This document shows positions 1-64,000 of a DNA stretch of 64,000 bases, one piece after another (within the stretch, counting starts at the first letter, position 1; every line of letters starts with the position of its first letter). The stretch comes from Armatimonadia bacterium (GTDB lineage Bacteria; Armatimonadota; Zipacnadia; Zipacnadales; JABUFB01). Made by a program: the position numbers and the translations under genes. Location: positions 62,001 to 126,000 of the forward strand of contig JBDKVB010000050.1 in assembly GCA_039679385.1 (NCBI GenBank). Direction: 5' to 3'. The notes under the pieces were generated by a model. The model was not told the DNA's origin, made no database searches, and saw only the letters and a list, made by a program, of their open reading frames with translations.

Positions 1-676
1 GGTGCAGAATCGTTGCGGTCGGCAGGTACCAGCGCTCGAAGCCCTGCCGCGCCAGCCGCTTCTGCCAATCCAGTTCGGCGCCCTGCAGGAAGAAGCCCTC
101 ATCGAGCGGCCCGACCTTCTCCCAGGCAGTACGAGTGAACATGACGGCAGCGCCGCTGAGCCAATCGACCGCCCGGGGCTCAGCATGGTCCCACCAGGAC
201 ATCTCGAGGTGCCCGAAGACCTTGCTGCCGCTGAAGGCCGTCGACAGGCCGGTGAGATTCCACAGGGCGTTCATCAGCGTAGGGAACTCACGGCAGGACA
301 TCTCCGGCTGAGCGTCCGGCTGGAGTAGTTTCGGGCCGACCGCACCGATCCACGGTCGCTCACGCACGAACCGCAGCAGGCCGTCGAAGGCGTCATGGGT
401 CAAGAGGGTGTCGGGGTTCAGCATCATCAGGGTCTTCCCCGAACTCGCCTCGAAGCCCTGGTTGCAGGCGACCGAGAAGCCCCGGTTATCGGGGTTCAGT
501 ATGCTACGCGCCCAGTAGAGCTCGGAGCGCAGCATCTCCGGCGTCCCGTCTGTCGAACCGTTGTCGACGACGATCACCTCATGCTCAACCGTCGGGCGGT
601 GAGCACGAAGGCTCTCGAGACACTCCCGGAGCTTGTCCTTGCACTGGTAGCTGACGATGCAAATCGATAGATCCAT
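1..676 (-). CDS. GT2 family glycosyltransferase (partial, 3' end off the window)
   Basis: An uninterrupted minus-strand frame starts with ATG at 676 and runs off the left edge, giving 225 visible residues. The N-terminus MDLSICIVSYQCKDKLREC, the nucleotide-binding VIVVDNGSTDGT segment and the MMLNPDT stretch (a DxD-like metal site at about residues 90-93) are typical of GT2 enzymes of the rhamnosyltransferase (WbbL-like) kind, which move a nucleotide-sugar residue onto a lipid-linked glycan at the inner face of the membrane. The later LSGAAVMFTRTAWEKVGPLDEGFF segment is also a family hallmark. The start abuts the stop of the upstream KdsC-like gene at 677, so the two are probably co-transcribed. 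Acceptor and sugar cannot be told from sequence. Confidence 0.9.
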   Translation of the reverse strand, partial: MDLSICIVSYQCKDKLRECLESLRAHRPTVEHEVIVVDNGSTDGTPEMLRSELYWARSILNPDNRGFSVACNQGFEASSGKTLMMLNPDTLLTHDAFDGLLRFVRERPWIGAVGPKLLQPDAQPEMSCREFPTLMNALWNLTGLSTAFSGSKVFGHLEMSWWDHAEPRAVDWLSGAAVMFTRTAWEKVGPLDEGFFLQGAELDWQKRLARQGFERWYLPTATILH

Positions 677-1192
677 CTACTCTGCACTAACCCCCTGGAA
701 CCTCTCGTTCCATGTCATGATCAGTTCGCAGATCTCACGGATGGCCCCGTGCCCGCCGTTGCGGCTGAGGACGAGACTGGCAGCCTCTCGCACCTCGGGC
801 ACGGCATCGGCAGGACACGCGCTGAACCCCGCCGCAGACATCCCCGGCAGGTCATTGAGGTCGTCGCCCATGTATACGATCTCGTCCGGACAAAGGCCAT
901 GCTCCTTCAGCACTGCCTGCACACAGGCCCCCTTCTCCTCAACGCCCGAACATACCTGATCAATTCCCAGGCGGCGAGCGCGGGCACGGGTGATGTCCGA
1001 GTCGTCGCCCGTCACCCACACTACCCGGACGCCCGACTCGCGCACCAGGGCCACAATATAACCATCCTTCACATCAAACCGCTTCATGGCCTGGCCCCGC
1101 TGGTCGAAGTACATGCCGCCATCGGTCCAGACGCCATCGACGTCAGTAAGCAGAGCGCGAATCCTGGCTTTCGGACAAGCAATCTCGGGCAA
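677..1192 (-). CDS. KdsC-like HAD phosphatase (YrbI family)
   Basis: 171 residues, the usual size of small HAD phosphatases of the KdsC/YrbI type. Motif I is DVDGVWTDG (about 16-24), motif II lies in VVWVTGDD (about 57-64), the conserved Lys is in EEKG and motif III is MGDDLNDLPGM. KdsC removes phosphate from 3-deoxy-D-manno-octulosonate 8-phosphate on the way to CMP-KDO; close relatives act in nonulosonic acid synthesis. The family usually has TGR where this protein has TGDD, so substrate assignment is open. The start is TTG with an AGAGG element about 9 bases upstream. It sits first in front of the partial glycosyltransferase, which fits surface glycan synthesis. Confidence 0.85.
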   Translation of the reverse strand: MPEIACPKARIRALLTDVDGVWTDGGMYFDQRGQAMKRFDVKDGYIVALVRESGVRVVWVTGDDSDITRARARRLGIDQVCSGVEEKGACVQAVLKEHGLCPDEIVYMGDDLNDLPGMSAAGFSACPADAVPEVREAASLVLSRNGGHGAIREICELIMTWNERFQGVSAE

Positions 1193-1266
1193 GGAACAGA
1201 CCTCTTTCAGACCGGGGCCGGCTCGCGATCAGCAGCACAGTCCCACCGGTAGAAGCTCAAAGGCAG

Positions 1267-2913
1267 TCAAGGCGTCTGACTGCCGCGAAGCCGGAAGACG
1301 TAGATCAGCGGCACCCCGTCCACGCCGTCGGTGTAGACCGGCTGCTGTGTCGCAATCAGGTTGCGGGTGAGGTCGCTGAGCTCCGTCGGTTTGTTTTGGG
1401 TCACAGCAAAATCGGAGCTTGCAGAGCCCTGCGGCCCCGACGAGAAGTGCAGATCCGGTCGCAGTGGCCCCAGCTCAAAGAGCCGGAAGGCACTCTCATA
1501 CCCCATCGGCTCAACCCAGACCGTGGCGCCCTGAGGCGCGTTGCCCGCCAGCCACAGGGCCGCGCTGCGGTAGCTGTCGCCCCAGTAGGTCGGCTCCATC
1601 CCCAGTCGCGTGGCTCCCGGCAATCCTCCGACAAGGGCATTATAGTATGACAAGTGGAAGGGTGTGAACCTCCCCGTTGCCGCCAGGGGGCCGATCAGAG
1701 CCAGAAACAGCGCCAGGGCCACCACTTTGGGGCGCTGTTCGGCCTGACCAAAGCGCGCCACCAAGGGCCGCAACAGACTGCTGAATCCTACCGCGGCAAG
1801 CGTCGCCATAAACGGAAAAATCGGCAGGAACAGCCGCACACCGTTGTACTTGGGCGAAGTGGGCAGGCAACTGGGCACGAGGTTGACCACCAGGCTCCAG
1901 GCCGCGAGGACCAGGAAGGACCGGTGCATAGGCTCCAGCCGGCGCACTCTGAACAGCACCGCCAGACCAACCAGCGCCAGCAGCAAGGTGACCGGCGGCG
2001 TGGTGATGGTGGTCATCACCAGCGGGTAGTGCCAGGGCGCGACTTGGTACACCTTCCCGAAGTAGGTCACCGCGATCTCCCAGTGCCGGAAGTGGAACTG
2101 GAAGTACTCGGAGAAGCGTGTCGCTGTGTCATGCCACAGCCAGGGCCAGGTCCCCAGGAACACCAGAGGGCCCAGGACCGCATAGGAGGCGGCCAGCTTT
2201 GCGAGGTGCCGCCGAGCGTACACCAGCGCCCAGGGAAAGACTGCGAAGGGGACAAAGAAGGCGTTCAGCTTCGTCCCAAGGGCCAGTCCCCACAGCAATC
2301 CGGCCAGCAGCGACCAGCGCCAGGCAGGGCTCAGACGTCGCCTGGGAGCCTGCTCCTTTCCCACTGTCGTTCCTGAAGTTCCGGCGTAGGCCGCACGCCA
2401 GGTGGCTGCGATCGTCAGCAGGCACATCGCCATGATCGGCGCGTCCAGCGCGGCCAGATGGCAGGCAGCGAAGACATGGGGCATCAGCAGGAGAGCGCCG
2501 ACTGCATAGAGACCGGCCGCACGTCCCCACAACGGCGCCACGAACAGGTACAAGGCCGCCAGACACAGGGCTGCCAGCAGATTCGTGCCGGTGCGCAGGG
2601 CCTCGCTGGACCCGGTCAGACTGGCGACCGTCACCCCGGAGATACCCGTTACGAGCTTGTAGAAGCCCGGGTGCATGTCCGTGGCCTGCCAGTAACGGTC
2701 AACCCCCTCGGCACTGATCGCGTAGCCGGGATCGACCGATAGGGCCTTAAGCCACTCGACGGCCTGCATCGACTTCGACTGGTAGATCGGCTCGTCGTAG
2801 GTGATGCCGTACAGCGAGTTCGTGGCGGCCAGAAGCAGGAAGGAGATCACACCGATCAGCGCGGCAATCCAGCCGTGATGAAGCCTCCGCGACGGCGCTG
2901 CAGTGTCGCTCAC
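1267..2913 (-). CDS. GT39/ArnT-like integral membrane glycosyltransferase
   Basis: About 548 residues with roughly 10-12 hydrophobic segments. The first loop after TM1 carries ITYDEPIYQS, matching the acidic DE motif of GT-C enzymes such as protein mannosyltransferases and ArnT, which take sugar from a polyprenyl-phosphate donor on the outer face of the membrane. HPGFYKL and a long C-terminal extracytoplasmic part (TYWGDSYRSAALWLAGNAP and on) also fit the family. The chosen GTG at 2913 overlaps the TGA of the upstream YfhO gene as GTGA, with an AGGGGG stretch about 10 bases ahead; a second GTG lies at 2922. Translational coupling with the neighbours is likely. Donor and acceptor are unknown. 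Confidence 0.85.
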   Translation of the reverse strand: MSDTAAPSRRLHHGWIAALIGVISFLLLAATNSLYGITYDEPIYQSKSMQAVEWLKALSVDPGYAISAEGVDRYWQATDMHPGFYKLVTGISGVTVASLTGSSEALRTGTNLLAALCLAALYLFVAPLWGRAAGLYAVGALLLMPHVFAACHLAALDAPIMAMCLLTIAATWRAAYAGTSGTTVGKEQAPRRRLSPAWRWSLLAGLLWGLALGTKLNAFFVPFAVFPWALVYARRHLAKLAASYAVLGPLVFLGTWPWLWHDTATRFSEYFQFHFRHWEIAVTYFGKVYQVAPWHYPLVMTTITTPPVTLLLALVGLAVLFRVRRLEPMHRSFLVLAAWSLVVNLVPSCLPTSPKYNGVRLFLPIFPFMATLAAVGFSSLLRPLVARFGQAEQRPKVVALALFLALIGPLAATGRFTPFHLSYYNALVGGLPGATRLGMEPTYWGDSYRSAALWLAGNAPQGATVWVEPMGYESAFRLFELGPLRPDLHFSSGPQGSASSDFAVTQNKPTELSDLTRNLIATQQPVYTDGVDGVPLIYVFRLRGSQTP

Positions 2914-5303
2914 TGCCTGCACCCCCTGTTCGTCCCGGAAGCGACCGCCACTCCCACCAAGACCGCCGCCGCCAGCAGCGTAAGGAACCCGCCAACCCAG
3001 AAGGTCGCGGGCACGTACACAAATCGCACCGGCGAGGAGTCGGATCTCGTCTGCACGGCCCTCAGGACGCCGTCAGCCCTCTGCACCGGCAGCTCCTGAG
3101 CTCCCTGGAAGGCATGCCAGCCGGGATAGTACGCATCCGCCAGCACCATCACCTGTCCCGGTCGGAAGCTGGAGCCCAGGCTCAGCGCCTCGGGATACTG
3201 CTCCTCGACGATGACCGACCCGGTGGGTGGAGCTACCCTCGAGAAGGGAGCTGCACTGGACACCACAGCGGCCTCCCGCGGGCGGAAATCAGGCGAACAG
3301 ACCCGTTCCGAGACCGCCTCCGGGGCGACGGTCTCCTGCTTCGACACCGCAAAGGCCCGGGGGAGTACCTCCGTGTTCTCGTACAGGTACCCCTCGTCAT
3401 CAGACAGCAGCCTCAGCCCTGTCACGCCCTCCAGCGGCACGCCGGAGTACACGAACCGCGCACCCAGCAGGTCGACCACGGGACTGCCGGGATCGGGCTG
3501 CGCGAATCCATAGCACTCGCTGGAGATCGCGGTCAGAAGCCGCCGATAGGCACCGATCTCGAGCGATTCCGAGCCCTGCACATCGCGCAGGCCGACGATC
3601 ATCGCCGTGTTGGGCGACATCCTGCGCAGAGCATCGCGACCGAGAGTGAGGATACGGGAGCCCGGCTCGGCGGCCTTCATGCGCTCGATCACCGGCGACC
3701 GTATGGAGAGGTAGGCCGGGTTGACCGAGGGCGTGAAACGGTCCACGAACAGCCCCAGGTCGAGCACCAGGCCGACCAGCACGACCGTCGTGCCCAGCTT
3801 CGGACTGCGCACGGCGATCAGCGAGCCGACCACTGCCGCCGATAGGAACCCCACGAACCGCAGCACCTGGTGCGTGGTGTACTGACCCAGGCCCGGTAGC
3901 TGCACCTCGAGGCCGCCCGTGTACATCCATGCCCAGCCGCCGGCGACAAGCCCCAGCAGGCCGACCTCCAGCGCGGAACGGCTGAGCGCTCGCACGGCAG
4001 CACCGGGGTCCTTCGCGGACGTGTCAAGCAGCGCGCTGAGTCCCATCGCCCCCAGGACGGAGATCGCCACCGACACCAGCAGCACCGCGCGGCTGATTCC
4101 AGCCAGCGAGCGGTACCCGGGGACCAGGAAGTACAAGGGTGCGTTCAGGTGCGTCCCGGTGGCCAGCAGCACTCCCACGACAGCGAGGCAGACCCAGAAG
4201 AGGGCCTCGCGACGGCTCCTGAGGAAGCCTATCGGAGCCAGGAGAAGCGGCGCGACCCCGACGTAGAAAGCGCCCTCCATGTAGGCCTTATACCCGCGAC
4301 CCAGATAGTCGCCCCAGTCATTGGTATCTACTGGACTGCCCAGCAGATTCGGTGAGAAGACCGTCAGCAGTCGCGCTAAAGGCAGACCGTTGGCCAGCAA
4401 GTCCGCGTAGCTCATACCGGCAGCACGTGAGGATACCCTCGTCAGCTCCAGCACAGGCAGCAACTGGGCCGCCGCCAGCAGTCCTCCCGCAAGTACCGCA
4501 GCAAAGGCCGCTACCGCCGCCTGGACCGCAAAGCGCCGCTCACCCTCGCGGTACAGCACTACGCAGCGGAAGAGCAGGTACGCCGCCACGGTGATCAGCA
4601 CGTACAGGGAGATGTGGAGCTGTCCCGCCAAGAACTGCAGCCCCACCAGGAGCGCGCAGAGAGCCAGCAAACTTGGTCGACGGGACCGCAGGAAGGTCTC
4701 GCAGGCAGCCAGGATGCCCGGAATCCACAGGGGTACTGAACGACAAGGCGGCACCGTCAGCCACCCGACCACGAAGCCGTTGAACATGAAAGCTATGGCG
4801 CCCAGGAGGCAGGCGATCCAGCGCAGCCCCAGAACCCGCAGGAACCAGTACATCAGACTGCCGCCGGTGAAGAAGGCCAGCGAACTCGCCCAGCCCAGGG
4901 CCCTCTGTGTCGGCATCAGGGCGTGCAGCCAGGTCTCCGGGTAGAGGACCGCGGAGAGGTTGTTGGCCAGGAAGGGCGTGCCGCACAGCTCGTAAGGGTT
5001 CCACAGCGGGAACTGCCCCTGCCGCAATCGCTCCCCGGCATACTGGCGCCACGGGTAGTACTGCTGCAGAGAGTCTAGCACCGGATTGTGCACCCGCTGG
5101 AACTCGGGGAACTCCGCAGCATGGTGCCTCCCGGGCTCCATGAGCAGCAGCAGATCGCCGGGCACCAGCGCCTTGCCGGTGAGGTTCGCACGCCACAGCA
5201 CCCCGACTGCAAGGGCAGCCAGGATCGCCAGGGCGGCGAGGTCGGCCCATCGCTCACGGCGCCGGGAGCCGGGCAGGTTGTCGCTGAGTGTAGCAGCCTT
5301 CAT
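2910..5303 (-). CDS. YfhO-family integral membrane protein
   Basis: About 797 residues with many transmembrane helices. The N-terminal region has the arrangement of YfhO proteins: GDLLLLMEPGRHH, LDSLQQYYPWRQY, then GQFPLWNPYELCGTPFLANN. Bacillus YfhO proteins are GT-C-fold enzymes or helpers in glycosylation of lipoteichoic acid or other cell-surface polymers. The C-terminal quarter is a non-membrane domain followed by a last TM (FWVGGFLTLLAAAVLVGVAV). The frame is open back to 5345, but the ATG at 5303 lies 7 bases after the upstream stop and removes a 35-base overlap, so it is preferred. There is no strong SD sequence, which suggests coupled translation. Confidence 0.88.
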   Translation of the reverse strand: MKAATLSDNLPGSRRRERWADLAALAILAALAVGVLWRANLTGKALVPGDLLLLMEPGRHHAAEFPEFQRVHNPVLDSLQQYYPWRQYAGERLRQGQFPLWNPYELCGTPFLANNLSAVLYPETWLHALMPTQRALGWASSLAFFTGGSLMYWFLRVLGLRWIACLLGAIAFMFNGFVVGWLTVPPCRSVPLWIPGILAACETFLRSRRPSLLALCALLVGLQFLAGQLHISLYVLITVAAYLLFRCVVLYREGERRFAVQAAVAAFAAVLAGGLLAAAQLLPVLELTRVSSRAAGMSYADLLANGLPLARLLTVFSPNLLGSPVDTNDWGDYLGRGYKAYMEGAFYVGVAPLLLAPIGFLRSRREALFWVCLAVVGVLLATGTHLNAPLYFLVPGYRSLAGISRAVLLVSVAISVLGAMGLSALLDTSAKDPGAAVRALSRSALEVGLLGLVAGGWAWMYTGGLEVQLPGLGQYTTHQVLRFVGFLSAAVVGSLIAVRSPKLGTTVVLVGLVLDLGLFVDRFTPSVNPAYLSIRSPVIERMKAAEPGSRILTLGRDALRRMSPNTAMIVGLRDVQGSESLEIGAYRRLLTAISSECYGFAQPDPGSPVVDLLGARFVYSGVPLEGVTGLRLLSDDEGYLYENTEVLPRAFAVSKQETVAPEAVSERVCSPDFRPREAAVVSSAAPFSRVAPPTGSVIVEEQYPEALSLGSSFRPGQVMVLADAYYPGWHAFQGAQELPVQRADGVLRAVQTRSDSSPVRFVYVPATFWVGGFLTLLAAAVLVGVAVASGTNRGCRQ

Positions 5304-5310
5304 GGTGCGC

Positions 5311-7173
5311 TCACGGGGTCCGTTCGTAGATGCGGACCTCGGCATTGTGATAGGCCAGTCGCAGGCCCGGAAGCCCCTCGCAGGGATCAGTGGGACTCGC
5401 GCCGGTCATGGCTTCCTGCAAAACCCGCTCCTGCGGTCCCCACCACACGAAACGCGGATTCCAGGTAGACAGCAGAGCCTCACGGGCGGGCGCAGGACTC
5501 GCCGGCTGGTAGAACCGCCCGACCTCGGCCGCGAAGACCGGAAAATCCAGCGTCTCCGCCCAGTGCCCAATCACCAGCAGGCAGCGTGCATAGGCCGGCA
5601 CATGGCAGCCGGTGAGGCTGGAACTGAGCAGGATATCGTCCTCGGTGCAGTTCCGCCCCAACCACTGCATGGCCTCCACTTCGTCATCAGACAGGTACAT
5701 CGGTGGGGCCAGCACCCCGAGCAGGTTGCGGTTGTTGGCCGCCACCTGTCGCAGACACCCCTGCACGAACAGGAGGTTCGAGGGCACCGTCGCCACCACG
5801 ATCGCACCAACCACCATCGCACGAACCGGGTAGCTCAGAGTGACGGCACCTCTGCCCCCGGTGCTCTTGCGGTGTCCGAGGACTGACGCCAGCGCGAACC
5901 CACCCAGAATCGACAGGCCCAGATGCAGGCCCTCGATCATCTTGCGCTGGAAGGAAACAGGCAGGTAGAGGCAGGCGGCGACCGCCGCCACGTAGGCGAC
6001 CAGGAACCACGGTCGCCAGTCGCCCGCGTCGCGACGCTGCCGGTCGCCCATCACCCACAGCACCAGAAGCGGCAGCGCGAAGACCGGCATCCGGCACAGG
6101 ATAGTCGGCGCCTGTACCAACTCGAGTACCAGACCCAGCACGCCCAGCGCGAGGGCAATCCAGAAGGCCAGGGTGACCCGCCGACGCGTGCTCCTGTCCT
6201 CACCAGCAAGAGCCCAGACGCCGCCCAGTGCCAGCAGCAAGACCAAGCCGTAGCCCACTGCCAGGTCAACCGGTCGCGCTGTGAGCGTCGGCGTGCTGAT
6301 CTTGGCCAGGTAGGCGGGATCGACGTGTGCTGTGTACTGCGCCCACAAAGGCGACGCCGCCGAGACAAGGGCTACCACCGCGTACCGCCCCAGGGCAGAG
6401 CCGAGCGCAAGCCGTCCCGTCCACCAGCCCGCCACCAGCCACAGGAGCACAGCCAGATGCACCGGGACGATGTCGTAGCCGTGCACATTGCCCAGGAGCA
6501 GGAGCAGCAGGCCGGTCCAGAGCGCAGCCTGCCTGGCCTCAGGATCCGTCACCCGGCTCCCCTGCAGCAAGGTCAGGGCCAGGAGGCCGGTGGCGAAAGA
6601 GAACAGCGGGTTGAGCAGCAAGCAAAGGAAGGTGACGGCCTCGGGCTGCGCCTGCCAGCCCTCCGCGACGTCCATCGGGTACAAGGGGACACCGGCCACC
6701 GCTCCCCCCTGCCCCATCAGCACCACAACCCAGCCCAGACCCGAGGAGAGACTTGCCAGCGCCAGGGCCGCTGCTCGTGCCCGACGATCCGCCGTCAATT
6801 CGGCCGCCAGCAGGTACAGGCACAGGAGGCAGAAGACGCCACACACGTAGCGAGCACCCGCGAGGACCCTTTGCCCAGTCATGCCGGTGTGCGCGCAGAC
6901 CCGGCCCAGGCTCCAGAGGAACACGTTCACGAAATGCGGCGACTGGTTCTTGACGGTGTACTGATTCCGCAGCAGGAACCGACCCTCAGATGCCTGCCGA
7001 ACCCACTGCAGGTACACGTTCCCCTCGTCTACACCCCATAGGAACCCGGCGAAATGCTGCCCGGGTCCAGCAGCCTTCTGCGCCGCACGGTACGGCAGAC
7101 CAGTCAGCGCCATCACGGCCACCGACCACAGCAGCACCAACGCCATCTCAAGCAAGGTCACGCGCTTCAGCAC
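5311..7173 (-). CDS. Polytopic membrane protein, GT-C-like
   Basis: About 620 residues with about a dozen hydrophobic segments. A loop after the first helix contains GVDEGNVYLQWVRQA, an acidic motif placed as in GT-C glycosyltransferases, and the C-terminal part is soluble (MYLSDDEVEAMQWLGRNC and on). I do not recognise a named family. The open frame extends to 7395, but its first 74 residues are arginine-rich out-of-frame translation of the next gene. The GTG at 7173 overlaps the upstream YfhO TGA by 7 bases and starts VLKRVTLLEM before the first hydrophobic helix. It lies between two YfhO genes in an overlapping chain, so a shared role in building a surface glycan is inferred. Confidence 0.75.
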   Translation of the reverse strand: MLKRVTLLEMALVLLWSVAVMALTGLPYRAAQKAAGPGQHFAGFLWGVDEGNVYLQWVRQASEGRFLLRNQYTVKNQSPHFVNVFLWSLGRVCAHTGMTGQRVLAGARYVCGVFCLLCLYLLAAELTADRRARAAALALASLSSGLGWVVVLMGQGGAVAGVPLYPMDVAEGWQAQPEAVTFLCLLLNPLFSFATGLLALTLLQGSRVTDPEARQAALWTGLLLLLLGNVHGYDIVPVHLAVLLWLVAGWWTGRLALGSALGRYAVVALVSAASPLWAQYTAHVDPAYLAKISTPTLTARPVDLAVGYGLVLLLALGGVWALAGEDRSTRRRVTLAFWIALALGVLGLVLELVQAPTILCRMPVFALPLLVLWVMGDRQRRDAGDWRPWFLVAYVAAVAACLYLPVSFQRKMIEGLHLGLSILGGFALASVLGHRKSTGGRGAVTLSYPVRAMVVGAIVVATVPSNLLFVQGCLRQVAANNRNLLGVLAPPMYLSDDEVEAMQWLGRNCTEDDILLSSSLTGCHVPAYARCLLVIGHWAETLDFPVFAAEVGRFYQPASPAPAREALLSTWNPRFVWWGPQERVLQEAMTGASPTDPCEGLPGLRLAYHNAEVRIYERTP

Positions 7174-9404
7174 CGGGCATCGCCGCCCGCCCGTCGCCGC
7201 TGAGCGAGTGAGAAGGCCCCCAGACCGGCGATCGCAGCACTCCCCAGGAGCATCAGAAACAGGCCGGATAGGACGGTACTCGGGACGAAGGCCAGCAGTA
7301 CCCGGCAAGCAGGCCCTGCGTTGACGGCAATGCCCTGGAAGGTCTCGCCGACGGTCATCACCGGCATCGGCACCCCGCCAACCCAGGCGTGCCATCCCGG
7401 GTAGGCCGTGTTCGTGACGATCAGCACTTTCGAGCGGTCCCGCGTGGGCAGTGCCAGGTCATAGCGATTGCACGTGCCCGGGTCGCCGAAGGGCACGATC
7501 TGACGCAAGGAGGGCGATCCATAGGCCAGCCGCTGGAGGACATCGCCCTTGCCCGGAAGCTCGGGATCGGTCAGGAAGGCACGCGAGAAGGCCTGCGGAT
7601 TCTCCCGCACTAACAGGCCATCCGCCCGGAACCAGCCGTCCTCCGAGGTCCCGACCTGTCCACCGTCTCGCGTGGCAATCCAGCGCACCCCGAGCAGACT
7701 CAGGAGCGGCGAGGCAGTGTTCTCCAGCAAGATCATGTTCCCGTTGGCCAGCGGGGCCACATCCGTCGGCGTCTGCCGGCCCTCGTTCTCCAGCCGCACC
7801 GCGAAACTGCGGTAGCGTGCCGGGAACAGCGAGTCGTACCCGTCGATGCTCTCCAGGCCCTCGTAGGCGGTCGCGCTGTTCGGCGGAAGCACGGCATCGG
7901 GCCGCTGCACAAGGCCCCAGTGACCGCGCTCGGTCACCGCCAGCATCCTGTCACCGGGCTGCCGCAACTGCTGTAGTTTGCGGGTGACCGCGGTGTCGGG
8001 GTACAGACGTGCCCATGGAACTGAGGGCAGCGTTCGCCAACCCCAGGTGAACAGGTCGAGGACGAGCAAGAGCAAAGCAACCGGTCCGACCAGCCTCGCC
8101 AGACCAGACAGGCTGCCCGATACCCGCTCGGACAGCCGCAGCAGAGCCTGCAGGCCCACTCCGGCGAGAACCGCCACCGCGAAGGTGTACAGGCACAGCA
8201 GACGTGGGAATCCACCGGCGAGCCCAAGCTTGGGAATGCCGAAGTACAGCAGCCGTGCCGGGAGTCCTCCCATGGCCGCCCACAGCGTCAGAGCGGCGGC
8301 AACAGCAAAGCCCCAGCGCCAGCGACTCTTGCCCGCAACCAGGCCAAAGAGCGCCAGCAGCACGGCCGGCAGGCCCACATAGCCGCAACGCTCCCCATAG
8401 GCAGCACCCCGTGCGACCGTTGCGCCGAGGTAGTCACCACGGGCCGGGTTGCCCAGGGCATCGGGCAGAAGCAAGGTCAGCAGTTCTGCGGGCTTGAGCG
8501 CCCCTTCGATGTGGAACTGCAGGCCCTCAGCGGTCGCTGTACCGGCGCCACGGGGCGACTGCTGCCCCAGTTCGAGCGTCGGCAGTACCTGCGCAGCCCC
8601 CAGCGCCACCCCAAGCACAAGACCGGCAGCCAGAGGCAGACAGGGCAGCCGCTGAGGGCAACGTCCGGCGTGGTTGCGAGACACCTGCACGGCCAGCCGC
8701 AAGAGCGCGTACAGACCGACCGCAAGCAACACATAGGCAGCGATCTGCAAGTGCCCGGCAAGAAGCGTCATCCCTGCTGACAGCCCGAGAACGGCTGTAC
8801 CAACCGGAGCCCTACGCCTGAAGGTCAGTTCGATGCCCAGAAGCCCACCCGGCAGCCAGGTAGCGCAGTTCATCAGCGTGGGCAGCGGCACCCAGCCGAT
8901 CATGAAGCCGCCGAAACTGAAGGCGACCGCCGAGACCATCGCCGCCCAGAGGGCAAGCCCGATCGTGCGGGCATACAGAAAAGTCAGGAGGAGTGCGAGA
9001 CAGAAGTGGACTGCGGCGGAGGCTGCAAGGCCCCGGCGCGCGTCGAGCACGGCATACAGCCAGTTGGGAGGATACAGCATCGCCGACTGGCCGTTGCCGA
9101 CGAAGGGGTAGCCGCAGAGCTGCGCCGGGTTCCACAGCGGCCACTCGCCCCGCGACAGCGAACGATGAAGCTGGAGGCGCCAGGGGTAGAACTGGGCGAC
9201 CCCATCCCACCAGAGCGCATCCCACTGGGCGGGGTCACGAACCGGCTCTTGCGAGGCCACCCAGGGAAGCATCCAGCTCTGCTGGTCTGCGGGCACAGGC
9301 ACCTGTCCCCGCAGAAGCCACGGGCTCCAGAAGACGAGGGCAAGAGCGACCAGCGCACAGGCCGCCCAGAGGTCGGCCCGCCTGGACAGAAGGCGCGAGG
9401 ACAT
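7167..9404 (-). CDS. YfhO-family integral membrane protein, second copy
   Basis: 745 residues. The N-terminal TM is followed by PVPADQQSWMLPW, VAQFYPWRLQLHRSL and GEWPLWNPAQLCGYPFVGNGQ, the same arrangement as in the YfhO protein ending at 2910. The paralogue is clearly diverged, not a recent duplication. A C-terminal soluble part resembling TAYPGWHAWVGGVPM is shared with the other copy (DAYYPGWHAFQG). The ATG at 9404 has GAGGAA 8 bases upstream, and a promoter lies at 9453-9480, making this the first gene of the overlapping membrane-protein chain that runs down to position 1267. Likely role: transfer or extracytoplasmic handling of sugars for a surface polymer. Confidence 0.88.
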   Translation of the reverse strand: MSSRLLSRRADLWAACALVALALVFWSPWLLRGQVPVPADQQSWMLPWVASQEPVRDPAQWDALWWDGVAQFYPWRLQLHRSLSRGEWPLWNPAQLCGYPFVGNGQSAMLYPPNWLYAVLDARRGLAASAAVHFCLALLLTFLYARTIGLALWAAMVSAVAFSFGGFMIGWVPLPTLMNCATWLPGGLLGIELTFRRRAPVGTAVLGLSAGMTLLAGHLQIAAYVLLAVGLYALLRLAVQVSRNHAGRCPQRLPCLPLAAGLVLGVALGAAQVLPTLELGQQSPRGAGTATAEGLQFHIEGALKPAELLTLLLPDALGNPARGDYLGATVARGAAYGERCGYVGLPAVLLALFGLVAGKSRWRWGFAVAAALTLWAAMGGLPARLLYFGIPKLGLAGGFPRLLCLYTFAVAVLAGVGLQALLRLSERVSGSLSGLARLVGPVALLLLVLDLFTWGWRTLPSVPWARLYPDTAVTRKLQQLRQPGDRMLAVTERGHWGLVQRPDAVLPPNSATAYEGLESIDGYDSLFPARYRSFAVRLENEGRQTPTDVAPLANGNMILLENTASPLLSLLGVRWIATRDGGQVGTSEDGWFRADGLLVRENPQAFSRAFLTDPELPGKGDVLQRLAYGSPSLRQIVPFGDPGTCNRYDLALPTRDRSKVLIVTNTAYPGWHAWVGGVPMPVMTVGETFQGIAVNAGPACRVLLAFVPSTVLSGLFLMLLGSAAIAGLGAFSLAQRRRAGGDARC

Positions 9405-9452
9405 GGCGGCATTCCTCTTCGGGAACGAAAAGAGCCGGCAGGAGCCGGCCCC

Positions 9453-9480
9453 ATTGTAGCGGAGATGAGGGATGCTGCAA
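9453..9480 (-). promoter_or_regulatory. Sigma-70-type promoter for the YfhO membrane-protein operon
   Basis: Read on the minus strand, TTGCAG at 9480-9475 is followed after 16 bases by TACAAT at 9458-9453. Transcription would begin near 9446, about 40 bases before the ATG at 9404. A short GC hairpin (GCCGGC-TCCT-GCCGGC followed by TCTTTT) overlaps the presumed start site and may end transcripts of the upstream EamA-type gene. Confidence 0.6.
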
Positions 9481-9488
9481 AGGCGTGC

Positions 9489-9953
9489 TCAGGGAGTGCC
9501 GCTGCCCGGCAGCGAAGTGCTGGAGGCCTGAGCCGTGGTCGGTGCCGTCGGCGTCTCGCTGCCGTTGTGGTCATAGCTGAGCGCCAGCACGACAACGCCG
9601 GTCAGGATGATCGCCAGCGCCGCAATGCGCAGCGGCGGGATCGTCTCATCGAAGACCTTCCAGGATATGAGCACTACCAGGACGTAGCTGAGCGCCACCA
9701 TGGGGTAGGCGTAGCTGAGCGGCAGCCGCTTGAGCGCAAGCAGATAGACCAGTGAGCTGAGCCCGTAGCAGAAGAACCCCATGAACACACGGAAGTTGCA
9801 GACCGCGGACAGCAGAATGGTCACCGCAGACGCGTCTTCAGGCAACTGTCGCAGTCCTGACTTCAGCAGGACCTGACCGATTGCACCCAGCGAGATGGCG
9901 ACCAGCAGGATAAGGAAGAACGGGAGCATGTTGGGGCGTGCGGATGTCTCCAT
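9489..9953 (-). CDS. EamA/SMR-type small membrane transporter
   Basis: 154 residues from the ATG at 9953, with four predicted helices. The first helix carries GAIGQVLLKSGLRQL, close to the conserved segment of EmrE/ArnE-type proteins of the drug/metabolite superfamily, and the third and fourth helices (LSYAYPMVALSYVLVVLISW, IAALAIILTGVVVLALSY) match as well. ArnE/ArnF-like members flip undecaprenyl-linked sugars, which would suit the adjoining glycosyltransferase block, but a drug or metabolite exporter is equally possible. A hydrophilic Ser/Thr/Pro tail follows the last helix. A GTG at 9992 would extend it but falls inside the terminator hairpin of the corrinoid gene, so the later ATG is preferred. 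Confidence 0.8.
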   Translation of the reverse strand: METSARPNMLPFFLILLVAISLGAIGQVLLKSGLRQLPEDASAVTILLSAVCNFRVFMGFFCYGLSSLVYLLALKRLPLSYAYPMVALSYVLVVLISWKVFDETIPPLRIAALAIILTGVVVLALSYDHNGSETPTAPTTAQASSTSLPGSGTP

Positions 9954-9982
9954 AGGTTTGCCGGCAATCAGGAAGCAGATAA

Positions 9983-10014
9983 GCTGGGCCACACAGAAGA
10001 CTGCATGGCCCAGC
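9983..10014 (-). terminator. Putative intrinsic terminator of the corrinoid protein gene
   Basis: On the minus strand GCTGGGCCA (10014-10006) pairs perfectly with TGGCCCAGC (9991-9983) around a 14-base loop, followed by TTATC. It lies 27 bases after the corrinoid gene stop. The T-tract is weak. Confidence 0.45.
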
Positions 10015-10040
10015 CCTTCAGCAATAGTGGTAGGAGGGGA

Positions 10041-10673
10041 CTAACCCTTCAGTTCGTTGGCTACGTCCACAGCAGAGGCGGCGTCCGGGGCATAGCCGTC
10101 GGCGCCGATCTCGTCAGCGTAGTTCTGCGTAACCGGAGCGCCACCGATCATGACCTTGACCCTGTCACGAACGCCGGCCTCGGCCAGCGCGTCGATGGTA
10201 TCCTTCATGGACGGCATCGTGGTGGTCAGCAGAGCCGAGAGGGCGATGATGCCGACGCCCTTCGCGTTGACTGACTCGACGAACTTCTCCGGTGACACAT
10301 CGACGCCGAGGTCCACGACTTCGAAGCCGCCACCCTCAAGCATCATGGCCACAAGGTTCTTGCCGATATCGTGAAGGTCGCCCTTAACGGTGCCAATGGC
10401 GACGACACCGCGCGGCTCAATCCCGGTCTCAGCAAGCAGGGGCTTGACCAGGTCCATGCCGGCGTGCATCGCACGTGCGGCAATGAGGACCTCGGGAACG
10501 TAGAACTCGTTGTTCTTGAACTTCGTGCCAACTACCGACATCCCGGCGATTAGGCCCTCGTTGATAACGTCTGCCGGGGCCACGCCATCATCGAGCGCAG
10601 CCTTTGTCAGCTTTGTCGCCTCGTCGCGTTTTCCCTGGATGATAGCGTCCGCCAAGGCTTGCAGATCCGCCAT
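10041..10673 (-). CDS. Corrinoid protein of a methyltransferase system (MtbC/MttC type)
   Basis: 210 residues. An N-terminal helical cap domain (about 1-85) precedes a Rossmann-like B12-binding domain with the diagnostic DLHDIGKN motif, whose His supplies the lower axial cobalt ligand, then SALLTTTMPSMKDTI and GGAPVTQNYADEIGADGY. Such proteins carry the methyl group between a substrate-specific methyltransferase and an acceptor enzyme in the cytoplasm. The ATG at 10673 has a strong AGGGAGGT SD; the upstream extension is not protein-like. The gene follows the RamA-like activator on the same strand. No MttB/MtbB-type or MtaA/MtbA-type methyltransferase is in the window, so the methyl donor is unknown. 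Confidence 0.93.
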   Translation of the reverse strand: MADLQALADAIIQGKRDEATKLTKAALDDGVAPADVINEGLIAGMSVVGTKFKNNEFYVPEVLIAARAMHAGMDLVKPLLAETGIEPRGVVAIGTVKGDLHDIGKNLVAMMLEGGGFEVVDLGVDVSPEKFVESVNAKGVGIIALSALLTTTMPSMKDTIDALAEAGVRDRVKVMIGGAPVTQNYADEIGADGYAPDAASAVDVANELKG

Positions 10674-10734
10674 TTTGGGTCTACCTCCCTGTGGCTTTCC
10701 TCCCGGCCAGCACGCCGGTAGCAGCAACCTGATA

Positions 10735-10764
10735 ATACTAACCGATTCGGCCCTTGCGCTGCAA
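10735..10764 (-). promoter_or_regulatory. Putative promoter of the corrinoid protein gene
   Basis: On the minus strand TTGCAG at 10764-10759 and TAGTAT at 10740-10735 are separated by 18 bases, placing a start site about 55 bases upstream of the ATG at 10673. This would let the corrinoid gene be transcribed apart from the activator gene. Confidence 0.4.
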
Positions 10765-10824
10765 GGGCTTGAGGCCCTTTCGAAGGTCCGGTAAGGCACG
10801 GAGGGTAGCGCTTGCGCTCAAAGA

Positions 10825-12654
10825 CTACGGAAAGACCATTGCATCCATGAAAGCCATCTGGAACTGCGGCAGCCGTGACAGCTCCACGTGCTCTGCCGCT
10901 GCCGCAAGCTCAGCAGCACGCCGGCGCTCCTCCAGGGAGATCAGGGCAAGCAAAGCACCGGCTCCCGCAGCATTCCCGACGCCCTTGATGCGCTCCACCG
11001 GCACCGGTGGGAGCATGCCCATTCGTAGAGCGCTCACCGGGTCGACGTAGTTCCCGAAGGCACCGGCAAGGAGCACCTCGCCGAGCTCTTCGGGCTCGAG
11101 CTCAGCCATCTCCAGGAGCAGATCGACCGCCGCGCGCACCGCACCCTTGGCTAGCTGGATCTGCCGCACATCGCGCTGTGACAGGTACACGGGAGACGCG
11201 TCGTCGGGATCGCTGAGGATGAAGCGGCGTGTGTTGCCTTCGCCCACGAGTCGTTGGGCGACCTGCGGCGAGGTACCTGCCGGCAACTGCCCGTCGACGA
11301 ACCGACCGGAGCTCTCCACTACGCCGAGTTCGAGGACCCGCGCCACTGCATCGAACAGCCCTGAGCCGCAGATGCCTGTTGGCTGCTGCCCACCGATGGT
11401 CTGGATCTCGATGCCCTCATCCTTGAGGCGCACATGCTCGATCGCACCGGGCGCGGCCCGCATGCCATGCTCGATCTGAGCCCCTTCAAAGGCCGGACCG
11501 GCGGCGCAGGAGGCGACCAGCAGCTTGCCCTTCGCCCACAGCGCAACCTCACCGTTGGTGCCGATATCGATGGCAAGAACCGGATGGCCCCGATCGAGCA
11601 TATCCGTCGCCAGGATCACGCCGACCGTGTCCGCACCGACGAACCCGGCGATGGTCGGCAGACAGAACACGCTGCCTCGCGGATGCATGGCGATACCGGC
11701 CTCGGCCGGTGCCAACTCGTGAGCGCGTGTGGTCACGGGGATGTAGGGCGCCTGAGCCAGGTTCCGAGGGTCAAGGCCCATGAACAGGTGGTTCATCGCC
11801 GTGTTCCCGACGATCGTGACCTCGTAGAGGTCCTCGGTCCGGCAGCCACACTTTCCCAGGGCTTCGGCGATGATCCCATTGATGGTCTGCAGGACCAGCC
11901 CACGCAGCGTCTCTACACCATCTTCGTGAGTGCCGCAGTACTCGATGCGGGAGATGACATCCGCTCCGTGCCGTCCCTGTTCATTGTAGGCGGCGGCCGT
12001 GGTCAGCGGTCGGCCGGTCAGCAGGTCGACGAGGTAGGCGACGACGGTCGTTGTGCCGATATCGACGGCCACGCCGAGAGTCCTGGGCCGCTGCGAGCCG
12101 GGGCGAACGTCCACCAAGCGGCTCCCAACGATGGAGGCAATGACCTCGAAGTCACCTTCGCGCAGGGCTCCGGCCAGCACCCTGAGAGCGGCGGGGCACG
12201 CGTGCAGCGTCGCCGTTACCTGCGAGAGGGCGCCATCGAGGCGGTCGAAGTCGCTGCGCTGGTCATGGATGCTGGGGGCCGGCAGCTTGACGTGGATCTG
12301 CCGGGCATTCGGGTGGAGCTTGACGGGACGCACCAAGTCGCCGTTGAGGGCCTTCTTGCCGATGACATGGGCTTCTGGCGGTACCTCGATGACTGCGTCG
12401 CCCTCGAGCCGGGCCTGACAGGCAAGCCGGCAGCCGCTTTCCAGCTCCTCAGGGGTGAGAAGCTCCACTTCCTCGACGGTCGGCTCGGACAGGGAGCCGG
12501 ACAGCACGGTCACGCGGCATTTGCCACACTTGCCACGCCCGCCGCAGGGGAGATGGAGACTGAGGTCGGCTTCGTGGGCTGCTTCAGAGACAGTGATAGA
12601 GGCTGCGACTGCAGCCTCTATGCCATCGGGCTCAAAGCGAACGTTGACTGTCAT
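10825..12654 (-). CDS. RamA-like corrinoid reductive activator (2Fe-2S, ASKHA, DUF4445)
   Basis: 609 residues. The N-terminal ferredoxin-like domain has a CGGRGKCGKC cluster (C-x5-C-x2-C) plus a later GCRLAC cysteine, typical of a [2Fe-2S] site. A linker leads to an ASKHA-fold ATPase part with VAVDIGTTTVVAYLVD and LAIDIGTNGEVALW, the RACo/DUF4445 signature. Such proteins use ATP and low-potential electrons to reduce cob(II)alamin that has fallen out of the methyl cycle back to Co(I). The ATG at 12654 gives the usual N-terminus (MTVNVRFEPDG); a GTG at 12690 is possible. The gene lies upstream of the corrinoid protein, its likely client. The family is well known; this client is inferred from proximity. 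Confidence 0.93.
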   Translation of the reverse strand: MTVNVRFEPDGIEAAVAASITVSEAAHEADLSLHLPCGGRGKCGKCRVTVLSGSLSEPTVEEVELLTPEELESGCRLACQARLEGDAVIEVPPEAHVIGKKALNGDLVRPVKLHPNARQIHVKLPAPSIHDQRSDFDRLDGALSQVTATLHACPAALRVLAGALREGDFEVIASIVGSRLVDVRPGSQRPRTLGVAVDIGTTTVVAYLVDLLTGRPLTTAAAYNEQGRHGADVISRIEYCGTHEDGVETLRGLVLQTINGIIAEALGKCGCRTEDLYEVTIVGNTAMNHLFMGLDPRNLAQAPYIPVTTRAHELAPAEAGIAMHPRGSVFCLPTIAGFVGADTVGVILATDMLDRGHPVLAIDIGTNGEVALWAKGKLLVASCAAGPAFEGAQIEHGMRAAPGAIEHVRLKDEGIEIQTIGGQQPTGICGSGLFDAVARVLELGVVESSGRFVDGQLPAGTSPQVAQRLVGEGNTRRFILSDPDDASPVYLSQRDVRQIQLAKGAVRAAVDLLLEMAELEPEELGEVLLAGAFGNYVDPVSALRMGMLPPVPVERIKGVGNAAGAGALLALISLEERRRAAELAAAAEHVELSRLPQFQMAFMDAMVFP

Positions 12655-12820
12655 GGACGGCAACACACCGCTATCGAGCGTTCGGCGCACCGCAAGGACA
12701 CCGCCGGTTCGGAGTCTTCAGAAGGGCGCCTTTGGCCGGGGACACGAGCCACAGCGGGCGACGAAAGCCCCGCAGCTTTGTGCAACTCGGCCCGGGGGAA
12801 CGACTGCTCGACGGATGGGA

Positions 12821-13180
12821 CTAGTAGTAGGCGAGGCTCTTGCGGGCTTCGCCGGCCTCCCGGGTACTACCGTCGATCTCAAGTATCTTCTCCAGAGCAG
12901 GCCGGGCACGCTCATACTCGCCCAGCATCTCCAGGGATCTGGCAAGGTCGAGCCAGTAGCGCTGGTTCTCTGGCTCCAGTTCCGTGGACTTCTCCATCCG
13001 GGCAATGGCACGGTCGAAATCGCCCGTGTTGAGCAGCACGTGCCCGAGGGCCCACCAGCAGGCGGCTGCGTCGGGGCACGCGCGCACCGCGTCCTCGAGC
13101 AAAGGCAGTGCCTTCTCGTAGTCTCCGCTGAGGCGGGCCTTGTTTGCTTCCTCGAAGAGCTGTTGGGTTTCTTCGTCCAT
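12821..13180 (-). CDS. Small TPR-repeat protein
   Basis: 119 residues from an ATG at 13180 with GGAG 8 bases upstream. Three tetratricopeptide units are visible (ANKARLSGDYEKALPLLEDA, ALGHVLLNTGDFDRAIARME, LARSLEMLGEYERARPALEK). There is no signal peptide or membrane segment, so it is a cytoplasmic scaffold of unknown partner. It lies 63 bases after fmt on the same strand and probably ends the gmk-to-fmt transcript. Nothing in it points to translation or formylation. Confidence 0.85.
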   Translation of the reverse strand: MDEETQQLFEEANKARLSGDYEKALPLLEDAVRACPDAAACWWALGHVLLNTGDFDRAIARMEKSTELEPENQRYWLDLARSLEMLGEYERARPALEKILEIDGSTREAGEARKSLAYY

Positions 13181-13242
13181 TGGGCTCCAGCTTTGGCAGA
13201 CGAAATGGGTGGCCACAGGGCTACGTGGTCTCTCGACCTGAT

Positions 13243-14181
13243 CTAGCCAAGCCGGGCGCCGACAGTAAGCCGGGCGCCACGCAGGAACTCAGGTGCCGTC
13301 ATACGCTTCTTGCCCTCGAGCTGCACTTCATCCAGCCACAGGCGGCCGTGACCGCAGGTCACCGCCGCCGCCTCGGTAGACACTTCCACGAAGGTCCCCA
13401 CTTCTCCTTCCCCACTCTCAACGATCGTGTCGGCGTCGAGGTGGGCCCGGAGCACACGCAGCCCCTTGCCTGCTAGCGTCGTATGGGCGGTCGGCCAGGG
13501 ATTGTAGGCTCGGACGGCCCGCTCAAGGGCCTCTGCCGGCAGGTTCCAGTCGATCAGGCCATCGCCCTTCTTCACCGAAGGTGCGAAGGTGGCCTGCGCG
13601 TGGTCCTGGGGAACTCGCGGCGCTGTACCATCGGCGATCAGAGCCAGAGCTTCCAGAAGCGTCTCAATTCCCAGGTCTGTTAGACGGTCCGTCAGCGTCC
13701 CACAGGTGTCCTCGGGCAGTATGTCCAGTTCGCGCTGAAGGATGACATCGCCTTCATCCCAGCCCGGGGCAATGTGCTGGATGGTAACCCCGGTTCGTTT
13801 CAGCCCCTGCAAGAGAGCATGCTGCACGGGAGCGGCGCCCCGCAGCTTCGGCAGCAAGGAGTAGTGCACATTGATGCACCGGCCGACCGTACAATTCCGA
13901 GGTCCGCAGGGCAGCTTCTGGCCGAAGGCCACCACCACACAGGTCTCCGGGTTCCCCTGCTCCAAGACCGCACACGCACCGCTGCATTTTCCGGCTTCAG
14001 GCTGCAAGACCTGTGCCCCGATCCCCAGAGCCTGCTCCTTGACCGGTGATGGCACCGGCGTCCTGTGCCGTCCGCTGGGCCGGTCGGGCTGCGTCACGAC
14101 ACCTGTGACCTGGTGGTGCTGCGCCAGGGCCGACAGGTACCGTGCCGACAGGGCCGGGGTACCGAAAAAGGCTACCCGCAT
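13243..14181 (-). CDS. fmt: Methionyl-tRNA formyltransferase
   Basis: 312 residues, standard length. The enzyme moves a formyl group from 10-formyl-THF to Met-tRNAfMet for translation initiation. The N-terminal Rossmann domain has FGTPALSARYL, VTQPDRPSGR and INVHYSLLPKLRGAAPVQ, with the catalytic Asn/His and the SLLP motif, and the later PGWDEGDVI supplies the active-site Asp. The C-terminal domain begins near residue 205 (KKGDGLIDWNL). The ATG at 14181 is 3 bases beyond the def stop, so def and fmt are co-transcribed, a very common bacterial pairing. Confidence 0.97.
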   Translation of the reverse strand: MRVAFFGTPALSARYLSALAQHHQVTGVVTQPDRPSGRHRTPVPSPVKEQALGIGAQVLQPEAGKCSGACAVLEQGNPETCVVVAFGQKLPCGPRNCTVGRCINVHYSLLPKLRGAAPVQHALLQGLKRTGVTIQHIAPGWDEGDVILQRELDILPEDTCGTLTDRLTDLGIETLLEALALIADGTAPRVPQDHAQATFAPSVKKGDGLIDWNLPAEALERAVRAYNPWPTAHTTLAGKGLRVLRAHLDADTIVESGEGEVGTFVEVSTEAAAVTCGHGRLWLDEVQLEGKKRMTAPEFLRGARLTVGARLG

Positions 14182-14184
14182 GGT

Positions 14185-14757
14185 CTACCCCGCCTCTGCC
14201 TTCTTGAGCATCTGCGCGAATCGCGCCACTGCCTCCTCACGCGTGGTGGGGACCAGGGCGTACCCGTCTTCATCGTCCTGATCCGGCACAAGCCAGCCCA
14301 GGGTATCGAGGTCCACGGTGTCTATGAAAAGCACGCCGTTGAGGTGGTCGATCTCATGCTGCAAGGCACGGGCCAGCAGCCCCTCGGCCTCGATCTGGAC
14401 GCGATTGCCCTCGACGTCCAGGCCCTCTGCCTTGACCTTCGCCGCCCGGGTCACCATTCCCTGGAGAGTGGGCAGGCTCAGACATCCCTCCGGACCCTCC
14501 TCCTCGCCTTGTCGCTTCATAATCCGGGGGTTGATGAGCGCATGGACGCGATCTTCCCCATCCCCGCACTCCAGGACCACGATCGCCCGCACCGACTCAC
14601 CGACCTGGGGCGCTGCAAGTCCCACGCCGGGGGCCTCAATCATCGTCTCGGCCATGTCCGCCAGCAACTCGACGACCTCAGGGGTGATCTCCTTGATGGG
14701 CTTGGCCTTGCGGCGCAGAATCGGATCGCCGCAGAACACTATATCCCGCTTCGCCAT
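14185..14757 (-). CDS. def: Peptide deformylase
   Basis: 190 residues. The three catalytic motifs are intact: GVGLAAPQVG (about 44-53), EGCLS with the metal-binding Cys, and HEIDHLNG with the two metal-binding His and the catalytic Glu. It removes the formyl group from nascent proteins, using a divalent metal, usually Fe2+. The ATG at 14757 gives MAKRDIVFCGDPILR with GAGGA upstream; the frame also opens at 14772. The C-terminal tail is longer and more acidic than in E. coli. It sits between priA and fmt. Confidence 0.97.
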   Translation of the reverse strand: MAKRDIVFCGDPILRRKAKPIKEITPEVVELLADMAETMIEAPGVGLAAPQVGESVRAIVVLECGDGEDRVHALINPRIMKRQGEEEGPEGCLSLPTLQGMVTRAAKVKAEGLDVEGNRVQIEAEGLLARALQHEIDHLNGVLFIDTVDLDTLGWLVPDQDDEDGYALVPTTREEAVARFAQMLKKAEAG

Positions 14758-14876
14758 TTGCCACGTCCTCACTTCTCGGCTTCGTAACCCAGCGAAGGCG
14801 TCTCACTCGTTTTGTGAACGCCCATCTCGCAGGGCCGGTTCCTCGGAGAGCCCTCCAGATCGACTCCGGGGGCTCG

Positions 14877-17423
14877 TTACATCATGTCCATTGGGTCAAC
14901 ATCCACAGTGATGACCGTATCGCCCGTACCGCCAAGGCGCTCGAGCACCGTATCCACAACCTCACGGACAGATACCGCGTCAGGGCCCTTCACCAGCAGG
15001 TGGTAGCGCCATTGGCCGCGCAGTTTGTGCAGCGGCGCCTCGGCCGGTCCCAGGAAGTGGACTGCACCCTTCTTGTGCGCGAGGCCCAACTCCTGAAGAA
15101 GCACGGCACAACGTCGTGCCGTGGCCAGAGCACGCTCTTCCTCAGCGTCCGTGAACCCGATCTTGATGAGACTTACGTAAGGAGGATACATGTTTGCGCG
15201 GCGTGAATCAAGCTCCCTTTGATAGAACGCCGCGTAGTCATGATGGGCCGCCGCCTCGATGGCGTAGTGGTCCGGGTTGTAGGTCTGAACGATCACTCGT
15301 CCGGGCTTTTCTGCGCGCCCGGCGCGGCCACTCACCTGGGTAAGAACCTGGAAAGTTCTCTCGGCCGCACGGAAGTCCGGCCGGTTCAGCCCGGTATCCG
15401 CGTTGAGCACGCCGACCAGGGTCACATTTGGGAAGTCGTGCCCCTTGGCGATCATCTGCGTACCCACCAGGACGTTGGCCTTCCCTGCTGCGAAGCTGCC
15501 CAGAATGTCGGCATAGGCTCCCTTACGTCCCGTTGTGTCGCGGTCCATCCGGGCTACAAGGGCGCCCTCCATCAGCCTCTCCACCTGGTCCGCAACACGC
15601 TCGGTTCCCAGGCCATGGAAGCCGATGTCATACCCCTTGCAGTTGTCGCACTGATCCGGCACGGCACGCTCGTAGTCGCAATGGTGGCAGCGCATCCGTC
15701 GCGTGCGATGGTGGTAGGTCAGGGACACCGCGCAGTCGGGGCAGCGGAGGCTGAAGCCGCATTCCCGGCACATGACGAAGGTGGAGAACCCGCGACGGTT
15801 GAGAAACAGGATGGCCTGTTGCCCGGCAGCAAGGCACTCCTGCAGAGCCTCCAGAAGCGGCCGGGAGAAGGTGCCGTCATCGCGACCGCGAGGCTCCTCA
15901 CGCAGGTCCACCAGTTCCACCGGCGGCAGTGGGCGGTTATCAATGCGCTCCGGCAATTCGACCAACCGAAGGGGTAGCCCATTGCTACCACAGGAGGCCG
16001 GAAGCGCCTCCGGTGGCGTCGATGCGGCGAAGTAGGTCTCGACCATGGGTGTGGCGCTTCCCAGAAGCAGCACGGCGCCTTCGCGTCGGGCTCTCTCTGC
16101 CGCCACCTCAGCCGCTGCATAGCGGGGCTCTGAATCCTGCTTGTAGGCTCCCTCGTGCTCCTCATCCACCACGATCACGCCCAGGTCATGGCACGGGGCG
16201 AAGATAGCAGAGCGAGCGCCGACTACGATGTCCGCGTCGCCACGCCGGATTCGCTCCCACTCGTCATGGCGTTCCCCAGGTCCTAGCGCACTGTGGAGCA
16301 GAGCCAGTCGAGCGCCGAAACGTGACTGGAAGCGCCCGACGGTCTGGGGAGTGAGCGATATCTCGGGGACCAGGACGATCGCACTGCGCCCCTGCGAAAG
16401 GGCCGCATCAATGCTCTGCAGGTACACCTCTGTCTTGCCGCTTCCCGTGACGCCGTGCAGCAGGAAGGAGACCGGCTCGCGTCGATCGAGGGCTGCCCGG
16501 ACCTGGTCGAGAGCCGCTTGCTGGGCGGGATTCGGCGTCAGGCAGGTCGACGAACCGCAGCGCAGACTCACGCCGGTCGGGGTCCTCAGGAGGCGTTCCG
16601 ACTGCACCTGAACCAGACCAAGCTTCACGAGGGCCTTCAGGGGCTCCCGCGGTAGCTCGGAGCTGCGTACGGGCTCGCCCGCGGCAGACAGGAGGGTCGA
16701 GATCACCTCGGCACGACGCGGGCTTCGCCGCTGCAGCCCGCTGATGACCTCCTGCCAGTCGCGCTCGCCGGGTGCGAGGCAAGCGAACTGCTGCATCTTG
16801 TCCGAAGCGGCCGGACGCCGCAGACGCGAGGTCTCGATGACCAGACCCTTGCGCCGGAGCGCTGCGACCGCACTGGAGACCCGCGACGCCACGTCCTTGT
16901 TGGCTCCAAGGGTCTTGACGACCTGGCGCACACTCACGCCGTCCTTCTGCTGCAGGACCCGCAGCACCACCTGCTGGCTCGGCGCGCCGGAGAGGGACTT
17001 CACAGCCCCAGACTCCTGCCCTCGCGGGGTGAGCTGCAGGACCCGCTCGGTCTTGCGGCTGCTGCCTGGTGGAAGCAGGCACTTAAGGGCTGCTGCGAAG
17101 GGCGCACGATAGCGATCTGCCAGCCAGCGGGCGAGGTCAACCTCGTTCTCGCTGAGAGGGTCCTCGTCGAGCACCTTCTCGATCACAGGCTTCGTGGCAA
17201 ACGCCGGGGGCGTCTCCGTCAGGCCGACCACGTAGGCACAGGCGGTCTGGCGGCCAAGAGGCACGCGCACGTAGCTGCCGACCTGGATCAGGTCGCTCAG
17301 CTCTTCGGGGACCAAATACGTCAGTACCCGGTCCAGTGACCGGGTACTGAGCTCAATCACGACTTCGCAGAAGGTCCCCTGCTGTACCTCTTCGTCAAAC
17401 AGGGACGGTTGGCTTGCGTTCAT
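14877..17423 (-). CDS. priA: Primosomal protein N' (replication restart helicase PriA)
   Basis: 848 residues. The N-terminal 3'-DNA-end-binding and winged-helix regions occupy about 1-290. The helicase core follows with Walker A GVTGSGKT (about 324-331), VPEISLTPQ, and DEEH (about 420-423). A zinc-binding block of paired cysteines (CREC, CPDC, CHHC, CDNC) lies near 550-595, then helicase motifs V/VI with QVSGRAGR. PriA reloads the replisome at stalled forks. The run priA-def-fmt is a classic gene order. The ATG at 17423 has no strong SD and lies 37 bases after metK, so coupling to metK translation or re-initiation is possible. Confidence 0.97.
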   Translation of the reverse strand: MNASQPSLFDEEVQQGTFCEVVIELSTRSLDRVLTYLVPEELSDLIQVGSYVRVPLGRQTACAYVVGLTETPPAFATKPVIEKVLDEDPLSENEVDLARWLADRYRAPFAAALKCLLPPGSSRKTERVLQLTPRGQESGAVKSLSGAPSQQVVLRVLQQKDGVSVRQVVKTLGANKDVASRVSSAVAALRRKGLVIETSRLRRPAASDKMQQFACLAPGERDWQEVISGLQRRSPRRAEVISTLLSAAGEPVRSSELPREPLKALVKLGLVQVQSERLLRTPTGVSLRCGSSTCLTPNPAQQAALDQVRAALDRREPVSFLLHGVTGSGKTEVYLQSIDAALSQGRSAIVLVPEISLTPQTVGRFQSRFGARLALLHSALGPGERHDEWERIRRGDADIVVGARSAIFAPCHDLGVIVVDEEHEGAYKQDSEPRYAAAEVAAERARREGAVLLLGSATPMVETYFAASTPPEALPASCGSNGLPLRLVELPERIDNRPLPPVELVDLREEPRGRDDGTFSRPLLEALQECLAAGQQAILFLNRRGFSTFVMCRECGFSLRCPDCAVSLTYHHRTRRMRCHHCDYERAVPDQCDNCKGYDIGFHGLGTERVADQVERLMEGALVARMDRDTTGRKGAYADILGSFAAGKANVLVGTQMIAKGHDFPNVTLVGVLNADTGLNRPDFRAAERTFQVLTQVSGRAGRAEKPGRVIVQTYNPDHYAIEAAAHHDYAAFYQRELDSRRANMYPPYVSLIKIGFTDAEEERALATARRCAVLLQELGLAHKKGAVHFLGPAEAPLHKLRGQWRYHLLVKGPDAVSVREVVDTVLERLGGTGDTVITVDVDPMDMM

Positions 17424-17459
17424 GATGGATCGGGCAGGCAGGTGGGTACCACAGGGCCC

Positions 17460-18614
17460 CTAGAGACCCGCGGCCTCCTTGAGCTGCTCGACGCGGTCTA
17501 CTTTCTCCCAGGTGAACTCCGGCTCCTCGCGGCCGAAGTGACCGTAGGCAGCGGTGCGCCGGTAGATGGGGCGACGCAGGTCCAGAGTCTCGATCATGCC
17601 GGCAGGCGACAGGTCGAACTGGTTGAGAACGATGTCGGCGATGCGATCCTCCGGGATCTTGGCAGTGCCGAAGGTGAAGACAGCAGCGGAGAAGGGCTTC
17701 GGGTCGCCAATGGCATAGGCAATCTGCAGCTCGCAGCGGTCTGCCAGGCCGGCAGCGACGACGTTCTTGGCGATGTACCGAGCCATGTAGGCGCCGGAAC
17801 GGTCAACCTTCGTCGGATCCTTGCCGCTGAAGGCGCCGCCGCCGTGCCGGGCCAGGCCACCGTAGGTGTCGACGATGATCTTGCGGCCGGTAAGTCCGGT
17901 GTCGGCCTGAGGGCCGCCGATCTCGAACACGCCGGTGCAGTTGACCAGGACCTCCATGCCGGCGTCCCGCAGCTCTCTCGGGATGATGGGCTCGACGACG
18001 GTCTCGATGAGATCGGCGTGCATCAGCTTGCAGTCCATCCCGCGTCGGTGCTGAGCCGCCAGGAGGACCTTTGTCACGGCAACGGGCTTGTCGTCCTCAT
18101 AGCGCACGGTTACCTGGGTCTTGCCGTCCGGTCGCAGGTAATCCAGCGTCCCGTTCTTGCGCACCTCTGCCAGCCGCCGGGCCAGCTTGTGGGCCAGCAT
18201 GATCGGCATCGGCATCAGTTCGGGCGTCTCGTTGCAGGCGAAGCCAAACATCATGCCCTGGTCGCCGGCACCACCGGTGTCCACGCCCTGGGCAATGTTG
18301 GGCGACTGTGCATGGATGGCGGTCAGCACGCCGATGGTCTCGGCGTCGAAACCGTACTTGGCACGGGTGTAGCCGATCCCCTCGACCGTGCTCCGAACGA
18401 CTTCGTCGACGGGAACGTAGCAGTCGGTGGTTACCTCGCCGGCGACGATGCAGGTGCCGGTGGTGACCAGGGTCTCAACCGCCACACGCGCCTTGGGCAG
18501 GTTGGTGTCATGGGCCATGATGAAGTCGAGAACTGCATCGGAAACCTGGTCGCACACCTTGTCGGGATGGCCTTCGGTCACGGACTCGGAAGTCAGGCTA
18601 TAAACCTTCGGCAA
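17460..18614 (-). CDS. metK: S-adenosylmethionine synthetase
   Basis: 384 residues, normal length. It makes SAM from methionine and ATP. Signature motifs are [16 protein letters not shown] (about 15-30), the active-site loop [13 protein letters not shown] (about 115-127), and the phosphate-binding [19 protein letters not shown]. The start is TTG at 18614 with GGGAGGA 8 bases upstream. It follows coaBC by 29 bases on the same strand. No SAM riboswitch is visible in that short gap, so control must lie at the gmk promoter or elsewhere. Confidence 0.97.
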
Positions 18615-18643
18615 CGTGGTGTCCTCCCTTGTGGAGACAGCCT

Positions 18644-19876
18644 TCAGCCAATCAGCTTTTCGATTTCGTCCCAGATCGCTATCGCGATGTCTCGTTTGTC
18701 GGCCTGCGGCACTCGCCGCATCTCGCCAGTCCGATGATAGATGGTGACTTCGTTCGTATCGCCGGCGAACCCGGCGCCTGGCGCCGTTATGTCGTTGGAG
18801 ACGATGGCATCCAGATTCTTGCGCTGGAGCTTGCCCAGGGCATTCGCCTCGACCTCATGCGTCTCTGCGGCGAACCCCACATGTATCCGCGACCCCTTGC
18901 GCGAAGCCAGGGTCGCGAGGATATCCGGCGTCTCCTGCAACTCCAGGACCAGATGGGCCGTGGCGTCCGGGGCTGCAAGGTCGGAAGTCTTCTTGATCTT
19001 GTGGTCGGTGCGTCGCACCGGCGAGAAATCCACCGGGGCTGCAGCGGCTACCAGGACGTCGGTCTCATGATGCCGGGCCGAGACGGCCTCCAGCATCTCC
19101 GCCGTCGTATCGACCGGCACGACCTCGGCACGCCAAGGAGCACGCTCATGAGTTGGCCCGGTAACGACCGTCACCCGGGCTCCCCGAGCCAGCGCCTCCC
19201 GGGCCAGGGCATAGCCCATCTTGCCGCTGGAGGGATTCGAGAGGAAGCGCACCGGATCAATCCACTCGCGGGTCGGTCCGGAGGTGATGAGCACGCGCTT
19301 CCCAGTCAGCTTGCTCTCGGTCGGCCCGAGCGCCTGGTCGACGGCATCGAGGATATCCTCGACCGCGCTGAGGCGGCCCATGCCCTCTTCCCCACAGGCC
19401 AGATGACCGCAATCAGGCCCGACGAACCAGTAGCCGAGGTCCCTTAGGGTAGTAACGTTCCGCTGGGTGATGGGGTTTCCCCACATGCGCCAGTTCATGG
19501 CCGGTGCGAAGATGACCTTGCCCGCCGCGGCACTGATGGTCGTGGTGAGCAGATCGTCGCAGATACCCGAGGCGACCTTACCGATCACATTGGCGGTCGC
19601 AGAGACGACGACCATCGTCTCAGCGAACTCAGCCAGCGAAATGTGCTCGATCTCCAGAGCGGCAATCGCGCCGAAGGTCTCGCAGGCAACATCCTGCCCG
19701 GAGAGAGCGCGGAAGGTGGTCAGACCGACAAACTCGGTGGCGTTGCGGGTGCAGACGACGCGCACTTCAGCCCCGGCCTGACGCAAGCGACTGACCACTT
19801 CGCAGGCCTTGTAGGCGGCAATTCCGCCGCAGACCCCGACAACCACTCGTCGCCCCTGCAGCGCTGTCTGACTCAC
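18644..19876 (-). CDS. coaBC: Bifunctional phosphopantothenoylcysteine decarboxylase / phosphopantothenate-cysteine ligase
   Basis: 410 residues with both coenzyme A synthesis domains. CoaC (about 1-185) shows [18 protein letters not shown], the [10 protein letters not shown] substrate-binding motif and the [14 protein letters not shown] loop with the catalytic Cys. CoaB (about 190-405) shows [20 protein letters not shown] and [12 protein letters not shown], then AAAPVDFSP. The GTG at 19876 overlaps the gmk TGA as GTGA, so gmk and coaBC are translationally coupled. The rpoZ gene often found between them is absent here. Confidence 0.97.
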
Positions 19877-20514
19877 AACCGATCGGCCTCCGCCTCCTGC
19901 AGCAGTCCGGCCTGAAGCCCGCGCCAGTCGAGGCGCCCAAGCCGGTTGCGCTCTCCCAGAAGAATGGCTTCGAGCTGGCCCATCGCGCAGGCAAGGTCAT
20001 CGTTGACGACAACATACTCGAACAGGTCCAGGTGCGCAATCTCAGCCAGGGCGGTGTTCAGTCTGCGTCGCACGTCGGCCTCGGCCTCGGTCTCGCGACC
20101 CACCAGCCGGCTATGCAGAGCTTCCCACGAAGGCGGAGCGATGAACACCAGAACGGCACGGCCGCCCAGTTCTGTCCGAACGCTGCGCGCCCCCTGGTAG
20201 TCGATCTCAAGAATGATGTCCTCGCCCCGTGCCAGCGCCCGAAGGACTGGCTCACGAGGCGTGCCGTAGAGCAGGTCGCCGTGCACGGAGGCCCACTCGA
20301 GGAACCCGGACTCGCTGCGCAGGCGCCCAAACTCCTCGACCGAGATGAAATGGTAGTCGTCGCCATCCGCTTCGCCGGGGCGTGGCGCTCGAGTGGTACA
20401 GGAAACCGAGCGACTGACCTCAGGATGCGCGGCGAGCAGCTCCCGGATCACGGTGCCTTTGCCAACCCCCGAAGGGCCGGAGACTACCAGCAGGACGCCC
20501 TGACGATTCAGCAA
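19873..20514 (-). CDS. gmk: Guanylate kinase
   Basis: 213 residues. The enzyme phosphorylates GMP to GDP. The P-loop is SGPSGVGKGT (about 11-20), followed by the GMP-binding region SVSCTTRAPRPGEADGDDYHF, EWASVHGDLYG-like and IILEIDYQGARSV. No ATG or GTG fits; the frame upstream is not protein-like, so the TTG at 20514 (LLLNRQGVLLVV) is the best start. It overlaps the stop of a 19-codon upstream reading frame (20508-20567), which could couple translation. A well-formed promoter lies at 20639-20667, giving a leader of about 118 bases. It heads the gmk-coaBC-metK-priA-def-fmt run. Confidence 0.93.
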   Translation of the reverse strand: MLNRQGVLLVVSGPSGVGKGTVIRELLAAHPEVSRSVSCTTRAPRPGEADGDDYHFISVEEFGRLRSESGFLEWASVHGDLLYGTPREPVLRALARGEDIILEIDYQGARSVRTELGGRAVLVFIAPPSWEALHSRLVGRETEAEADVRRRLNTALAEIAHLDLFEYVVVNDDLACAMGQLEAILLGERNRLGRLDWRGLQAGLLQEAEADRL

Positions 20515-20638
20515 GAGACCACCGTGAAGAGGAGGAGTAACCGGACAACAGGCGCCACCGGCTGCATCTGCAGCTCGGTCCCCTGAAGCCCGAACAGCCC
20601 TACAGGTCGCGCCTCGAAGGCCAAGGCCCGCGGGCGGT

Positions 20639-20667
20639 AGTGTAGCACAACGGGTAGGCTCTTGCAA
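20639..20667 (-). promoter_or_regulatory. Sigma-70-type promoter of the gmk operon
   Basis: On the minus strand TTGCAA (20667-20662) is followed after exactly 17 bases by TACACT (20644-20639). Transcription would start near 20632. It is back to back with the riboswitch promoter: the two -35 boxes lie only 17 bases apart (20668-20684), so occupancy of one could affect the other. Confidence 0.65.
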
Positions 20668-20684
20668 CGACGCGCCGGCTGAGC

Positions 20685-20713
20685 TTGCCAGCGCAGTTGC
20701 GAAGTGGTAAGAT
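20685..20713 (+). promoter_or_regulatory. Sigma-70-type promoter for the cobalamin riboswitch transcript
   Basis: TTGCCA (20685-20690), a 17-base spacer and TAAGAT (20708-20713), placing the start near 20720, 16 bases before the first base of riboswitch helix P1. Confidence 0.65.
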
Positions 20714-20735
20714 GACCCCCAAACTGAATACCATT

Positions 20736-20904
20736 CGCTTGCGAGGCGAGCGCGAGAGCGCTCATGGAAGACGGTGAGAAGCCGTCGCTGCCCCGCAACT
20801 GTAACCGGGTACGAACCCCGCTTATCGCCACTATTCCGCTTCCGCGGAATGGGAAGGCGCGGGAAGTAGGCTGATCCGGAAGTCAGGAGACGACCCCGCA
20901 AGCG
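20736..20904 (+). ncRNA. Cobalamin riboswitch (adenosylcobalamin/B12 aptamer)
   Basis: The aptamer is bounded by a perfect 8-bp P1 helix, CGCTTGCG (20736-20743) with CGCAAGCG (20897-20904). Inside are the conserved blocks in the right order: GGAAGACGGTGAGAAGCCGTC (from about 20765), GCTGCCCCGCAACTGTAA, the GCCACT block at about 20827-20832, a long helix (ATTCCGC...GCGGAAT) followed by GGGAAGGC, and the B12-box-like GGAAGTCAGGAGACGA near 20878. These are the hallmark elements of the Rfam cobalamin class. It lies between a good promoter and an intrinsic terminator, so ligand binding probably drives premature termination. The only downstream gene on this strand is a pseudopilin, not a B12 transport or synthesis gene. 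Confidence 0.95.
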
Positions 20905-20955
20905 CTGGGCTACAACCTCTCGAGGGAGGGGGGTGAGTGTTTCGTCTTGCCTTGC

Positions 20956-20984
20956 GCCGCGACTCGAGTGAGTCGCGGCTTTTT
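20956..20984 (+). terminator. Intrinsic terminator of the riboswitch (expression platform)
   Basis: Perfect 10-bp stem GCCGCGACTC (20956-20965) with GAGTCGCGGC (20970-20979), GAGT loop and five T residues (20980-20984). A CTCGAG at 20919-20924 could pair with the CTCGAG inside the stem (20963-20968) and act as part of an anti-terminator, though only 6 bp support that. It ends 53 bases before the pseudopilin ATG. Confidence 0.88.
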
Positions 20985-21037
20985 GCGTTCTGAAGACCGG
21001 GACCGAGGGCGTCCCGAGCCCAAAGGAGCCGTTCACC

Positions 21038-21769
21038 ATGCGTCGTCGCCACGGTTTCACGCTCATTGAGCTGCTCGTCGTGATCGCTATCATCGCGATC
21101 CTGGCCGCCGTCTTGTTCCCCGTGTTCGCAAGGGCACGGGAGAAGGCACGCCAGACGAGCTGCCTGTCAAATATCAAGCAGTTGTGCCTGGGGTTTGCGA
21201 TGTACGCCCAGGATGCCGATGAGGCCTTTCCTCCCGCATACTACTACGACAGCAGCTTCACGGTTGAGAATGCCTGGGACTACATCGTGAACTGGGGGAA
21301 CGGCACGCACACGGTGGGGCTGATCGGCCCCTACACCAAGAACGCCGAGATCGCCAAGTGCCCGTCCTTCCCCAACGCTCAGAGTTGGGGGCGACCCTTC
21401 AGCGGCTACGGTTACAACACCACCTGGCTGGGAGCAACGGCAGAGGATCATGCCTGGGGGTATGCGCGGGCTGACCATCCCGCCTGTCTGGCTGAAGTCT
21501 CCGACCCGACGGGAACGGTCCTGCTGGCCGACAGCGCCTTCTACAGCGGCACGACGCTGTGCCAGAACAACTTCCTGCGCTCGCCCGGTGACGGCATGCG
21601 GACCAACGCTCACTACGGAGTGCACTTCCGCCACAACGGCACGGCAAACATCGGCTACGCGGACGGTCACGCGAAGTCCGTCGCCAAGCGCTGCAATCCG
21701 GACTCCCCGGTGGCGGAGAAGGACTGCGGCGACGTGAGCACCGACGCCTCCGCCTACGACCTCGACTGA
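21038..21769 (+). CDS. Prepilin-like protein (type II/IV pseudopilin, DUF1559-type H-x9-DG)
   Basis: 243 residues. The N-terminus is a class III prepilin signal: RRRHG ahead of [24 protein letters not shown], with cleavage expected after Gly and the conserved Glu at +5. ARAREKARQ follows, as in Armatimonadota-type pseudopilins. The C-terminus has the H-x9-DG motif (FRHN to ADGHAKS). Seven cysteines and many histidines are present. Such proteins are processed by a prepilin peptidase and sit in the inner membrane or in a short pseudopilus. AAAGGAG lies 9 bases before the ATG. Upstream are a promoter, a cobalamin riboswitch and a terminator, so B12 is predicted to lower its expression. No assembly genes adjoin. 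The function is otherwise unknown. Confidence 0.92.
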
Positions 21770-21827
21770 CCCCTCTGCCAGGAGACGCCAACACCTCCCG
21801 GAGCGTCGCCCTGGAAGGGTCAAAGTG

Positions 21828-21866
21828 AGACAGCCCCGGCTCGGCACAGCCGGGGCTGTCTGTTTT
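21828..21866 (+). terminator. Intrinsic terminator of the pseudopilin gene
   Basis: A perfect 14-bp stem (AGACAGCCCCGGCT at 21828-21841 with its complement at 21848-21861), 6-base loop, then GTTTT. It ends the riboswitch-controlled transcript, so that unit appears monocistronic. Confidence 0.88.
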
Positions 21867-21893
21867 GTGCAGGCACCAGCACCAGCTCGGCGG

Positions 21894-22691
21894 TCAGCGC
21901 TGAACCTGGGCGCTGGAGATGATGTAGTGCAACTGGCGGGCGGTGTCAAAGACGAACTGCTCGGGGAACTGGCGATAGGCTGAGACTTCAGCGGTGATGT
22001 AGCCGTTGTAGCCCACGCCACGCAGCGCGTTCATGACCCGCGGGTAGTCAACGCTGCCTGTCAGGAGGCTGACGAACTGGCGGTTGTCGGTGTTGAAGTC
22101 CTTGACGTGGATCTTGACGATCCGCTCACCGAGGATGTCGATCCACTGGTGCGGATAGCCGAACAGGAGGATGTTGCCCACGTCGAAGTAAGCCTTGACC
22201 AGGTCACTGCCGAAGCTGTCGATGAAGTCGCGGAACTCAATCGGGCTGAGCAGGAACTTGTTCCACACGTTCTCGAGCGCGATGTTGACCCCTAGCTGCT
22301 CGGCGGTCGGCAGGATCTCGCGGATGCTCTTCTTGCTCAGCTCATAGGCGGCGGCGTAGGAGATATCCTCGGTCACAATACCGGGGACTACCAGGACGGT
22401 GTCAGCGCCGGACCACTTCGCCACATGCAGCGCCTGCTTAACGCCCTCGACGCCCTGCTCTCGGACAGCCTCGTCTGTGCTCGATAGAGGCAAACGCCAG
22501 TGGGTGCCGCACATCACACTATGGACTTCCAGACCTGCGTCGGCAGCCGCAGCGGCGATCTCTTCGGTCTCAGCCTGTGTCTCTACCTGGCCGATCTCAA
22601 TGCCGTCCAGGCCGGCATCGGCGGCCAGTTGCATGCGCTCACGATGCGGGAGCTTCGGGCACACGAACCCGTAGTAAAGGGCCTTTTTCAC
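21894..22691 (-). CDS. Sugar phosphate isomerase/epimerase (AP-endonuclease-2 TIM barrel)
   Basis: 265 residues from a GTG at 22691 with AGGAGG 8 bases upstream. The fold is the xylose-isomerase-like TIM barrel: LAADAGLDGIEIGQV near the start, NIALENVWN with the metal-binding Glu, KAYFDVGNILLFGYP with the second metal ligand, IVKIHVKDFN with His/Asp, and GYNGYITAEVS with the last Glu. The metal and catalytic positions all look intact. Family members interconvert ketose epimers or isomerise hydroxypyruvate or inositol derivatives. The neighbouring Gfo/Idh/MocA dehydrogenases are frequent partners. The exact sugar cannot be assigned. Confidence 0.88.
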   Translation of the reverse strand: MKKALYYGFVCPKLPHRERMQLAADAGLDGIEIGQVETQAETEEIAAAAADAGLEVHSVMCGTHWRLPLSSTDEAVREQGVEGVKQALHVAKWSGADTVLVVPGIVTEDISYAAAYELSKKSIREILPTAEQLGVNIALENVWNKFLLSPIEFRDFIDSFGSDLVKAYFDVGNILLFGYPHQWIDILGERIVKIHVKDFNTDNRQFVSLLTGSVDYPRVMNALRGVGYNGYITAEVSAYRQFPEQFVFDTARQLHYIISSAQVQR

Positions 22692-22931
22692 AGCGGAGCC
22701 TCCTCTTCGGTCGTTGGCCATGCGTGCATGGCCGGTGGGTGCATATTCCTTGCCCTATCGGCAGGACCTTCCCCTACCAAAAGCAAACAGACCCTGGACC
22801 GTATCTTGTTCCGGAGCACGAGCCGAGGCGCTACCTCGAGGAACGCACCATACAGGCACGACACGGCCGGCCCTCTGGAGCTGTTCCCCAGGAAGGGCCG
22901 GCCTTGATCGCTACTGCGAGTCTGTGCGGCT

Positions 22932-24146
22932 CTAGCGCGGAGGCACTGTGATCGGCGCCGGACGTGCCGGAGTCGTCGAAGTGGACTCGCGACCTCCGGA
23001 CCGAGGCGCCGACCCCGACTGCAAGTAGCGGCGCATGGTGTTGCGGTCCCACCACAGGTCGGCGAGGACTCCGGCCCGAATCTCGTCGGCGGTGGGCTCG
23101 GTGCGAGTGTTTGAGGTCAGCCACGGCTGGAGACGTTCACGAGTGGCGGTGGCACGGAAGAAGACGACATCCTCGTCGCCCTCGCTATCTGCCGACACGG
23201 GACTGGCACACCGTATGACGAGGGTCCTCATGGCGCTCTCAGTTCTCATCGTGCGCAGAGCGGCGCGGAAGGCACTGCGCAGCACATCCTGCTCTAGCTC
23301 CGCCACACTACTCGAGGCCGGCGGGCGCAGGGTCATGATGCCCACGCCGGAGTAGGTGTCGATCGAGAGTGAGGCCTTCCGGGTCAGCGGGCTTCCATCA
23401 CGCCAGCGCTCCATGTACATCCGTGCCAGGACGCGGTGTTCCTCGGTAGTCAGGATCGTGGCGGCCGGCAGGTTCTCTGAGGGCGTCTTGGCGCCGGTTG
23501 CCGACTGAGGACGGCCGGTGTACCGCACCGCAGGTGGTGTACCTAGCCCGCCCGGCGCAGGAGCGGTCCCGGCACGGGGCTCACTGGCCGGCGCCAGCCC
23601 CGCCTTTGGTGCGACCGATTTCGGCGCTGTCGTAGAGGCTGCAGCAGGCTGAGCGACGCCGACGGGTGCAGGCTCCACTCCGCCCTGAGGGCGCGGACCG
23701 AAAGCCACGGCAAGCAAGTAGAAGAGCGCCCCGGCAAGAACGATGCCGCCCATCAAGAGCAGCATCCCACGCTGCCGACGCTCACGAGAGGTCGTCGCAG
23801 AGACAGTGGGGCGCGACACGACAAGCGGAATCTCAGGTCCGCTCTCCGGACCTGTTCCTGTCTCGATGGCACGAGCCCGCGCTGCCGCGAGCTTCTCCAT
23901 CATGGTTGCGTCGAACTCCATCTCCAGCGCCTGCTCGTACCAGTCGACCGCCTCGGTCCACTGCCCCTGGGCTGCGGAAAGATCGCCCAGGACTGCCCGG
24001 ACGGCCGCATTGCTCGGCCGGTCATTGAGCAACCGGCGGGCAAGACGTCGCGCGCCCGCATAGTCCTGGCGCTCGATCATCATCTTGACCATTGCCAGTT
24101 CATCATCGGTGCGGCCCAGGCCGCCCGAAGTGCGATCCGTTGCCAA
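22932..24146 (-). CDS. TPR protein with one membrane anchor and a C-terminal domain of unknown function
   Basis: About 404 residues. Residues about 15-85 form two TPR-like units (IERQDYAGARRLARRLLNDRP, LGDLSAAQGQWTEAVDWYEQAL). A single TM (GMLLLMGGIVLAGALFYLLAVAFG) near 130 is followed by a Pro/Ala/Thr-rich linker and a folded C-terminal region of about 150 residues starting ILTTEEHRVLARMYMERW. Topology with TPR inside and the C-terminal domain outside is inferred. The TTG at 24146 has GGAGG 8 bases upstream; a GTG at 24155 directly abuts that SD and is less likely. The layout resembles the zinc-ribbon/TPR protein at 58682-60217. No family recognised. Confidence 0.75.
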   Translation of the reverse strand: MATDRTSGGLGRTDDELAMVKMMIERQDYAGARRLARRLLNDRPSNAAVRAVLGDLSAAQGQWTEAVDWYEQALEMEFDATMMEKLAAARARAIETGTGPESGPEIPLVVSRPTVSATTSRERRQRGMLLLMGGIVLAGALFYLLAVAFGPRPQGGVEPAPVGVAQPAAASTTAPKSVAPKAGLAPASEPRAGTAPAPGGLGTPPAVRYTGRPQSATGAKTPSENLPAATILTTEEHRVLARMYMERWRDGSPLTRKASLSIDTYSGVGIMTLRPPASSSVAELEQDVLRSAFRAALRTMRTESAMRTLVIRCASPVSADSEGDEDVVFFRATATRERLQPWLTSNTRTEPTADEIRAGVLADLWWDRNTMRRYLQSGSAPRSGGRESTSTTPARPAPITVPPR

Positions 24147-24177
24147 TCCTTGCACCTCCAGACGTTACGGCCCAGCC

Positions 24178-24669
24178 TTACTGATCGCCCGGCTCCTTGT
24201 GCTCCTCGGAAACCCCCAGGCGCTTCTCCATCCTCAGCCGTACTGCCGCGTAGCCCGTCCGCTCATATAGCTGCACGGCGTGCTTATTGCAGCAGCTTGC
24301 GTCCAGAGCGATTCGCAGCACCCCGCGCGATGTGCACCAGTTCTCCGCGAAAACCAAGAGCTCTCGCCCGTGCCCCTGACCGCGCAGAGAAGGGGCTACG
24401 TAGATATTCCGAATATACCCAATGCACGGGTCCACCATCGTGCCAATCAAGGATACCCACAGAAAGCCGCACGCTCTGCCCTCCTCCTCGAGTACGTAGA
24501 GCCCCTCCGTCGGGTTGTTCATCGCGCGGCGCAGTTCGTTGGAGTAGTCGCGCAGGAACTGGGCGGTTGCGATGAACCCGGGGAAGTTGGTCTCGTAGAT
24601 CTCGCGCTGGAACTCCAGCACGTCCTCGGAGTGTCGGCGCCAATTCAGCGGCCTGATCTGCAGTGGCAC
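24178..24669 (-). CDS. GNAT-family N-acetyltransferase
   Basis: 163 residues from a GTG at 24669 with GGGAGGAA upstream. Strand beta-4 and the acetyl-CoA pyrophosphate loop are clear: IRNIYVAPSLRGQGHGRELL (Q/R-x-x-G-x-G/A). The C-terminal ALDASCCNKHAVQLYERTGYAAV is the usual beta-5 to alpha-4 region with the conserved Tyr. The substrate cannot be predicted. It lies 31 bases before the TPR-TM gene on the same strand and is divergent from the GH31-like gene. Confidence 0.88.
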   Translation of the reverse strand: MPLQIRPLNWRRHSEDVLEFQREIYETNFPGFIATAQFLRDYSNELRRAMNNPTEGLYVLEEEGRACGFLWVSLIGTMVDPCIGYIRNIYVAPSLRGQGHGRELLVFAENWCTSRGVLRIALDASCCNKHAVQLYERTGYAAVRLRMEKRLGVSEEHKEPGDQ

Positions 24670-24807
24670 AGGTCGGTTCCTCCCGAAGGTGAGTGAGCGT
24701 CTCGGGCCCACGCTCGTGTCGCGGTCGCAACGAGGCCCTATTCGCTATCCACAGGTTGTTCCCCTGTGGCAGGTTCGCCCCGAGTGTGCGGAGAAGGATT
24801 GCGCGCT

Positions 24808-27360
24808 ATGACCACACTGAGCATCTGCAACCAGCGCCGGGTAACTCAACCTCGTCGGCAGAACCTCGCCCGCCGGACCTCGACATGGTGGGCTCTTCCG
24901 CTGCTAAGCCTCGCCCTTGGTTCCCTCATCCTGACAGCCTGCTGTGCGGAGGGCGCCTGGGAGACCTGGACCGCCTCAACCCAGCGGGACGACTGCCACT
25001 GGGTCTGGACATCGCCTGCGGGTGAGATGCAGGTTAGCCTCGTGCAGTCTGCCGAGGGCGTCTATGTGCTCACCCTTGGCCCGGAGGGACGAAGGACCGG
25101 CACTGCGACGAAGGCCACCGTCAAGACGGGCGTAGTCGAGCTGCCCGGCCTACCGCCCTTGACCTTCAGCTACCAGGGCCAGTCCCTGCGCTGCACTGTG
25201 CCGGTCGCTGCCGGTGAGTGGTTCCGGGGTCTCGGCGACGATCCCTCAGGCCTCAACCAGCGCGGCAAGACAGTCCTGTGGACTGCCGAGGGCGTGGAGC
25301 GTCGCCCCGGTGGTTCGGCCGCCTTCCCGGCACCGGTGCTGTTCAGCTCGGCGGGATACGGCCTCGCAGTCGAGGTGACCGCCCAGGGCAGTCTGGGAGT
25401 CACCGGCGAGCCAGCGCAGGTCGTGGCAAGGTCGGAAGCTGGGCGATTGGCGCTGACCCTCGTGACCGGAGCAACCGTCGCCGAGCAGATGCAGCACTAC
25501 CACACCAGTCGAGGCCCGGTGACCTGTCCACCCGAGTGGGTCTTCGGAGTCTGGTTCGCACCGAACGGCCAGCACACTCAGTCCGTGGTGGAGCAGAGTC
25601 TGCGACGCTGGAAGGCTCTCGGGTGGCCTGCTCCCGTGGTTCCTGTGCGGGGCTGGGAAGGGGTCGGCGACGCCGTCACTGCAGCGGGATTCCCCGACCT
25701 GCGATCAATGGTTCAGGGCTTGCATGAGGAGGGTGCACGGGTGCTGTTGGCGGATCGGCGTGCCTTCCTGCCTCTCCAGACGGCACCGGAGGGCTCTGCA
25801 GCCCTCTTCGCTGTCAGGGAGGCCGACGGTACCCGCCGGTCGGCAACCCGCGAAGAGTGTGACCGACAGCTCCCGCGCCTGTATGAGCCCCTCGCAGAGG
25901 CCGGAGTGGACGGGCTCCTTGGGGTGTGTGCCCTGGAGCCCGGACTGGGGCCGGCGCTCAACGGTCAGGCACAGGCCTACGCTGCTTTCCCCTGGGCACG
26001 CTTCCGCGCTTCGGCGGGCTCAGACACCGTCCTCGGGCTAACCGGGAAGGGAGGCTCGCCGACACCGGGAAGCGTGGTGATCGCCGATGCTCCGCAGGCC
26101 GGCTGGTCGGGACTACGGGCCAACCTGCGGACGATCCTCTCGCTGGGTCACAGTGGCAGCGCCTACTGCGGGTGCGCGATCCCGGCGGCCGAGGAGACCG
26201 GGAAGCGGCCATCGACGGAGCTCTACCTTCGTGCCGTCGAGGCGGAGGCGCTGAGCCCCCTGATGGTCATGCAAGGTGCCGGCGGGCAGGAGCCCTGGGA
26301 CTGGGATAGCGAGACCGAGACGACCGCGCAGTCCTGGAGCTGGATGCGCGAGAGCTTCTCCCCGCACCTGTATTCGGTCGCGCTGGAGTCTGCGCTGACC
26401 GGTGCTCCCGTGGCACGCTCTCTGGCCTGGGTCTCTCCTGCCGATGGGGAGGCCATGGCCGTTGATGACGAGTTCGTTCTGGGCGACAGTCTGCTGGTGG
26501 CTCCGGTCTGTACGCCAAAGGGCCAACGCAGCATCTACCTTCCCGCGGGCGGCTGGATGGACTTGATCGACGGAAGCGAGTACCACGGTCCGACCCACGC
26601 CGAAGCTCAGGCTCCCCTTACCCATCTGCCGCTCTACCTGCGCGAGGGTGCCATCGTCCCAATGAAGTTGAGCCCTGACCTGCTCCTGGGTGCCGATATG
26701 AGCGAGAGCCACCGGAAGGCCCTGGAGATCCTGCCACCCTTCGGTCATGGTCAGAGTTCCTACCTGTGGCGCTGGGGCACCGGTGAGGCCCTCCTGAACT
26801 GCCGTCGTCGGGCCGAGGAGATCGTCTTCCGCGCTCACGGTCGTCAGTTGCCCGTGCGCACGCTGCTCCGGTTCGAGGTCGGCCCGCCTGCAGAAGTGAG
26901 CGTGGACGGCAAGTCGCTCAAGGAGCTCACGGAGGAACAAGTCGCCGAGGGAGAGAAGCGAGGCTACTACTACCGCAAGACTGAGCAGGTCTGCTTCCTG
27001 TACCCCGGCGATGACTGGGAGGAAGTCACGATCCTCGAGGAGCACGGCCAGTTGCGCTTCGTCGACTGGCTGGCTCCGACCCGTGTGGCAGTCGACGCGG
27101 GTCCGGCCAAGGTCGCCGTCAGTTTGCCGGAGCTCGCTCCGGGTGCGGTGCCGTCGCTGTCCTATACCTACCTGGAATCCGGGGGCGCCATCGTAGGCGA
27201 GAAGACAGGACCCTCGCGGTGGAGCTTTGCCATACCCCTGGAGAAGGCCGAGGAGGACGAGGAGCTGGTCTGGCAGGTCAAGGCGAAGGCCAAGACCGAC
27301 GAGATCATCTCCTCACGCGAGCGCCGCACGCTCGTTCTCGCACACCGTGAAACGCGCTGA
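24808..27360 (+). CDS. Secreted GH31-like protein lacking the usual nucleophile Asp
   Basis: 850 residues from ATG 24808 (AGAAGG upstream). A hydrophobic signal (LPLLSLALGSLILTACC) suggests export, perhaps as a lipoprotein. GH31 features: EWFRGLGDD in the N-terminal beta-sandwich, EWVFGVWFAPNGQ at barrel entry, IADAPQAGWSGLRANLRTILSLGHSG matching the acid/base region (Asp about 427), and the strong VLGDSLLVAPV and GGWMDLIDG...LPLYLREGAIVP tail. Where GH31 enzymes have WxDMNEP with the nucleophile Asp, this protein has VCALEP (Cys about 374). It may be a binding protein or use another chemistry. Usual substrates of the family are alpha-glucosides or alpha-xylosides. The next gene is a dehydrogenase on the same strand. 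Confidence 0.8.
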   Translation: MTTLSICNQRRVTQPRRQNLARRTSTWWALPLLSLALGSLILTACCAEGAWETWTASTQRDDCHWVWTSPAGEMQVSLVQSAEGVYVLTLGPEGRRTGTATKATVKTGVVELPGLPPLTFSYQGQSLRCTVPVAAGEWFRGLGDDPSGLNQRGKTVLWTAEGVERRPGGSAAFPAPVLFSSAGYGLAVEVTAQGSLGVTGEPAQVVARSEAGRLALTLVTGATVAEQMQHYHTSRGPVTCPPEWVFGVWFAPNGQHTQSVVEQSLRRWKALGWPAPVVPVRGWEGVGDAVTAAGFPDLRSMVQGLHEEGARVLLADRRAFLPLQTAPEGSAALFAVREADGTRRSATREECDRQLPRLYEPLAEAGVDGLLGVCALEPGLGPALNGQAQAYAAFPWARFRASAGSDTVLGLTGKGGSPTPGSVVIADAPQAGWSGLRANLRTILSLGHSGSAYCGCAIPAAEETGKRPSTELYLRAVEAEALSPLMVMQGAGGQEPWDWDSETETTAQSWSWMRESFSPHLYSVALESALTGAPVARSLAWVSPADGEAMAVDDEFVLGDSLLVAPVCTPKGQRSIYLPAGGWMDLIDGSEYHGPTHAEAQAPLTHLPLYLREGAIVPMKLSPDLLLGADMSESHRKALEILPPFGHGQSSYLWRWGTGEALLNCRRRAEEIVFRAHGRQLPVRTLLRFEVGPPAEVSVDGKSLKELTEEQVAEGEKRGYYYRKTEQVCFLYPGDDWEEVTILEEHGQLRFVDWLAPTRVAVDAGPAKVAVSLPELAPGAVPSLSYTYLESGGAIVGEKTGPSRWSFAIPLEKAEEDEELVWQVKAKAKTDEIISSRERRTLVLAHRETR

Positions 27361-27502
27361 AGAGGAGCGCGTTTGGCCACCAGTCTCAAGATCCTCGCGC
27401 CTGCCTGCATGGGGCTTAGGCTCTTCAGCGGCAGGCGTTACTGTGCCCTCTCCCGAGGGGGCGCTACCAACTGCAGAACCCCGTGAAAGGATGAACTGCC
27501 GC

Positions 27503-28507
27503 ATGGACAAGCTGGGAATTGCCATCATCGGCCTGCGCATGGGCTACTCGCACTTCCAGAACGCGCGGTCACTCAAGAACGCCGACCTTATCGCGGTGTG
27601 CGACCTGGACGAAGAACTCACCGAGCGCACGCAGCGGGAGTACCAGGTCCCCTTCGCAACCACGCGGTTCGAGGAGGTTCTGGAGCGCGACGATGTGAAC
27701 GTGGTCTCCATCACCACGCCGGACTACCTGCACCTTCCCCAGACGCTCGCGGCGCTGGAAGCCGGCAAGCATGTCCTGATCGAGAAGCCCATGGCGCTGA
27801 ACGTGGCCGAGTGCGAAGCGATGGTCAACAAGGCACGTGAGAAGAACCTGAAGCTGATGGTCGCCCACGTCTGCCGCTTCTACGACTTCTTCGCCCAGGT
27901 CAAGCGCTGGTCGGAAGACGGAACGCTGGGCAAGCCCTACTACATTGAGACCAGCTACCTCCACAACTACGAGGTCATTCCCGGCTATGACGGCTGGCGC
28001 TATGACCCGGAGAAGCGTCATCCCTTCGTGGGCGGAGCCTGCCATGCCGTCGATCTGGCCCGCTGGCTCGGCGGCGACATCGAGGAGGTTCACGCCTACG
28101 GGAACCACTTCAACATCCCGCAGCAGAAGTGGGAAGACCACATCATCGCCAATGTGAAGTTCACGAACGGTGCCATCGGGCGGATCATGAACTCCTCAGG
28201 CTGCGCCCATCCATACAACATCGAGTGCGAAGTCTGGGGAACCAAGGGCAGCATCGCCGGCGACAACACGCACGATACCGCCCAACTCGCCCTCCGTCAG
28301 ACCGGCTACAGCAAGTGGCTTAGCTATCCGAAACCGACCATGGCGAAGGCGATTGCCAGCGAGCTGTCGCACTTCGTGGACTGCATCGTCGAAGACAAGA
28401 CGCCGCTGATCGACGGAGTTGACGGCGCGAAGACCATCGCCACCTGCTGGGCCGTCATCGAGTCCGTGGCGACCGGGCAGCCGCAGAAGGTGCGCAACGA
28501 CTTCTAG
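27503..28507 (+). CDS. Gfo/Idh/MocA-family NAD(P)-dependent oxidoreductase
   Basis: 334 residues from ATG 27503 (an in-frame ATG at 27491 is also possible; AAGGA lies between). The N-terminal Rossmann fold begins LGIAIIGLRMGYSHFQNA and continues to VCDLDEELTERT. EKPMALN carries the conserved Lys/Pro of the family, and GGACHAVDLARWLGG holds the catalytic His/Asp pair. Members oxidise or reduce sugar or inositol carbons. RMGYSH replaces the common G-x-G-x-x-G, a small deviation. It is 142 bases after the GH31-like gene and convergent with a second member of the same family, which suggests a sugar oxidation pathway. Confidence 0.93.
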   Translation: MDKLGIAIIGLRMGYSHFQNARSLKNADLIAVCDLDEELTERTQREYQVPFATTRFEEVLERDDVNVVSITTPDYLHLPQTLAALEAGKHVLIEKPMALNVAECEAMVNKAREKNLKLMVAHVCRFYDFFAQVKRWSEDGTLGKPYYIETSYLHNYEVIPGYDGWRYDPEKRHPFVGGACHAVDLARWLGGDIEEVHAYGNHFNIPQQKWEDHIIANVKFTNGAIGRIMNSSGCAHPYNIECEVWGTKGSIAGDNTHDTAQLALRQTGYSKWLSYPKPTMAKAIASELSHFVDCIVEDKTPLIDGVDGAKTIATCWAVIESVATGQPQKVRNDF

Positions 28508-28550
28508 CCGCGCGGCTGGCGGAACCGGCGACTGCAAGCAGACAGCAAGA

Positions 28551-28591
28551 AGGGCCGTGCCGACCTCCTCTCAGGGGTCCCGCACGGCCCT
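28551..28591. terminator. Bidirectional hairpin between convergent dehydrogenase genes
   Basis: AGGGCCGTGC (28551-28560) pairs with GCACGGCCCT (28582-28591), 10 bp perfect, 21-base loop. Followed by CTCGCTTTG on the plus side, so the T-tract is poor. Its place between two converging stops supports a terminator. Confidence 0.6.
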
Positions 28592-28635
28592 CTCGCTTTG
28601 CTGTAGTGTTGATTCCGGATCAGGGCGACCCCGGG

Positions 28636-29640
28636 CTAGAGCATGCCCTTCTTCAGGTCAATGACCCCGCCGGTTGCGGCTGAGCGGTAGCAGGCCTCAA
28701 GTAGCGCGACGGTGTAGAGGCTGTCGCGGCCCGAGGTAGGTGGCTCGACGCCATCCTCAAGGGCATCGAGGAGGCCGCCCAGACAGCGGAAGGTAGCCTC
28801 GCCCTTGCCGTCGCCGCCGAAGGGGTTGACCCACTGCTTCAGAGGAGTCTGGCGGTTACCGGCCTCGAAGAGCATGACGCCGTGGTGGTCGATCCCCAGC
28901 ATGGCCGTCTCCCCCTCGATCAGCGTCTCGGTCCGCGCCATGGGCGAGGAGAAGCTCTGGACGTAGGAGACGGCGATTCGCTCGGGGAAGCGAAGGTGGA
29001 CAAAGGCTTCCGTCTCGCCCGCGCACTGGATGGCCGGCGAGCTACGCAGGGCGCAGACGACAGCCTCGGCCTCCTTGCCCAGGAACCAGCGGAAGCCGTC
29101 CAGCCAGTGTACGCCCATGATGGCCAGCGCATGACGGTTGCTCCGGGCCATCCAGCCGTTGTCCTGGCGGAAGGTCAGGTCCTGGTGGACGGCCCCGAGG
29201 ACCGCACCGATGGTCCCTTCGGCAACGATGCTCTTGGCTAACTCAAAGCCGTAATGGTACCGGTAGTTATGGTTGACGGCCAGGCCGACCCCGGCGGCTT
29301 GACAGACTTCGACGATCTTGCGTGCCTCAGCGAGACCGTCGGCCAGGGGATTCTCGACGAGGATATGCTTCTCGGACTCCGCAAGCCGCTTGATGATCTC
29401 GAAGCGCAGCGGCGTAGGCGTGCAGACGATGGCGACATCGAAGCTGCACTTGGTCAGCAGGTCATCGACGCTGACGAAGGACTTGCCGATGTGGTACTTC
29501 TCACAGAACTGCTGCAGCCGCTGGGCGTCTGGGTCACAGGCAGCGATGACCCGGACGCGGCTCTCATGCTTCAAGCAGGCGTCCAGGTGTATGAGTGAGG
29601 CGTCCCCACACCCGATTACGACCAAGTCATACGTTCCCAA
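28636..29640 (-). CDS. Gfo/Idh/MocA-family oxidoreductase, second member
   Basis: 334 residues, TTG start at 29640 with GGAGGACC 7 bases upstream. N-terminal YDLVVIGCGDASLIHLDACL (Rossmann fold), ACDPDAQRL, and VENPLADGLAE in place of the usual EKPxA, so the conserved Lys is replaced by Asn. MGVHWLDGFRWFLG matches the catalytic His region. The EKP change may affect nucleotide binding or catalysis and sets it apart from the protein at 27503-28507. It sits in the same strand group as the amidohydrolase gene ending at 29762. Confidence 0.85.
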   Translation of the reverse strand: MGTYDLVVIGCGDASLIHLDACLKHESRVRVIAACDPDAQRLQQFCEKYHIGKSFVSVDDLLTKCSFDVAIVCTPTPLRFEIIKRLAESEKHILVENPLADGLAEARKIVEVCQAAGVGLAVNHNYRYHYGFELAKSIVAEGTIGAVLGAVHQDLTFRQDNGWMARSNRHALAIMGVHWLDGFRWFLGKEAEAVVCALRSSPAIQCAGETEAFVHLRFPERIAVSYVQSFSSPMARTETLIEGETAMLGIDHHGVMLFEAGNRQTPLKQWVNPFGGDGKGEATFRCLGGLLDALEDGVEPPTSGRDSLYTVALLEACYRSAATGGVIDLKKGML

Positions 29641-29761
29641 GGTGGTCCTCCCCCCGGAGTGTACGTCGGGCAGGAAGGACCAGCAGCGCCGCAGCGCCCG
29701 CTTGCTCTCCCTGCCCGCTCACGCCCACGATACCACGGGCGTGACAGTTGTGGCCATGCAG

Positions 29762-31024
29762 CTAACCCTCGATGCCCAGATAGAGCCGCCGAGGGTTCTC
29801 GTACAGGACCGCCCGCGCCAGGTCGCCCATCATGTCGCGCTGGATGAGGCCTTCGTCGACAATCTCAGCGAGTGAATTGGCCAAGCGGTTGCGCGACAGC
29901 GTTACCTTCCCATAGATCCACTCGACACAGTAAGCGTCGGAGTAGAAGGCGTTCCACTTGTTCATGGGAAGCATCTCGAGACGGTCGCGGAAGAACTCGG
30001 ACAGGGTGCTCGGCGTGAAGCCCTGCCACCAGGCCCCCGAGAGCCACAGGTTCGGATAGTTGCGGGCCAGCACAGCCGCCTCATGGCTCATGACGCGCGT
30101 CGCCATGAACACGTCGAAGTTCGTATTCCGGTGCTCAGAGAAGAAGGGAACCAGGGCCCGGAGCCACTCGGGACGGTACATGCTCACCTGCGGGCCGCCG
30201 TCTTCCATGGTCATGGAACCGAAGAAGAGCTGGATGACGATTCCCAGTTCCCCGCAGGCCCTTGCGGTGCAGTCGGCCGTGAAGGAGGCTAGCTGGTCTC
30301 GCTCGGAAGCGTCCATATGGGCGCCGGCGCAGGCCTTGTGGATGAGGGCGTTGGCACGCCCCTCCTCAATGTGGCTGTAGGTCCAGGTGATCGGAGCCCA
30401 GACGTGCAGGGCCCGCAGTTGGTGCTCAGACGCCAGCGAGTTCACCTCGGCGGTGATGGCCTCGCACACCGCGTGGGCCGAATCTGCCTCCTTGGAGATG
30501 CGTCCAAGGCAGTGACCCGCCCGGGCACTGAGAGCCGGACAGAAGAGCGACTCCCCGTAGTCATACATGAAGTACCGCTGTGGCAACCGGGCCGGAACGT
30601 GGTAGTCTGCCGAGGCCATCTCAACGCGCGCCAGGTCAAGCACACGGTCCTCCCACTGCGGATCCCCGACCCTCTCGGCCACCGCATCCCACAGCCACTC
30701 CCAGTTCGACTCGTCCAGGTAAGGGTGCTGGAACCCGTACAGGTCACGGGCCATGTTCATGAAACACCAGTGGTTGACCGTGTTTCGCGTCCACTTAAGG
30801 AAGGGCACGGCCTGCGCCACCCGGTCTTTCGGCTCGATGTCCTTGTCGAAGAAGACCTCTCGCGGGCAACCGGCGCACCGGATATCGGTAGCCAGCCAGT
30901 GGTAGGAGAGCAAGGTCCACAGGTCCGCTGCCTGCCATACTCCCCGCGTTCCCTGGTGGCTGTGCACGTCAATCGCCATGGTCTGGTCGACCAGCTCGTG
31001 GGCGTACTGTTTCAGGTCAGTCAT
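29762..31024 (-). CDS. Amidohydrolase-fold protein related to uronate isomerase
   Basis: 420 residues. AIDVHSHQG (about 18-26) gives the metal-binding His-x-His of the amidohydrolase superfamily. The C-terminal NLWLSGAWWQGFTPSTL, MLPMNKWNAFYSDAYCVEWIYGK resembles the end of glucuronate/galacturonate isomerases (UxaC) with the metal-ligand Asp (SDAY). UxaC converts hexuronates to keto acids. This protein is shorter than classic UxaC (about 470) and divergent, so a related hydrolase or isomerase is possible. The ATG at 31024 has GGTGAG upstream. Its neighbours are sugar dehydrogenases and an FAD oxidoreductase on the same strand. Confidence 0.75.
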   Translation of the reverse strand: MTDLKQYAHELVDQTMAIDVHSHQGTRGVWQAADLWTLLSYHWLATDIRCAGCPREVFFDKDIEPKDRVAQAVPFLKWTRNTVNHWCFMNMARDLYGFQHPYLDESNWEWLWDAVAERVGDPQWEDRVLDLARVEMASADYHVPARLPQRYFMYDYGESLFCPALSARAGHCLGRISKEADSAHAVCEAITAEVNSLASEHQLRALHVWAPITWTYSHIEEGRANALIHKACAGAHMDASERDQLASFTADCTARACGELGIVIQLFFGSMTMEDGGPQVSMYRPEWLRALVPFFSEHRNTNFDVFMATRVMSHEAAVLARNYPNLWLSGAWWQGFTPSTLSEFFRDRLEMLPMNKWNAFYSDAYCVEWIYGKVTLSRNRLANSLAEIVDEGLIQRDMMGDLARAVLYENPRRLYLGIEG

Positions 31025-31144
31025 GGAATCTCACCTGGCTCCGGGTCAGGTTACGGTGTCTCTCACACACACGCTGTTCATGACACTCAGCCTGTGCCTG
31101 CGCCCTGCATGATTTCACCGCACCGGGCGTGGCAACCTGCTTGC

Positions 31145-32602
31145 TCACGCATCTTCCTGCGCCAGGTAGGCAGTCAGTTCCGGAGGCGTCGGCCACTCCA
31201 ACTGCACGTGCTGCTCGCGGAGCGCACTGCGGAGGCTGTCGGGCGGCACCTGGTCCAGGCTCACTCCGAGGCGGTCGGCAAGGGCTGCAGCGGTGCCTGC
31301 GGCTTGGCCGAGCTCCATCATGGTACGAGTCAGCCGGCAACTGGAGGCGGCCAGGGCACTGAAACCGGCTGCCCGGCAGGCGACGAGAAGGTTGCACATT
31401 CCACGCGGGATCAGGCACCGGTAGGGTATGCCGTAGGGCTGCCTTACCTCGCCGAGTGCTGCTCCCTGCCCGTGACGGTCCATGGCGTGGTCGGCGATCG
31501 CGATGACGTCCGTGTGGCTCTGTCCGCTCAGGCCGGCCATGAGGTCAAGCTGCGTGAGGACATACTCGGTGACCACTCGTTGGGACTCTCGCACGCCCAG
31601 CGCCGGGGCAATCCAGGAGAGACGGTAGCTGCGGAACTCGGGCCAGTTGGTCTGCACGAAATGCCAGTGACACAGCACCCGGCGTCGAGCCTCCGCATAG
31701 GCGGCTGCAGGCCCCAGGTCGAGGTACTCGCGCCCCTCCAGAGTCGGCAGCATGTTCATCATGTAGTCACCGCTCGGGAGACGGGCTGCACTCACCGAGG
31801 GGAGAGAAGGTCGCCACCAGCACTTTTGGGGCACTTCTGGTGGAAGCGATTCCACTAGCGAGGTGACAGCAGGTGTCACCCTGTAAACCAAAGTAACGCC
31901 GTTGATGCGGTCGGTAGACTGCTCGGGAGCGCCGGGTTCGCCGAAGCGCGAACGCGGCTCCTGGCCGCCCATCATCTCGCACCCGGCGGCGGCGCAGACC
32001 ACGGCATCGCCGGTCGCATCGATGAAGGACCGGGCCCTAATAACGGAACCATCAGCAAGACGGACCGATCGGAGCGAGTCCGCGTCACAGTCCACTCCCA
32101 CGCAGGGGGCGCTGGTGAGGAGGGTGCACTGGCCGGTCTGTGCAAGCAACTCATGGACGGCCCGCAGGTACTGGTCGGGGTCGGTGATAACACCGTGCCA
32201 GACCGCGCGACAGTAGGCCTCGTTGGCTACCTGTCCGGGAGGCACATGGCGCTGGAGGGTGTCGCGGTAGTGCAGAGCGGGATCGGGCACCAGCTCGCCA
32301 CCGGGAAAGGGTACCTTGCCCTTCTCCGTGGGCCAGGACTGATGCCTGCCGAAGCTGTAGATGCCAACGCCGCCGGGAAGACGCTTGAGGCGCTTGTACA
32401 GATCGAAGGGGATGCCGGTCGTGCCGGCGCCCATCTCCCACACGTTGATCCCGGCACGGACCATCGTGCCACCGATGACGTCGGCCGCCTCGATGAGCAG
32501 CACCGAGAGGCCAAGGCGCGAGGCGGCCAGCGCAGCGGCAATCCCGCCACTGCCGGCGCCGATCACGGCCAAGTCGTACTGACCGTCACTAGACGTGCGC
32601 AC
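31145..32602 (-). CDS. FAD-dependent oxidoreductase (FAD_oxidored family)
   Basis: 485 residues, GTG start at 32602 with AGGTGAT upstream. The dinucleotide-binding motif is LAVIGAGSGGIAAALAASRLG with VLLIEAADVIGGT, then GINVWEMGAGTTGIP. FIDATGDAVVCAAAGCE is the second FAD contact, and the C-terminal GIPYRCLIPRGMCNLLVACRAAG is typical of PF12831-like proteins in sugar and glycan loci. No signal peptide, so cytoplasmic. The substrate is unknown; an oxidised sugar or hydroxy acid is plausible from the neighbours. Divergent from the GH106-like gene at 32787. Confidence 0.88.
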   Translation of the reverse strand: MRTSSDGQYDLAVIGAGSGGIAAALAASRLGLSVLLIEAADVIGGTMVRAGINVWEMGAGTTGIPFDLYKRLKRLPGGVGIYSFGRHQSWPTEKGKVPFPGGELVPDPALHYRDTLQRHVPPGQVANEAYCRAVWHGVITDPDQYLRAVHELLAQTGQCTLLTSAPCVGVDCDADSLRSVRLADGSVIRARSFIDATGDAVVCAAAGCEMMGGQEPRSRFGEPGAPEQSTDRINGVTLVYRVTPAVTSLVESLPPEVPQKCWWRPSLPSVSAARLPSGDYMMNMLPTLEGREYLDLGPAAAYAEARRRVLCHWHFVQTNWPEFRSYRLSWIAPALGVRESQRVVTEYVLTQLDLMAGLSGQSHTDVIAIADHAMDRHGQGAALGEVRQPYGIPYRCLIPRGMCNLLVACRAAGFSALAASSCRLTRTMMELGQAAGTAAALADRLGVSLDQVPPDSLRSALREQHVQLEWPTPPELTAYLAQEDA

Positions 32603-32786
32603 AGATCACCTGGGCAAAGGGCATTGTGGGCCAATTCCCTCTTGTCGCCCGCGCACCTTCTTTCGGCAGTTCGGAGGAGGCTGAGAGAGCCCGGGAGAAG
32701 GTAGTCTTGCAGGGCTGGAGGTAGCCTCTTTGGGGGTACGACAGGCCCTGTGCAGCACAGACATCGTGAAGGAGTTGCTCCCTATC

Positions 32787-34685
32787 ATGGGTTCGCTGGC
32801 CGACCTGGCACGACAGTTTGCCGAACCGCCGCTTGACTACTCACCCATCCCCTTCTGGTTCCTGAACGGAGACCTGGAACCCTCGGAGCTGCGCCGCCAA
32901 CTGCGGCTCATGCGGTCCATCGGCATCGGCACGGTGGTGCTTCATGCCCGCGCCGGGAGAGCTGTGGAGTACCTGTCGCAGGAGTGGTTCGACGCCATCC
33001 GGGTGTGCGTCGACCAGTGCTCCGAACTGCAGATGAAGACCTGGCTGTATGACGAGGACAACTGGCCGTCGGGCTATGCAGGTGGTGAAGTGCTCAAGCG
33101 CTACCCGGAGGGGCAGGCCAAGTGTCTGGCAAGGGTTGGCTCCGAGCCCTGCGAGGGTGTTCACGTCGCCACCGTCGGCGGTCAGAGCTTCGTGCGACAA
33201 CTGACTCCGTGGCATCCGGCCTATAGCGAGGGTTGGTATACGGACCTGATGGACCTCAAGGCCACGCAGACCTTCCTGGAGACGACCCACGAGCGCTATG
33301 CCGAGGCCCTCGGCGACCACCTGGGCACGACGGTAACGGCGGTCTTCACCGATGAGCCGGGCTTCTACAACCACTTCCACAACTGCGCGCCGGGGACGGT
33401 CCCCTGGACCGACGACCTGCCCGCGGAGTTTGAGCGGCGTGTAGGCTACAGCCTCCTGGACTACCTGCCGGCGCTGTTCGAGGATTGCGGCGGGAGTGAG
33501 CTTGTCCGCGTCGACTTCTACCGTGTGGTCAGCCAGCTCATCTGCGAGCGGTACTACGGGCCTCTGCGCGAGTGGTGCCGGGCACACGGCCTGAAGTCAG
33601 TGGGCCATGTGAACAACGAGGAGTACCTGGTCGACCACGTGCGGTACAACGCCGACTTCTTCAGCGCCATGGACGGGCTGGAGGTGCCGGGGATCGACAT
33701 CATCGGTCCTGCAGGCGGATGGCATCGCATGCCCGACAGCTTCCTTCCCAAGCTCGCGGCCTCAGCGGCCCACACTCGCGGCAAGACCCAGGTGATCAGC
33801 GAGACCTACGGGGCCTCGGGCTGGGGCCTGTCCCCGGAGGAGATGCGACGACTGGCCGACTGGCAGAGCGTTCGAGGCGTCACGCGGCTGGTGCCCCATG
33901 CGTTCTACTATTCGGTCGAGGGGTTCCGCTACAACGAGTGCCCGCCCTCACTGTTCTTCCAGGGCCCGCATTGGCCCTACATCCCTGCCCTGATGCGCTA
34001 TCTGACGCGCTGGACGTGGCTGCTGGAGAACACGCAACCGGTGGGCGAGGTCGCCGTGTACTACCCAATTGACTCGGTGCGGGCCGTTACCACCCCTGAG
34101 GTGCCGCCCTCGCTGGGCAACGGTCTGGCAGAGGAGGAGGCAGGCGAGGCCGGCAAGCTGGGGCTGGCCTTCCGCGAGCTGACGGACTCGCTGTTCCGGG
34201 CCAAGGTCGACTTCGAGGTGGTTGACGACACCGCACTGGCGGCTGCCGAGCTCAGGGACGGAGGTCTCGTTCTTGCAGGCCGCCACTTCCGCTGCCTCGT
34301 CTTGCCCCGGGGCGAGCTGAGCGACGCCGTGGAGGGATTCGTCACACAGGCTATACAGGCAGGAGTAACGGTCCTCGAGGGGGCTCCCGAAGCGGTCGTC
34401 GCTGATGCCTCGTGGTGGGCCTGCCTGACCCTGGACCCGCCCTCTACGCAGGTGACGGCGACCCGCAGGGCGACGGAGACCGGCGACCTGTTCCTGATCG
34501 TCAATGAGGGCGAGGACAACTACGAAGGCACGGTACTGCTGCCGGTGAAGGGCGAAGTGACGCAGTGGGATCTGGGTGCCGGCCAAGTGGACCCGTGGCA
34601 AGCCGAGGCGACTGAGGGCGGCACGCTGATCCGGCTGTTCCTGCTCGCCGGAAGTGCCGTGTGCTTCGGTGTGCAGTGGGTCTGA
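32787..34685 (+). CDS. GH106-like glycosidase-related protein
   Basis: 632 residues from ATG 32787 (AAGGAG about 12 bases upstream). The start SPIPFWFLNGDLEPSELRRQLRLMRSIGIGTVVLHAR matches the N-terminal (beta/alpha)8 region of GH106 alpha-L-rhamnosidase-like proteins (W-x-x-N-G then the reverse turn). WLYDEDNWPSGYAGG and VFTDEPGFYNHFHN provide acidic residues typical of the active site, and VISETYGASGWGLSPEEM of the later barrel. A C-terminal beta-rich domain follows. No signal peptide, suggesting a cytoplasmic enzyme acting on imported oligosaccharide. It is shorter than full GH106 enzymes. Substrate inferred only from family. Confidence 0.75.
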   Translation: MGSLADLARQFAEPPLDYSPIPFWFLNGDLEPSELRRQLRLMRSIGIGTVVLHARAGRAVEYLSQEWFDAIRVCVDQCSELQMKTWLYDEDNWPSGYAGGEVLKRYPEGQAKCLARVGSEPCEGVHVATVGGQSFVRQLTPWHPAYSEGWYTDLMDLKATQTFLETTHERYAEALGDHLGTTVTAVFTDEPGFYNHFHNCAPGTVPWTDDLPAEFERRVGYSLLDYLPALFEDCGGSELVRVDFYRVVSQLICERYYGPLREWCRAHGLKSVGHVNNEEYLVDHVRYNADFFSAMDGLEVPGIDIIGPAGGWHRMPDSFLPKLAASAAHTRGKTQVISETYGASGWGLSPEEMRRLADWQSVRGVTRLVPHAFYYSVEGFRYNECPPSLFFQGPHWPYIPALMRYLTRWTWLLENTQPVGEVAVYYPIDSVRAVTTPEVPPSLGNGLAEEEAGEAGKLGLAFRELTDSLFRAKVDFEVVDDTALAAAELRDGGLVLAGRHFRCLVLPRGELSDAVEGFVTQAIQAGVTVLEGAPEAVVADASWWACLTLDPPSTQVTATRRATETGDLFLIVNEGEDNYEGTVLLPVKGEVTQWDLGAGQVDPWQAEATEGGTLIRLFLLAGSAVCFGVQWV

Positions 34686-34713
34686 GGCGTCCTCAGGGCA
34701 GTCAGATAGCAGC

Positions 34714-34748
34714 GAAGGCAGCCCCGGGAAAGGGGCTGCCTTCGGTTT
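34714..34748 (+). terminator. Intrinsic terminator after the GH106-like gene
   Basis: Perfect 12-bp stem GAAGGCAGCCCC (34714-34725) with GGGGCTGCCTTC (34732-34743), 6-base loop, then GGTTT. Starts 29 bases after the stop and also faces the end of the minus-strand gene. Confidence 0.8.
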
Positions 34749-34790
34749 GGGTTCTCTGCTCAGCGGGGCATGGAGCATGAGTGGAAGTCG

Positions 34791-35312
34791 CTAGTCACGG
34801 TGACCAAGGGGACTGTGGTTGCCATCCCGCTCCTGGGGGCCTGGCTGCCCCTCAGCGCCCTCGTGGCGATCCTTGTTCTGTCCGTGGCCCTGCTGCAGGC
34901 CCTGGCCGGCAACCCGGTACTGGCTCAGCCCACCACGAACCGTGTCCATCTGCTGCTGGAGGTCGAGCAACTCGGCCCTCTTGATCTCGATGGCCTTAGC
35001 GTTCGGCCTCTCCGCATCCTGCAGCGTCCACAGCTCCCAGGTCTTCTGGTGGTAGCGGAGCATGAGCGCACCAAGCCTGTTCCACAGCGTCCTGGACTCA
35101 GAGGTGACCCTGATCCGGATCCCCTCGTTCAGGTTGTAGAAGCCATAGCCACGACCGGCCGTCTCGGTGCCGGTCGAGTGGTTGTCACGTGCACCAAAGA
35201 CCGGCTTGCCGGTCGGGCCATTTGCCTTCCCCGGTTCGGCACAGACGCTTACGGCGGTCACCGCGAGTGCCAGGAGGGCCATGCTGATCCAGACCAATCG
35301 TCGCGTTCTCAT
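34791..35312 (-). CDS. Small secreted protein, Spy/CpxP-like
   Basis: 173 residues from ATG 35312 with GGAAGGAA upstream. The signal peptide MRTRRLVWISMALLALAVTAVSVCA is clear. The mature part has a helical segment with LGALMLRYHQKTWELWTLQ and IEIKRAELLDLQQQMDTVR, reminiscent of periplasmic Spy/CpxP or heavy-metal sensor proteins that bind unfolded proteins or metals. The C-terminus is Gln/Gly/His-rich. The opposite strand has a 246-codon frame here but without a convincing N-terminus or SD. Family assignment is weak; secretion is well supported. Confidence 0.6.
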   Translation of the reverse strand: MRTRRLVWISMALLALAVTAVSVCAEPGKANGPTGKPVFGARDNHSTGTETAGRGYGFYNLNEGIRIRVTSESRTLWNRLGALMLRYHQKTWELWTLQDAERPNAKAIEIKRAELLDLQQQMDTVRGGLSQYRVAGQGLQQGHGQNKDRHEGAEGQPGPQERDGNHSPLGHRD

Positions 35313-35407
35313 CGAGCGTTCCTTCCGCCAGGGGTACGCCCCTGGGCAAAACATGAAAGTATGTACTACCGTCTTGTTAGGTCATGGTACCCCGTGCGGG
35401 GTTCCCG

Positions 35408-35439
35408 AAAGCGGGCCTATACCGATCGAAGCCCGCTTT
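35408..35439 (+). other. Terminator-like hairpin in the leader between divergent genes
   Basis: AAAGCGGGC (35408-35416) pairs with GCCCGCTTT (35431-35439), 9 bp, 14-base loop, followed by GTTACC. Just upstream ACCCCGTGCGGGGT (from about 35390) forms another hairpin. They lie in the 190-base gap before the GTG at 35503, so they may form a structured leader or attenuator for that gene. No clear promoter was found. Confidence 0.35.
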
Positions 35440-35502
35440 GTTACCCGGCAGGTTCGACAGGCCTGCTCCGCGAATTGCTCGTAGCAGTTAGGAGGAGAGC
35501 CC

Positions 35503-35892
35503 GTGTCTGACAACGATCAGAGACCATACCACCGAGGTCTGAACCGCACTCAGAGGCGGCTGCTCCTGTGGCTCCCGCTTGTGGGGCTCTGGGCAGTGCT
35601 GTTTCTGGTGTCGAAGAGCCCCGAGAGTGATGACCGTGACTGGCCCAGCTTCGTGATGATGGCCGTCGTGGGCGGCCTCGTGTTTGTGGGAGTGTGGTTG
35701 GCGGTGATGAAGCTGACCACGCCCAAGGCTGCCCCTGAGCAGACCGTCGACGAGAAGGTTGCCCACAGCGGAGGCCGAGCTGCCCTGATCTACGGCAAGG
35801 AAGCGCCCAAGACGGCTGAAGACCAGAAGAGCGACGCCGAGTCGGAGCAAGCGCCCGAATCCTCTCCCCCGGAGCCACCGGCGGAGCCCTGA
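35503..35892 (+). CDS. Small membrane protein with acidic C-terminal tail, unknown function
   Basis: 129 residues, GTG start with GGAGGAG 6-7 bases upstream. Two TMs (LLLWLPLVGLWAVLFLVS and FVMMAVVGGLVFVGVWLAVM) are followed by a charged, Pro/Glu-rich tail ending in PPEPPAEP. No family recognised. The next gene begins 110 bases later on the same strand. A stop-free antisense frame (35790-36722) covers the tail but lacks a start signal. Confidence 0.7.
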   Translation: MSDNDQRPYHRGLNRTQRRLLLWLPLVGLWAVLFLVSKSPESDDRDWPSFVMMAVVGGLVFVGVWLAVMKLTTPKAAPEQTVDEKVAHSGGRAALIYGKEAPKTAEDQKSDAESEQAPESSPPEPPAEP

Positions 35893-36002
35893 AGGCCTGC
35901 AGCACCTCCAACGCAGGTCTGCCGGACGATGAGAGCTTCCGTGCCTTCGGGGTGTCGCTCGGGTCGATGTGATGCCACAGCCTCTCGAAAGGGTTGATCG
36001 AC

Positions 36003-36890
36003 GTGCGCACGATGAGCATGATCTGCTTGGCCCTCACCGCAGCCTCTCTTGCCCTGGCTCAACAGCCGATGACCATGGGCGACATGGAGAGCCTGACCGT
36101 TGTGTCCGCCCAGGACGCCGGCAACTGGGAACCAGCGGAAGCGACCATGACCCAGGCGGCCGCACCCGGTCTCAGTGGGGTGTCCGCTCTGCGGTTCCAC
36201 GTCGAGGTGGACTACAACGCCGGTGAGAAGGCCTATCCCGTCGGGTGGCCGCGAGCCTACTACTCGCTCAAGCAGCCCTGGCAACGCACCTGGGGCGACT
36301 ACGACTATCTTCGGTTCTCCGTCTACACGGAGACCTCCCGCGAGACGCTGCCCTCGAACCCGCTGTCGCTCCTCATCTACGCGCCGGACAAGGGCCACCA
36401 GTACGTCCGCAACCTCTCGGAACTCAAGAAGGGCCAGTGGGTCGACTTCGAGATCCCTGTGTGGAACATCGAGAATCCGCAGGAAGTCACGCGGCTGGGC
36501 GTCTCGCTGAGCGAGTCCAACTATCGCGACCATGACGTGGTGACCTTCACCATCCGCGATCTGTGCCTCGTGCGCCATGCGACACCAGTGGTGAGTCAGC
36601 TCACGGTGAGACCGTCCGTCGCTTACACTGACCTCCCGGTGCTGCGTGTCGGTTTCCGGGCGCTTGGCATCCCCGCAGGCAAGACGGCGGACGCCCTGGT
36701 TACGGTGACCTCCGGCGACCAAGTCGTCACCGAGTCGCGTGAGAAGGTCTCGGCCGGCCTGAACTCACTGCTGGCCAACCTGCAACTCGTGGACCTGGCC
36801 GAGGGCACCTACAAGGTCACGGTCAAGCTGGCTGGCGGGCCGGGTCAGGAAGGGTCACTGAAGGTGGTTACTTCGCCCTGGGCGAGATGA
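36003..36890 (+). CDS. Secreted beta-sandwich (carbohydrate-binding-like) protein
   Basis: About 295 residues. GTG at 36003 has AAAGG 10 bases upstream; a TTG at 35994 is in frame. Signal peptide MSMICLALTAASLALA. The mature part reads like a CIA30/CBM-type jelly roll: LRFHVEVDYNAGEKAYPVGWPRAYYSL, YDYLRFSVYTETS, KGQWVDFEIPVWNI, followed by an Ig-like domain (LTVRPSVAYTDLPVLRVGFRA and on). No catalytic motif is seen, so glycan binding is the likely role. It precedes the DUF4091 gene at 36967 by 76 bases and may share its transcript. Confidence 0.7.
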   Translation: MRTMSMICLALTAASLALAQQPMTMGDMESLTVVSAQDAGNWEPAEATMTQAAAPGLSGVSALRFHVEVDYNAGEKAYPVGWPRAYYSLKQPWQRTWGDYDYLRFSVYTETSRETLPSNPLSLLIYAPDKGHQYVRNLSELKKGQWVDFEIPVWNIENPQEVTRLGVSLSESNYRDHDVVTFTIRDLCLVRHATPVVSQLTVRPSVAYTDLPVLRVGFRALGIPAGKTADALVTVTSGDQVVTESREKVSAGLNSLLANLQLVDLAEGTYKVTVKLAGGPGQEGSLKVVTSPWAR

Positions 36891-36966
36891 CCGCAGTTGG
36901 GACTGCCGCAACCGGATCAGCGCTCAACCATTCCGTGCCTGTATTGAGGCTTGGAGGGGACCGTAG

Positions 36967-39270
36967 ATGCCTTATCTGCTGTTTGCCATCCTGCTGACAG
37001 TGCCCCTGGCGGGTCAGGCTGCGACGTACCAGTACGACTTCGGCACCGACCAGTCGGGGCTCATGGAGGGCTTCACCCGAGTCACCGACAAGGCCGCCTA
37101 CACTGCGGAGAAGGGCTATGGCTGGACCGCGGCGGGCAACATGAAGCCCTATGTCCAGGTCTTCAAGGACGCGGTGCCCAATCCCGGCCGGGGTACCGTC
37201 GATCCGCCCCGGATGTACACCAACGCTCTCACCGAGGACTGCCTCGTCGGCGATGCAGCGCGCACCTTCCAGGTGGACGTGCCGGCCGGTGAGTGGCGGC
37301 TGTACGTGCTGTGCGGCATCAGCTACGGCATGCCGGCGCAGTACTTCGACTTCGACGTCACAGTGGGCGGCCAGAAGACTCGCGTGCAGTTCGAGGGCAG
37401 CTACCAGTTCCGCAACCTGCGACTGTCGGCGACGACCGACGGCAAGCCCCTGCAGATCACCCTCGACCCGCGCAGTAAGTGGGCGCTGAACGCGATCATG
37501 GTCTGGAACGCCGCGGAGGATGAGAAGGTGGCCGGGTTCCTGAAGCCTCTGGAGGAGCAGATGTACGGGCTGCCACCGGAGGAGATGGCCAAGTGGGAGA
37601 AGGACCCACCGCCGCCGACGGCCTCCTGGGACCCAAGGGCCGTCACCCGCACCGACCTGTTCCGGGGCTTCGTGATCTACCACAAACCCTACCTGGAGTG
37701 CGTGTACCCGACCACGAACCCTTACGGGTTCGAGCGCCGACCAGAGATCCGGGTGTTCGCCACTCCCGGCGAGTATGAGCCGCTGACCTTCGAGGTGCGT
37801 ACCCTCTCGGCGCTCACCGGGGTGCGGGTTACTCCGCGAGACCTCGGCCCCATCGAGGCGAACACGATCGACGTGCGCCATGTCCGGTACATGCGAGCAC
37901 GGCCGAACTACACCACGATGTACCGCTACCGAATCGTGCCTGATGTGTTGGAGCGCTTCGACGCTCTCTCCCTTCCAGCCAACGAGAGCCACCGGTTCTG
38001 GCTGACGGTGCAGGTTCCGGAGGATGCGAAGCCCGGCATCTACGAGGGGAGTATCGAGTTCACCGCAGAGGCGGTCCCGGGGCAGCCGAACAAGGTCACA
38101 GTACCGGTGACACTGCGGGTTCTCGACATCAAGCTTCAGGAAGACCCCTCCAAGATCCACGGCATCTACTACTACGACCCGCTGGACCAGTGGGCCAGGG
38201 CGACAGACGAGGTGTCGAAGGACTACTTCTGGCACAAGTCCGAGTTGGAGCACGCCGACATGGTGGCCCACGGCACCCGCAATGTAGTGATGAGCGCCTC
38301 GTGCGGCGCGGCGGACGCCGAGGGCAAGTTCACGGCCAACTGGACGGCGCTCTCGGCCAAGATCGAGATGGCCCGCAAGTTCAACTTCACGCCGCCCTTC
38401 GTGGTGGGCATCAGCACCGGTGCCGTATACAACAAGTACACGAAGGAGAGCTTCGGCGGGCACCTGCGCGGGCTCAAGATGCCGCCGCCGGAGTTCTTCA
38501 CCGAGATGCGCAACATGACGGCCTTCGTCGAGTCGGAGCGCAAGAAGAACGGCTGGCCGGAGTTCCTGTACTACCCGATCGACGAGCCCGGCCAGTCGCC
38601 CGAGGCCGTCAAGTTCATGACGGAGCTGCTGAAGGCCGTTCAGTCGGCGGGCGTCCGGACCTATGTGACGGCAGACCCGACGGCCGAGGCCTTCCAGCCG
38701 ATGAAGCCCTATGTTGACGTCTGGTGCACCCAGCCCTTCGCGCCGGACCGTGAGACCTTGCTGAAGGACACCGCTGCCCGCAAGGTGGAGTACTGGTGCT
38801 ACCCCAACCACGTGAACGGTGAGAATGACCACACACCGGTTGCCGGAGCGCGCATGACCTACGGGTTTGGGTTCTGGCGCTCGGGCTTCAGAACGCTCAT
38901 CCCGTGGATCTACCAGTCGAGCACCGGCGACCCCTTCAACTATCTGGACGGCTCAACCATGGACTTCTTCAACCGCAGCGAGCCGAACGGGACGCCGATC
39001 CCTGTGGCGATGTGGGAGGCCTACCGCGAGGGCTATGACGACTACCGGTACGTGTATACTCTGCAGACACTGATCGACAAGGCGCGGGCTCAGGGCAAGC
39101 AGGCCGAGGCTGATGCCGCGGAGAAAGAACTGCGCTCCGTGTGGGATGCCCTACGGGTGCAGGAGAAGTACAAGTACGATGACCTGTGGGCGCCGGAGGA
39201 GTTCGACGTGTACCGGTGGATGGTAGCGCGGGCGATCCTGAAGCTACACGACGCCGGTGTCCGGGAGTAG
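36967..39270 (+). CDS. Secreted DUF4091 / GH123-like protein with N-terminal galactose-binding-like domain
   Basis: 767 residues. Signal peptide MPYLLFAILLTVPLAGQA. The first ~160 residues (YQYDFGTDQSGLMEGFTRV and FQVDVPAGEWRLYVLCG) form a beta-sandwich of the kind preceding agarases and lyases. From about 220 an Ig-like domain leads to a TIM barrel: IHGIYYYDPLDQW, FLYYPIDEPGQSPEAVKFM with the Asp-Glu pair of GH123-like active sites, TYGFGFWRSGFRTLIPW and the DUF4091 tail EGYDDYRYVYTLQTLID. GH123 enzymes act on beta-N-acetylgalactosaminides by substrate-assisted catalysis. SD GAGGGG. It is followed by hisD after 57 bases. Confidence 0.8.
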   Translation: MPYLLFAILLTVPLAGQAATYQYDFGTDQSGLMEGFTRVTDKAAYTAEKGYGWTAAGNMKPYVQVFKDAVPNPGRGTVDPPRMYTNALTEDCLVGDAARTFQVDVPAGEWRLYVLCGISYGMPAQYFDFDVTVGGQKTRVQFEGSYQFRNLRLSATTDGKPLQITLDPRSKWALNAIMVWNAAEDEKVAGFLKPLEEQMYGLPPEEMAKWEKDPPPPTASWDPRAVTRTDLFRGFVIYHKPYLECVYPTTNPYGFERRPEIRVFATPGEYEPLTFEVRTLSALTGVRVTPRDLGPIEANTIDVRHVRYMRARPNYTTMYRYRIVPDVLERFDALSLPANESHRFWLTVQVPEDAKPGIYEGSIEFTAEAVPGQPNKVTVPVTLRVLDIKLQEDPSKIHGIYYYDPLDQWARATDEVSKDYFWHKSELEHADMVAHGTRNVVMSASCGAADAEGKFTANWTALSAKIEMARKFNFTPPFVVGISTGAVYNKYTKESFGGHLRGLKMPPPEFFTEMRNMTAFVESERKKNGWPEFLYYPIDEPGQSPEAVKFMTELLKAVQSAGVRTYVTADPTAEAFQPMKPYVDVWCTQPFAPDRETLLKDTAARKVEYWCYPNHVNGENDHTPVAGARMTYGFGFWRSGFRTLIPWIYQSSTGDPFNYLDGSTMDFFNRSEPNGTPIPVAMWEAYREGYDDYRYVYTLQTLIDKARAQGKQAEADAAEKELRSVWDALRVQEKYKYDDLWAPEEFDVYRWMVARAILKLHDAGVRE

Positions 39271-39327
39271 CGACCCGCAGCCTGATCTCAGAGAAGGACC
39301 CTTGCCACGCTGTCAGAGGAGGCAGTC

Positions 39328-40623
39328 ATGTCCATCGTCAAGGTTGAGCAGTTGGCAGACCTCACGGCCGAGCGCCGCGAGGCGATCATGAGCCGGTCCA
39401 TGGAGGACATCGGCGACATCTACGAGGGCGTCCGCACGATCTGCGACGACATCAGAAAGCGTGGCGACACGGTCGCTTTGGAGCACTACCGGAAGCTGAA
39501 GGACGACATCAGCCCTGCCGACCTGAAGGTGACGCCGGAGGAGACCGCTGCAGCCTACAAGGTGGTGGGCGAGGAGGTGGTGGCGCAGCTCAAGTTCGTG
39601 GCGGCCAACATCGAGAAGTTCCACCGGGCGCAGTTGGAGCGGGACATGTGGTCGGTGGAGATCGCACCGGGGATCCTGGCCGGTCGCGTCAGCCGGCCAA
39701 TGGATAGCGCGGGCTGCTACATCCCGGGCCGTCAGGCCAGCTACCCCTCCAGCGTGTTGATGACCATCACACCCGCGAAGGTGGCCGGGGTCGAGCATAT
39801 CGTCGCGTGCACACCACCCGACACGGGTATGGTGGCCAACGCGACTTCCCTTGTCGCCGCGGACATCGCCGGGTGCGACGAGGTCTTCAAGATCGGCGGC
39901 CCCTGGGCTGTCGCAAGCATGGCCTACGGGACCGCGACGGTGCCGCGGGTCAACAAGATCGTAGGACCGGGGAACAAGTACGTGACGGCGGCCAAGATGG
40001 CCGTCTTCGGGCAGGTGGCAATTGACTCGCCTGCGGGCCCGAGCGAGATCCTGATCCTTGCTGACGACAGCGCCAACCCGGCCTGGGTAGCGATGGACTT
40101 CTTCTCGCAGGTGGAGCACGACCAGGACGCCGCTGCGGTGCTGGTCACGCCCTGCGCAGAGCTGGCAGAGGCTGTTTCCCGCGAGATCGACCAGAGGTTC
40201 CCGACGATTCCGCGCCGCGAGATTCTTGCCCCGGCGCTGGAGAACAACTCGGCGATTCTGGTGACGAGCACCTTGGACGAGGCGATTGCCTTCACCAACG
40301 ACTATGCGGCGGAGCACCTGGAGGTCGTGACCCGCGATCCGATGCTGGTGCTTCCGCGGATCAAGCACGCCGGGTCGATCTTCCTGGGGCCGTATGCGCC
40401 GGTGCCCGTGGGTGACTACGCTTCGGGAACGAACCACGTCCTGCCCACGGGACAGTGCGCCAAGATGTTCAGCGGTCTGTCCACCGACGACTTCATCAAG
40501 AAGCCGACCTTCCAGCTCCTGTCGAAGCAGGGCCTGGAGTACCTGTCCCATGCGGTGCTGACGCTGTCTGAAGCCGAGGGGCTGCCGATGCACGGCGAGA
40601 CGGTGAAGGTGCGCCTGCAGTAG
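39328..40623 (+). CDS. hisD: Histidinol dehydrogenase family protein
   Basis: 431 residues, normal HisD length, SD GAGGAGG. Zn2+ and catalytic residues match E. coli HisD: SQVEHDQD (Gln and His), AEHLE (Glu326/His327), PVGDYASGTNH (Asp360, His367), and AEGLPMH (Glu414, His419). HisD oxidises L-histidinol to histidine with 2 NAD+. No other his genes are near. Relatives such as HpsN oxidise 2,3-dihydroxypropane-1-sulfonate and share the fold, and the stretch GLSTDDFIKKPTFQLLS differs from textbook HisD. It sits in the carbohydrate region directly behind the DUF4091 gene, so a role outside histidine synthesis is possible. Confidence 0.85.
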   Translation: MSIVKVEQLADLTAERREAIMSRSMEDIGDIYEGVRTICDDIRKRGDTVALEHYRKLKDDISPADLKVTPEETAAAYKVVGEEVVAQLKFVAANIEKFHRAQLERDMWSVEIAPGILAGRVSRPMDSAGCYIPGRQASYPSSVLMTITPAKVAGVEHIVACTPPDTGMVANATSLVAADIAGCDEVFKIGGPWAVASMAYGTATVPRVNKIVGPGNKYVTAAKMAVFGQVAIDSPAGPSEILILADDSANPAWVAMDFFSQVEHDQDAAAVLVTPCAELAEAVSREIDQRFPTIPRREILAPALENNSAILVTSTLDEAIAFTNDYAAEHLEVVTRDPMLVLPRIKHAGSIFLGPYAPVPVGDYASGTNHVLPTGQCAKMFSGLSTDDFIKKPTFQLLSKQGLEYLSHAVLTLSEAEGLPMHGETVKVRLQ

Positions 40624-40646
40624 TTGAAGCTCCGCGCAGAACCCTT

Positions 40647-40679
40647 ACGGGGGCAGGGCCGAAGAGGTCTTGCCCCCGT
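40647..40679. terminator. Bidirectional intrinsic terminator between hisD and holB
   Basis: ACGGGGGCA (40647-40655) pairs with TGCCCCCGT (40671-40679), 9 bp, 15-base loop, T-rich TCTGTTT on the plus side. It lies between two converging genes. Confidence 0.7.
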
Positions 40680-40714
40680 TCTGTTTGCGGAGGAGGAGAG
40701 GCAGACGGCGAAGG

Positions 40715-41869
40715 CTAACGCAGGTCGCCAATGAGGCGGAAGGATAGGACCTCGACCGCCAGACGCAGGTTGGCGTTGCCGCGCAACTGACGGCGCGAGT
40801 GCTCGATGTCCTCACAGGCGCGGCGACACTTGGAGGCCTGCCGACCCTCAGCGAGGGCAGCGAGTTGGTCGAGTCGGTCGGCGTTGACGACCAGGCGCTG
40901 CTCTCCGCCGGCGGTGAGAAGGGCCAGATCGCGGAACCACGAGAGCAGGATGTCGAGGATCTCGTTCGTCTTGGTGCGAAGGATGCGGTCCCGGCTGGCC
41001 TTGAGGGCCTTCTCGGCGAAGTCGTCGCTCTCGGTGGCAAGCCACCAGTCCTCGGCAGCTTCGAGGAGCTTCTCGGTGACTGCCATGCCCTCGAACCAGT
41101 CGCGTCCGGCCAGCGAGGCGGCCAGGTCGAGGAGCTTGCCCCGGAGCTCAAGCACCTGCGGGTGCTCCAGAAGGCGCAGGGCCCAGCCGATTCGTCCGCC
41201 CGAGAGGGCGACCACCGACCGCAGCACTACTGGATCGGTCTCCGGGCACAGCGTGCGGATTCCCTCTTCTGCCTGACTCAGCGGCGCTGGACGGAAAGTC
41301 AGCGACTGACACCGCGAGATGATGGTGGGCAGCAGTCTGGACAGGTTCTGCGTAGTCAGGACGAGGGTGGTGTCGCCCGGCGGCTCCTCGAGGGTTTTGA
41401 GCAGGCGGTTGGCCGAGGCCGGGTTCATGGACTCCGCCGAGCACACGATGAAGATCTTGCGTCGCGCCTGAGAGGCCTTGAGGTTCGCCTGGCTGATGAG
41501 GTCGCCGATCTGCTCGGTGGTGATCATGGCGCCCTCGATCACCATGTCCTTGGCTTCCTCGTCGCCGGCGGCCTGCACCTTCGCCTGCGGACGCACCAGG
41601 TGCACATCGGGATGGCTGTCGCGGTCGATGCGCCGACAGGAGTCGCACTGATCGCAGGCACTGGCGGGGTCGCCCTCGGCTTCGTCACCAAAGAGTGATG
41701 GACCATGCCCGGTGCAGTTGACGGCCTTGGCGAACTCGTGGGCGACGCGGGACTTGCCCACGTTCGGCGGCCCGACAAACAGGTATGCCGGGGCGATGCG
41801 CTCGGAGAGAATCGCGCGTTTGAGAACGGCAATCGGCCGCTCGTGGCCGATGATCTGTGCGAAAGACAT
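40715..41869 (-). CDS. holB: DNA polymerase III subunit delta'
   Basis: 384 residues from ATG 41869 (GGAAGAA upstream). MSFAQIIGHERPIAVLKRAI, P-loop-like VGPPNVGKS (about 36-44), zinc-binding cysteines CDQCDSC with an upstream Cys, and the TLEEPPGDTTLVLTTQ and SRCQSLTF motifs are those of the clamp-loader AAA+ proteins DnaX/HolB. It helps load the beta clamp at the replication fork. The P-loop is intact, as in DnaX-like paralogues. Gene order beside tmk would be usual, but here tmk lies 4 kb away at 46026. Confidence 0.92.
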   Translation of the reverse strand: MSFAQIIGHERPIAVLKRAILSERIAPAYLFVGPPNVGKSRVAHEFAKAVNCTGHGPSLFGDEAEGDPASACDQCDSCRRIDRDSHPDVHLVRPQAKVQAAGDEEAKDMVIEGAMITTEQIGDLISQANLKASQARRKIFIVCSAESMNPASANRLLKTLEEPPGDTTLVLTTQNLSRLLPTIISRCQSLTFRPAPLSQAEEGIRTLCPETDPVVLRSVVALSGGRIGWALRLLEHPQVLELRGKLLDLAASLAGRDWFEGMAVTEKLLEAAEDWWLATESDDFAEKALKASRDRILRTKTNEILDILLSWFRDLALLTAGGEQRLVVNADRLDQLAALAEGRQASKCRRACEDIEHSRRQLRGNANLRLAVEVLSFRLIGDLR

Positions 41870-41998
41870 GATGGGTTCTTCCACTCAAAGTCAGTGACAA
41901 CCTGCCCGGCAGGTCCCTCCCAGGTCGTGGGGGAAGGGATACCGACTACTTGTTCTGGCCCTCCGGATTCCTGAAGGTGGGGCCCTTGGAGGCAGACG

Positions 41999-43855
41999 AT
42001 GGTCGCTACTGGGGTACTGGTTGTACTCGGGTTGGCATGCCAGGCTTTCGCGGCAGAGACTCCTGCCGGGCATCTACCCTGTGAGCCGCTGGGCGAGCCG
42101 GTCAAGATCGGCGCCCTGGGCGTGAGTCTGGTGACGCCGCATCCTGCAGGCTACCACATCTCCTGGTTCGGTTACGAGTCGTCGGACAGGATGGGCGTGT
42201 TGAGCGTCCGCACGGACAACGGCGAGACAGCCTGGTACGACCTGCTGGGCTACGGCAAGTCACATGTCCTGATGACCCTGGGTGCTGACGGCGCCCTGTA
42301 CCTCTACGCGGGGAATCCAGCCCACTTCCTGCGCCTCGACGTGGCCGGCGGCAAGCTGACCGATCTGGGCGTCCCGGCCTCTCCGGCTTCGTACTGGATG
42401 GGCACCAGCCTCGCCCAGGGCTCGGATGGCACGGTCTACGTCGGCTCCTACCCGCGCACCTACCTCGTGGCCTGCGACACTCGGACAGGCAAGGTGCGCA
42501 ACCTCGGCCGGATCTCCGACGACGAGAAGGAGCGCTACATCATCAGCGCAGCCGTCAGCGCCGACAACCAGGTGTACTGCGGCATCGGCCTCCACCATCG
42601 CGAGTTGTGGTGGGTCGATCCCGCCACCGGCGCCAAGAAGCAGCTTCTGCCCACGGAGATGACCGAAGCGCAGGGGAGTCCACAGGTCTGGACGGCTGCT
42701 GACGGCCAGGTCTATGGCGCCTCGGGGAACACCAAGTTCCGGGTTACTCCCCAGGGCATCGAGGTCTTGACGGAGACGCCCGGACGTGCGGCGACCGAGA
42801 CCCGTCTCGCAGGCGACTTCACCGTCCTTGGCCTCGATGACGACGGCCGCCTGGTGATGAAGAACGCAGCTAGCGGCGAGGTCCGGACCGTGCAGACCAA
42901 CCACAAGCCCCGGCTCATCGGCATCTACAGCGTGGGCTGCGAACGCAAGGGTGTGCTCTATGGCGGCGCGGTGTTCCCGGGCCTGGTGTACTCCTGCGAC
43001 ATGGCGACGGGCAAGCTGAGCAACCTCGGCGAGCTGTGCCCCGGTGCGATCCAGATCTACGATACGATCAGCCTGCCTGAGGGCCTGTTCATGGCCAGCT
43101 ACATGGGCTGCAAGCTCGATGTGTATGACCCAGACCAGCCGATCGAGGCCGGCAAGAATCCGCGGCACATCACCGGCAGCATCGCCGGCCAGGAGCGGCC
43201 GGTCCAGTGGGAACTCGGTCCCGACGGCAACCTGTACTTCGGCACGACCCCGGCCAAGGGCAGACTCGGCGGTGCGCTGGTGCGGCTGAACCCGAAGGAC
43301 CTGACGCTGAAGACGTGGCCGGACCTCGCCCCCAACCTCAGCCCGACCTACCTGACCGCCGTGCCGGAGACCGGTGAGCTTTTCTGCTGCACCAGCGTCG
43401 GCGGTGGGAGCAGCGCGATCCCCGTGGAGACCAAGGCCTGCGTGTTTCTGTGGAACCCGGCGACGGAATCCATCGTGTGGAAGGGCGAGGCACTGCCCGG
43501 CGAGCGTGTCTACGGGAGGGCAATCCGCGCGAACAACGGCCTTCTCTACGGTCTCGGCAGCGGGAAGTACTACGTGTTCGACCCAGTGAAGCGGCAGGTA
43601 GTCACTACCGGCGACCTGCCTGTGCAGCGCCGACGATTCCCCGAGCTGAGCGACTACCCGGTTGGCCCGAAGGGCCTCATCTACGGGATCGGCGATGATG
43701 CGCTGTTCGCCCTCGATCCGACGGACAACACGGTGCGCGTCGTCGGTCACCACCCGGCGCTTGAGAAGGCGCAGGGGTTCCTGGTTACGCAGGACGGGAC
43801 TTTGTACTTCGGGGCCGGTCCGACGCTGTGGCGCTGCCGGATTCCACAGTCCTGA
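41999..43855 (+). CDS. Secreted beta-propeller protein, unknown ligand
   Basis: 618 residues; SD GGAGG 7 bases before ATG. Signal peptide MVATGVLVVLGLACQAFA. Repeated blades such as GADGALYLYAGNPAHFLRLDV, GSDGTVYVGSYPRTYLVACDT, SADNQVYCGIGLHHRELWWVD, GLIYGIGDDALFALDPT mark a seven- or eight-bladed propeller of the NHL/SMP-30/PQQ style. No enzymatic residues stand out. It is divergent from holB and followed by a terminator. Probably a periplasmic or outer-surface binding protein in the carbohydrate region. Confidence 0.8.
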   Translation: MVATGVLVVLGLACQAFAAETPAGHLPCEPLGEPVKIGALGVSLVTPHPAGYHISWFGYESSDRMGVLSVRTDNGETAWYDLLGYGKSHVLMTLGADGALYLYAGNPAHFLRLDVAGGKLTDLGVPASPASYWMGTSLAQGSDGTVYVGSYPRTYLVACDTRTGKVRNLGRISDDEKERYIISAAVSADNQVYCGIGLHHRELWWVDPATGAKKQLLPTEMTEAQGSPQVWTAADGQVYGASGNTKFRVTPQGIEVLTETPGRAATETRLAGDFTVLGLDDDGRLVMKNAASGEVRTVQTNHKPRLIGIYSVGCERKGVLYGGAVFPGLVYSCDMATGKLSNLGELCPGAIQIYDTISLPEGLFMASYMGCKLDVYDPDQPIEAGKNPRHITGSIAGQERPVQWELGPDGNLYFGTTPAKGRLGGALVRLNPKDLTLKTWPDLAPNLSPTYLTAVPETGELFCCTSVGGGSSAIPVETKACVFLWNPATESIVWKGEALPGERVYGRAIRANNGLLYGLGSGKYYVFDPVKRQVVTTGDLPVQRRRFPELSDYPVGPKGLIYGIGDDALFALDPTDNTVRVVGHHPALEKAQGFLVTQDGTLYFGAGPTLWRCRIPQS

Positions 43856-43888
43856 TCGAGCGATCCTTGCCAGAGTGAAGTGACGAAG

Positions 43889-43926
43889 ACAGCCCGGGGC
43901 GCTCAGCACGCACCCGGGCTGTTTGC
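43889..43926 (+). terminator. Intrinsic terminator after the beta-propeller gene
   Basis: ACAGCCCGGG (43889-43898) pairs with CCCGGGCTGT (43913-43922), 10 bp, 14-base loop, then TTGCTGTCTG. It lies between convergent genes and may work in both directions. Confidence 0.65.
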
Positions 43927-43983
43927 TGTCTGCTCTCGGGATGAGGAAAGCCTTCCGGCAGCGCGACAGAGAGTGCCGTCGCC

Positions 43984-45891
43984 CTACTGCGCGAACTCCA
44001 GCGAATACAGGTCGGCGTCGCGAAGCTGTACCCGCAGCCGGACGGTCTTGCCCGCCAGAGAGCTCACGTCGGTCTTGCCCTGCCAACTCACGAAGCGATC
44101 CAGCTCGTTGCCATACAGCACATCGTTGTCGGAGAAGCTGAAGCCCGGGTAGGGTGTCCCCTGCTCATCACAAAGCTCGCAGCGCAGGTAGCCCATGGCC
44201 GAGGTCTCGTAGTTGAGGCTCAGCGACTTGCCGGTGAAGTTGAAGGGGCGTGTGAGCATCTCGCCGCCCTCTCCCCCACCGTGGACCGACACGAAGCCGT
44301 CGAGGCGCACTGTGCCCCGTCGTAGGTAGGCGGACGGATAGCGGTAATGCTCATTCCAGTACAGGGACAGCTCGGTCGGCGAGGTCTGGGCCATACCCCA
44401 GGAGATGTAGTTGTTGCGGTCGGTCCAGCACAAGGGGTCGAGTGCAGGACGCAGGAAGGCCTCCACCCAGCGCTCGAAGTGCAGACCGTCGCGGCTGCTC
44501 ATCAGCACCCCGTCGTTGATCCCCAGGTCTGAGTGCTCGGGCACCTTCTTGCGATTCGGGACGAACCTGCACGGGAAGCCGAGGTAGATATGCGGCGCCC
44601 GGAGGTAGGGCAGCGTGGCATTGGTGTACAGGTGCTCGACGGGTGCGTCGCCGTAGTCCAGCCAGGCAGGCTGCGTCCAGTGCAGGAAGTCCTTGGAGGT
44701 GCTCATCATGATGTCGCGCACGCCGTTGCGGAAGCCACGGTGGAACTCGACGTACTCCCCGCGCAGCTCATCCCAGAAGGCCAGGTTCTGCGAGTCGAAG
44801 GCGCCCTCGGTGATGACCGGCTCCTCCTGCAGCTTGCGCCAATGGATGCCGTCGGGGGATGCAAAGGGCACGAGGCTGCTCTTGGGCCCGGCACTGGCGA
44901 CGGCCTTGTAACGCTGATCGGCCGGTGCTGCGGGGTTGGGATCCTTGAAGGGCGTGAAGTTGTGGGTACCGGCGCCCATCCAGACGATGTTGTTGTCACG
45001 CGAGCCTTTGAACTCGTAGAGCCCCAGGTTGGGCTTGGTGAAGTTGATGCCGTCCTCACTCTCGGCCATGCAGGTGCAGGCCTCTGCACCCTCGCTGTTC
45101 CAGCCGCGATAGTAAAGGCGGACCTTCCCGTCGTCGTTCACGACGGAGACGTACACGCACACCGGCCCCTCCCAGGGCTGGTCGAAGGTGAGCGCGATGT
45201 TCTGCGGCTGGGGATGGTGCAGTTCGCGGCCAACCTGCCCGGACAGACTGTCAAGCAGGAAGCTGTCGACGAACAACTCGCGGCGCGATCCGAGGTCTAC
45301 CATTGCCTTGTCTCCTGGTTGGGCTCTGGGGATGCGGCCCTGACCGGGCTCTCTGCCTCCCTGCACGGTCATCTCGACGTCATCGGCATCGATGGTGCCG
45401 ACGTCCGCGGCGTAGGCGTAGACGGCGGTGCTGACCAGTAGAGCATCGACCGGCGCGGTCGTCTCGACGCTTGCCTGCATCCAGCCCTCGGTCGGACCGG
45501 GTATCCGCGTGAAGACGTTGTGGATGCGGTTGCCGGTCTCGTCGTAGAAGTTCAGGTACACGCCGGGGCTGCACTCATCGGCGGTGCGGAACCATGCGGT
45601 CGCCCGGTACATCCCGCCGGGTCGCGAAGGAATACGCTGGGACTCGTACATGATTCCGGCGGCGGGGTCCTTGTCGACCATGCGAACATAGCGGTCGCCC
45701 TGATGGCCTCCATCGGCTCTGAGCTCGACGGGGGTCTCTGGGACCCTTGCCGTCCAGCCGACGGGCGCTCCGGTCGCCTGGTCAACCTCCTCGAAGCCGG
45801 GGTTGACGATCAGGTTCTGGCAGAAGGCACTGAGGGGGAGCAGCAGCAGGAACAGGAGTGGGAACAGCCGAAGACCAGGCAACACAAACAT
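43984..45891 (-). CDS. Secreted protein: N-terminal CBM4/9-like domain plus GH32/43-type propeller
   Basis: 635 residues; GGAGGG ahead of ATG. Signal peptide with LRLFPLLFLLLLPLSAFC. Residues about 27-175 (NLIVNPGFEEVDQATGAPVGW and YRATAWFRTADECSPGVYLNFYD) form a CBM4/9-type jelly roll. From about 195 (LGSRRELFVDSFLLDSLSGQ, LTFDQPWEGPVCVYVSV, VRLYYRGWN, TKPNLGLYEF) the sequence is of the five-bladed propeller type seen in secreted GH32-like proteins of planctomycetes and relatives. A catalytic Asp/Glu set was not assigned with confidence. Probably extracellular glycan binding or hydrolysis. Confidence 0.78.
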   Translation of the reverse strand: MFVLPGLRLFPLLFLLLLPLSAFCQNLIVNPGFEEVDQATGAPVGWTARVPETPVELRADGGHQGDRYVRMVDKDPAAGIMYESQRIPSRPGGMYRATAWFRTADECSPGVYLNFYDETGNRIHNVFTRIPGPTEGWMQASVETTAPVDALLVSTAVYAYAADVGTIDADDVEMTVQGGREPGQGRIPRAQPGDKAMVDLGSRRELFVDSFLLDSLSGQVGRELHHPQPQNIALTFDQPWEGPVCVYVSVVNDDGKVRLYYRGWNSEGAEACTCMAESEDGINFTKPNLGLYEFKGSRDNNIVWMGAGTHNFTPFKDPNPAAPADQRYKAVASAGPKSSLVPFASPDGIHWRKLQEEPVITEGAFDSQNLAFWDELRGEYVEFHRGFRNGVRDIMMSTSKDFLHWTQPAWLDYGDAPVEHLYTNATLPYLRAPHIYLGFPCRFVPNRKKVPEHSDLGINDGVLMSSRDGLHFERWVEAFLRPALDPLCWTDRNNYISWGMAQTSPTELSLYWNEHYRYPSAYLRRGTVRLDGFVSVHGGGEGGEMLTRPFNFTGKSLSLNYETSAMGYLRCELCDEQGTPYPGFSFSDNDVLYGNELDRFVSWQGKTDVSSLAGKTVRLRVQLRDADLYSLEFAQ

Positions 45892-46025
45892 TGAACAGCC
45901 CTCCGGGACCTGAAGGATGCGTCGGGCCTATTCGCCCCGGCCGGTTGCCTGTCCTCCGAAGGTCAGACGTTGTAGCCCGACGACCTCAGAGATGCCGCAA
46001 GGGGAAGGCTCGGAGGGGACTCAGA

Positions 46026-46658
46026 CTAGGGCTTGTCAGCGAGGGCCATCACATGCTGCCAGAGCTGGGCGTGGATTGCCTCGGGGGTGTCGTCGGCGCT
46101 GAGGACGACGGCTCGTCCGGGGAAGCGCCGGGCATACTCGAGGAAGCCCTCGCGAACCTTGCGGTGGAAGGCCAGCGACTTCTCCTCGATGCGGTCGCCG
46201 GAGGCGGCCTTACTGCCGAACTTGCGTCGCATACCGATTGCCGGGTCGAGGTCGAGGACGACCAGCAGGTCGGGCTCCAGGCCTCCGGTCGCAACTTCGT
46301 TCACCCGCAGGATGGTGTCGAGGCCCAGGCCGCCGGCGTAGCCCTGGTAGACAGCAGTGGAGGAAGCGAAGCGATCACAGACGACGACCTTGCCCTCCTG
46401 GAGCGCCGGGAGAATGACCTCCGCACAGTGCTGCGCCCGCGAAGCACAAAAGAGCATGACCTCGGTGAGGGGCGTCATCTCGGGGAAAGCGGGGTCGAGG
46501 AGCAACTGCCGCACACCTTCGCCCACGGGTGTGCCGCCGGGTTCGTGAGTGAGGACCACCGGCGTGCCTTCCGCACGGAGTCGCTCGGCGAGCAGTTTGA
46601 CCTGGGTGGACTTGCCACAGCCCTCAACGCCGTCGAGAACGAGGAAAAGCGGTTTCAT
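46026..46658 (-). CDS. tmk: Thymidylate kinase
   Basis: 210 residues from ATG 46658. The P-loop is DGVEGCGKSTQ (about 8-18), then HEPGGTPVGEGVRQLLL, the DR motif CDRFASSTAVYQGYAGGLG, and a LID region with GSKAASGDRIEE. The enzyme phosphorylates dTMP to dTDP. The upstream frame to 46724 lacks family similarity. It follows the AAA/R3H gene by 102 bases on the same strand. Confidence 0.96.
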   Translation of the reverse strand: MKPLFLVLDGVEGCGKSTQVKLLAERLRAEGTPVVLTHEPGGTPVGEGVRQLLLDPAFPEMTPLTEVMLFCASRAQHCAEVILPALQEGKVVVCDRFASSTAVYQGYAGGLGLDTILRVNEVATGGLEPDLLVVLDLDPAIGMRRKFGSKAASGDRIEEKSLAFHRKVREGFLEYARRFPGRAVVLSADDTPEAIHAQLWQHVMALADKP

Positions 46659-46760
46659 GAGCCCCCCGGACGCCCTGCGCCCGTTTCTGGAAGTGTGCAA
46701 CAGGCGGGGGATCACCCCGCCCAATCTGCGTGCCTGGTAGCCCTGGAGATGGGCTGTGGG

Positions 46761-48320
46761 TTACCCCTCGACGCCGGTCGGAAGGATCCGGACCCGACGC
46801 TGCGGATCATGGCCGACGCTATGCGACTGAAGCTTGTGCTTGGCGATGACCTCGTGTTGCAGGCGGCGCAGGTACGGGTTCTGCGGAAGCAACTCGACAG
46901 GCTTGTGGTCTCGCAGCGCGCGCTGAGCACCTTCCTCTGCTTCGCGCACCGCGAAGTCCTCCAGCGCCACATTGGGCCCACCGAAGGCGGCCTTGACGGC
47001 CTCGAAAACCTGGGTGTAGGTGTCACTGCGAACACCGACCACGTCAGCGCCACCCGGTGTGCGGATGGCCTCCTTGCCCTCGCGGTCACCGGAGAGGGCG
47101 AAGATCATGTCGGCGTCGGTGCGACTCCGGACCACCACGGCAGGCGCCCGCATCTCGTGCAGCGCACGCTCCAGCTTGCGGCGACCGATGCCCAGCGGGT
47201 AGACGTGACGGATGCCGTCGGACTCCTCGGCCTCCCGGACCCGGCGCTCGACGATCCTGATCTCTTCCTCGGCAGCCTCGAGTCCGTAGGCGCTCTGAGC
47301 CTCGATCTCCGAGGTGCGACGGCTGACGTGCACCTGTCCATCCGCGCCGCGCTCGCGGACCTCGACACTCACCGACAACCCCAGGAGCAGCCGGTCGACG
47401 TCGGTCGCGAGGTCGAAGTGAACGGCCAGGCGGTTGATGTCCTCGATCTCGATGACCGTGTCGAAGGTGGGCGGCGCTTTGCGTTCGAGGACGGTCTTCT
47501 GCGTCCCGCGCTTACGTGCCTCTTCATCACCCAGCGTGACGGCCTGGATCCCGCCCACCAGGTCGCAGAGAGTCGGGTTCGACATGAGGTTGGTCACACT
47601 GGTGCCGTGGGCCGTGCCGATGAGCTGAACTCCACGCTCGGCGATGGTGCGGGCGGCAGCGGCATCGGCGTCGGTCCCGATCTCATCGATCACGATGACC
47701 TCGGGCATGTGGTTCTCGACAGCCTCGATCATCACATCGTGCTGCTGCTTGGTGTTGGGAACCTGCATGCGCCGGGCATGGCCGATGGCCGGATGCGGGA
47801 TGTCGCCGTCGCCGGCGATCTCGTTGTTGGTGTCGACAACGATCACGCGGCGCTTGGCCTCGTCGGCGAGAATCCGCGCAACCTCGCGCAGACGAGTGGT
47901 CTTCCCCACTCCGGGCTTGCCGAGCAGCAGGAGGCTGCGGCCGGAGTCCACGATGTCGCGGATGATGTCGACGGTGCCGAAGACCGCGCGGCCGACGCGG
48001 CAGGTGACTCCAACAACCTCGCCCAAGCGGTTGCGGATCGCGGCGATGCGGTGCAAGGTCGCCTCGATCCCGGCGCGATTGTCGCGGTCGAAGTGACCGA
48101 CGCGCTGGACCACGTAGTCGAGGTCTTCGCGTGCCGCCGAGGTCTCCGCAAGGTACTCGAAACCGTCCGCGAAGCGTCCCTCCACCGGACGCCCCAGGTC
48201 GATGACGACCTCGAGCAATTCGCCCAGCTTCGGATGGTGCGCGAGTCGTTCACGAGGTGCAGGCGGGAGGATGGAGAGGAAACGCTGGATGTCGTCGGTG
48301 ATGGTTTGTTGATCTGCCAT
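46761..48320 (-). CDS. AAA ATPase with C-terminal R3H domain (Ycf45/SpoIIIAA-like)
   Basis: 519 residues from ATG 48320 (AGGTG upstream). Central ATPase: VFGTVDIIRDIVDSGRSLLLLGKPGVGKTTRL (Walker A), VIVVDTNNEIAGDGDIPH, and VIVIDEIGTDADAAAA (Walker B). This matches the SpoIIIAA/Ycf45 group conserved in cyanobacteria and plastids. The C-terminal RLQHEVIAKHKLQSHSVG fits an R3H nucleic-acid-binding motif (R-x3-H). Its function is unsettled; single-strand nucleic acid binding is inferred. A promoter lies at 48383-48411. Cytoplasmic. Confidence 0.9.
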   Translation of the reverse strand: MADQQTITDDIQRFLSILPPAPRERLAHHPKLGELLEVVIDLGRPVEGRFADGFEYLAETSAAREDLDYVVQRVGHFDRDNRAGIEATLHRIAAIRNRLGEVVGVTCRVGRAVFGTVDIIRDIVDSGRSLLLLGKPGVGKTTRLREVARILADEAKRRVIVVDTNNEIAGDGDIPHPAIGHARRMQVPNTKQQHDVMIEAVENHMPEVIVIDEIGTDADAAAARTIAERGVQLIGTAHGTSVTNLMSNPTLCDLVGGIQAVTLGDEEARKRGTQKTVLERKAPPTFDTVIEIEDINRLAVHFDLATDVDRLLLGLSVSVEVRERGADGQVHVSRRTSEIEAQSAYGLEAAEEEIRIVERRVREAEESDGIRHVYPLGIGRRKLERALHEMRAPAVVVRSRTDADMIFALSGDREGKEAIRTPGGADVVGVRSDTYTQVFEAVKAAFGGPNVALEDFAVREAEEGAQRALRDHKPVELLPQNPYLRRLQHEVIAKHKLQSHSVGHDPQRRVRILPTGVEG

Positions 48321-48382
48321 ACTGATGCGCACCTGCCGCGAAACTTCGTCTTGGGGCTCGCGTAACAAGTGCTAACAGGCGA

Positions 48383-48411
48383 AGTATAGAGCAAGCCCCC
48401 GGGGAAAGCAA
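48383..48411 (-). promoter_or_regulatory. Promoter of the AAA/R3H gene
   Basis: On the minus strand TTGCTT (48411-48406), 17-base spacer, TATACT (48388-48383). Start near 48376, 56 bases before the ATG. Confidence 0.65.
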
Positions 48412-48558
48412 GGGCACAGCGCCGGCGCTTGCCCGTTTGCACTGCTGGGCGGCCAAGCGGCACCTCAGCCACCACGCGGGCAGAGGCAACGCCAGGGAAC
48501 CTCACTCTCGAAGCCCTGAGGGGCACAGGCTACAGCCGTGGCCAATCTGGTGGAGCCG

Positions 48559-50346
48559 TCAGGATTCGGCCGGGTACAGGCTCAGGGCGTCTTCCCAGGA
48601 CTTGGTCTGGGGACGACGGGTCGCTGCCTCGGTGCTGAGCTTGAGGGGCCGTCCACGGCCATCGAGGATGACGCCGACCACACCGCCCTGGACGGTCGCG
48701 GTAAGCTCACGGCCACGACCCGCGCCGACATCGAGACCGCGGGCAGGCTCGATGCATGCCTCGGCGCTCTCTCCCTCGGCCAGCAGAACCAGGGCCAACT
48801 CGCCGCCACGAACCGTGACCTCTCTGCCCTTGAGCGTGACCTTCATGCAATCTCGTCCCTGCTGCACCGGTCCCACAGGGGCGATGCAGGTGCCCAGGGG
48901 AATGAGGCAATCGCGGTCGAAGACCTGGTGCGAGGCGTCGGGATGGACCTGAGCGAGGACGCCCAACTGCGGCATCATGAAGATGCTGTCCACGGCCAAC
49001 TGTGTGACACCCTCGGGGGCGAAGGCGTCGATCATCATAAGCGCTGCCTGGCTACGCCGAGGGGCATGGGAGAGCACGCCGCCGGAGCCGATGATCAGGT
49101 CCAGGGACATCATGTTCACGAGGGTCTGGCCGGTGCTCGTGGCGCGGAAGGCGTCGCTGATGTCGCGCTGCTGCTGCACGCCCTTGAGGCCGGTGGCGAG
49201 GAGCTTGTGCTGGTCGAAGGCCAGGCGCAGGGCCTCTCGGGCCAGGGCCTGCTCGATACGCAGTCCGTAGAGTAGCTGGGGCACGGTCGTCGGTCGGATC
49301 ATCTTGTTGCGGACCTGTCGGCCGAGGTCTTCGGCGTCCGTTTCGACGCTCACCCAGCGGACGACGTTGTCGATGCCGGTCTCCGCCAGGACGTTGGAGA
49401 CGGAGTAGCTCATGCCCAGGTTCGCGCTGACGGTGCGGTTGAAGACACCCTCGAAGACGGAGAAGACGTCAGTGGTCGCGCCGCCGATGTCAACGCCGAG
49501 GACGTTGATCTCGCGCTCCCGGGCGACCATCTCGATGAGAAACCCCACAGCGGCCGGGGTGGGCATGATTTCTGCGTCGGTCCAGGGAATGAGACGGTCG
49601 TAGCCGGGCGCCTGGGCCATGACGTGCTCGAGGAACAGGTCCTGGATCATCGCGCGCGCGGGGCCCAGATTCTCGCTGTCCATGGTGGGGCGCAGGTTGT
49701 CGGTGATCGACAGGGCCGTCTTGGTTCCGAGTTCGTGCTGGATGGGTTCGCGGGCATCGACATTGCCGGCATAGATGACAGGCAACTCGTAACGGGCTCC
49801 CAGACGAGCGCGAGGACTGGCTGCCGCGACCAACTCAGCCATCTCGACCACCTTGCGGACCTCTCCCCCGTCGACGCCGCCGGATACGAGAATCATGTCG
49901 GGACGGAACTGGCGCAGTTGGGCGATTCGCTCGTGGGGCAGCCGGCCATCATCCAGGGCAAGGACGTCCATGACGATCGCGCCGGCGCCAAGGGCTGCTC
50001 GTTCGGCACTCTCCGCGGTCATGCGGCGGACGAGGCCGACTACCGTGACCTGCAAGCCGCCGCCGGCGGAACTGGTGGACAGGTATGCGTCGACGCCCTG
50101 ATTGCCCTGGGCCGGGCGCAGGATGTTCTCGCCATCGAGGATGCGGCGACCGGAGAGCTCCTCGACCTCGGCGATTGCGTTGAGCACGCCGCGAGTGACG
50201 TCCTCAATGGGCGCCTCAACGGTGGTCGGCGCCTCACCACGCGCCCGCAAGCGGTACTCCCCATCCACCTTCTCGATGAGGATCGCCTTGGTGGTGGTGG
50301 AGCCGCAGTCGGTGGCCAGGATCACCTTGATGTCGTCAGGTCGCAT
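48559..50346 (-). CDS. glmL: MutL/GlmL-type glutamate mutase activator-like protein (ASKHA)
   Basis: 595 residues; SD GGAGG before ATG 50346. ATDCGSTTTKAILIE at the N-terminus and VLGVDIGGATTDVFSVFEG near 300 are the two phosphate-binding loops of the ASKHA fold; the rest (ILRPAQGNQGVDAYLSTSSAGGGLQ, ILVSGGVDGGEVRKVVEMAEL, DNLRPTMDSENL) follows the GlmL/MutL family. In clostridia GlmL accompanies glutamate mutase (GlmS/GlmE), an adenosylcobalamin enzyme, and is thought to repair or reactivate it. Neither mutase subunit is in the window. Small genes upstream share its strand. Confidence 0.9.
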   Translation of the reverse strand: MRPDDIKVILATDCGSTTTKAILIEKVDGEYRLRARGEAPTTVEAPIEDVTRGVLNAIAEVEELSGRRILDGENILRPAQGNQGVDAYLSTSSAGGGLQVTVVGLVRRMTAESAERAALGAGAIVMDVLALDDGRLPHERIAQLRQFRPDMILVSGGVDGGEVRKVVEMAELVAAASPRARLGARYELPVIYAGNVDAREPIQHELGTKTALSITDNLRPTMDSENLGPARAMIQDLFLEHVMAQAPGYDRLIPWTDAEIMPTPAAVGFLIEMVAREREINVLGVDIGGATTDVFSVFEGVFNRTVSANLGMSYSVSNVLAETGIDNVVRWVSVETDAEDLGRQVRNKMIRPTTVPQLLYGLRIEQALAREALRLAFDQHKLLATGLKGVQQQRDISDAFRATSTGQTLVNMMSLDLIIGSGGVLSHAPRRSQAALMMIDAFAPEGVTQLAVDSIFMMPQLGVLAQVHPDASHQVFDRDCLIPLGTCIAPVGPVQQGRDCMKVTLKGREVTVRGGELALVLLAEGESAEACIEPARGLDVGAGRGRELTATVQGGVVGVILDGRGRPLKLSTEAATRRPQTKSWEDALSLYPAES

Positions 50347-50401
50347 GAGGCGCCTCCGCGAGGTAGCCTTTGCACGTCACCGGGAGCATCCGGGCTGAGA
50401 G

Positions 50402-50662
50402 TCAGGACCGCTCCTGCTCCAGTTGCGTGATAAGCCACTCGACATTGTCGCGGTTCTCTATCGCATCGCAGAAGACTCGGTACTGGTTGATGGAGAGCAG
50501 GGCCTGCAGGAGGGGCTCAAAGACCACCAGCGCCTGCGAGGCGATGAAGGTCAGCGGCTTGACGCTCTCCAGCATGAAGATGGCCGGAGTGGCCAGATGC
50601 CGGCGAAGCAGCTCGTCGGCCACCTTCTGCAACACTTCGCGCTGCTCTTCTTGCGTCGACAT
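50402..50662 (-). CDS. Small protein of unknown function upstream of the MutL-like gene
   Basis: 86 residues from ATG 50662 (GAGGGCGG upstream). Mostly helical: MSTQEEQREVLQKVADELL, HLATPAIFMLESVKPLTFIASQALVVFEPLLQAL, INQYRVFCDAIENRDNVEWLI. The central hydrophobic stretch could be a short membrane-associated helix pair. No family recognised. It lies 55 bases before the MutL-like gene on the same strand and is likely co-transcribed. Confidence 0.7.
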   Translation of the reverse strand: MSTQEEQREVLQKVADELLRRHLATPAIFMLESVKPLTFIASQALVVFEPLLQALLSINQYRVFCDAIENRDNVEWLITQLEQERS

Positions 50663-50739
50663 GGTTACGTCCGCCCTCTCGCCCGGGTTGCACACGGGAG
50701 ACAGATGCCGGCAAAGCCTGGCCGGACCCGGTGCAGGAA

Positions 50740-51201
50740 CTACCCGCGCGGCACCTTCCACTCGGGCAGATGGCGGGAGAGGAAGGCGACGACCTCCTCC
50801 GTGTTAGCGTCCAACCGCAGAAGGAAGCCTTGCGAGATGCTGCGCTCGGTGGGCTCAGCGGTGGTGCTCAGGGCGATGAAGTCGTCGCCGCGGAGGTAGC
50901 AGGCCAAGTCTTCCCAGCGCTTCGAGCGGCCATGGAGGAACCCACGGACGCTGATTCCCTCGGCATCCAGTGTGTAGGTTGAGGGGAAGAAGAAGAAGGC
51001 CAGCGACCCGGTCAGCACGACCAGGGCGACGATGCTGTAGCTGAGATGGCCGAACCCCACATAACCATACCAGGAAACCCCCAGGATGAGAAGCACACAG
51101 GCGGCCGCAGCAAAGGGCTTCTGGCGGGCCGGCCAGACGCTCCAGACAAGGGAGGATGGCTCGGGTGATGCGGGTGACTTCTTGCGCTTCGATGAGGCCA
51201 C
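50740..51201 (-). CDS. Membrane protein with bacterial PH-like domain
   Basis: 153 residues; GTG 51201 with GAGGATG 9 bases upstream. A lysine-rich start precedes two TMs (PFAAAACVLLILGVSWYGYVGFG and YSIVALVVLTGSLAFFFFPS). The remaining TYTLDAEGISVRGFLHGRSKRWEDLACYLRGDDFIALS resembles the bPH domain of YdbS/YcxB-like proteins. Function unknown. First of a three-gene minus-strand group with the 86-residue protein and the MutL-like gene. Confidence 0.75.
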   Translation of the reverse strand: MASSKRKKSPASPEPSSLVWSVWPARQKPFAAAACVLLILGVSWYGYVGFGHLSYSIVALVVLTGSLAFFFFPSTYTLDAEGISVRGFLHGRSKRWEDLACYLRGDDFIALSTTAEPTERSISQGFLLRLDANTEEVVAFLSRHLPEWKVPRG

Positions 51202-51381
51202 GGAACCACATCCTCGAGTCGGTGCACGCGTACGAAGAGATTCCCTCTCGGCACGCCTATCCCCTCCCGTTGGGGCCGGCAAAAAGCTGGAGGGCAAGCA
51301 GGAGAGTATGAGACCATGGGGAATATGAATGGTTGGTGGCGGTATGGCTGCCGGATGACAGTTCTGAAAAGTGGCGGCTAG

Positions 51382-52065
51382 ATGGACGAAACGACTCTCC
51401 GACGCGTGGACAGGGCGCTGGCTGATCACTATGGTCACAAGGTCTTGGAGGCGGGCGGCGATCCACTCGGAGGACTGATCGCGACCATCCTGTCCCAGAA
51501 CACGACGGCAGCGAACTCACAGGCTGCCTTCAGGTCCTTGGTGGCCCAGTTTGGGGATTGGGAGGCAGTGGCCGAGGCCGAGGTCGAGCGGATTGCTGAG
51601 GCGATCCGTGTGGGAGGTCTGTCGGACCAGAAGGCCCGCTGGATCAAACAAATCCTCGCACAGGTCCGACGTGAGCAGGGCATCCTGGACCTTGCGTTCC
51701 TGGGGCGTGCTCCGACCCAGGAGGCGCTGACCTACCTGCGATCCTTCAGAGGCGTAGGGCCGAAGACTGCCGCCTGTGTGCTGCTCTTCGAGCTGGGCCG
51801 ACCGGTGTTTCCGGTGGACACGCATGTACATCGGATTGCGGGACGCCTTGGGTGGATAGGGCCCCAGGATACAGCCGAGAGAGCGCACGAGATCCTTGGC
51901 AGTCTGGTGCCGCATGACTTGTGCTACGAGTTGCACGTGAACCTCGTGGAGCACGGCCGGATCCTCTGCCGGCCACGGGACCCGCGGTGTGACACTTGCC
52001 CGATCGCAGGAGACTGCGAGTGGTGGCGGGCTCGCCTCCACAGAGAACCATCGCGAGAGGAGTGA
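51382..52065 (+). CDS. nth: Endonuclease III (DNA glycosylase/AP lyase)
   Basis: 227 residues. HhH motif FRGVGPKTAACVLLF with the catalytic Lys, VDTHVHRIAGRLGW with the catalytic Asp, and a C-terminal [4Fe-4S] cluster motif C-x6-C-x2-C-x5-C (CRPRDPRCDTCPIAGDC). ILSQNTTAANSQAAFRSL is the usual N-terminal signature, with NTT where E. coli has QAT. The enzyme removes oxidised pyrimidines. It is followed after 118 bases by a pseudopilin. Confidence 0.95.
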   Translation: MDETTLRRVDRALADHYGHKVLEAGGDPLGGLIATILSQNTTAANSQAAFRSLVAQFGDWEAVAEAEVERIAEAIRVGGLSDQKARWIKQILAQVRREQGILDLAFLGRAPTQEALTYLRSFRGVGPKTAACVLLFELGRPVFPVDTHVHRIAGRLGWIGPQDTAERAHEILGSLVPHDLCYELHVNLVEHGRILCRPRDPRCDTCPIAGDCEWWRARLHREPSREE

Positions 52066-52183
52066 TGCCAGGGCACCGAACAGTGGCGTGCTTTGACGCG
52101 TTCGGCCAGCCAACTCGGTCGCGCTGTCGGGACCGCAGGTGCGTCTTGTGGCGCACAAGTGTGATGCAGCGGAGGTGGTTCTA

Positions 52184-52879
52184 GTGGCACGTCGTGGGGG
52201 TTTCACGCTCATTGAGCTGCTGGTGGTGATTGCGATCATTGCAATCCTCGCCGCCATCCTGTTTCCCGTTTTCGCACGAGCCAGAGAGAAGGCGCGACAG
52301 GCGTCCTGCCAGTCGAACATGAAGCAGATCATGCTCGCGGCCGCCATGTACGCCCAGGACTACGACGAACGTCTCAACGACTACGCGACCCGCGGTGGCT
52401 TCCCGACCTACTACCGCTGGGAGCCGCTGCTGATGCCCTACATCAAGAACTGGCAGGTGACCGCGTGCCCGTCCTCGGGTGTCAACGGCATCAGTGGCAG
52501 CCTCGCCACCGGCCTGGCCTACATCGGCGGCTACGGGTACAACTACTACTACTTGGTCAACCGCAACCTGGCAGAGATCAAGTCCCCGGCAGAGACGGTG
52601 ATGTACTGTGACGTAGGCCGCCAGGACACTGCCTCGAGCGCGATCAACGTGGCCGCGCACGTGAATGTCCCGAGCGAGCCGACCTACCAGTACGTCAACC
52701 GCCCGGACTTTCGCCACAACCAGACCTGCACCGTGGGCTTCGTCGACGGCCACGTGAAGGCCATGACCTACGGACCGTTCTACCCGCGCACCGTATATGA
52801 GGGTGGCAACTGGACTGGGAACGGCATGCGAACCTACGGAGACCCGAACTACAAGGACGACATGTGGGACCGCAACTAG
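52184..52879 (+). CDS. Prepilin-like protein (pseudopilin), second copy
   Basis: 231 residues, GTG 52184 with GGAGG 8 bases upstream. ARRGG then [24 protein letters not shown] and ARAREKARQ match the protein at 21038, as does the H-x9-DG motif (HNQT to VDGHVKAM). It needs a prepilin peptidase. Unlike the first copy it has no cobalamin riboswitch upstream; the 118-base gap after nth shows no recognisable riboswitch. The two genes share near-identical first 60 codons in protein terms but differ in codons, so they are old paralogues. Confidence 0.9.
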
Positions 52880-52904
52880 CTCCCCTCCTGTGAAGGGTAC
52901 CTCT

Positions 52905-52930
52905 GGGGCCGCCTGAACTGGGCGGCCCCT
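52905..52930 (+). terminator. Intrinsic terminator after the second pseudopilin
   Basis: GGGGCCGCC (52905-52913) pairs with GGCGGCCCC (52921-52929), 9 bp, 7-base loop, then TTCGTTGTTC. Confidence 0.75.
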
Positions 52931-52948
52931 TCGTTGTTCTCCGGGGAG

Positions 52949-52977
52949 TTGAGTGCGAGGGCCGCAGGGGCTATAGT
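52949..52977 (+). promoter_or_regulatory. Promoter of the GT4 glycosyltransferase gene
   Basis: TTGAGT (52949-52954), 17-base spacer, TATAGT (52972-52977). Start near 52984, 50 bases before the ATG at 53034. Confidence 0.6.
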
Positions 52978-53033
52978 TTCGGTGTCTATACAGAGAGGTT
53001 TGCTTAGCACCAATGCTCGCAGGGAGGAGTTGC

Positions 53034-54176
53034 ATGAGCCTGGTTTTCCTGGGGGCCGACTTTCCCCCGTCGCGAGGCGGCATCCAGACAGTGGCCTTCG
53101 AGCTCCCGCTCGCACTGTCTCAGGCCGGCGTGGAAGTGGCTGTGGTGACGGTCAGCCGGGAGGGTGCCGAGGCTTTCGACGCCCAGTGTCCCTACCCGGT
53201 GGTCCGCGTGCCTGCGGGCAGCAAGCGCCAGGTGGCCGCAAACCTGGCCGCCGGCGCTGCCCAGGCCACCGCACAGCTTCACAGCCCGCCACGAGCGATC
53301 GTTGCGACCAAGTGGTTTCCCGAGGGCCTGGCTGCGCGGAAGGTCTGGGCATCGGCTCGGATTCCCGTGGCCCTTATCGCCCACGGCCGTGAGTTCCGAC
53401 TCCACGGAGGTAACCCCGCCAAGTGGTTGCTGCAACGGTATGTGCTTGCCGGGGTTCGGGCAGGCTTCGCGGTGAGCCAGTGGACTGCGGGGCAGCTCGT
53501 GGCCGCCGGTGTTCCCGCTGAGCGCGTCTCGGTGGTACACAACGGCATCCGTCCGGAGGTATACGCCGAGCCGAAGGCCGTCGCCGAGTTGCGGGCCGGC
53601 CTCGGCCTCGATGACGCGCCGGTGCTGCTGACCGTCGGCCGACTGGTTGAGCGCAAGGGGCACGCGGCGGTGATCCGGGCTTTGCCGCAGGTGGTGGCAC
53701 AACTGGGGCCGGTGAGCTATGTGATCGCGGGCTCAGGACCGGAGGAGTCGCGCCTCCGCGCAGAGGTCGAGGCGCTGCATCTGCAGGAACGGGTGCGCTT
53801 CGCGGGCGCCGTCGCCGATGAGCAGCTACCCGACTTCTACCACCTGTGTGACCTGTTTGTCATGCCTACCCGCGAGCTGCGAGACGACCCGGTCGAGGGC
53901 TTCGGGATCGTGTACCTGGAGGCCAACGCGGCCGGGAAGCCGGTCCTTGCCACGCGCTGTGGAGGTGTAGCCGATGCCGTCGAGGACCAGGTGAGCGGAG
54001 TGCTGCTGGAGCCCGGTGACGAAGGCGCCCTGGTGGAGGCGATCATATCCCTCCTGGGGGATCCGGCACGGCTGCAGCAGATGGGACAGGCGGGTCTACG
54101 GAGGGTCCGCGAGAGGTTCACCTGGGACCGCATTGCGCAGGAGTTCCTTGAGGGGCTGGATCGTGCGGGTCTCTAG
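53034..54176 (+). CDS. GT4 family glycosyltransferase
   Basis: 380 residues; AGGGAGGAG SD. N-terminal FLGADFPPSRGGIQTVAFELP (donor loop of GT-B fold), VVHNGIRPEVY, TVGRLVERKGH, YVIAGSGPEESRLR, and the GT4 E-x7-E region EGFGIVYLEANAAGKPV. It transfers a sugar from a nucleotide-sugar, probably to a lipid-linked glycan at the cytoplasmic membrane face. It stands alone here with its own promoter and converges with a YkgJ-like gene. Confidence 0.93.
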   Translation: MSLVFLGADFPPSRGGIQTVAFELPLALSQAGVEVAVVTVSREGAEAFDAQCPYPVVRVPAGSKRQVAANLAAGAAQATAQLHSPPRAIVATKWFPEGLAARKVWASARIPVALIAHGREFRLHGGNPAKWLLQRYVLAGVRAGFAVSQWTAGQLVAAGVPAERVSVVHNGIRPEVYAEPKAVAELRAGLGLDDAPVLLTVGRLVERKGHAAVIRALPQVVAQLGPVSYVIAGSGPEESRLRAEVEALHLQERVRFAGAVADEQLPDFYHLCDLFVMPTRELRDDPVEGFGIVYLEANAAGKPVLATRCGGVADAVEDQVSGVLLEPGDEGALVEAIISLLGDPARLQQMGQAGLRRVRERFTWDRIAQEFLEGLDRAGL

Positions 54177-54206
54177 GGAGGCCAAGAAGGGTCGGGAGTT
54201 CGGCTC

Positions 54207-55316
54207 CTAGGGTTCGACCACGTAGATGTCGATCGACCCGAGCGGTTGACTCATCTCTTCGTCGGCCCACAGTGGATGGGGCAAGGCACTCGGGGCGACG
54301 AAATCCTCCACTGAGAGCACGAAGGCTATTGCCTCGCCGGCTCCCCGATGACGATCGAGGGCGATGGCCAACTCATACAGGGCCGCGCCGTCAATCCCTG
54401 CATACTGCAAGAGCAGAGCGCCGTCGGAGCCCAGGCCTCGAAGCCTGACCTCTAGCTCCATGCTGGACTGCATGTAGCGCTGCTCAGGCTGCACTATCAC
54501 TTCGAGGTCTGGATAGGAAGCCCGCAGGGAGGCCAGGATCGTCTCGCGCTCCGCATCGCCGAGACCGATGAAGACCTTGGGCTCGACGAACTCGAGCCCA
54601 AGTTCGAGCTCAATCTGAACAGTTCGCACCGCCTGCTCCGAGGTCACAACATCGGCGCTGCTCAGGACGAAGTCGTCGAAGGAGAGCGTCTTGCGCAGCT
54701 CGCGGAGAACGTTCGGATCGCCGGCACAGAAGAAGTTGGCGCACTTTCCGGGCTTCCAACGTCCGGCCAGACAGCCGCGAGAGAGGTCATGAAAGAGACA
54801 GCGCGGCGGAGCAAGCCGTCGGCCGCGGAACTTGAAGCTCGAACCGGGCTTGGCGAGGGTGCTCAGTGCTGCATGTCCTCCGGGAGTGCCCGCGAGCGCC
54901 CGCAGAGCCAGGGCCCGGATTCCGGCGAAGCGCAGCATCCGCTGCAAGGTCTCCGTGGTTGGCTGCCAGGGCCCCTCGATGAGTTCGCAGAACTCCTCCC
55001 AGTCGGCCATGATCACGGCGAGTTGCCGGCGGCCCTCCGGTGTGCTGGAAGGGGAGGCCTCCATGAGCCTGGCGATGGTCTGCAGGGTGGCCAGGTCTGC
55101 ACGCAACTCGCGAGCACGCTCCTGCAGGCCTTCACGAAGGGTCGCTTCGCGCCCCGGCTCGATCACCATCCCCTTCACCAGGCGGCGGAGGTCGTGGGTA
55201 CCCATCATCGTGCCCTGGTGGCAGCAGCTATTGCCGCAACTGCCGCAGACTTCCTGTACCACAACCTGTGCGGCTGCGATGGCCTCTCGTGTTCGCCCGG
55301 CAAGCGCGTCTGTCAT
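54207..55316 (-). CDS. YkgJ-like cysteine-rich protein (CxxCxxxCC) with a unique C-terminal part
   Basis: 369 residues; TGAGGC ahead of ATG. CGSCGNSCC at about 24-32 and CLFHDLSRGCLAG...KPGKCANFFC at about 172-197 match the YkgJ pattern of a Zn- or Fe-S-binding domain (C-x2-C-x3-CC then C, C, C-x4-C). The last ~170 residues (VQIELELGLEFVEPKVFIGLGD and on) are not found in plain YkgJ proteins; they resemble no family I recognise. Possibly metal-dependent chemistry or Fe-S assembly. It is 9 bases after the enolase-like gene and probably in one operon. Confidence 0.75.
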   Translation of the reverse strand: MTDALAGRTREAIAAAQVVVQEVCGSCGNSCCHQGTMMGTHDLRRLVKGMVIEPGREATLREGLQERARELRADLATLQTIARLMEASPSSTPEGRRQLAVIMADWEEFCELIEGPWQPTTETLQRMLRFAGIRALALRALAGTPGGHAALSTLAKPGSSFKFRGRRLAPPRCLFHDLSRGCLAGRWKPGKCANFFCAGDPNVLRELRKTLSFDDFVLSSADVVTSEQAVRTVQIELELGLEFVEPKVFIGLGDAERETILASLRASYPDLEVIVQPEQRYMQSSMELEVRLRGLGSDGALLLQYAGIDGAALYELAIALDRHRGAGEAIAFVLSVEDFVAPSALPHPLWADEEMSQPLGSIDIYVVEP

Positions 55317-55325
55317 GGGTTTGCC

Positions 55326-56405
55326 TCAGGAGGAGAAGGAGACCAGGGGCTCGGTCCGGGCGGTCCAGCCCGCCGGATAGCCAAGGCCGGGAAGGTCGGA
55401 GGCGAGGACGAAGCCGTCCTTGAGGGCCTCAGCCATGCTCAGACCCATCTCGGCCAGCGCCGCATCCGACACCCACAGAGGGGACAGATGTGACCGCGAG
55501 ATGGAGACGCAGGCGCTGACGAGGGCCGTCATCGCCGACACACAGGGGGCGAGGGCCATCCGCACGCCATAGAGGCCGACGAGATCGGCCAGCTTGAGCG
55601 CGCCCGTGATTCCGCCGCAATAGCTGAGAGTCGGTATGAGGAGGTCGCAGCAGCCCGCGTCGAGAGCGCGGCGGAAGCGTTGCATGCCAAGGGTGTCTTG
55701 ACCGGCAGCGGTCGGCGCCGCAATGCCCTTGCGCACCTGTGCCAGCTCCTTCCACTGGCCATCCCTCAGGAGCCCGGAGACCCAGAAGGGGTCTGCGCGG
55801 TCGAGAGACTGGCCTACTTCGATAGCGGCTTCCGTGCTGGCCGGTGAAGGGGTGACGCGGGCGATGAGCATGACCTCAGTGCTCAGCAGACGACGGGCAC
55901 GGCGGAAGCGATCGATCTCCGTTGAGATGGTTGGGTCGACCGAGAAGGAGACCATCCGCACGCCTGTGGCGAGCGCGGCTTTTGCGCTCTGGATCGCGGT
56001 CTCCTCGGTGCAGTCACCGCAGTCGACGCAGATCTCGGTCCGCGGGCGAGTGCGGCCACCCATCAAGGTGGTCGTGGGGACGCCCAACTCCTGGCCGGCG
56101 AGGTCCCAGAGGGCGATGTCGAAGGCGCTCAACAGGGAAGCGGCAGCATCCGGGGAGTCATCCCAGTCGGAGGCAGCGCCGGCGACGGCGTGCCAGATCG
56201 CCTCTCGGTCATGGGAGGAGCGTCCAAGCACCAGCGGCGCAAGAGCCTCGACCGCCTCCATGAGCTCCGGAGTCTGGGCGAAGGCCAGTTCGGCATAGCC
56301 CGAAAGACCCGTATCCGAACGCACTCCGAGCTGGTAGCCGGGGCACTCGTCCCGCTGGGTCTGTCGCTTGCTCAGCGTTACTTCGACGACGCGCGATGCA
56401 ATCAT
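55326..56405 (-). CDS. Enolase-superfamily (MR/MLE-like) protein lacking the usual active-site residues
   Basis: 359 residues. The capping domain (VRSDTGLSGYAELAFAQTPELMEA), AFDIALWDLAGQELGVPTTTLMGG and GGITGALKLADLVGLYGVRMALAPC are typical of mandelate racemase/muconate lactonising enzymes. However, the metal ligands are replaced: IARV (about 181-184) for the DAN ligand, WVSGL (208-212) for W-x-E-x-P, and GQD (235-237) for GE. The general-base KxK is VSFSV (about 152-156). It probably does not catalyse the usual Mg2+-dependent proton abstraction, so a pseudoenzyme or new chemistry is possible. Its operon partner downstream is the YkgJ-like gene. Confidence 0.8.
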   Translation of the reverse strand: MIASRVVEVTLSKRQTQRDECPGYQLGVRSDTGLSGYAELAFAQTPELMEAVEALAPLVLGRSSHDREAIWHAVAGAASDWDDSPDAAASLLSAFDIALWDLAGQELGVPTTTLMGGRTRPRTEICVDCGDCTEETAIQSAKAALATGVRMVSFSVDPTISTEIDRFRRARRLLSTEVMLIARVTPSPASTEAAIEVGQSLDRADPFWVSGLLRDGQWKELAQVRKGIAAPTAAGQDTLGMQRFRRALDAGCCDLLIPTLSYCGGITGALKLADLVGLYGVRMALAPCVSAMTALVSACVSISRSHLSPLWVSDAALAEMGLSMAEALKDGFVLASDLPGLGYPAGWTARTEPLVSFSS

Positions 56406-56504
56406 GAGGGGATCATGGGGGCGCGATCGAGCAGATCACGAAGGGTGCCGGATCGTCGCCCCTGACAAAGCAGTAACACCGCCGCCGTGGACGCGCGGTG
56501 CTTA

Positions 56505-57203
56505 CTATCGAGGCCGGTTCTGAACCTCCATGAAATCGAGCACATCAGAGAGGTGGAAGCGCCGCTGATTCCCGGGCGTGCGGTAGCAGCGGAGCACCCC
56601 ACGGTCTGTATAGCGGCGGATGGTGGTCCGGCATACCCCCAGGAGAACCGCGACCTCCTCCAGGGTGAGGGTCGGATCAAGGAGTCGCTGAACAAGAGCC
56701 TCACGGGTCTCGCGCGGACTGCCTTCGACCCCTTCGGACACCGCGTGACGTGCCTCGATATCCAGGGGCAACTGCGCCTGCCGTGCCAGGACGGACTCCA
56801 GGCGCTGACGCAGACTGATGATGGGAACCTCGATGCGGTCGGCGACCTCCCTCGGGTCGGGAGTATTCGTCGCGGCGACGGTCGAGTCGTGAGGCGTGGT
56901 CGGCTCGGCGAGCAGTGCCGGCTCCGCAGCTTCGTCCGCAGCCGGCTCCTCGTCGACCTCGGGAGCAGGGGCAGGCTCTTCGGACTGTTCCTGCTCCGGA
57001 GCGGCAACCTCCTGCGCTTCGGGGGTCGCGAGGGTTGCCTCGGAGGAGTCCACGCGCTGCTCCTCGGGCACTTCCTCCAAGGCCGTATCGGCCTCAGTCA
57101 TCATCGGCAACTGGGCATCTTCGGCCTCCGCCGCGGTATCGGTATCCCGTGGCGCATGGCGGATACGGCGGTCACGTTGTCGCATCCATTCATGGTTAAG
57201 CAT
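56505..57203 (-). CDS. HTH (MerR/excisionase-like) DNA-binding protein with acidic disordered N-terminus
   Basis: 232 residues. About 25-110 is a low-complexity Glu/Ala/Pro-rich, probably disordered segment. The C-terminus LTLEEVAVLLGVCRTTIRRYTDRGVLRCYRTPGNQRRFHLSDVLDFME is a winged HTH of the MerR/excisionase class, with the RTPGNQRRF wing. No effector domain or dimerisation coiled coil typical of full MerR is present. It precedes the enolase-like gene on the same strand, a possible regulator of it. The SD is weak; ATG 57185 is an alternative. Confidence 0.78.
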   Translation of the reverse strand: MLNHEWMRQRDRRIRHAPRDTDTAAEAEDAQLPMMTEADTALEEVPEEQRVDSSEATLATPEAQEVAAPEQEQSEEPAPAPEVDEEPAADEAAEPALLAEPTTPHDSTVAATNTPDPREVADRIEVPIISLRQRLESVLARQAQLPLDIEARHAVSEGVEGSPRETREALVQRLLDPTLTLEEVAVLLGVCRTTIRRYTDRGVLRCYRTPGNQRRFHLSDVLDFMEVQNRPR

Positions 57204-57276
57204 GGCTTTGCACCGTCGGAGGAAGGGCCGGTGTGCAGCAGTTCCGGTTCCCGTCGATCACTCGATTCTGAAAGGG

Positions 57277-57507
57277 CTATCGACGCCACCAGTGGGCCGC
57301 AGCCCACAGGATCAGCGTCAGCAAGAGGCTGAGCACAACGGACGTGCCCAGCGGCAGGTAAAGGGTGAACCCCGGACGTTGCACGACGAGGTCACCGGGT
57401 AAACGCGGAAGACCTCCAATCCGGGCGATCACCAGAAGTAGCAGACCACTTGCTGCAATCGCCAGGCCGAGTACAAGGAGCACCTTGGCCAGTTGCTGCA
57501 CGTCCAT
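57277..57507 (-). CDS. DUF2905-family small membrane protein
   Basis: 76 residues. Two TMs (LLVLGLAIAASGLLLLVIARIGG and LPLGTSVVLSLLLTLILWAAAHW) flank LPRLPGDLVVQRPGFTLYLPLGTS, which is the DUF2905 signature (LPGD-x-x-x-x-R near a TFYFP-like segment). Function unknown. It lies between the HTH gene and a TPR gene on the same strand. Confidence 0.85.
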   Translation of the reverse strand: MDVQQLAKVLLVLGLAIAASGLLLLVIARIGGLPRLPGDLVVQRPGFTLYLPLGTSVVLSLLLTLILWAAAHWWRR

Positions 57508-57551
57508 CCGGAAAGCCCACCTCCGACGCCGCCAGATCCCTCCGGACCGTC

Positions 57552-58682
57552 TCAGCGGGCTGCTCGCTGGAGCACTTTGCGTGCCCCCAGGGCGTCTACA
57601 CGCCGGTCCGTCGCAGCCTGGGCGAGCGCCGCATCTCCCGTGTCAAGATAGGCAAGGGCATCGGTCAGCGCCTCGCACACCAGGCTCACGTAGAGGGTCC
57701 TGCTTGCATGAAGGCTCTTAGCGTTGTCGGGCGGCGTGACACGGTCCAGGAACTTGGCAATCTCTTTGGCCTCGGCCTGGGCTCGGGTCACCTGTGCATA
57801 CACTTCGACACGTTCGTGGGCCGTCGGCTTGTGCTGATAGTAGTCGTCGAAGGCGGTCCAGGCCGGGTCGAAGAGCGTCCAGGTTGCATTGTCGGCGGCG
57901 AGCCCGATCGAGGGATACAGGTCGGTCCTGTCCTTCAGTGTCTCCGGCGACACGGCACGGAAGTACGCGAAGGCGGTCATGTAGTCGCCGAGCTCGAGGC
58001 TCAGGCTCGCGACCTTGAGCTGGGTCTGGCTCAGCAGCGGCTCCTGGGCAACCCGTGCCGCATGCCGGTAGTCGTCTACCGCGTGCTTCCTGTCGCCCAT
58101 CCGCTGGTACTGGGCACCGAGGGCCGCAAGCACCTGTGGAGCCTCGGGAGCGACCTTCCGGGCGTCCTCAAGAATGTCGAGAGCGCTGCGGTCACGTTCC
58201 TGAGAGCTCAGGATGCGAGCTAGCTGTAGGTATGCGCCAGGCGCTTTGGGGTCGCACTTGATGGCACTGCGGTAGAGGTCTGTAGCGTCAAGCCAGAGCC
58301 CGCGGTTCTCCATGATCCCGGCAAGCCGCAGGTAGGCCTCAGTCAGCGTGGGGTCACGGTAGATCGCCCCGCGCAGTTCCGTCTCCTCAGCCGCCGGGTC
58401 CTGCCTGGCGCTGAAGACCTTGGCGCGCATCAACTGGTACTGGCCGAGAGGCAGGCCCTTGCCCTTCGCGTTGTCCAGCACCAGGAGGGCACGGTCGTAG
58501 TCGCCCTGCTGGAGGGCCGCGTACATCAGACCTTCGGTCTCGGGCAAGAGGTCGGGTGAAGGCACAGCAGGAGTCGTCGCTGTTGTGTCTCCGGGTGCCG
58601 GGAGTTCACCCGGCCCGGCAGCGGCGATCGTGACCGTCAGGAGCCCGCAGAGCCCGAGGAGGGCGAGTAGCTTACTGGTCAT
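57552..58682 (-). CDS. Secreted TPR protein
   Basis: 376 residues. Signal peptide MTSKLLALLGLCGLLTVTIAAA. Then TPR units from about 50 on (YAALQQGDYDRALLVLDNAKG, YLQLARILSSQERDRSALDILEDA, AALGAQYQRMGDRKHAVDDYRHAARV). Exported scaffold, partner unknown. ATG 58682 overlaps the TAA of the zinc-ribbon/TPR gene upstream (TAATG), so the two are translationally coupled and likely work together. Confidence 0.85.
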   Translation of the reverse strand: MTSKLLALLGLCGLLTVTIAAAGPGELPAPGDTTATTPAVPSPDLLPETEGLMYAALQQGDYDRALLVLDNAKGKGLPLGQYQLMRAKVFSARQDPAAEETELRGAIYRDPTLTEAYLRLAGIMENRGLWLDATDLYRSAIKCDPKAPGAYLQLARILSSQERDRSALDILEDARKVAPEAPQVLAALGAQYQRMGDRKHAVDDYRHAARVAQEPLLSQTQLKVASLSLELGDYMTAFAYFRAVSPETLKDRTDLYPSIGLAADNATWTLFDPAWTAFDDYYQHKPTAHERVEVYAQVTRAQAEAKEIAKFLDRVTPPDNAKSLHASRTLYVSLVCEALTDALAYLDTGDAALAQAATDRRVDALGARKVLQRAAR

Positions 58683-60217
58683 TAGTTGCTGTCCAGAGCG
58701 TCCAGAGCACGGCGGCAGCTTTCCACTGCGCTGCGATTGGCGCCGGCCCGCGAGGGATTGCTGCCCGATTCCTGCTGATAACCGCGAAGAGCTGCCGAGT
58801 ACAGCGAGCGGGCCTCAGACCTGTTGCCCTGGGCCCAAGCGGCGTTTGCCCGGGAGCGCAGATCAGAGGCGCCCGCGGAATTGCTGTGGTTCGACCCGCC
58901 GGAGGTGTAGCCGGAGGAACTGCGTCCGCTGTTGGGTGTGGCGGAAGAGGCACGCGCCTGCGCTACCCGCGTCGACGTGGAGCCCGAGACAGCAGAAGTG
59001 CGTCCACCGGGGGAGGTCACAGGCCGCGGGAAGCTGCTCTTGGTGGCCGAGCCGGACGACCGCGAGGAGCGAGAGTTCGTTGCAGCGGGAGCGCTGCCGA
59101 CGCTTCTGCGCTGCGTGGCAGTTGCGGCACTTGACCCGGACTGCACGGCACGCGGCGCACCCGTGAGAGGTGAAGCGCTGTAGCCCCCGCCATTTGAGTA
59201 GAGGCGGTTCGTGTAGGAGCTTGACCCGGCCGGTACTCCACTCGACGGCGCGACGGAGTTGGACGTCGCAGCCCTGCCGGAACCCTCATCGCCCATCCAG
59301 ATGCGCACCTTCCCGCGAGGGGATTCCATTGCAGGCGCCGGAGCCGGGTTCGTGGTCGCAGGATGGGAGGCGGTCGGTGGTGCGGCGGCTGAGGGCACTG
59401 GCGTGAGAGGACCGTTGCCGTTGCTCTTGATCACCGTCGGAGGGGGCATCGGAACGTCGTTGAGCGGCCCTACCGGAGGTGGGGTGTTGCTGCTGCGCGG
59501 CGAAGGCATCCCCGAGGACGCATTCGGTTGGTTCGCGCTCTGGTCCAGCGGCGCACTCCCGATGGGCTTGCCGGTGAGCAGGCCCATGTCCATAGTGGCC
59601 TCTCCAGCAGGCGTCTCCTGAGCGACAGCTTTGCCTGCTGTGTTTGCGGGGGCACCGGATTCGGGCAGGAAGGGTGAGCCACCGGCAGTGGTCGGCGCCG
59701 TGTTGCCGGGAGCCTGGCTGCGGCCGGTCATTGCCAGGCCAAGAAGGAGGACTAGCACGACAGCGGCGGCCGCTACCGCGATCGGCAGCCAGCGCTTCCG
59801 CGGCGGCATGAGTTCGGAATCGAGCAACTCCGGCTCGGCCTCAGCGGCCAGAAGTGCGCGGACGCGGTCGGCACGTTCACGTTCGGCCGTACGCTCAGGG
59901 GCCAGTCGCAGGACTGCCTCGTACTCGGCCAGGGCCGCAGCCGTATTGCCCCGCTCCTCTTCGACCATCCCGAGGAGGGAGCGGGCGGCCACGAGACCAG
60001 GGTCGGCGTCGAGTGCTGCCCGGCAGGCGGCCGCAGCGTCGTCAAGCTTACCGGTGGCGAAGAGCTCTGAGGCCTCGTCGAGCAGGCGCTCGCCACTGGG
60101 CCGGATGGGCTCGGGCGCAACGGGAGCCGGTCGTGCGACCGTGAATCGGGCCCCACAGCGGGTACAGAAGGCGCTGCCCGCGGAGCTGCGCGCACCGCAT
60201 TGTGGACATTCAATCAT
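58682..60217 (-). CDS. Zinc-ribbon/TPR/single-TM protein with long Ser/Pro-rich extension
   Basis: 511 residues from ATG 60217 (GGAGG 8 bases upstream). MIECPQCGARSSAGSAFCTRCGARF is a classic zinc ribbon (C-x2-C...C-x2-C). TPR units follow (ELFATGKLDDAAAACRAALDAD, EERGNTAAALAEYEAVLRLAP), one TM (WLPIAVAAAAVVLVLLLGLAMTG) near 145, then over 250 Ser/Pro/Thr/Gly-rich residues likely outside the cytoplasm, and a final TPR-like helical part (RANAAWAQGNRSEARSLYSAALRGY). It resembles the TPR-TM protein at 22932-24146. Promoter at 60309-60337. Confidence 0.83.
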   Translation of the reverse strand: MIECPQCGARSSAGSAFCTRCGARFTVARPAPVAPEPIRPSGERLLDEASELFATGKLDDAAAACRAALDADPGLVAARSLLGMVEEERGNTAAALAEYEAVLRLAPERTAERERADRVRALLAAEAEPELLDSELMPPRKRWLPIAVAAAAVVLVLLLGLAMTGRSQAPGNTAPTTAGGSPFLPESGAPANTAGKAVAQETPAGEATMDMGLLTGKPIGSAPLDQSANQPNASSGMPSPRSSNTPPPVGPLNDVPMPPPTVIKSNGNGPLTPVPSAAAPPTASHPATTNPAPAPAMESPRGKVRIWMGDEGSGRAATSNSVAPSSGVPAGSSSYTNRLYSNGGGYSASPLTGAPRAVQSGSSAATATQRRSVGSAPAATNSRSSRSSGSATKSSFPRPVTSPGGRTSAVSGSTSTRVAQARASSATPNSGRSSSGYTSGGSNHSNSAGASDLRSRANAAWAQGNRSEARSLYSAALRGYQQESGSNPSRAGANRSAVESCRRALDALDSN

Positions 60218-60308
60218 GACAAGGCCTCCGACCTCTCCACCCGGTGCGGAGTAGGTCACGTCAACTGAGCAAGAAGGGCGTCGATAGGGCGCCCAAACCT
60301 GTACACGA

Positions 60309-60337
60309 AGTATACACGGGGCCCGGAATAGCGTCAA
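60309..60337 (-). promoter_or_regulatory. Promoter of the zinc-ribbon/TPR operon
   Basis: On the minus strand TTGACG (60337-60332), 17-base spacer, TATACT (60314-60309); start near 60302, 85 bases before the ATG at 60217. Confidence 0.7.
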
Positions 60338-60411
60338 GGAACGGCCCCGATGCGGCAGGCCCGCTACACCCGGTGCTGCGTCGCTCCTTTGGCCGGCCAC
60401 AGGTGGCTTCC

Positions 60412-60440
60412 TTGACACCTCGCGGTCCCCAATCTAAAGT
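60412..60440 (+). promoter_or_regulatory. Promoter of the leuCD operon
   Basis: Consensus -35 TTGACA (60412-60417), 17-base spacer, TAAAGT (60435-60440). Start near 60447, leaving a leader of about 190 bases before the leuC ATG. Confidence 0.75.
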
Positions 60441-60446
60441 ACTCAC

Positions 60447-60637
60447 AGAAGGACACGCGCCGTGTCTTGTGCAGCGCCATCCCCAGGGCAGGGTCTGTCC
60501 TCTCCTGCCGGACCTGTCCGCCGTCAAGGTATCCGGCTTGCCCACCTGAGTGAGAGGGACCGTCCAAGGCGTCGAGCCGGGACCGCGATCGGTTGTGAGT
60601 CTGGTAACGCGACGAAGTGCTCAGACAGGAGTTCACC
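60447..60637 (+). other. Long leader of leuC, no recognised riboswitch or T-box
   Basis: This part of the 420-base gap between 60217 and 60638 holds no supported gene. The T-box specifier/AGGGTGGnACCGCG element was looked for and not found; the nearest match, GAGAGGGACCGTC (about 60552), is poor. It may form a leader structure or a peptide attenuator, but I see no convincing Leu-rich leader peptide. Confidence 0.3.
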
Positions 60638-61891
60638 ATGAACATCACTGAGAAACTGCTGGCCCGCGCCGCGGGCATTGAGAAGGCTCGTCCCGGGGAG
60701 TTCGTCAACTGCAAGCTCGACCTGGTGCTGGCCAACGACATCACCGCACCGCTGGCGATTGAGGCCTTCCGGGAGATGGGCGCCGGCAAGGTCTTCGATC
60801 CTCACAAGGTCGCCCTGGTGGCCGATCACTCCACGCCGAACAAGGACATCAAGTCCGCGATGCAGACCAAGCTCGTGCGCGACTTCGCCCGCGAGCAAGG
60901 GATAGAGCACTACTACGAGGCCTGTGGCGGCGGCATCGAGCACATCATCCTGCCCGAGAAGGGCATCGTGCTGCCCGGTGACGTGGTGATCGGCGCGGAC
61001 TCCCACACCTGCACCTACGGAGGTCTGGGCGCCTTCGCCACCGGTGTCGGCTCCACGGATGCGGGCGCAGGGATGGCCCTCGGCGAGTGCTGGTTCCGAG
61101 TGCCGGAGAGCATGAAGTTCGTGTTCAAGGGTACGCGGGGGCGCTGGATCACCGGCAAGGACCTGATTCTGTACACCATCGGCCAGATCGGCGTGGACGG
61201 TGCTCGCTACCGCGCGATGGAGTTCGCCGGACCGGTCATCGACGCGCTGCCCATGAACCAGCGTCTGACCATGTGCAACATGGCGATTGAGGCCGGCGGC
61301 AAGAGCGGTATCATCGCCCCGGACCAGGTGACCCTCGACTGGCTCAAGCCGCGGGCGAAGCGGGACTTCACCGTCTTCGACAGCGATGCCGACGCCGAGT
61401 ATGTCGAGACCTTCGAGTGGGACGTGACCGACCTGGAGCCGCAGGTCAGCTTCCCGCATCTGCCCGAGAACGCGCGCCCGCTGTCTGAGGTCGGCGACAT
61501 CGCCATCGATCAGGTCGTGATCGGCGCCTGCACGAACGGTTGGATGGAGGACCTGGAGGCGGCGGCTCAGGTGCTCAAGGGGCGAAAGGTCGCTCGCGGC
61601 CTGCGCTGCATCGTCATTCCGGGCAGTCACGCCATCCACCTCGAGGCGACGCGCAAGGGTCTCGTCGAGCTGTTCCTGGAGGCCGGATGTCTGGTGAGCA
61701 CCCCGACTTGCGGTCCGTGCCTCGGCGGCCACATGGGTATCCTGGCTGCCGGTGAGCGCGCCGTCGCAACGACGAACCGCAACTTCGTGGGACGAATGGG
61801 CCACACCGAGAGCGAAGTCTACCTGGCCAGCCCGTACGTGGCAGCGGCCAGCGCCATCACCGGCAAGATCAGCGGGCCGGAGGAGCTGTAG
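60638..61891 (+). CDS. leuC: 3-Isopropylmalate dehydratase large subunit
   Basis: 417 residues from ATG 60638 (CAGGAG SD). Aconitase-family: [52 protein letters not shown], and [4Fe-4S] ligands in [11 protein letters not shown] and [13 protein letters not shown]. The enzyme isomerises 2- to 3-isopropylmalate in leucine synthesis; with leuD it forms the heterodimer. The ~420-residue length is the LeuC2/HACN-like form rather than the ~470-residue E. coli form, so homoaconitase or methylmalate activity is also possible. leuD follows after 79 bases. Confidence 0.93.
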
Positions 61892-61970
61892 CCGAGATCC
61901 GGCTGCAGTGCGGTCAGACCGGCCGGAACCTAAAGGAAACGATACGCACAACGTTTGCAGGAGCCTTCCC

Positions 61971-62468
61971 ATGTCCATCAAAGGTACAGTGCACAAGTAC
62001 GGAGACCATGTCGACACCGACGTCATCATCCCGGCGCGCTATCTCAACAGCAGCGACCCGGCTGAGCTTGCCACGCATTGCATGGAAGACATCGACAAGG
62101 ACTTCCTGAAGCGGGTCAAGCCGGGGGACATCATGGTGGCCGGCAAGAACTTCGGCTGCGGCAGCTCCCGGGAGCACGCCCCGATCGCCATCAAGGCGGC
62201 CGGGATCGCCTGCGTGATCGCCGACACCTTCGCGCGCATCTTCTACCGCAATGCCCTCAACATCGGACTGCCGATCATCGAGTGTCCCGGGGCCAGTCAG
62301 GGCATTGACAGTGGAGACGAGGTGGAGGTCGACCTGGCAGCCGGCAAGATCTGCAATCTCACCAAGGGGACGGAGTTCAAGTTCGTGCCCCTCGTGGGGA
62401 TGGCGCAGACGCTGGTCGATGCCGGCGGGCTGAAGGAGCTCGTGCGCAAGCGCCTGAGCGCCGCCTAA
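61971..62468 (+). CDS. leuD: 3-Isopropylmalate dehydratase small subunit
   Basis: 165 residues from ATG 61971, [29 protein letters not shown] and [12 protein letters not shown] are the LeuD signatures, followed by [20 protein letters not shown]. It forms the swivelling domain partner of leuC. Length (about 165) fits the LeuD2 type that pairs with the short LeuC. Confidence 0.96.
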
Positions 62469-62525
62469 CCCGGCCCTACCCGGAGATATGCGGGCCGAGG
62501 CAAAGAAGAGTCCAGCGGATACAAG

Positions 62526-62559
62526 AACACCCCTCCCGATCGTCGTTGGGAGGGGTGTT
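62526..62559. terminator. Bidirectional hairpin between leuD and the HTH gene
   Basis: AACACCCCTCCC (62526-62537) pairs with GGGAGGGGTGTT (62548-62559), 12 bp perfect, 10-base loop, GTGCTCTT on the plus side. Between convergent genes. Confidence 0.75.
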
Positions 62560-62576
62560 GTGCTCTTGGGGAAGGG

Positions 62577-63122
62577 TCAGTCGCAGTCTCGCAGGTACCA
62601 GCGACGAGGGCAGACGTGGGTCAGGCGACACTCCTCGTGCCCCGGTTTGCAGTGCTTCTCCTCGTGGGGAGGGCGACGTGTCTCCTCCTCGTAGAGGACC
62701 TCGGCCACTTGCTCGCGGAAGGTCGCCTCTACCCTGGCCAACTGTTGCCTCATCTGGTCGATGGCGTCGTGGTACAGACGCGCTCCACGCCGGGTTGAGA
62801 TACCCAGGGTCTTGGCAATTGCGCAAAGGGGTTTGTCGTCGAGGACGAGGCGCAGGACGTCCATCTGCAGGGAGTCAAGCCTGGCCTTCCGGGCCAGTCG
62901 CCAGATCCTTGACCGGGTCACGGTCGGAGCCTGTGGATGGGAGGCGTCGTCTTCCTTGAGGAGGCCCTCGTCCATGTCGCCCAGGCGGCGGAGATAGCCG
63001 GTGGTGAAGAAGGGGTACTCGCCATATCCCTGAGCTTTGAGGCTCTGCATGAGGAGCTTGTTGGCGTGAGCTTCGAGGCGGCTCTCTTTCTCGGCCGGGC
63101 TTGGTGTGAGGTTGGGGTTCAT
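62577..63122 (-). CDS. HTH protein with sigma-70 region-4-like domain and Cys/His-rich C-terminus
   Basis: 181 residues; GGAGGAG SD. The region LDSLQMDVLRLVLDDKPLCAIAKTLGISTRRGARLYHDAIDQMR (about 90-135) is a sigma-4/LuxR-like HTH. The last 30 residues contain five Cys and several His (HCKPGHEEC, HVCPRRWYLRDC), suggestive of metal binding. No sigma region 2 is present, so it is not a complete sigma factor. Possible metal- or redox-responsive regulator; target unknown. Convergent with leuD and divergent from the lipoprotein gene. Confidence 0.72.
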   Translation of the reverse strand: MNPNLTPSPAEKESRLEAHANKLLMQSLKAQGYGEYPFFTTGYLRRLGDMDEGLLKEDDASHPQAPTVTRSRIWRLARKARLDSLQMDVLRLVLDDKPLCAIAKTLGISTRRGARLYHDAIDQMRQQLARVEATFREQVAEVLYEEETRRPPHEEKHCKPGHEECRLTHVCPRRWYLRDCD

Positions 63123-63272
63123 GGTGGGGACTCCTCCGTGCGGGTCGGTTGCTCGAACGGTCTCAGGCTACCGGGGGAGGGATTGGCGAGTCCTTGGCGA
63201 AAGCTTGTATTGCTCTTGGCTCGGCATGGTCGAACCAGGCCGTGGCGCAGGGGCTGCAACTTACCGGGGCTA

Positions 63273-63301
63273 TTGCGACAGGGCTGGATTTCTGCTACAC
63301 T
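63273..63301 (+). promoter_or_regulatory. Promoter of the lipoprotein gene
   Basis: TTGCGA (63273-63278), 17-base spacer, TACACT (63296-63301); start near 63308, 56 bases before the GTG at 63364. Confidence 0.6.
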
Positions 63302-63363
63302 TCAGCCATTGTGGCCGCCCACGACTTAGGAACCGACCCTTTCCGGTCGGCGGAGGTCTGACT

Positions 63364-63972
63364 GTGCTTCGATCGAAAACCGTTCTCCGTGGCGTTGTCC
63401 TCGCTGTCGCACTGACTGCGGTCGTAGTGACCTTCACCGGCTGCGGAGGTGGGGGCGGAGGTGCAGTGGCGTCCGTCACCGGAACGGTCCTGGACGATAG
63501 CACCCTTGTGCCGCTTGCGTCGGCCCAGGTTCGGGTCGGCGATCAGACTGTGACCACCGGTGCAGACGGTAGCTTCAGCTTCCCCAGCGTCGCCGTGGCG
63601 TACCAGACGATCACGGTCTCGCGCACTGGATATGATCTGCTGACCCTGAACACGAATCTGTTCCAGGGAGCCAATGACCTTGGCGCCCTGTACCTGAGCC
63701 AGGTACAGATCCCGGGGTACGGGCACATCAGCGGCATGGTCACCGACGGCGCCTCGCCCGCGAGTGGCGCCATGGTGGTGGCCGGAGGCAAGACGGCCTA
63801 CAGCAAGCCCAGCGGCGAGTACAGCATCCGCAACGTGGCACCGGGCAATCAGTCCGCGAGTGCCTCCTTGGGCGCCAAGACCGCACTGGGTGTGGTGACC
63901 GTGACGGCCGGTTCGACCGCTTCGCTGAACCTGAGCCTGAGCGTCGGCCCACCACCGCCGCCAGTGCTCTAG
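63364..63972 (+). CDS. Lipoprotein with two carboxypeptidase-regulatory-like domains
   Basis: 202 residues, GTG 63364 with GGAGG 7-8 bases upstream. Signal peptide VLRGVVLAVALTAVVVTFTGC ends in a lipobox-like FTGC with Cys acylated, then a Gly-rich run. Two beta-sandwich repeats follow: VTGTVLDDSTLVPLASAQVRVGD...GADGSFSFPSV and ISGMVTDGASPASGAMVVAGG...SGEYSIRNV. Such CarboxypepD_reg repeats are structural or adhesive. A short Pro-rich tail ends the protein. The first residues of the longer frame upstream are not coding. Confidence 0.85.
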   Translation: MLRSKTVLRGVVLAVALTAVVVTFTGCGGGGGGAVASVTGTVLDDSTLVPLASAQVRVGDQTVTTGADGSFSFPSVAVAYQTITVSRTGYDLLTLNTNLFQGANDLGALYLSQVQIPGYGHISGMVTDGASPASGAMVVAGGKTAYSKPSGEYSIRNVAPGNQSASASLGAKTALGVVTVTAGSTASLNLSLSVGPPPPPVL

Positions 63973-64000
63973 ACCCCTGCAGGTGCCGCACAGGCCGAGG

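Follow-up and report, generated by a model that had tools for sequence, protein, structure and literature searches.

A divergent GH31-like protein and putative lipoprotein of an Armatimonadia bacterium that appears to have lost its catalytic nucleophile

The window analyzed here, a stretch of 64,000 nucleotides from an Armatimonadia bacterium, carries a gene for a protein resembling the glycosidases of family GH31 in which, according to a preliminary description, the nucleophile aspartate is replaced by cysteine. This raises the question whether the protein is still an enzyme, employs another chemistry or merely binds glycan. The corresponding open reading frame (ORF) of 850 amino acids (24,808–27,360, + strand) encodes a putative exported lipoprotein and is real, intact and coding. 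It starts with ATG, with the frame being open further upstream to a GTG at 24,766, and scored +0.229 bits per codon in frame 0 versus −0.608 and −0.391 in the remaining forward frames (control genes: n = 12, range 0.08–0.51). Frame 0 was the top scorer of the three forward frames in each 80-codon slice, with a score over the barrel-encoding part (0.126) below that of the remaining codons. A frameshift hiding the nucleophile motif was ruled out, since residues 355–460 are open in frame 0, which scores best throughout, and the other forward frames contain stops and no such motif. Reading of the translation by eye identified a signal sequence (24,808–24,942, +) with a hydrophobic leader followed by a lipobox-like L42-T43-A44-C45, in agreement with the export proposed before; Cys45 may anchor the protein to lipid.

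Profile searches placed the protein in the GH31 family, as had been suggested. The C-terminal domain (residues 532–617; 26,401–26,658, +) matched PF21365 with 77.7 bits (cut-off 24.4) and retains 27 of 34 conserved columns, which bears out the earlier statement that the C-terminal GH31 core is kept. The degenerate TIM-barrel region (residues 238–467; 25,519–26,208, +) retains 16 of 31 conserved columns; PF01055 was matched with 53.6 bits (cut-off 23.5), the best stretch, residues 431–523, covering profile positions 235–327 only. The N-terminal beta-sandwich region (residues 122–237; 25,171–25,518, +) is weakly kept, with 8 of 10 conserved columns retained and a PF13802 score of 15.2 bits, below the cut-off of 27. 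A profile built from 31 homologues of the phylum aligned with residues 122–734 at 268.5 bits, and homology and frame are therefore secure. The region order PF13802-PF01055-PF21365 of the family is preserved, whereas none of the NCBIfam equivalogs for GH31 alpha-xylosidases or alpha-glucosidases was reached (NF007940, 118.6 of 606 bits; NF040948, 108.9 of 800; NF007746, 82.8 of 553). By these matches, the protein is a divergent GH31 homologue with a well conserved C-terminal domain and a poorly conserved barrel. Annotation pipelines that go by the C-terminal half may label the protein an alpha-glucosidase or alpha-xylosidase, a functional assignment that would be mistaken. The same genome contains four more weak, barrel-only PF01055 matches (L005, L006, L007 and L008) at profile positions of about 14–162. 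It also encodes, on contig C114, a GH31 protein (L001) with its catalytic residues retained.

For the comparison of active-site positions, homologues were taken from the BLAST matches, which comprised 32 homologous ORFs besides the two copies of the query itself; one of 280 amino acids (L025) was omitted, leaving 31 rows of more than 600 amino acids each. Strand numbers and role names of the scored positions follow the usual GH31 scheme. All 31 homologues carry Asp in the nucleophile column, which is beyond chance. The corresponding segment of the query, GVDGLLGVCALEP (residues 366–378; 25,903–25,941, +), contains the string VCALEP at residues 373–378 as described previously, and the residue it offers at the nucleophile column depends on the alignment: MAFFT gives a gap, HMMER Gly372, and a gap-free count of GVDG-F-K-T-D onto G366-V-D-G-L-L-G-V373-C374 gives Val373, while Cys374 reaches the column only with one extra inserted residue. 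The nucleophile Asp of an active retaining GH31 enzyme is missing under all four placements, and whichever is used, positions 369–376 hold no acidic residue; the loss of the nucleophile, as read from these alignments, is thus firm. What does not stand is a clean exchange of Asp for Cys. On the level of sequence, no different conserved Asp was found at the nucleophile position either: the nearest acids are Glu377 and Asp368, the latter being part of the common GVDG motif, and many homologues carry that Asp in addition to the nucleophile Asp. The family's nucleophile Asp is located on strand 4 (WIDMNE) and its acid/base Asp on strand 6 (PMC8063059).

Besides the nucleophile, the other pocket positions scored for an active retaining GH31 (strand-2 acid, DIGG acid and R-x-H) are lost in the query. 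The strand-2 acid column (Asp in 21, Glu in 10 of the 31 homologues) is occupied by Arg281 (25,648–25,650, +), and the acid of the DIGG motif (Asp in 25, Glu in 6) by Ala457 (26,176–26,178, +); as judged from the alignment, both columns have lost an acid that every one of the 31 homologues carries. The R-x-H pair is replaced by V487-M488-Q489 (26,266–26,274, +), with R and H themselves being non-universal (21/31 and 22/31, respectively). The claim that the acid/base segment is kept holds under some alignments only. HMMER and our alignment A1 match the acid/base with its sole candidate residue, Asp427 in the strand VVIAD (residues 423–427; 26,074–26,088, +), whereas MAFFT and a further alignment, A6, place Ala there. 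The MAFFT column contains Asp in 23, a gap in 5, Gly in 2 and Ser in 1 of the 31 homologues, and Ala428 in the query. Two other GH31-like proteins of the phylum (L023 and L028, family f3) have Gly at this column and no R-x-H, the alignment being uncertain there.

Structure prediction from the single sequence was useless (mean pLDDT 34.4). A six-row alignment gave a weak model (mean pLDDT 48.0, pTM 0.56); scans of viral contigs had yielded three GH31 loci, used solely as alignment depth for folding, L061 was omitted because of an X in its translation, and L059 and L060 were given later starts than in A6. Compared with crystal structures, the six-row model resembled GH31 proteins, best of all 2xvk (Z 32.6, with an rmsd of 4.5 across 481 residues), but the presence of GH31 proteins in the remaining rows makes this match partly circular. 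In this weak model, residues 369–372 form a strand corresponding to the expected strand 4, and a further strand at model positions 379–382 (residues 423–426) ends just before Asp427.

Regarding its distribution, no orthologue was found beyond its own genome among 46 genomes of the class or 291 of the phylum. Matches were obtained in 16 of the 291 phylum genomes, its own included; the rest were partial matches, with 23–38% identity, to other GH31-like proteins or, at L045, to an overlapping frame of another gene. Of two scans of genome contigs, the first returned nothing and the second three distant GH31 loci, neither yielding a close relative. The pattern in relatives, suggested before as a check, has two sides: all 31 GH31 homologues of the phylum keep the nucleophile Asp, but an orthologue sharing its loss was not found in the 291 genomes. 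Likewise, the genomes examined contain no orthologue that would show the lost residues to be fixed or under selection. The top-scoring homologue (BLASTP E 3e-48, 27.7% identity over 613 positions) was encoded by L010 of the class genome G041 and by L057 (5521–9057) of the Armatimonadota MAG CSMAG_1302, which look identical in protein. Ser occupies its acid/base column (SAGSRRAAW); unlike the query, this homologue keeps the nucleophile Asp (FKTDGGE) and the DIGG Asp, is 1178 amino acids long and has other neighbours, and it is too distant for an orthologue.

The genes flanking the locus were compared with those of three genomes of the same family. The left neighbour, a GNAT acetyltransferase gene (24,178–24,711, −), is conserved in all three, and the right neighbour, encoding a Gfo/Idh/MocA oxidoreductase (27,491–28,507, +), is present at full length in two of them and as C-terminal fragments in the third. 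These two genes adjoin each other in G002 and G003, with about 235 bases between the matches and no GH31-like gene; the GH31-like gene is also absent in G001, where the GNAT gene adjoins one of the C-terminal Gfo/Idh fragments. The gene was thus either gained in the query lineage or lost in all three relatives. Inspection of the insertion for traces of a mobile element or of target-site repeats returned just short weak repeats. Between the two separate C-terminal Gfo/Idh pieces of G001 (contig C109) lies a 360-amino-acid ORF with no Pfam match (L077:3977–5741), pointing to a rearrangement or misassembly.

Divergence of the protein is pronounced. A tree of 32 rows assigned the query an end branch of 2.14 versus a median of 0.26, a length in keeping with relaxed or altered selection; its placement there is weak (47/66) and long-branched, and its letter make-up differs from that of the other rows. 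A special decay of the barrel was considered and rejected, as the query ranked fourth of 32 in the difference between barrel and C-terminal identity (means omitting pairs with more than 40% barrel identity) and was no outlier. Two homologues retain about as few conserved barrel columns (L012, 17 of 33; L011, 18 of 33) and nonetheless possess the nucleophile Asp. Both observations imply that the evidence for lost catalysis lies in specific positions and not in bulk decay. Moreover, an intact frame at such divergence, together with the conserved columns of the C-terminal domain, argues against a recent pseudogene.

Taken as a whole, these observations make it likely that the protein is a lineage-specific, fast-evolving and exported, probably lipid-anchored pseudoenzyme. 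It may serve as a glycan binder or be of no importance to the cell, with the glycan-binding form being somewhat ahead. Loss of the nucleophile would render the two-step retaining reaction of GH31 impossible, while the remaining barrel and beta domains may still hold carbohydrate in the manner of the Bacteroides ovatus protein BACOVA_03431. Alternatively, the protein may be largely dispensable. Of the readings offered in the preliminary description, a probably inactive protein that may bind glycan is the best supported. The possible retention of Asp427 counts against a pseudoenzyme. Combined with a relocated carboxylate, Glu377 or Asp406 as nucleophile and Asp427 as acid/base, it might even leave the protein active. 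Such an arrangement draws on the position of Asp427 just past the predicted strand, on its alignment with the acid/base by HMMER and in A1, and on the closeness of Glu377 to the nucleophile position. We nevertheless consider it improbable, given that Arg281, Ala457 and Val487/Gln489 mark three more pocket positions lost together and that the weak model puts Glu377 several residues beyond the end of the strand.

Still far less credible is a cysteine site replacing the carboxylate chemistry, with Cys374 on strand 4 and Cys454 and Cys456 on strand 7 serving as thiolate nucleophile or metal ligands. All three are found at strand ends lining the GH31 pocket, and a precedent exists in GH127, a family known for Cys nucleophiles with zinc. 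However, Cys374 is neither securely nor uniquely placed at the nucleophile position, and the barrel is not enriched in cysteine (5 in 253 residues versus 0–7 in the 31 homologues). Homologues with the nucleophile Asp also show Cys at the columns of 454 (1/31) and 456 (2/31), and in an exported protein these cysteines may simply form disulfides. With the other pocket positions lost too, the previously proposed use of another chemistry finds no support. A somewhat better case, although an unlikely one, can be made for a gene on its way out, i.e., a GH31 gene that was gained horizontally or by duplication and has no present role. The restriction to one genome among 291 of the phylum, the absence between the same neighbours in relatives, the long branch with its deviating letter make-up and the lower codon score of the barrel would fit this view; the intact 850-codon frame with a coding signature throughout, the conserved C-terminal domain and the retained export signal speak against it.

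A pseudoenzyme as favoured here would be of a known kind, since catalytically dead glycosidases have already been published for GH31 in Diptera and, as a pseudo-GH10, in Bacteroides. The dipteran GH31 proteins lacking catalytic residues (PMC8063059) comprise a lysosomal alpha-glucosidase, in which Gln takes the place of both Asp, and clade IV of NET37. Like the query, they are GH31 homologues judged inactive from the loss of catalytic residues; they are, however, animal proteins whose relatives share the loss, whereas the query is a bacterial singleton. BACOVA_03431 is, as reported in PMC4491172, a surface pseudo-GH10 lipoprotein that has lost its nucleophile and for which xylan binding was measured, and its authors liken it to GH18 chitin lectins. 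It resembles the query, a putative exported lipoprotein, in having lost a glycosidase nucleophile. It differs in belonging to another GH family, in being part of a polysaccharide utilisation locus and in its measured binding. A search of the open-licence literature found no bacterial GH31 pseudoenzyme, which is a weak negative. As an exported bacterial GH31 protein without active site, the query would modestly extend the list of glycosidases that have become binding proteins; it is an ordinary bacterial singleton and opens no long-standing question.

Finally, the protein had been described as clustered with sugar dehydrogenases. Gfo/Idh/MocA genes do adjoin it, with a second one at 28,636–29,640 (−), yet the association is uninformative. 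The right-hand oxidoreductase has 79 matches in the same genome (87–101 in the family relatives), and, together with the GNAT–Gfo/Idh adjacency conserved without the GH31-like gene in two relatives, this leaves the cluster with little functional weight. No terminator-like site was found on the + strand of the region. Further along the window, a protein encoded at 29,762–31,024 scored just under the cut-off as UxaC-like (21.8 versus 25), and another at 32,730–34,685 matched GH106 across part of the model.

What the first reader, a model, noticed from the sequence alone, without database searches (positions are those of the whole stretch)
55326..56405. Enolase-superfamily protein without metal ligands
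All expected metal-binding and general-base positions (Asp, Glu, Glu, KxK) are replaced by Val, Ser, Gln and Phe/Ser, while barrel and capping segments stay conserved. Loss of all at once suggests a pseudoenzyme or a repurposed scaffold. It lies in an operon with a YkgJ-like cysteine-rich protein and downstream of an HTH gene.
Basis: partly seen in the sequence, partly recalled or inferred. Interest (0 to 1): 0.6.

Follow-up and report, generated by a model that had tools for sequence, protein, structure and literature searches.

The report
Operon-bound enolase-fold pseudoenzyme, repeatedly inactivated
A sugar-acid-enzyme-like gene in this bacterium has lost every residue needed for catalysis, yet in its relatives the same gene stays in the same operon under selection after losing its active site at least four or five separate times, so the protein probably now has a structural or regulatory job rather than an enzymatic one.

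Summary
ORF 55326-56405(-) is a full-length mandelate-racemase-type enolase-superfamily protein that keeps none of nine catalytic positions (KxK, three metal ligands, the metal-loop Asn, the Asp/His dyad, the final Glu). It is not an isolated oddity. Genomes of the same order carry the syntenic orthologue in a conserved cluster: TPR - BldC/MerR-like HTH - OmpR-type regulator - enolase-fold protein - eight-cysteine protein. Twelve orthologues have an intact active site; twenty (window included) have lost part or nearly all of it. Trees imply at least four independent losses, five if the partner gene's tree is followed. After loss the gene evolves about twice as fast relative to its partner, but its frame stays open, dN/dS is mostly 0.13-0.45, structural motifs persist, a 30-residue active-site loop shrinks, and the main decayed clade has its own conserved residues. 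The operon's regulator is also a degenerate pseudo-receiver in every copy; the window's family has lost that gene. Best reading: a retained pseudoenzyme, probably a structural or ligand-sensing partner of the adjacent cysteine-rich protein; that partner role is inferred, not shown. "YkgJ-like" was not confirmed by profile search, and the decay was stepwise, not all at once.

The parts
55326..56405 (-). Enolase-fold pseudoenzyme (MR/MLE N- and C-terminal domains), 359 aa
   Evidence: Pfam MR_MLE_C/MR_MLE_N; 0 of 9 catalytic positions kept; family orthologues L007 44% and L008 41% also decayed
55941..55949 (-). KxK (general base) site, now S153-F154-S155
   Evidence: alignment to mandelate racemase K164/K166
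55857..55859 (-). first metal-ligand Asp position, now R183
   Evidence: alignment to D195
55776..55778 (-). second metal-ligand Glu position, now S210
   Evidence: alignment to E221
55698..55700 (-). third metal-ligand Glu position, now Q236
   Evidence: alignment to E247
55629..55631 (-). Asp of the His-Asp dyad, now T259
   Evidence: alignment to D270
55548..55550 (-). His of the His-Asp dyad, now A286 (no His nearby)
   Evidence: alignment to H297
54207..55316 (-). Eight-cysteine protein of unknown family (CxxCx3CC ... C ... C ... C ... C), 369 aa; directly downstream wherever the enolase gene is present and the contig extends far enough
   Evidence: eight Cys invariant in 22 orthologues; synteny; no Pfam, NCBIfam or PDB match; GAGG before its ATG overlaps the enolase stop codon
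56505..57203 (-). BldC/MerR-type HTH regulator with long acidic N-terminal tail
   Evidence: HTH_17 E 9e-14, excisionase-type HTH; conserved in the cluster
57552..58682 (-). TPR protein with an N-terminal hydrophobic segment; cluster member
   Evidence: TPR Pfam hits; conserved upstream of the HTH gene
58682..60217 (-). Zinc-ribbon + TPR membrane-type protein, probable first gene of the transcription unit
   Evidence: Zn_ribbon and TPR Pfam hits; no terminator-like site between it and the enolase gene
60309..60337 (-). sigma-70-like promoter TTGACG-17-TATACT upstream of the unit
   Evidence: consensus scan only: 2 sites in the region, 0.2 expected

Best explanation
The gene encodes a catalytically dead enolase-superfamily barrel. 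Its ancestor was an acid-sugar cycloisomerase/dehydratase-like enzyme placed in a regulatory operon between a degenerate OmpR-type regulator and an eight-cysteine protein. Shown: syntenic orthology, graded and repeated loss, continued purifying selection, loss of the active-site loop, lineage-specific conserved residues.
For: 0 of 9 catalytic residues in the window protein. Same cluster order in genomes with intact and with dead versions. At least four losses by parsimony on the enolase tree, and a single clade of dead proteins rejected by AU test (p 4e-34). The partner gene's tree keeps family f3 together (98/95), which makes five losses, and the enolase data do not reject that (p 0.155). dN/dS (NG86) is 0.13-0.29 for close dead pairs, like the 0.18-0.25 of intact pairs. 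End branches relative to the partner gene: median 0.65 intact, 1.37 dead, p 3e-5. The 20s loop is 30 residues in all intact proteins with that region covered and 13-27 in the f1/f6 dead clade. P309 is 15/15 and a Gly replaces the invariant intact Trp in 14/15 of that clade. Partner cysteines are invariant throughout.
Against: No interaction, ligand or phenotype is shown. One family (f2, G003) has the cluster without the enolase gene, so the partner does not strictly need it. Rates roughly doubled after loss, which also fits partial relaxation. For the window protein itself dS to its nearest relative is near saturation (dN/dS 0.45). The model of the window protein is only moderately confident (mean pLDDT 56).
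Confidence: 0.5

Rival explanations
1. Slow decay: the enzyme became dispensable in these bacteria and the gene is drifting towards loss, held only by its place in an operon upstream of an important gene (translation must run through it).
For: Accelerated evolution after loss; different residues lost in different lineages; cluster without the gene in G003; stop codon overlaps the ribosome site of the next gene, so the frame could be kept for coupling.
Against: Open full-length frames in the dead orthologues that are not cut by a contig end, dN/dS 0.13-0.45, structural motifs kept more often than catalytic ones, and new conserved residues in the dead clade need selection on the protein.
Confidence: 0.22
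2. Ligand sensor: the barrel still binds an anionic sugar acid without metal and signals it to the neighbours; basic residues took over the metal's charge.
For: The metal-ligand Glu247 position is Lys/Arg in four separate groups (G010; G007/G008; G036/G037; the G029-G032 group) and the Asp195 position is Arg in the window protein, L007 and several f6 proteins. Intact relatives are nearest to acid-sugar cycloisomerases (5olc, 4ggb). The other neighbours with a recognised domain are regulators or TPR proteins.
Against: The replacements are not uniform (Q, A, S and G also occur), the lid loop is lost, and E-to-K is a common single-base change; binding is untested.
Confidence: 0.18
3. A new, metal-free enzyme built from other residues.
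For: f6 proteins keep the dyad Asp270 and mostly Glu221; the dead clade has some newly conserved positions.
Against: The window protein keeps none of these; the newly conserved positions are mostly Gly, Pro, Leu and Ala, not acid/base residues.
Confidence: 0.06
4. Intact but misaligned active site, or sequencing/assembly artefact.
For: Marked divergence (26% mean identity to intact orthologues) leaves some room for alignment error.
Against: No alternative D-E-E set near the strand ends; two other genomes of the same family also lack these sites; coding composition like its neighbours, GC3 0.80.
Confidence: 0.02

Closest known systems
Mandelate racemase subgroup of the enolase superfamily (acid-sugar cycloisomerases/dehydratases; PDB 5olc, 4ggb, 2mnr)
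   Same: Same two-domain fold by sequence and by Foldseek of the model; intact syntenic orthologues carry the complete KxK / D-E-E / D-H / E set and match 5olc at 4e-56
   Different: No metal ligands, no acid/base residues, shortened 20s lid loop
Pseudoenzymes in general (pseudokinases and others; PMC10415035 lists them for most superfamilies)
   Same: Fold kept, catalytic residues lost, gene under selection
   Different: Literature searches here found no described pseudoenzyme of the mandelate racemase type; and here the loss is repeated and graded inside one conserved operon
Pseudo-receiver / atypical response regulators (PMC12632262)
   Same: The cluster's OmpR-type regulator lacks key receiver residues, the paper's definition of a pseudo-receiver
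   Different: Sits next to an enolase-fold gene rather than a kinase; absent in the window's own family
YkgJ / CxxCxxCC family (PF03692), compared with the neighbour gene
   Same: CxxCx3CC followed by a second Cys group around a KP motif
   Different: No relevant Pfam or NCBIfam hit for any of 22 members; hhalign probability 2%; 369 aa with long extra regions

Membership tests
Enolase superfamily (MR_MLE), as fold/homology | N-terminal capping domain plus (beta/alpha)7beta-barrel sequence profile | tested here: met
   PF13378 and PF02746 above cut-offs; the Foldseek matches listed are enolase-superfamily structures
Enolase superfamily, as enzyme | Three acidic Mg2+ ligands at the ends of barrel strands 3-5 | tested here: not met
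   R183, S210, Q236
Mandelate racemase subgroup | KxK on strand 2 and His-Asp dyad on strands 6/7 | tested here: not met
   SFS, T259, A286 in the window protein; met in 12 syntenic orthologues
Pseudoenzyme | Homologous to enzymes, catalytic residues missing, gene under purifying selection | tested here: met
   selection is shown best for close pairs of dead orthologues, less well for the window gene itself
Pseudoenzyme | Absence of catalytic activity in vitro and a defined non-catalytic role | not testable with these tools
   needs biochemistry
YkgJ / CxxCxxCC (PF03692) for the neighbour 54207-55316 | Significant profile match | tested here: not met
   no PF03692 hit for 22 members, none in NCBIfam; hhalign prob 1.9%
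BldC family for the neighbour 56505-57203 | NCBIfam HTH_BldC cut-off 77 bits | tested here: not met
   36.1 bits; HTH_17 domain itself met
Pseudo-receiver response regulator (orthologous clusters) | Receiver domain lacking any of the five conserved residues | tested here: met
   acidic pair and Lys not kept in the cluster copies, phospho-Asp kept only in L063, L053, L045, L064; definition from PMC12632262

The most novel reading that the evidence does not exclude
An order-specific bacterial signalling unit built from dead modules: a pseudo-receiver regulator, a BldC-like HTH protein and a pseudo-enolase that lost its metal site several times in parallel (often swapping a metal-ligand acid for Lys/Arg) and became a metal-free ligand sensor or subunit controlling a previously undescribed eight-cysteine (Fe-S or Zn) protein.
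Probability: 0.22. Interest if true: 0.78.

Novelty: new variant of a known kind. Interest (0 to 1): 0.6.

Why it matters
The enolase superfamily is a textbook case of one conserved catalytic step diverging into many reactions. A syntenic orthologue series with stages from complete to wholly lost active site, reached several times independently, makes the enzyme-to-pseudoenzyme transition directly testable: when activity ends, what binding remains, and which partner keeps the fold. It also warns against annotating such genes as dehydratases or racemases, and brings to light an uncharacterised conserved eight-cysteine protein.

Tried and rejected
Shifted-ligand alignment: no alternative acids. 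One-off artefact or pseudogene: family orthologues show the same loss with open frames. Single ancestral loss: AU test rejects one clade. Grouping of the dead f3 proteins (G007/G008) with f1/f6 in the enolase tree may be a long-branch effect; the partner tree puts them with the intact f3. YkgJ membership of the neighbour: profile searches, PDB search and hhalign failed. Folding the neighbour from its sequence alone gave an unusable model (pLDDT 40). The genome-contig scan found only ordinary intact relatives at 23-25%. The search for an enolase-superfamily pseudoenzyme in the paper library returned nothing specific.

Full report
WHAT IS THERE. The ORF at 55326-56405 on the minus strand codes for 359 aa and carries both enolase-superfamily domains above Pfam's curated cut-offs. 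PDB relatives are mandelate-racemase-type proteins. A model made from the window protein and five distant relatives is only moderately confident (mean pLDDT 56), yet Foldseek returns enolase-superfamily structures throughout the 50 best matches listed. NCBIfam equivalogs match far below their cut-offs, so no known reaction can be assigned.

ACTIVE SITE. In mandelate racemase numbering the protein has K164S, K166S, D195R, N197T, E221S, E247Q, D270T, H297A and E317W: none of nine catalytic positions is kept. No displaced acids could rebuild the metal site; only D237 lies next to the lost Glu. Of 75 non-catalytic positions that never vary in intact orthologues it keeps 33 (Fisher p 0.008 against 0 of 9). 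The kept ones include the structural D96, W100, G116-G117, G235 and G265. The 20s capping loop, about 30 residues in every intact orthologue where that region is covered, is about 20 here.

ORTHOLOGUES AND OPERON. The host genus holds only this genome; in the order, 31 of 41 genomes have a match at E <= 1e-25. The regions around these matches show the same cluster: TPR protein, BldC/MerR-like HTH protein, usually an OmpR-type regulator, the enolase-fold protein, and an eight-cysteine protein directly downstream wherever the contig extends far enough. In family f3 genus g9 the HTH and TPR genes were not found next to it. In the window's family the OmpR-type gene is missing between HTH and enolase. 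In the window, the eight-cysteine gene starts 9 bp after the enolase stop, with a GAGG overlapping that stop, which suggests translational coupling (inference). No terminator-like site was found in the cluster, and one of only two promoter-like sites lies just upstream of the first gene (consensus match only). The eight-cysteine protein occurs in 36 of 291 genomes of the phylum, all in this class.

GRADED, REPEATED LOSS. Twelve syntenic orthologues carry all nine catalytic residues. Their nearest solved relatives are acid-sugar cycloisomerase-type enzymes (5olc, 4e-56; 4ggb, 1.5e-52; that 4ggb is a galactarolactone cycloisomerase is from my own knowledge). Others keep six (G020, G010), five (G021), four (G008), three (G007, G036), two, one or none. 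In a tree built without the nine columns, the minimum is four changes of state, and holding all decayed proteins together is rejected (p 4e-34). The partner-protein tree unites family f3 with good support (98/95), which separates G007/G008 from the f1+f6 clade and gives five losses; the enolase data do not reject f3 as a clade (p 0.155). So the loss was not 'all at once'. Within one genus (g15) both intact (G022, G023) and decayed (G020, G021) copies occur.

STILL UNDER SELECTION. Close pairs of decayed orthologues have dN/dS of 0.13-0.29 (NG86; up to 0.45 by YN00), against 0.18-0.25 for intact pairs. For the window protein and its nearest relative dS is 1.4, near saturation, and dN/dS 0.45, so the window gene itself is the weaker case. 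Relative to the downstream gene, end branches are longer after loss (median ratio 1.37 against 0.65, p 3e-5): constraint is reduced but present. This test treats end branches as independent and uses rounded partner-branch values. The f1+f6 clade also has conserved residues of its own, such as P309 (15 of 15) and a Gly in place of the invariant Trp next to the old catalytic His (14 of 15; the window protein has Cys there). The Glu247 position is Lys or Arg in four separate groups.

NEIGHBOURS. The eight cysteines (C24, C27, C31, C32, C173, C182, C192, C197) are invariant in 22 orthologues beside both intact and dead enolase-fold proteins. The pattern resembles the CxxCxxCC (YkgJ) domain, but PF03692 hits no member and NCBIfam gives nothing significant, no PDB chain matches, and hhalign against true PF03692 proteins of the same order gives 2% probability. 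The OmpR-type regulators of the clusters lack the acidic pair and the Lys, and most lack the phospho-Asp; by the definition in PMC12632262 they are pseudo-receivers. G003 (family f2) has TPR, HTH, regulator and eight-cysteine genes but no enolase gene between them, so the enolase-fold protein is an accessory member; whether it was gained after f2 split off or lost there is unresolved, because that part of the partner tree is open.

MECHANISM. The best-supported account is a non-catalytic barrel kept for a role with its operon partners, most likely as a structural or allosteric subunit for the eight-cysteine protein, perhaps still reading an anionic ligand. That it is dead as a superfamily enzyme is close to certain from sequence (about 0.95). 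That it is a retained, functional pseudoenzyme rather than a gene on its way out I put near 0.75. The specific partner role is inference (about 0.5 for the whole statement). The main rival is slow decay in an operon whose downstream gene needs translation through it.

NOVELTY. Pseudoenzymes are known in most superfamilies (PMC10415035), but four searches of the held library found none described for the mandelate racemase type; that library is incomplete. A syntenic series with repeated, graded loss inside one operon is a new variant of a known kind.

Noticed in passing
L063:6590-7339, L053:8343-9050, L045, L055, L043, L067 and others: The cluster's OmpR-type response regulator is a pseudo-receiver: acidic pair and Lys lost in the cluster copies, phospho-Asp kept in only four; the gene is absent in the window's own family.
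   Followed up: partly
window 54207-55316: Conserved eight-cysteine protein with no significant Pfam, NCBIfam or PDB match, restricted to one class of the phylum; a candidate new metal- or Fe-S-binding family.
   Followed up: partly
L099 (G003): The same cluster without the enolase-fold gene; regulator and eight-cysteine gene are adjacent.
   Followed up: yes
alignment column of mandelate racemase E247 in L023, L031, L024, L026, L027, L029, L028, L034, L032: A metal-ligand Glu is replaced by Lys/Arg in four separate groups, as if a basic side chain took over the metal's charge.
   Followed up: partly
L054 (G034), 2036-3030: The eight-cysteine gene is read in two overlapping frames, suggesting a frameshift or an assembly error in that genome.
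   Followed up: no
L002, L004, L005 (G000 contigs C89, C53, C143): The host genome also holds several other enolase-superfamily paralogues that keep the metal-ligand acids, so the loss is specific to the operon copy.
   Followed up: partly
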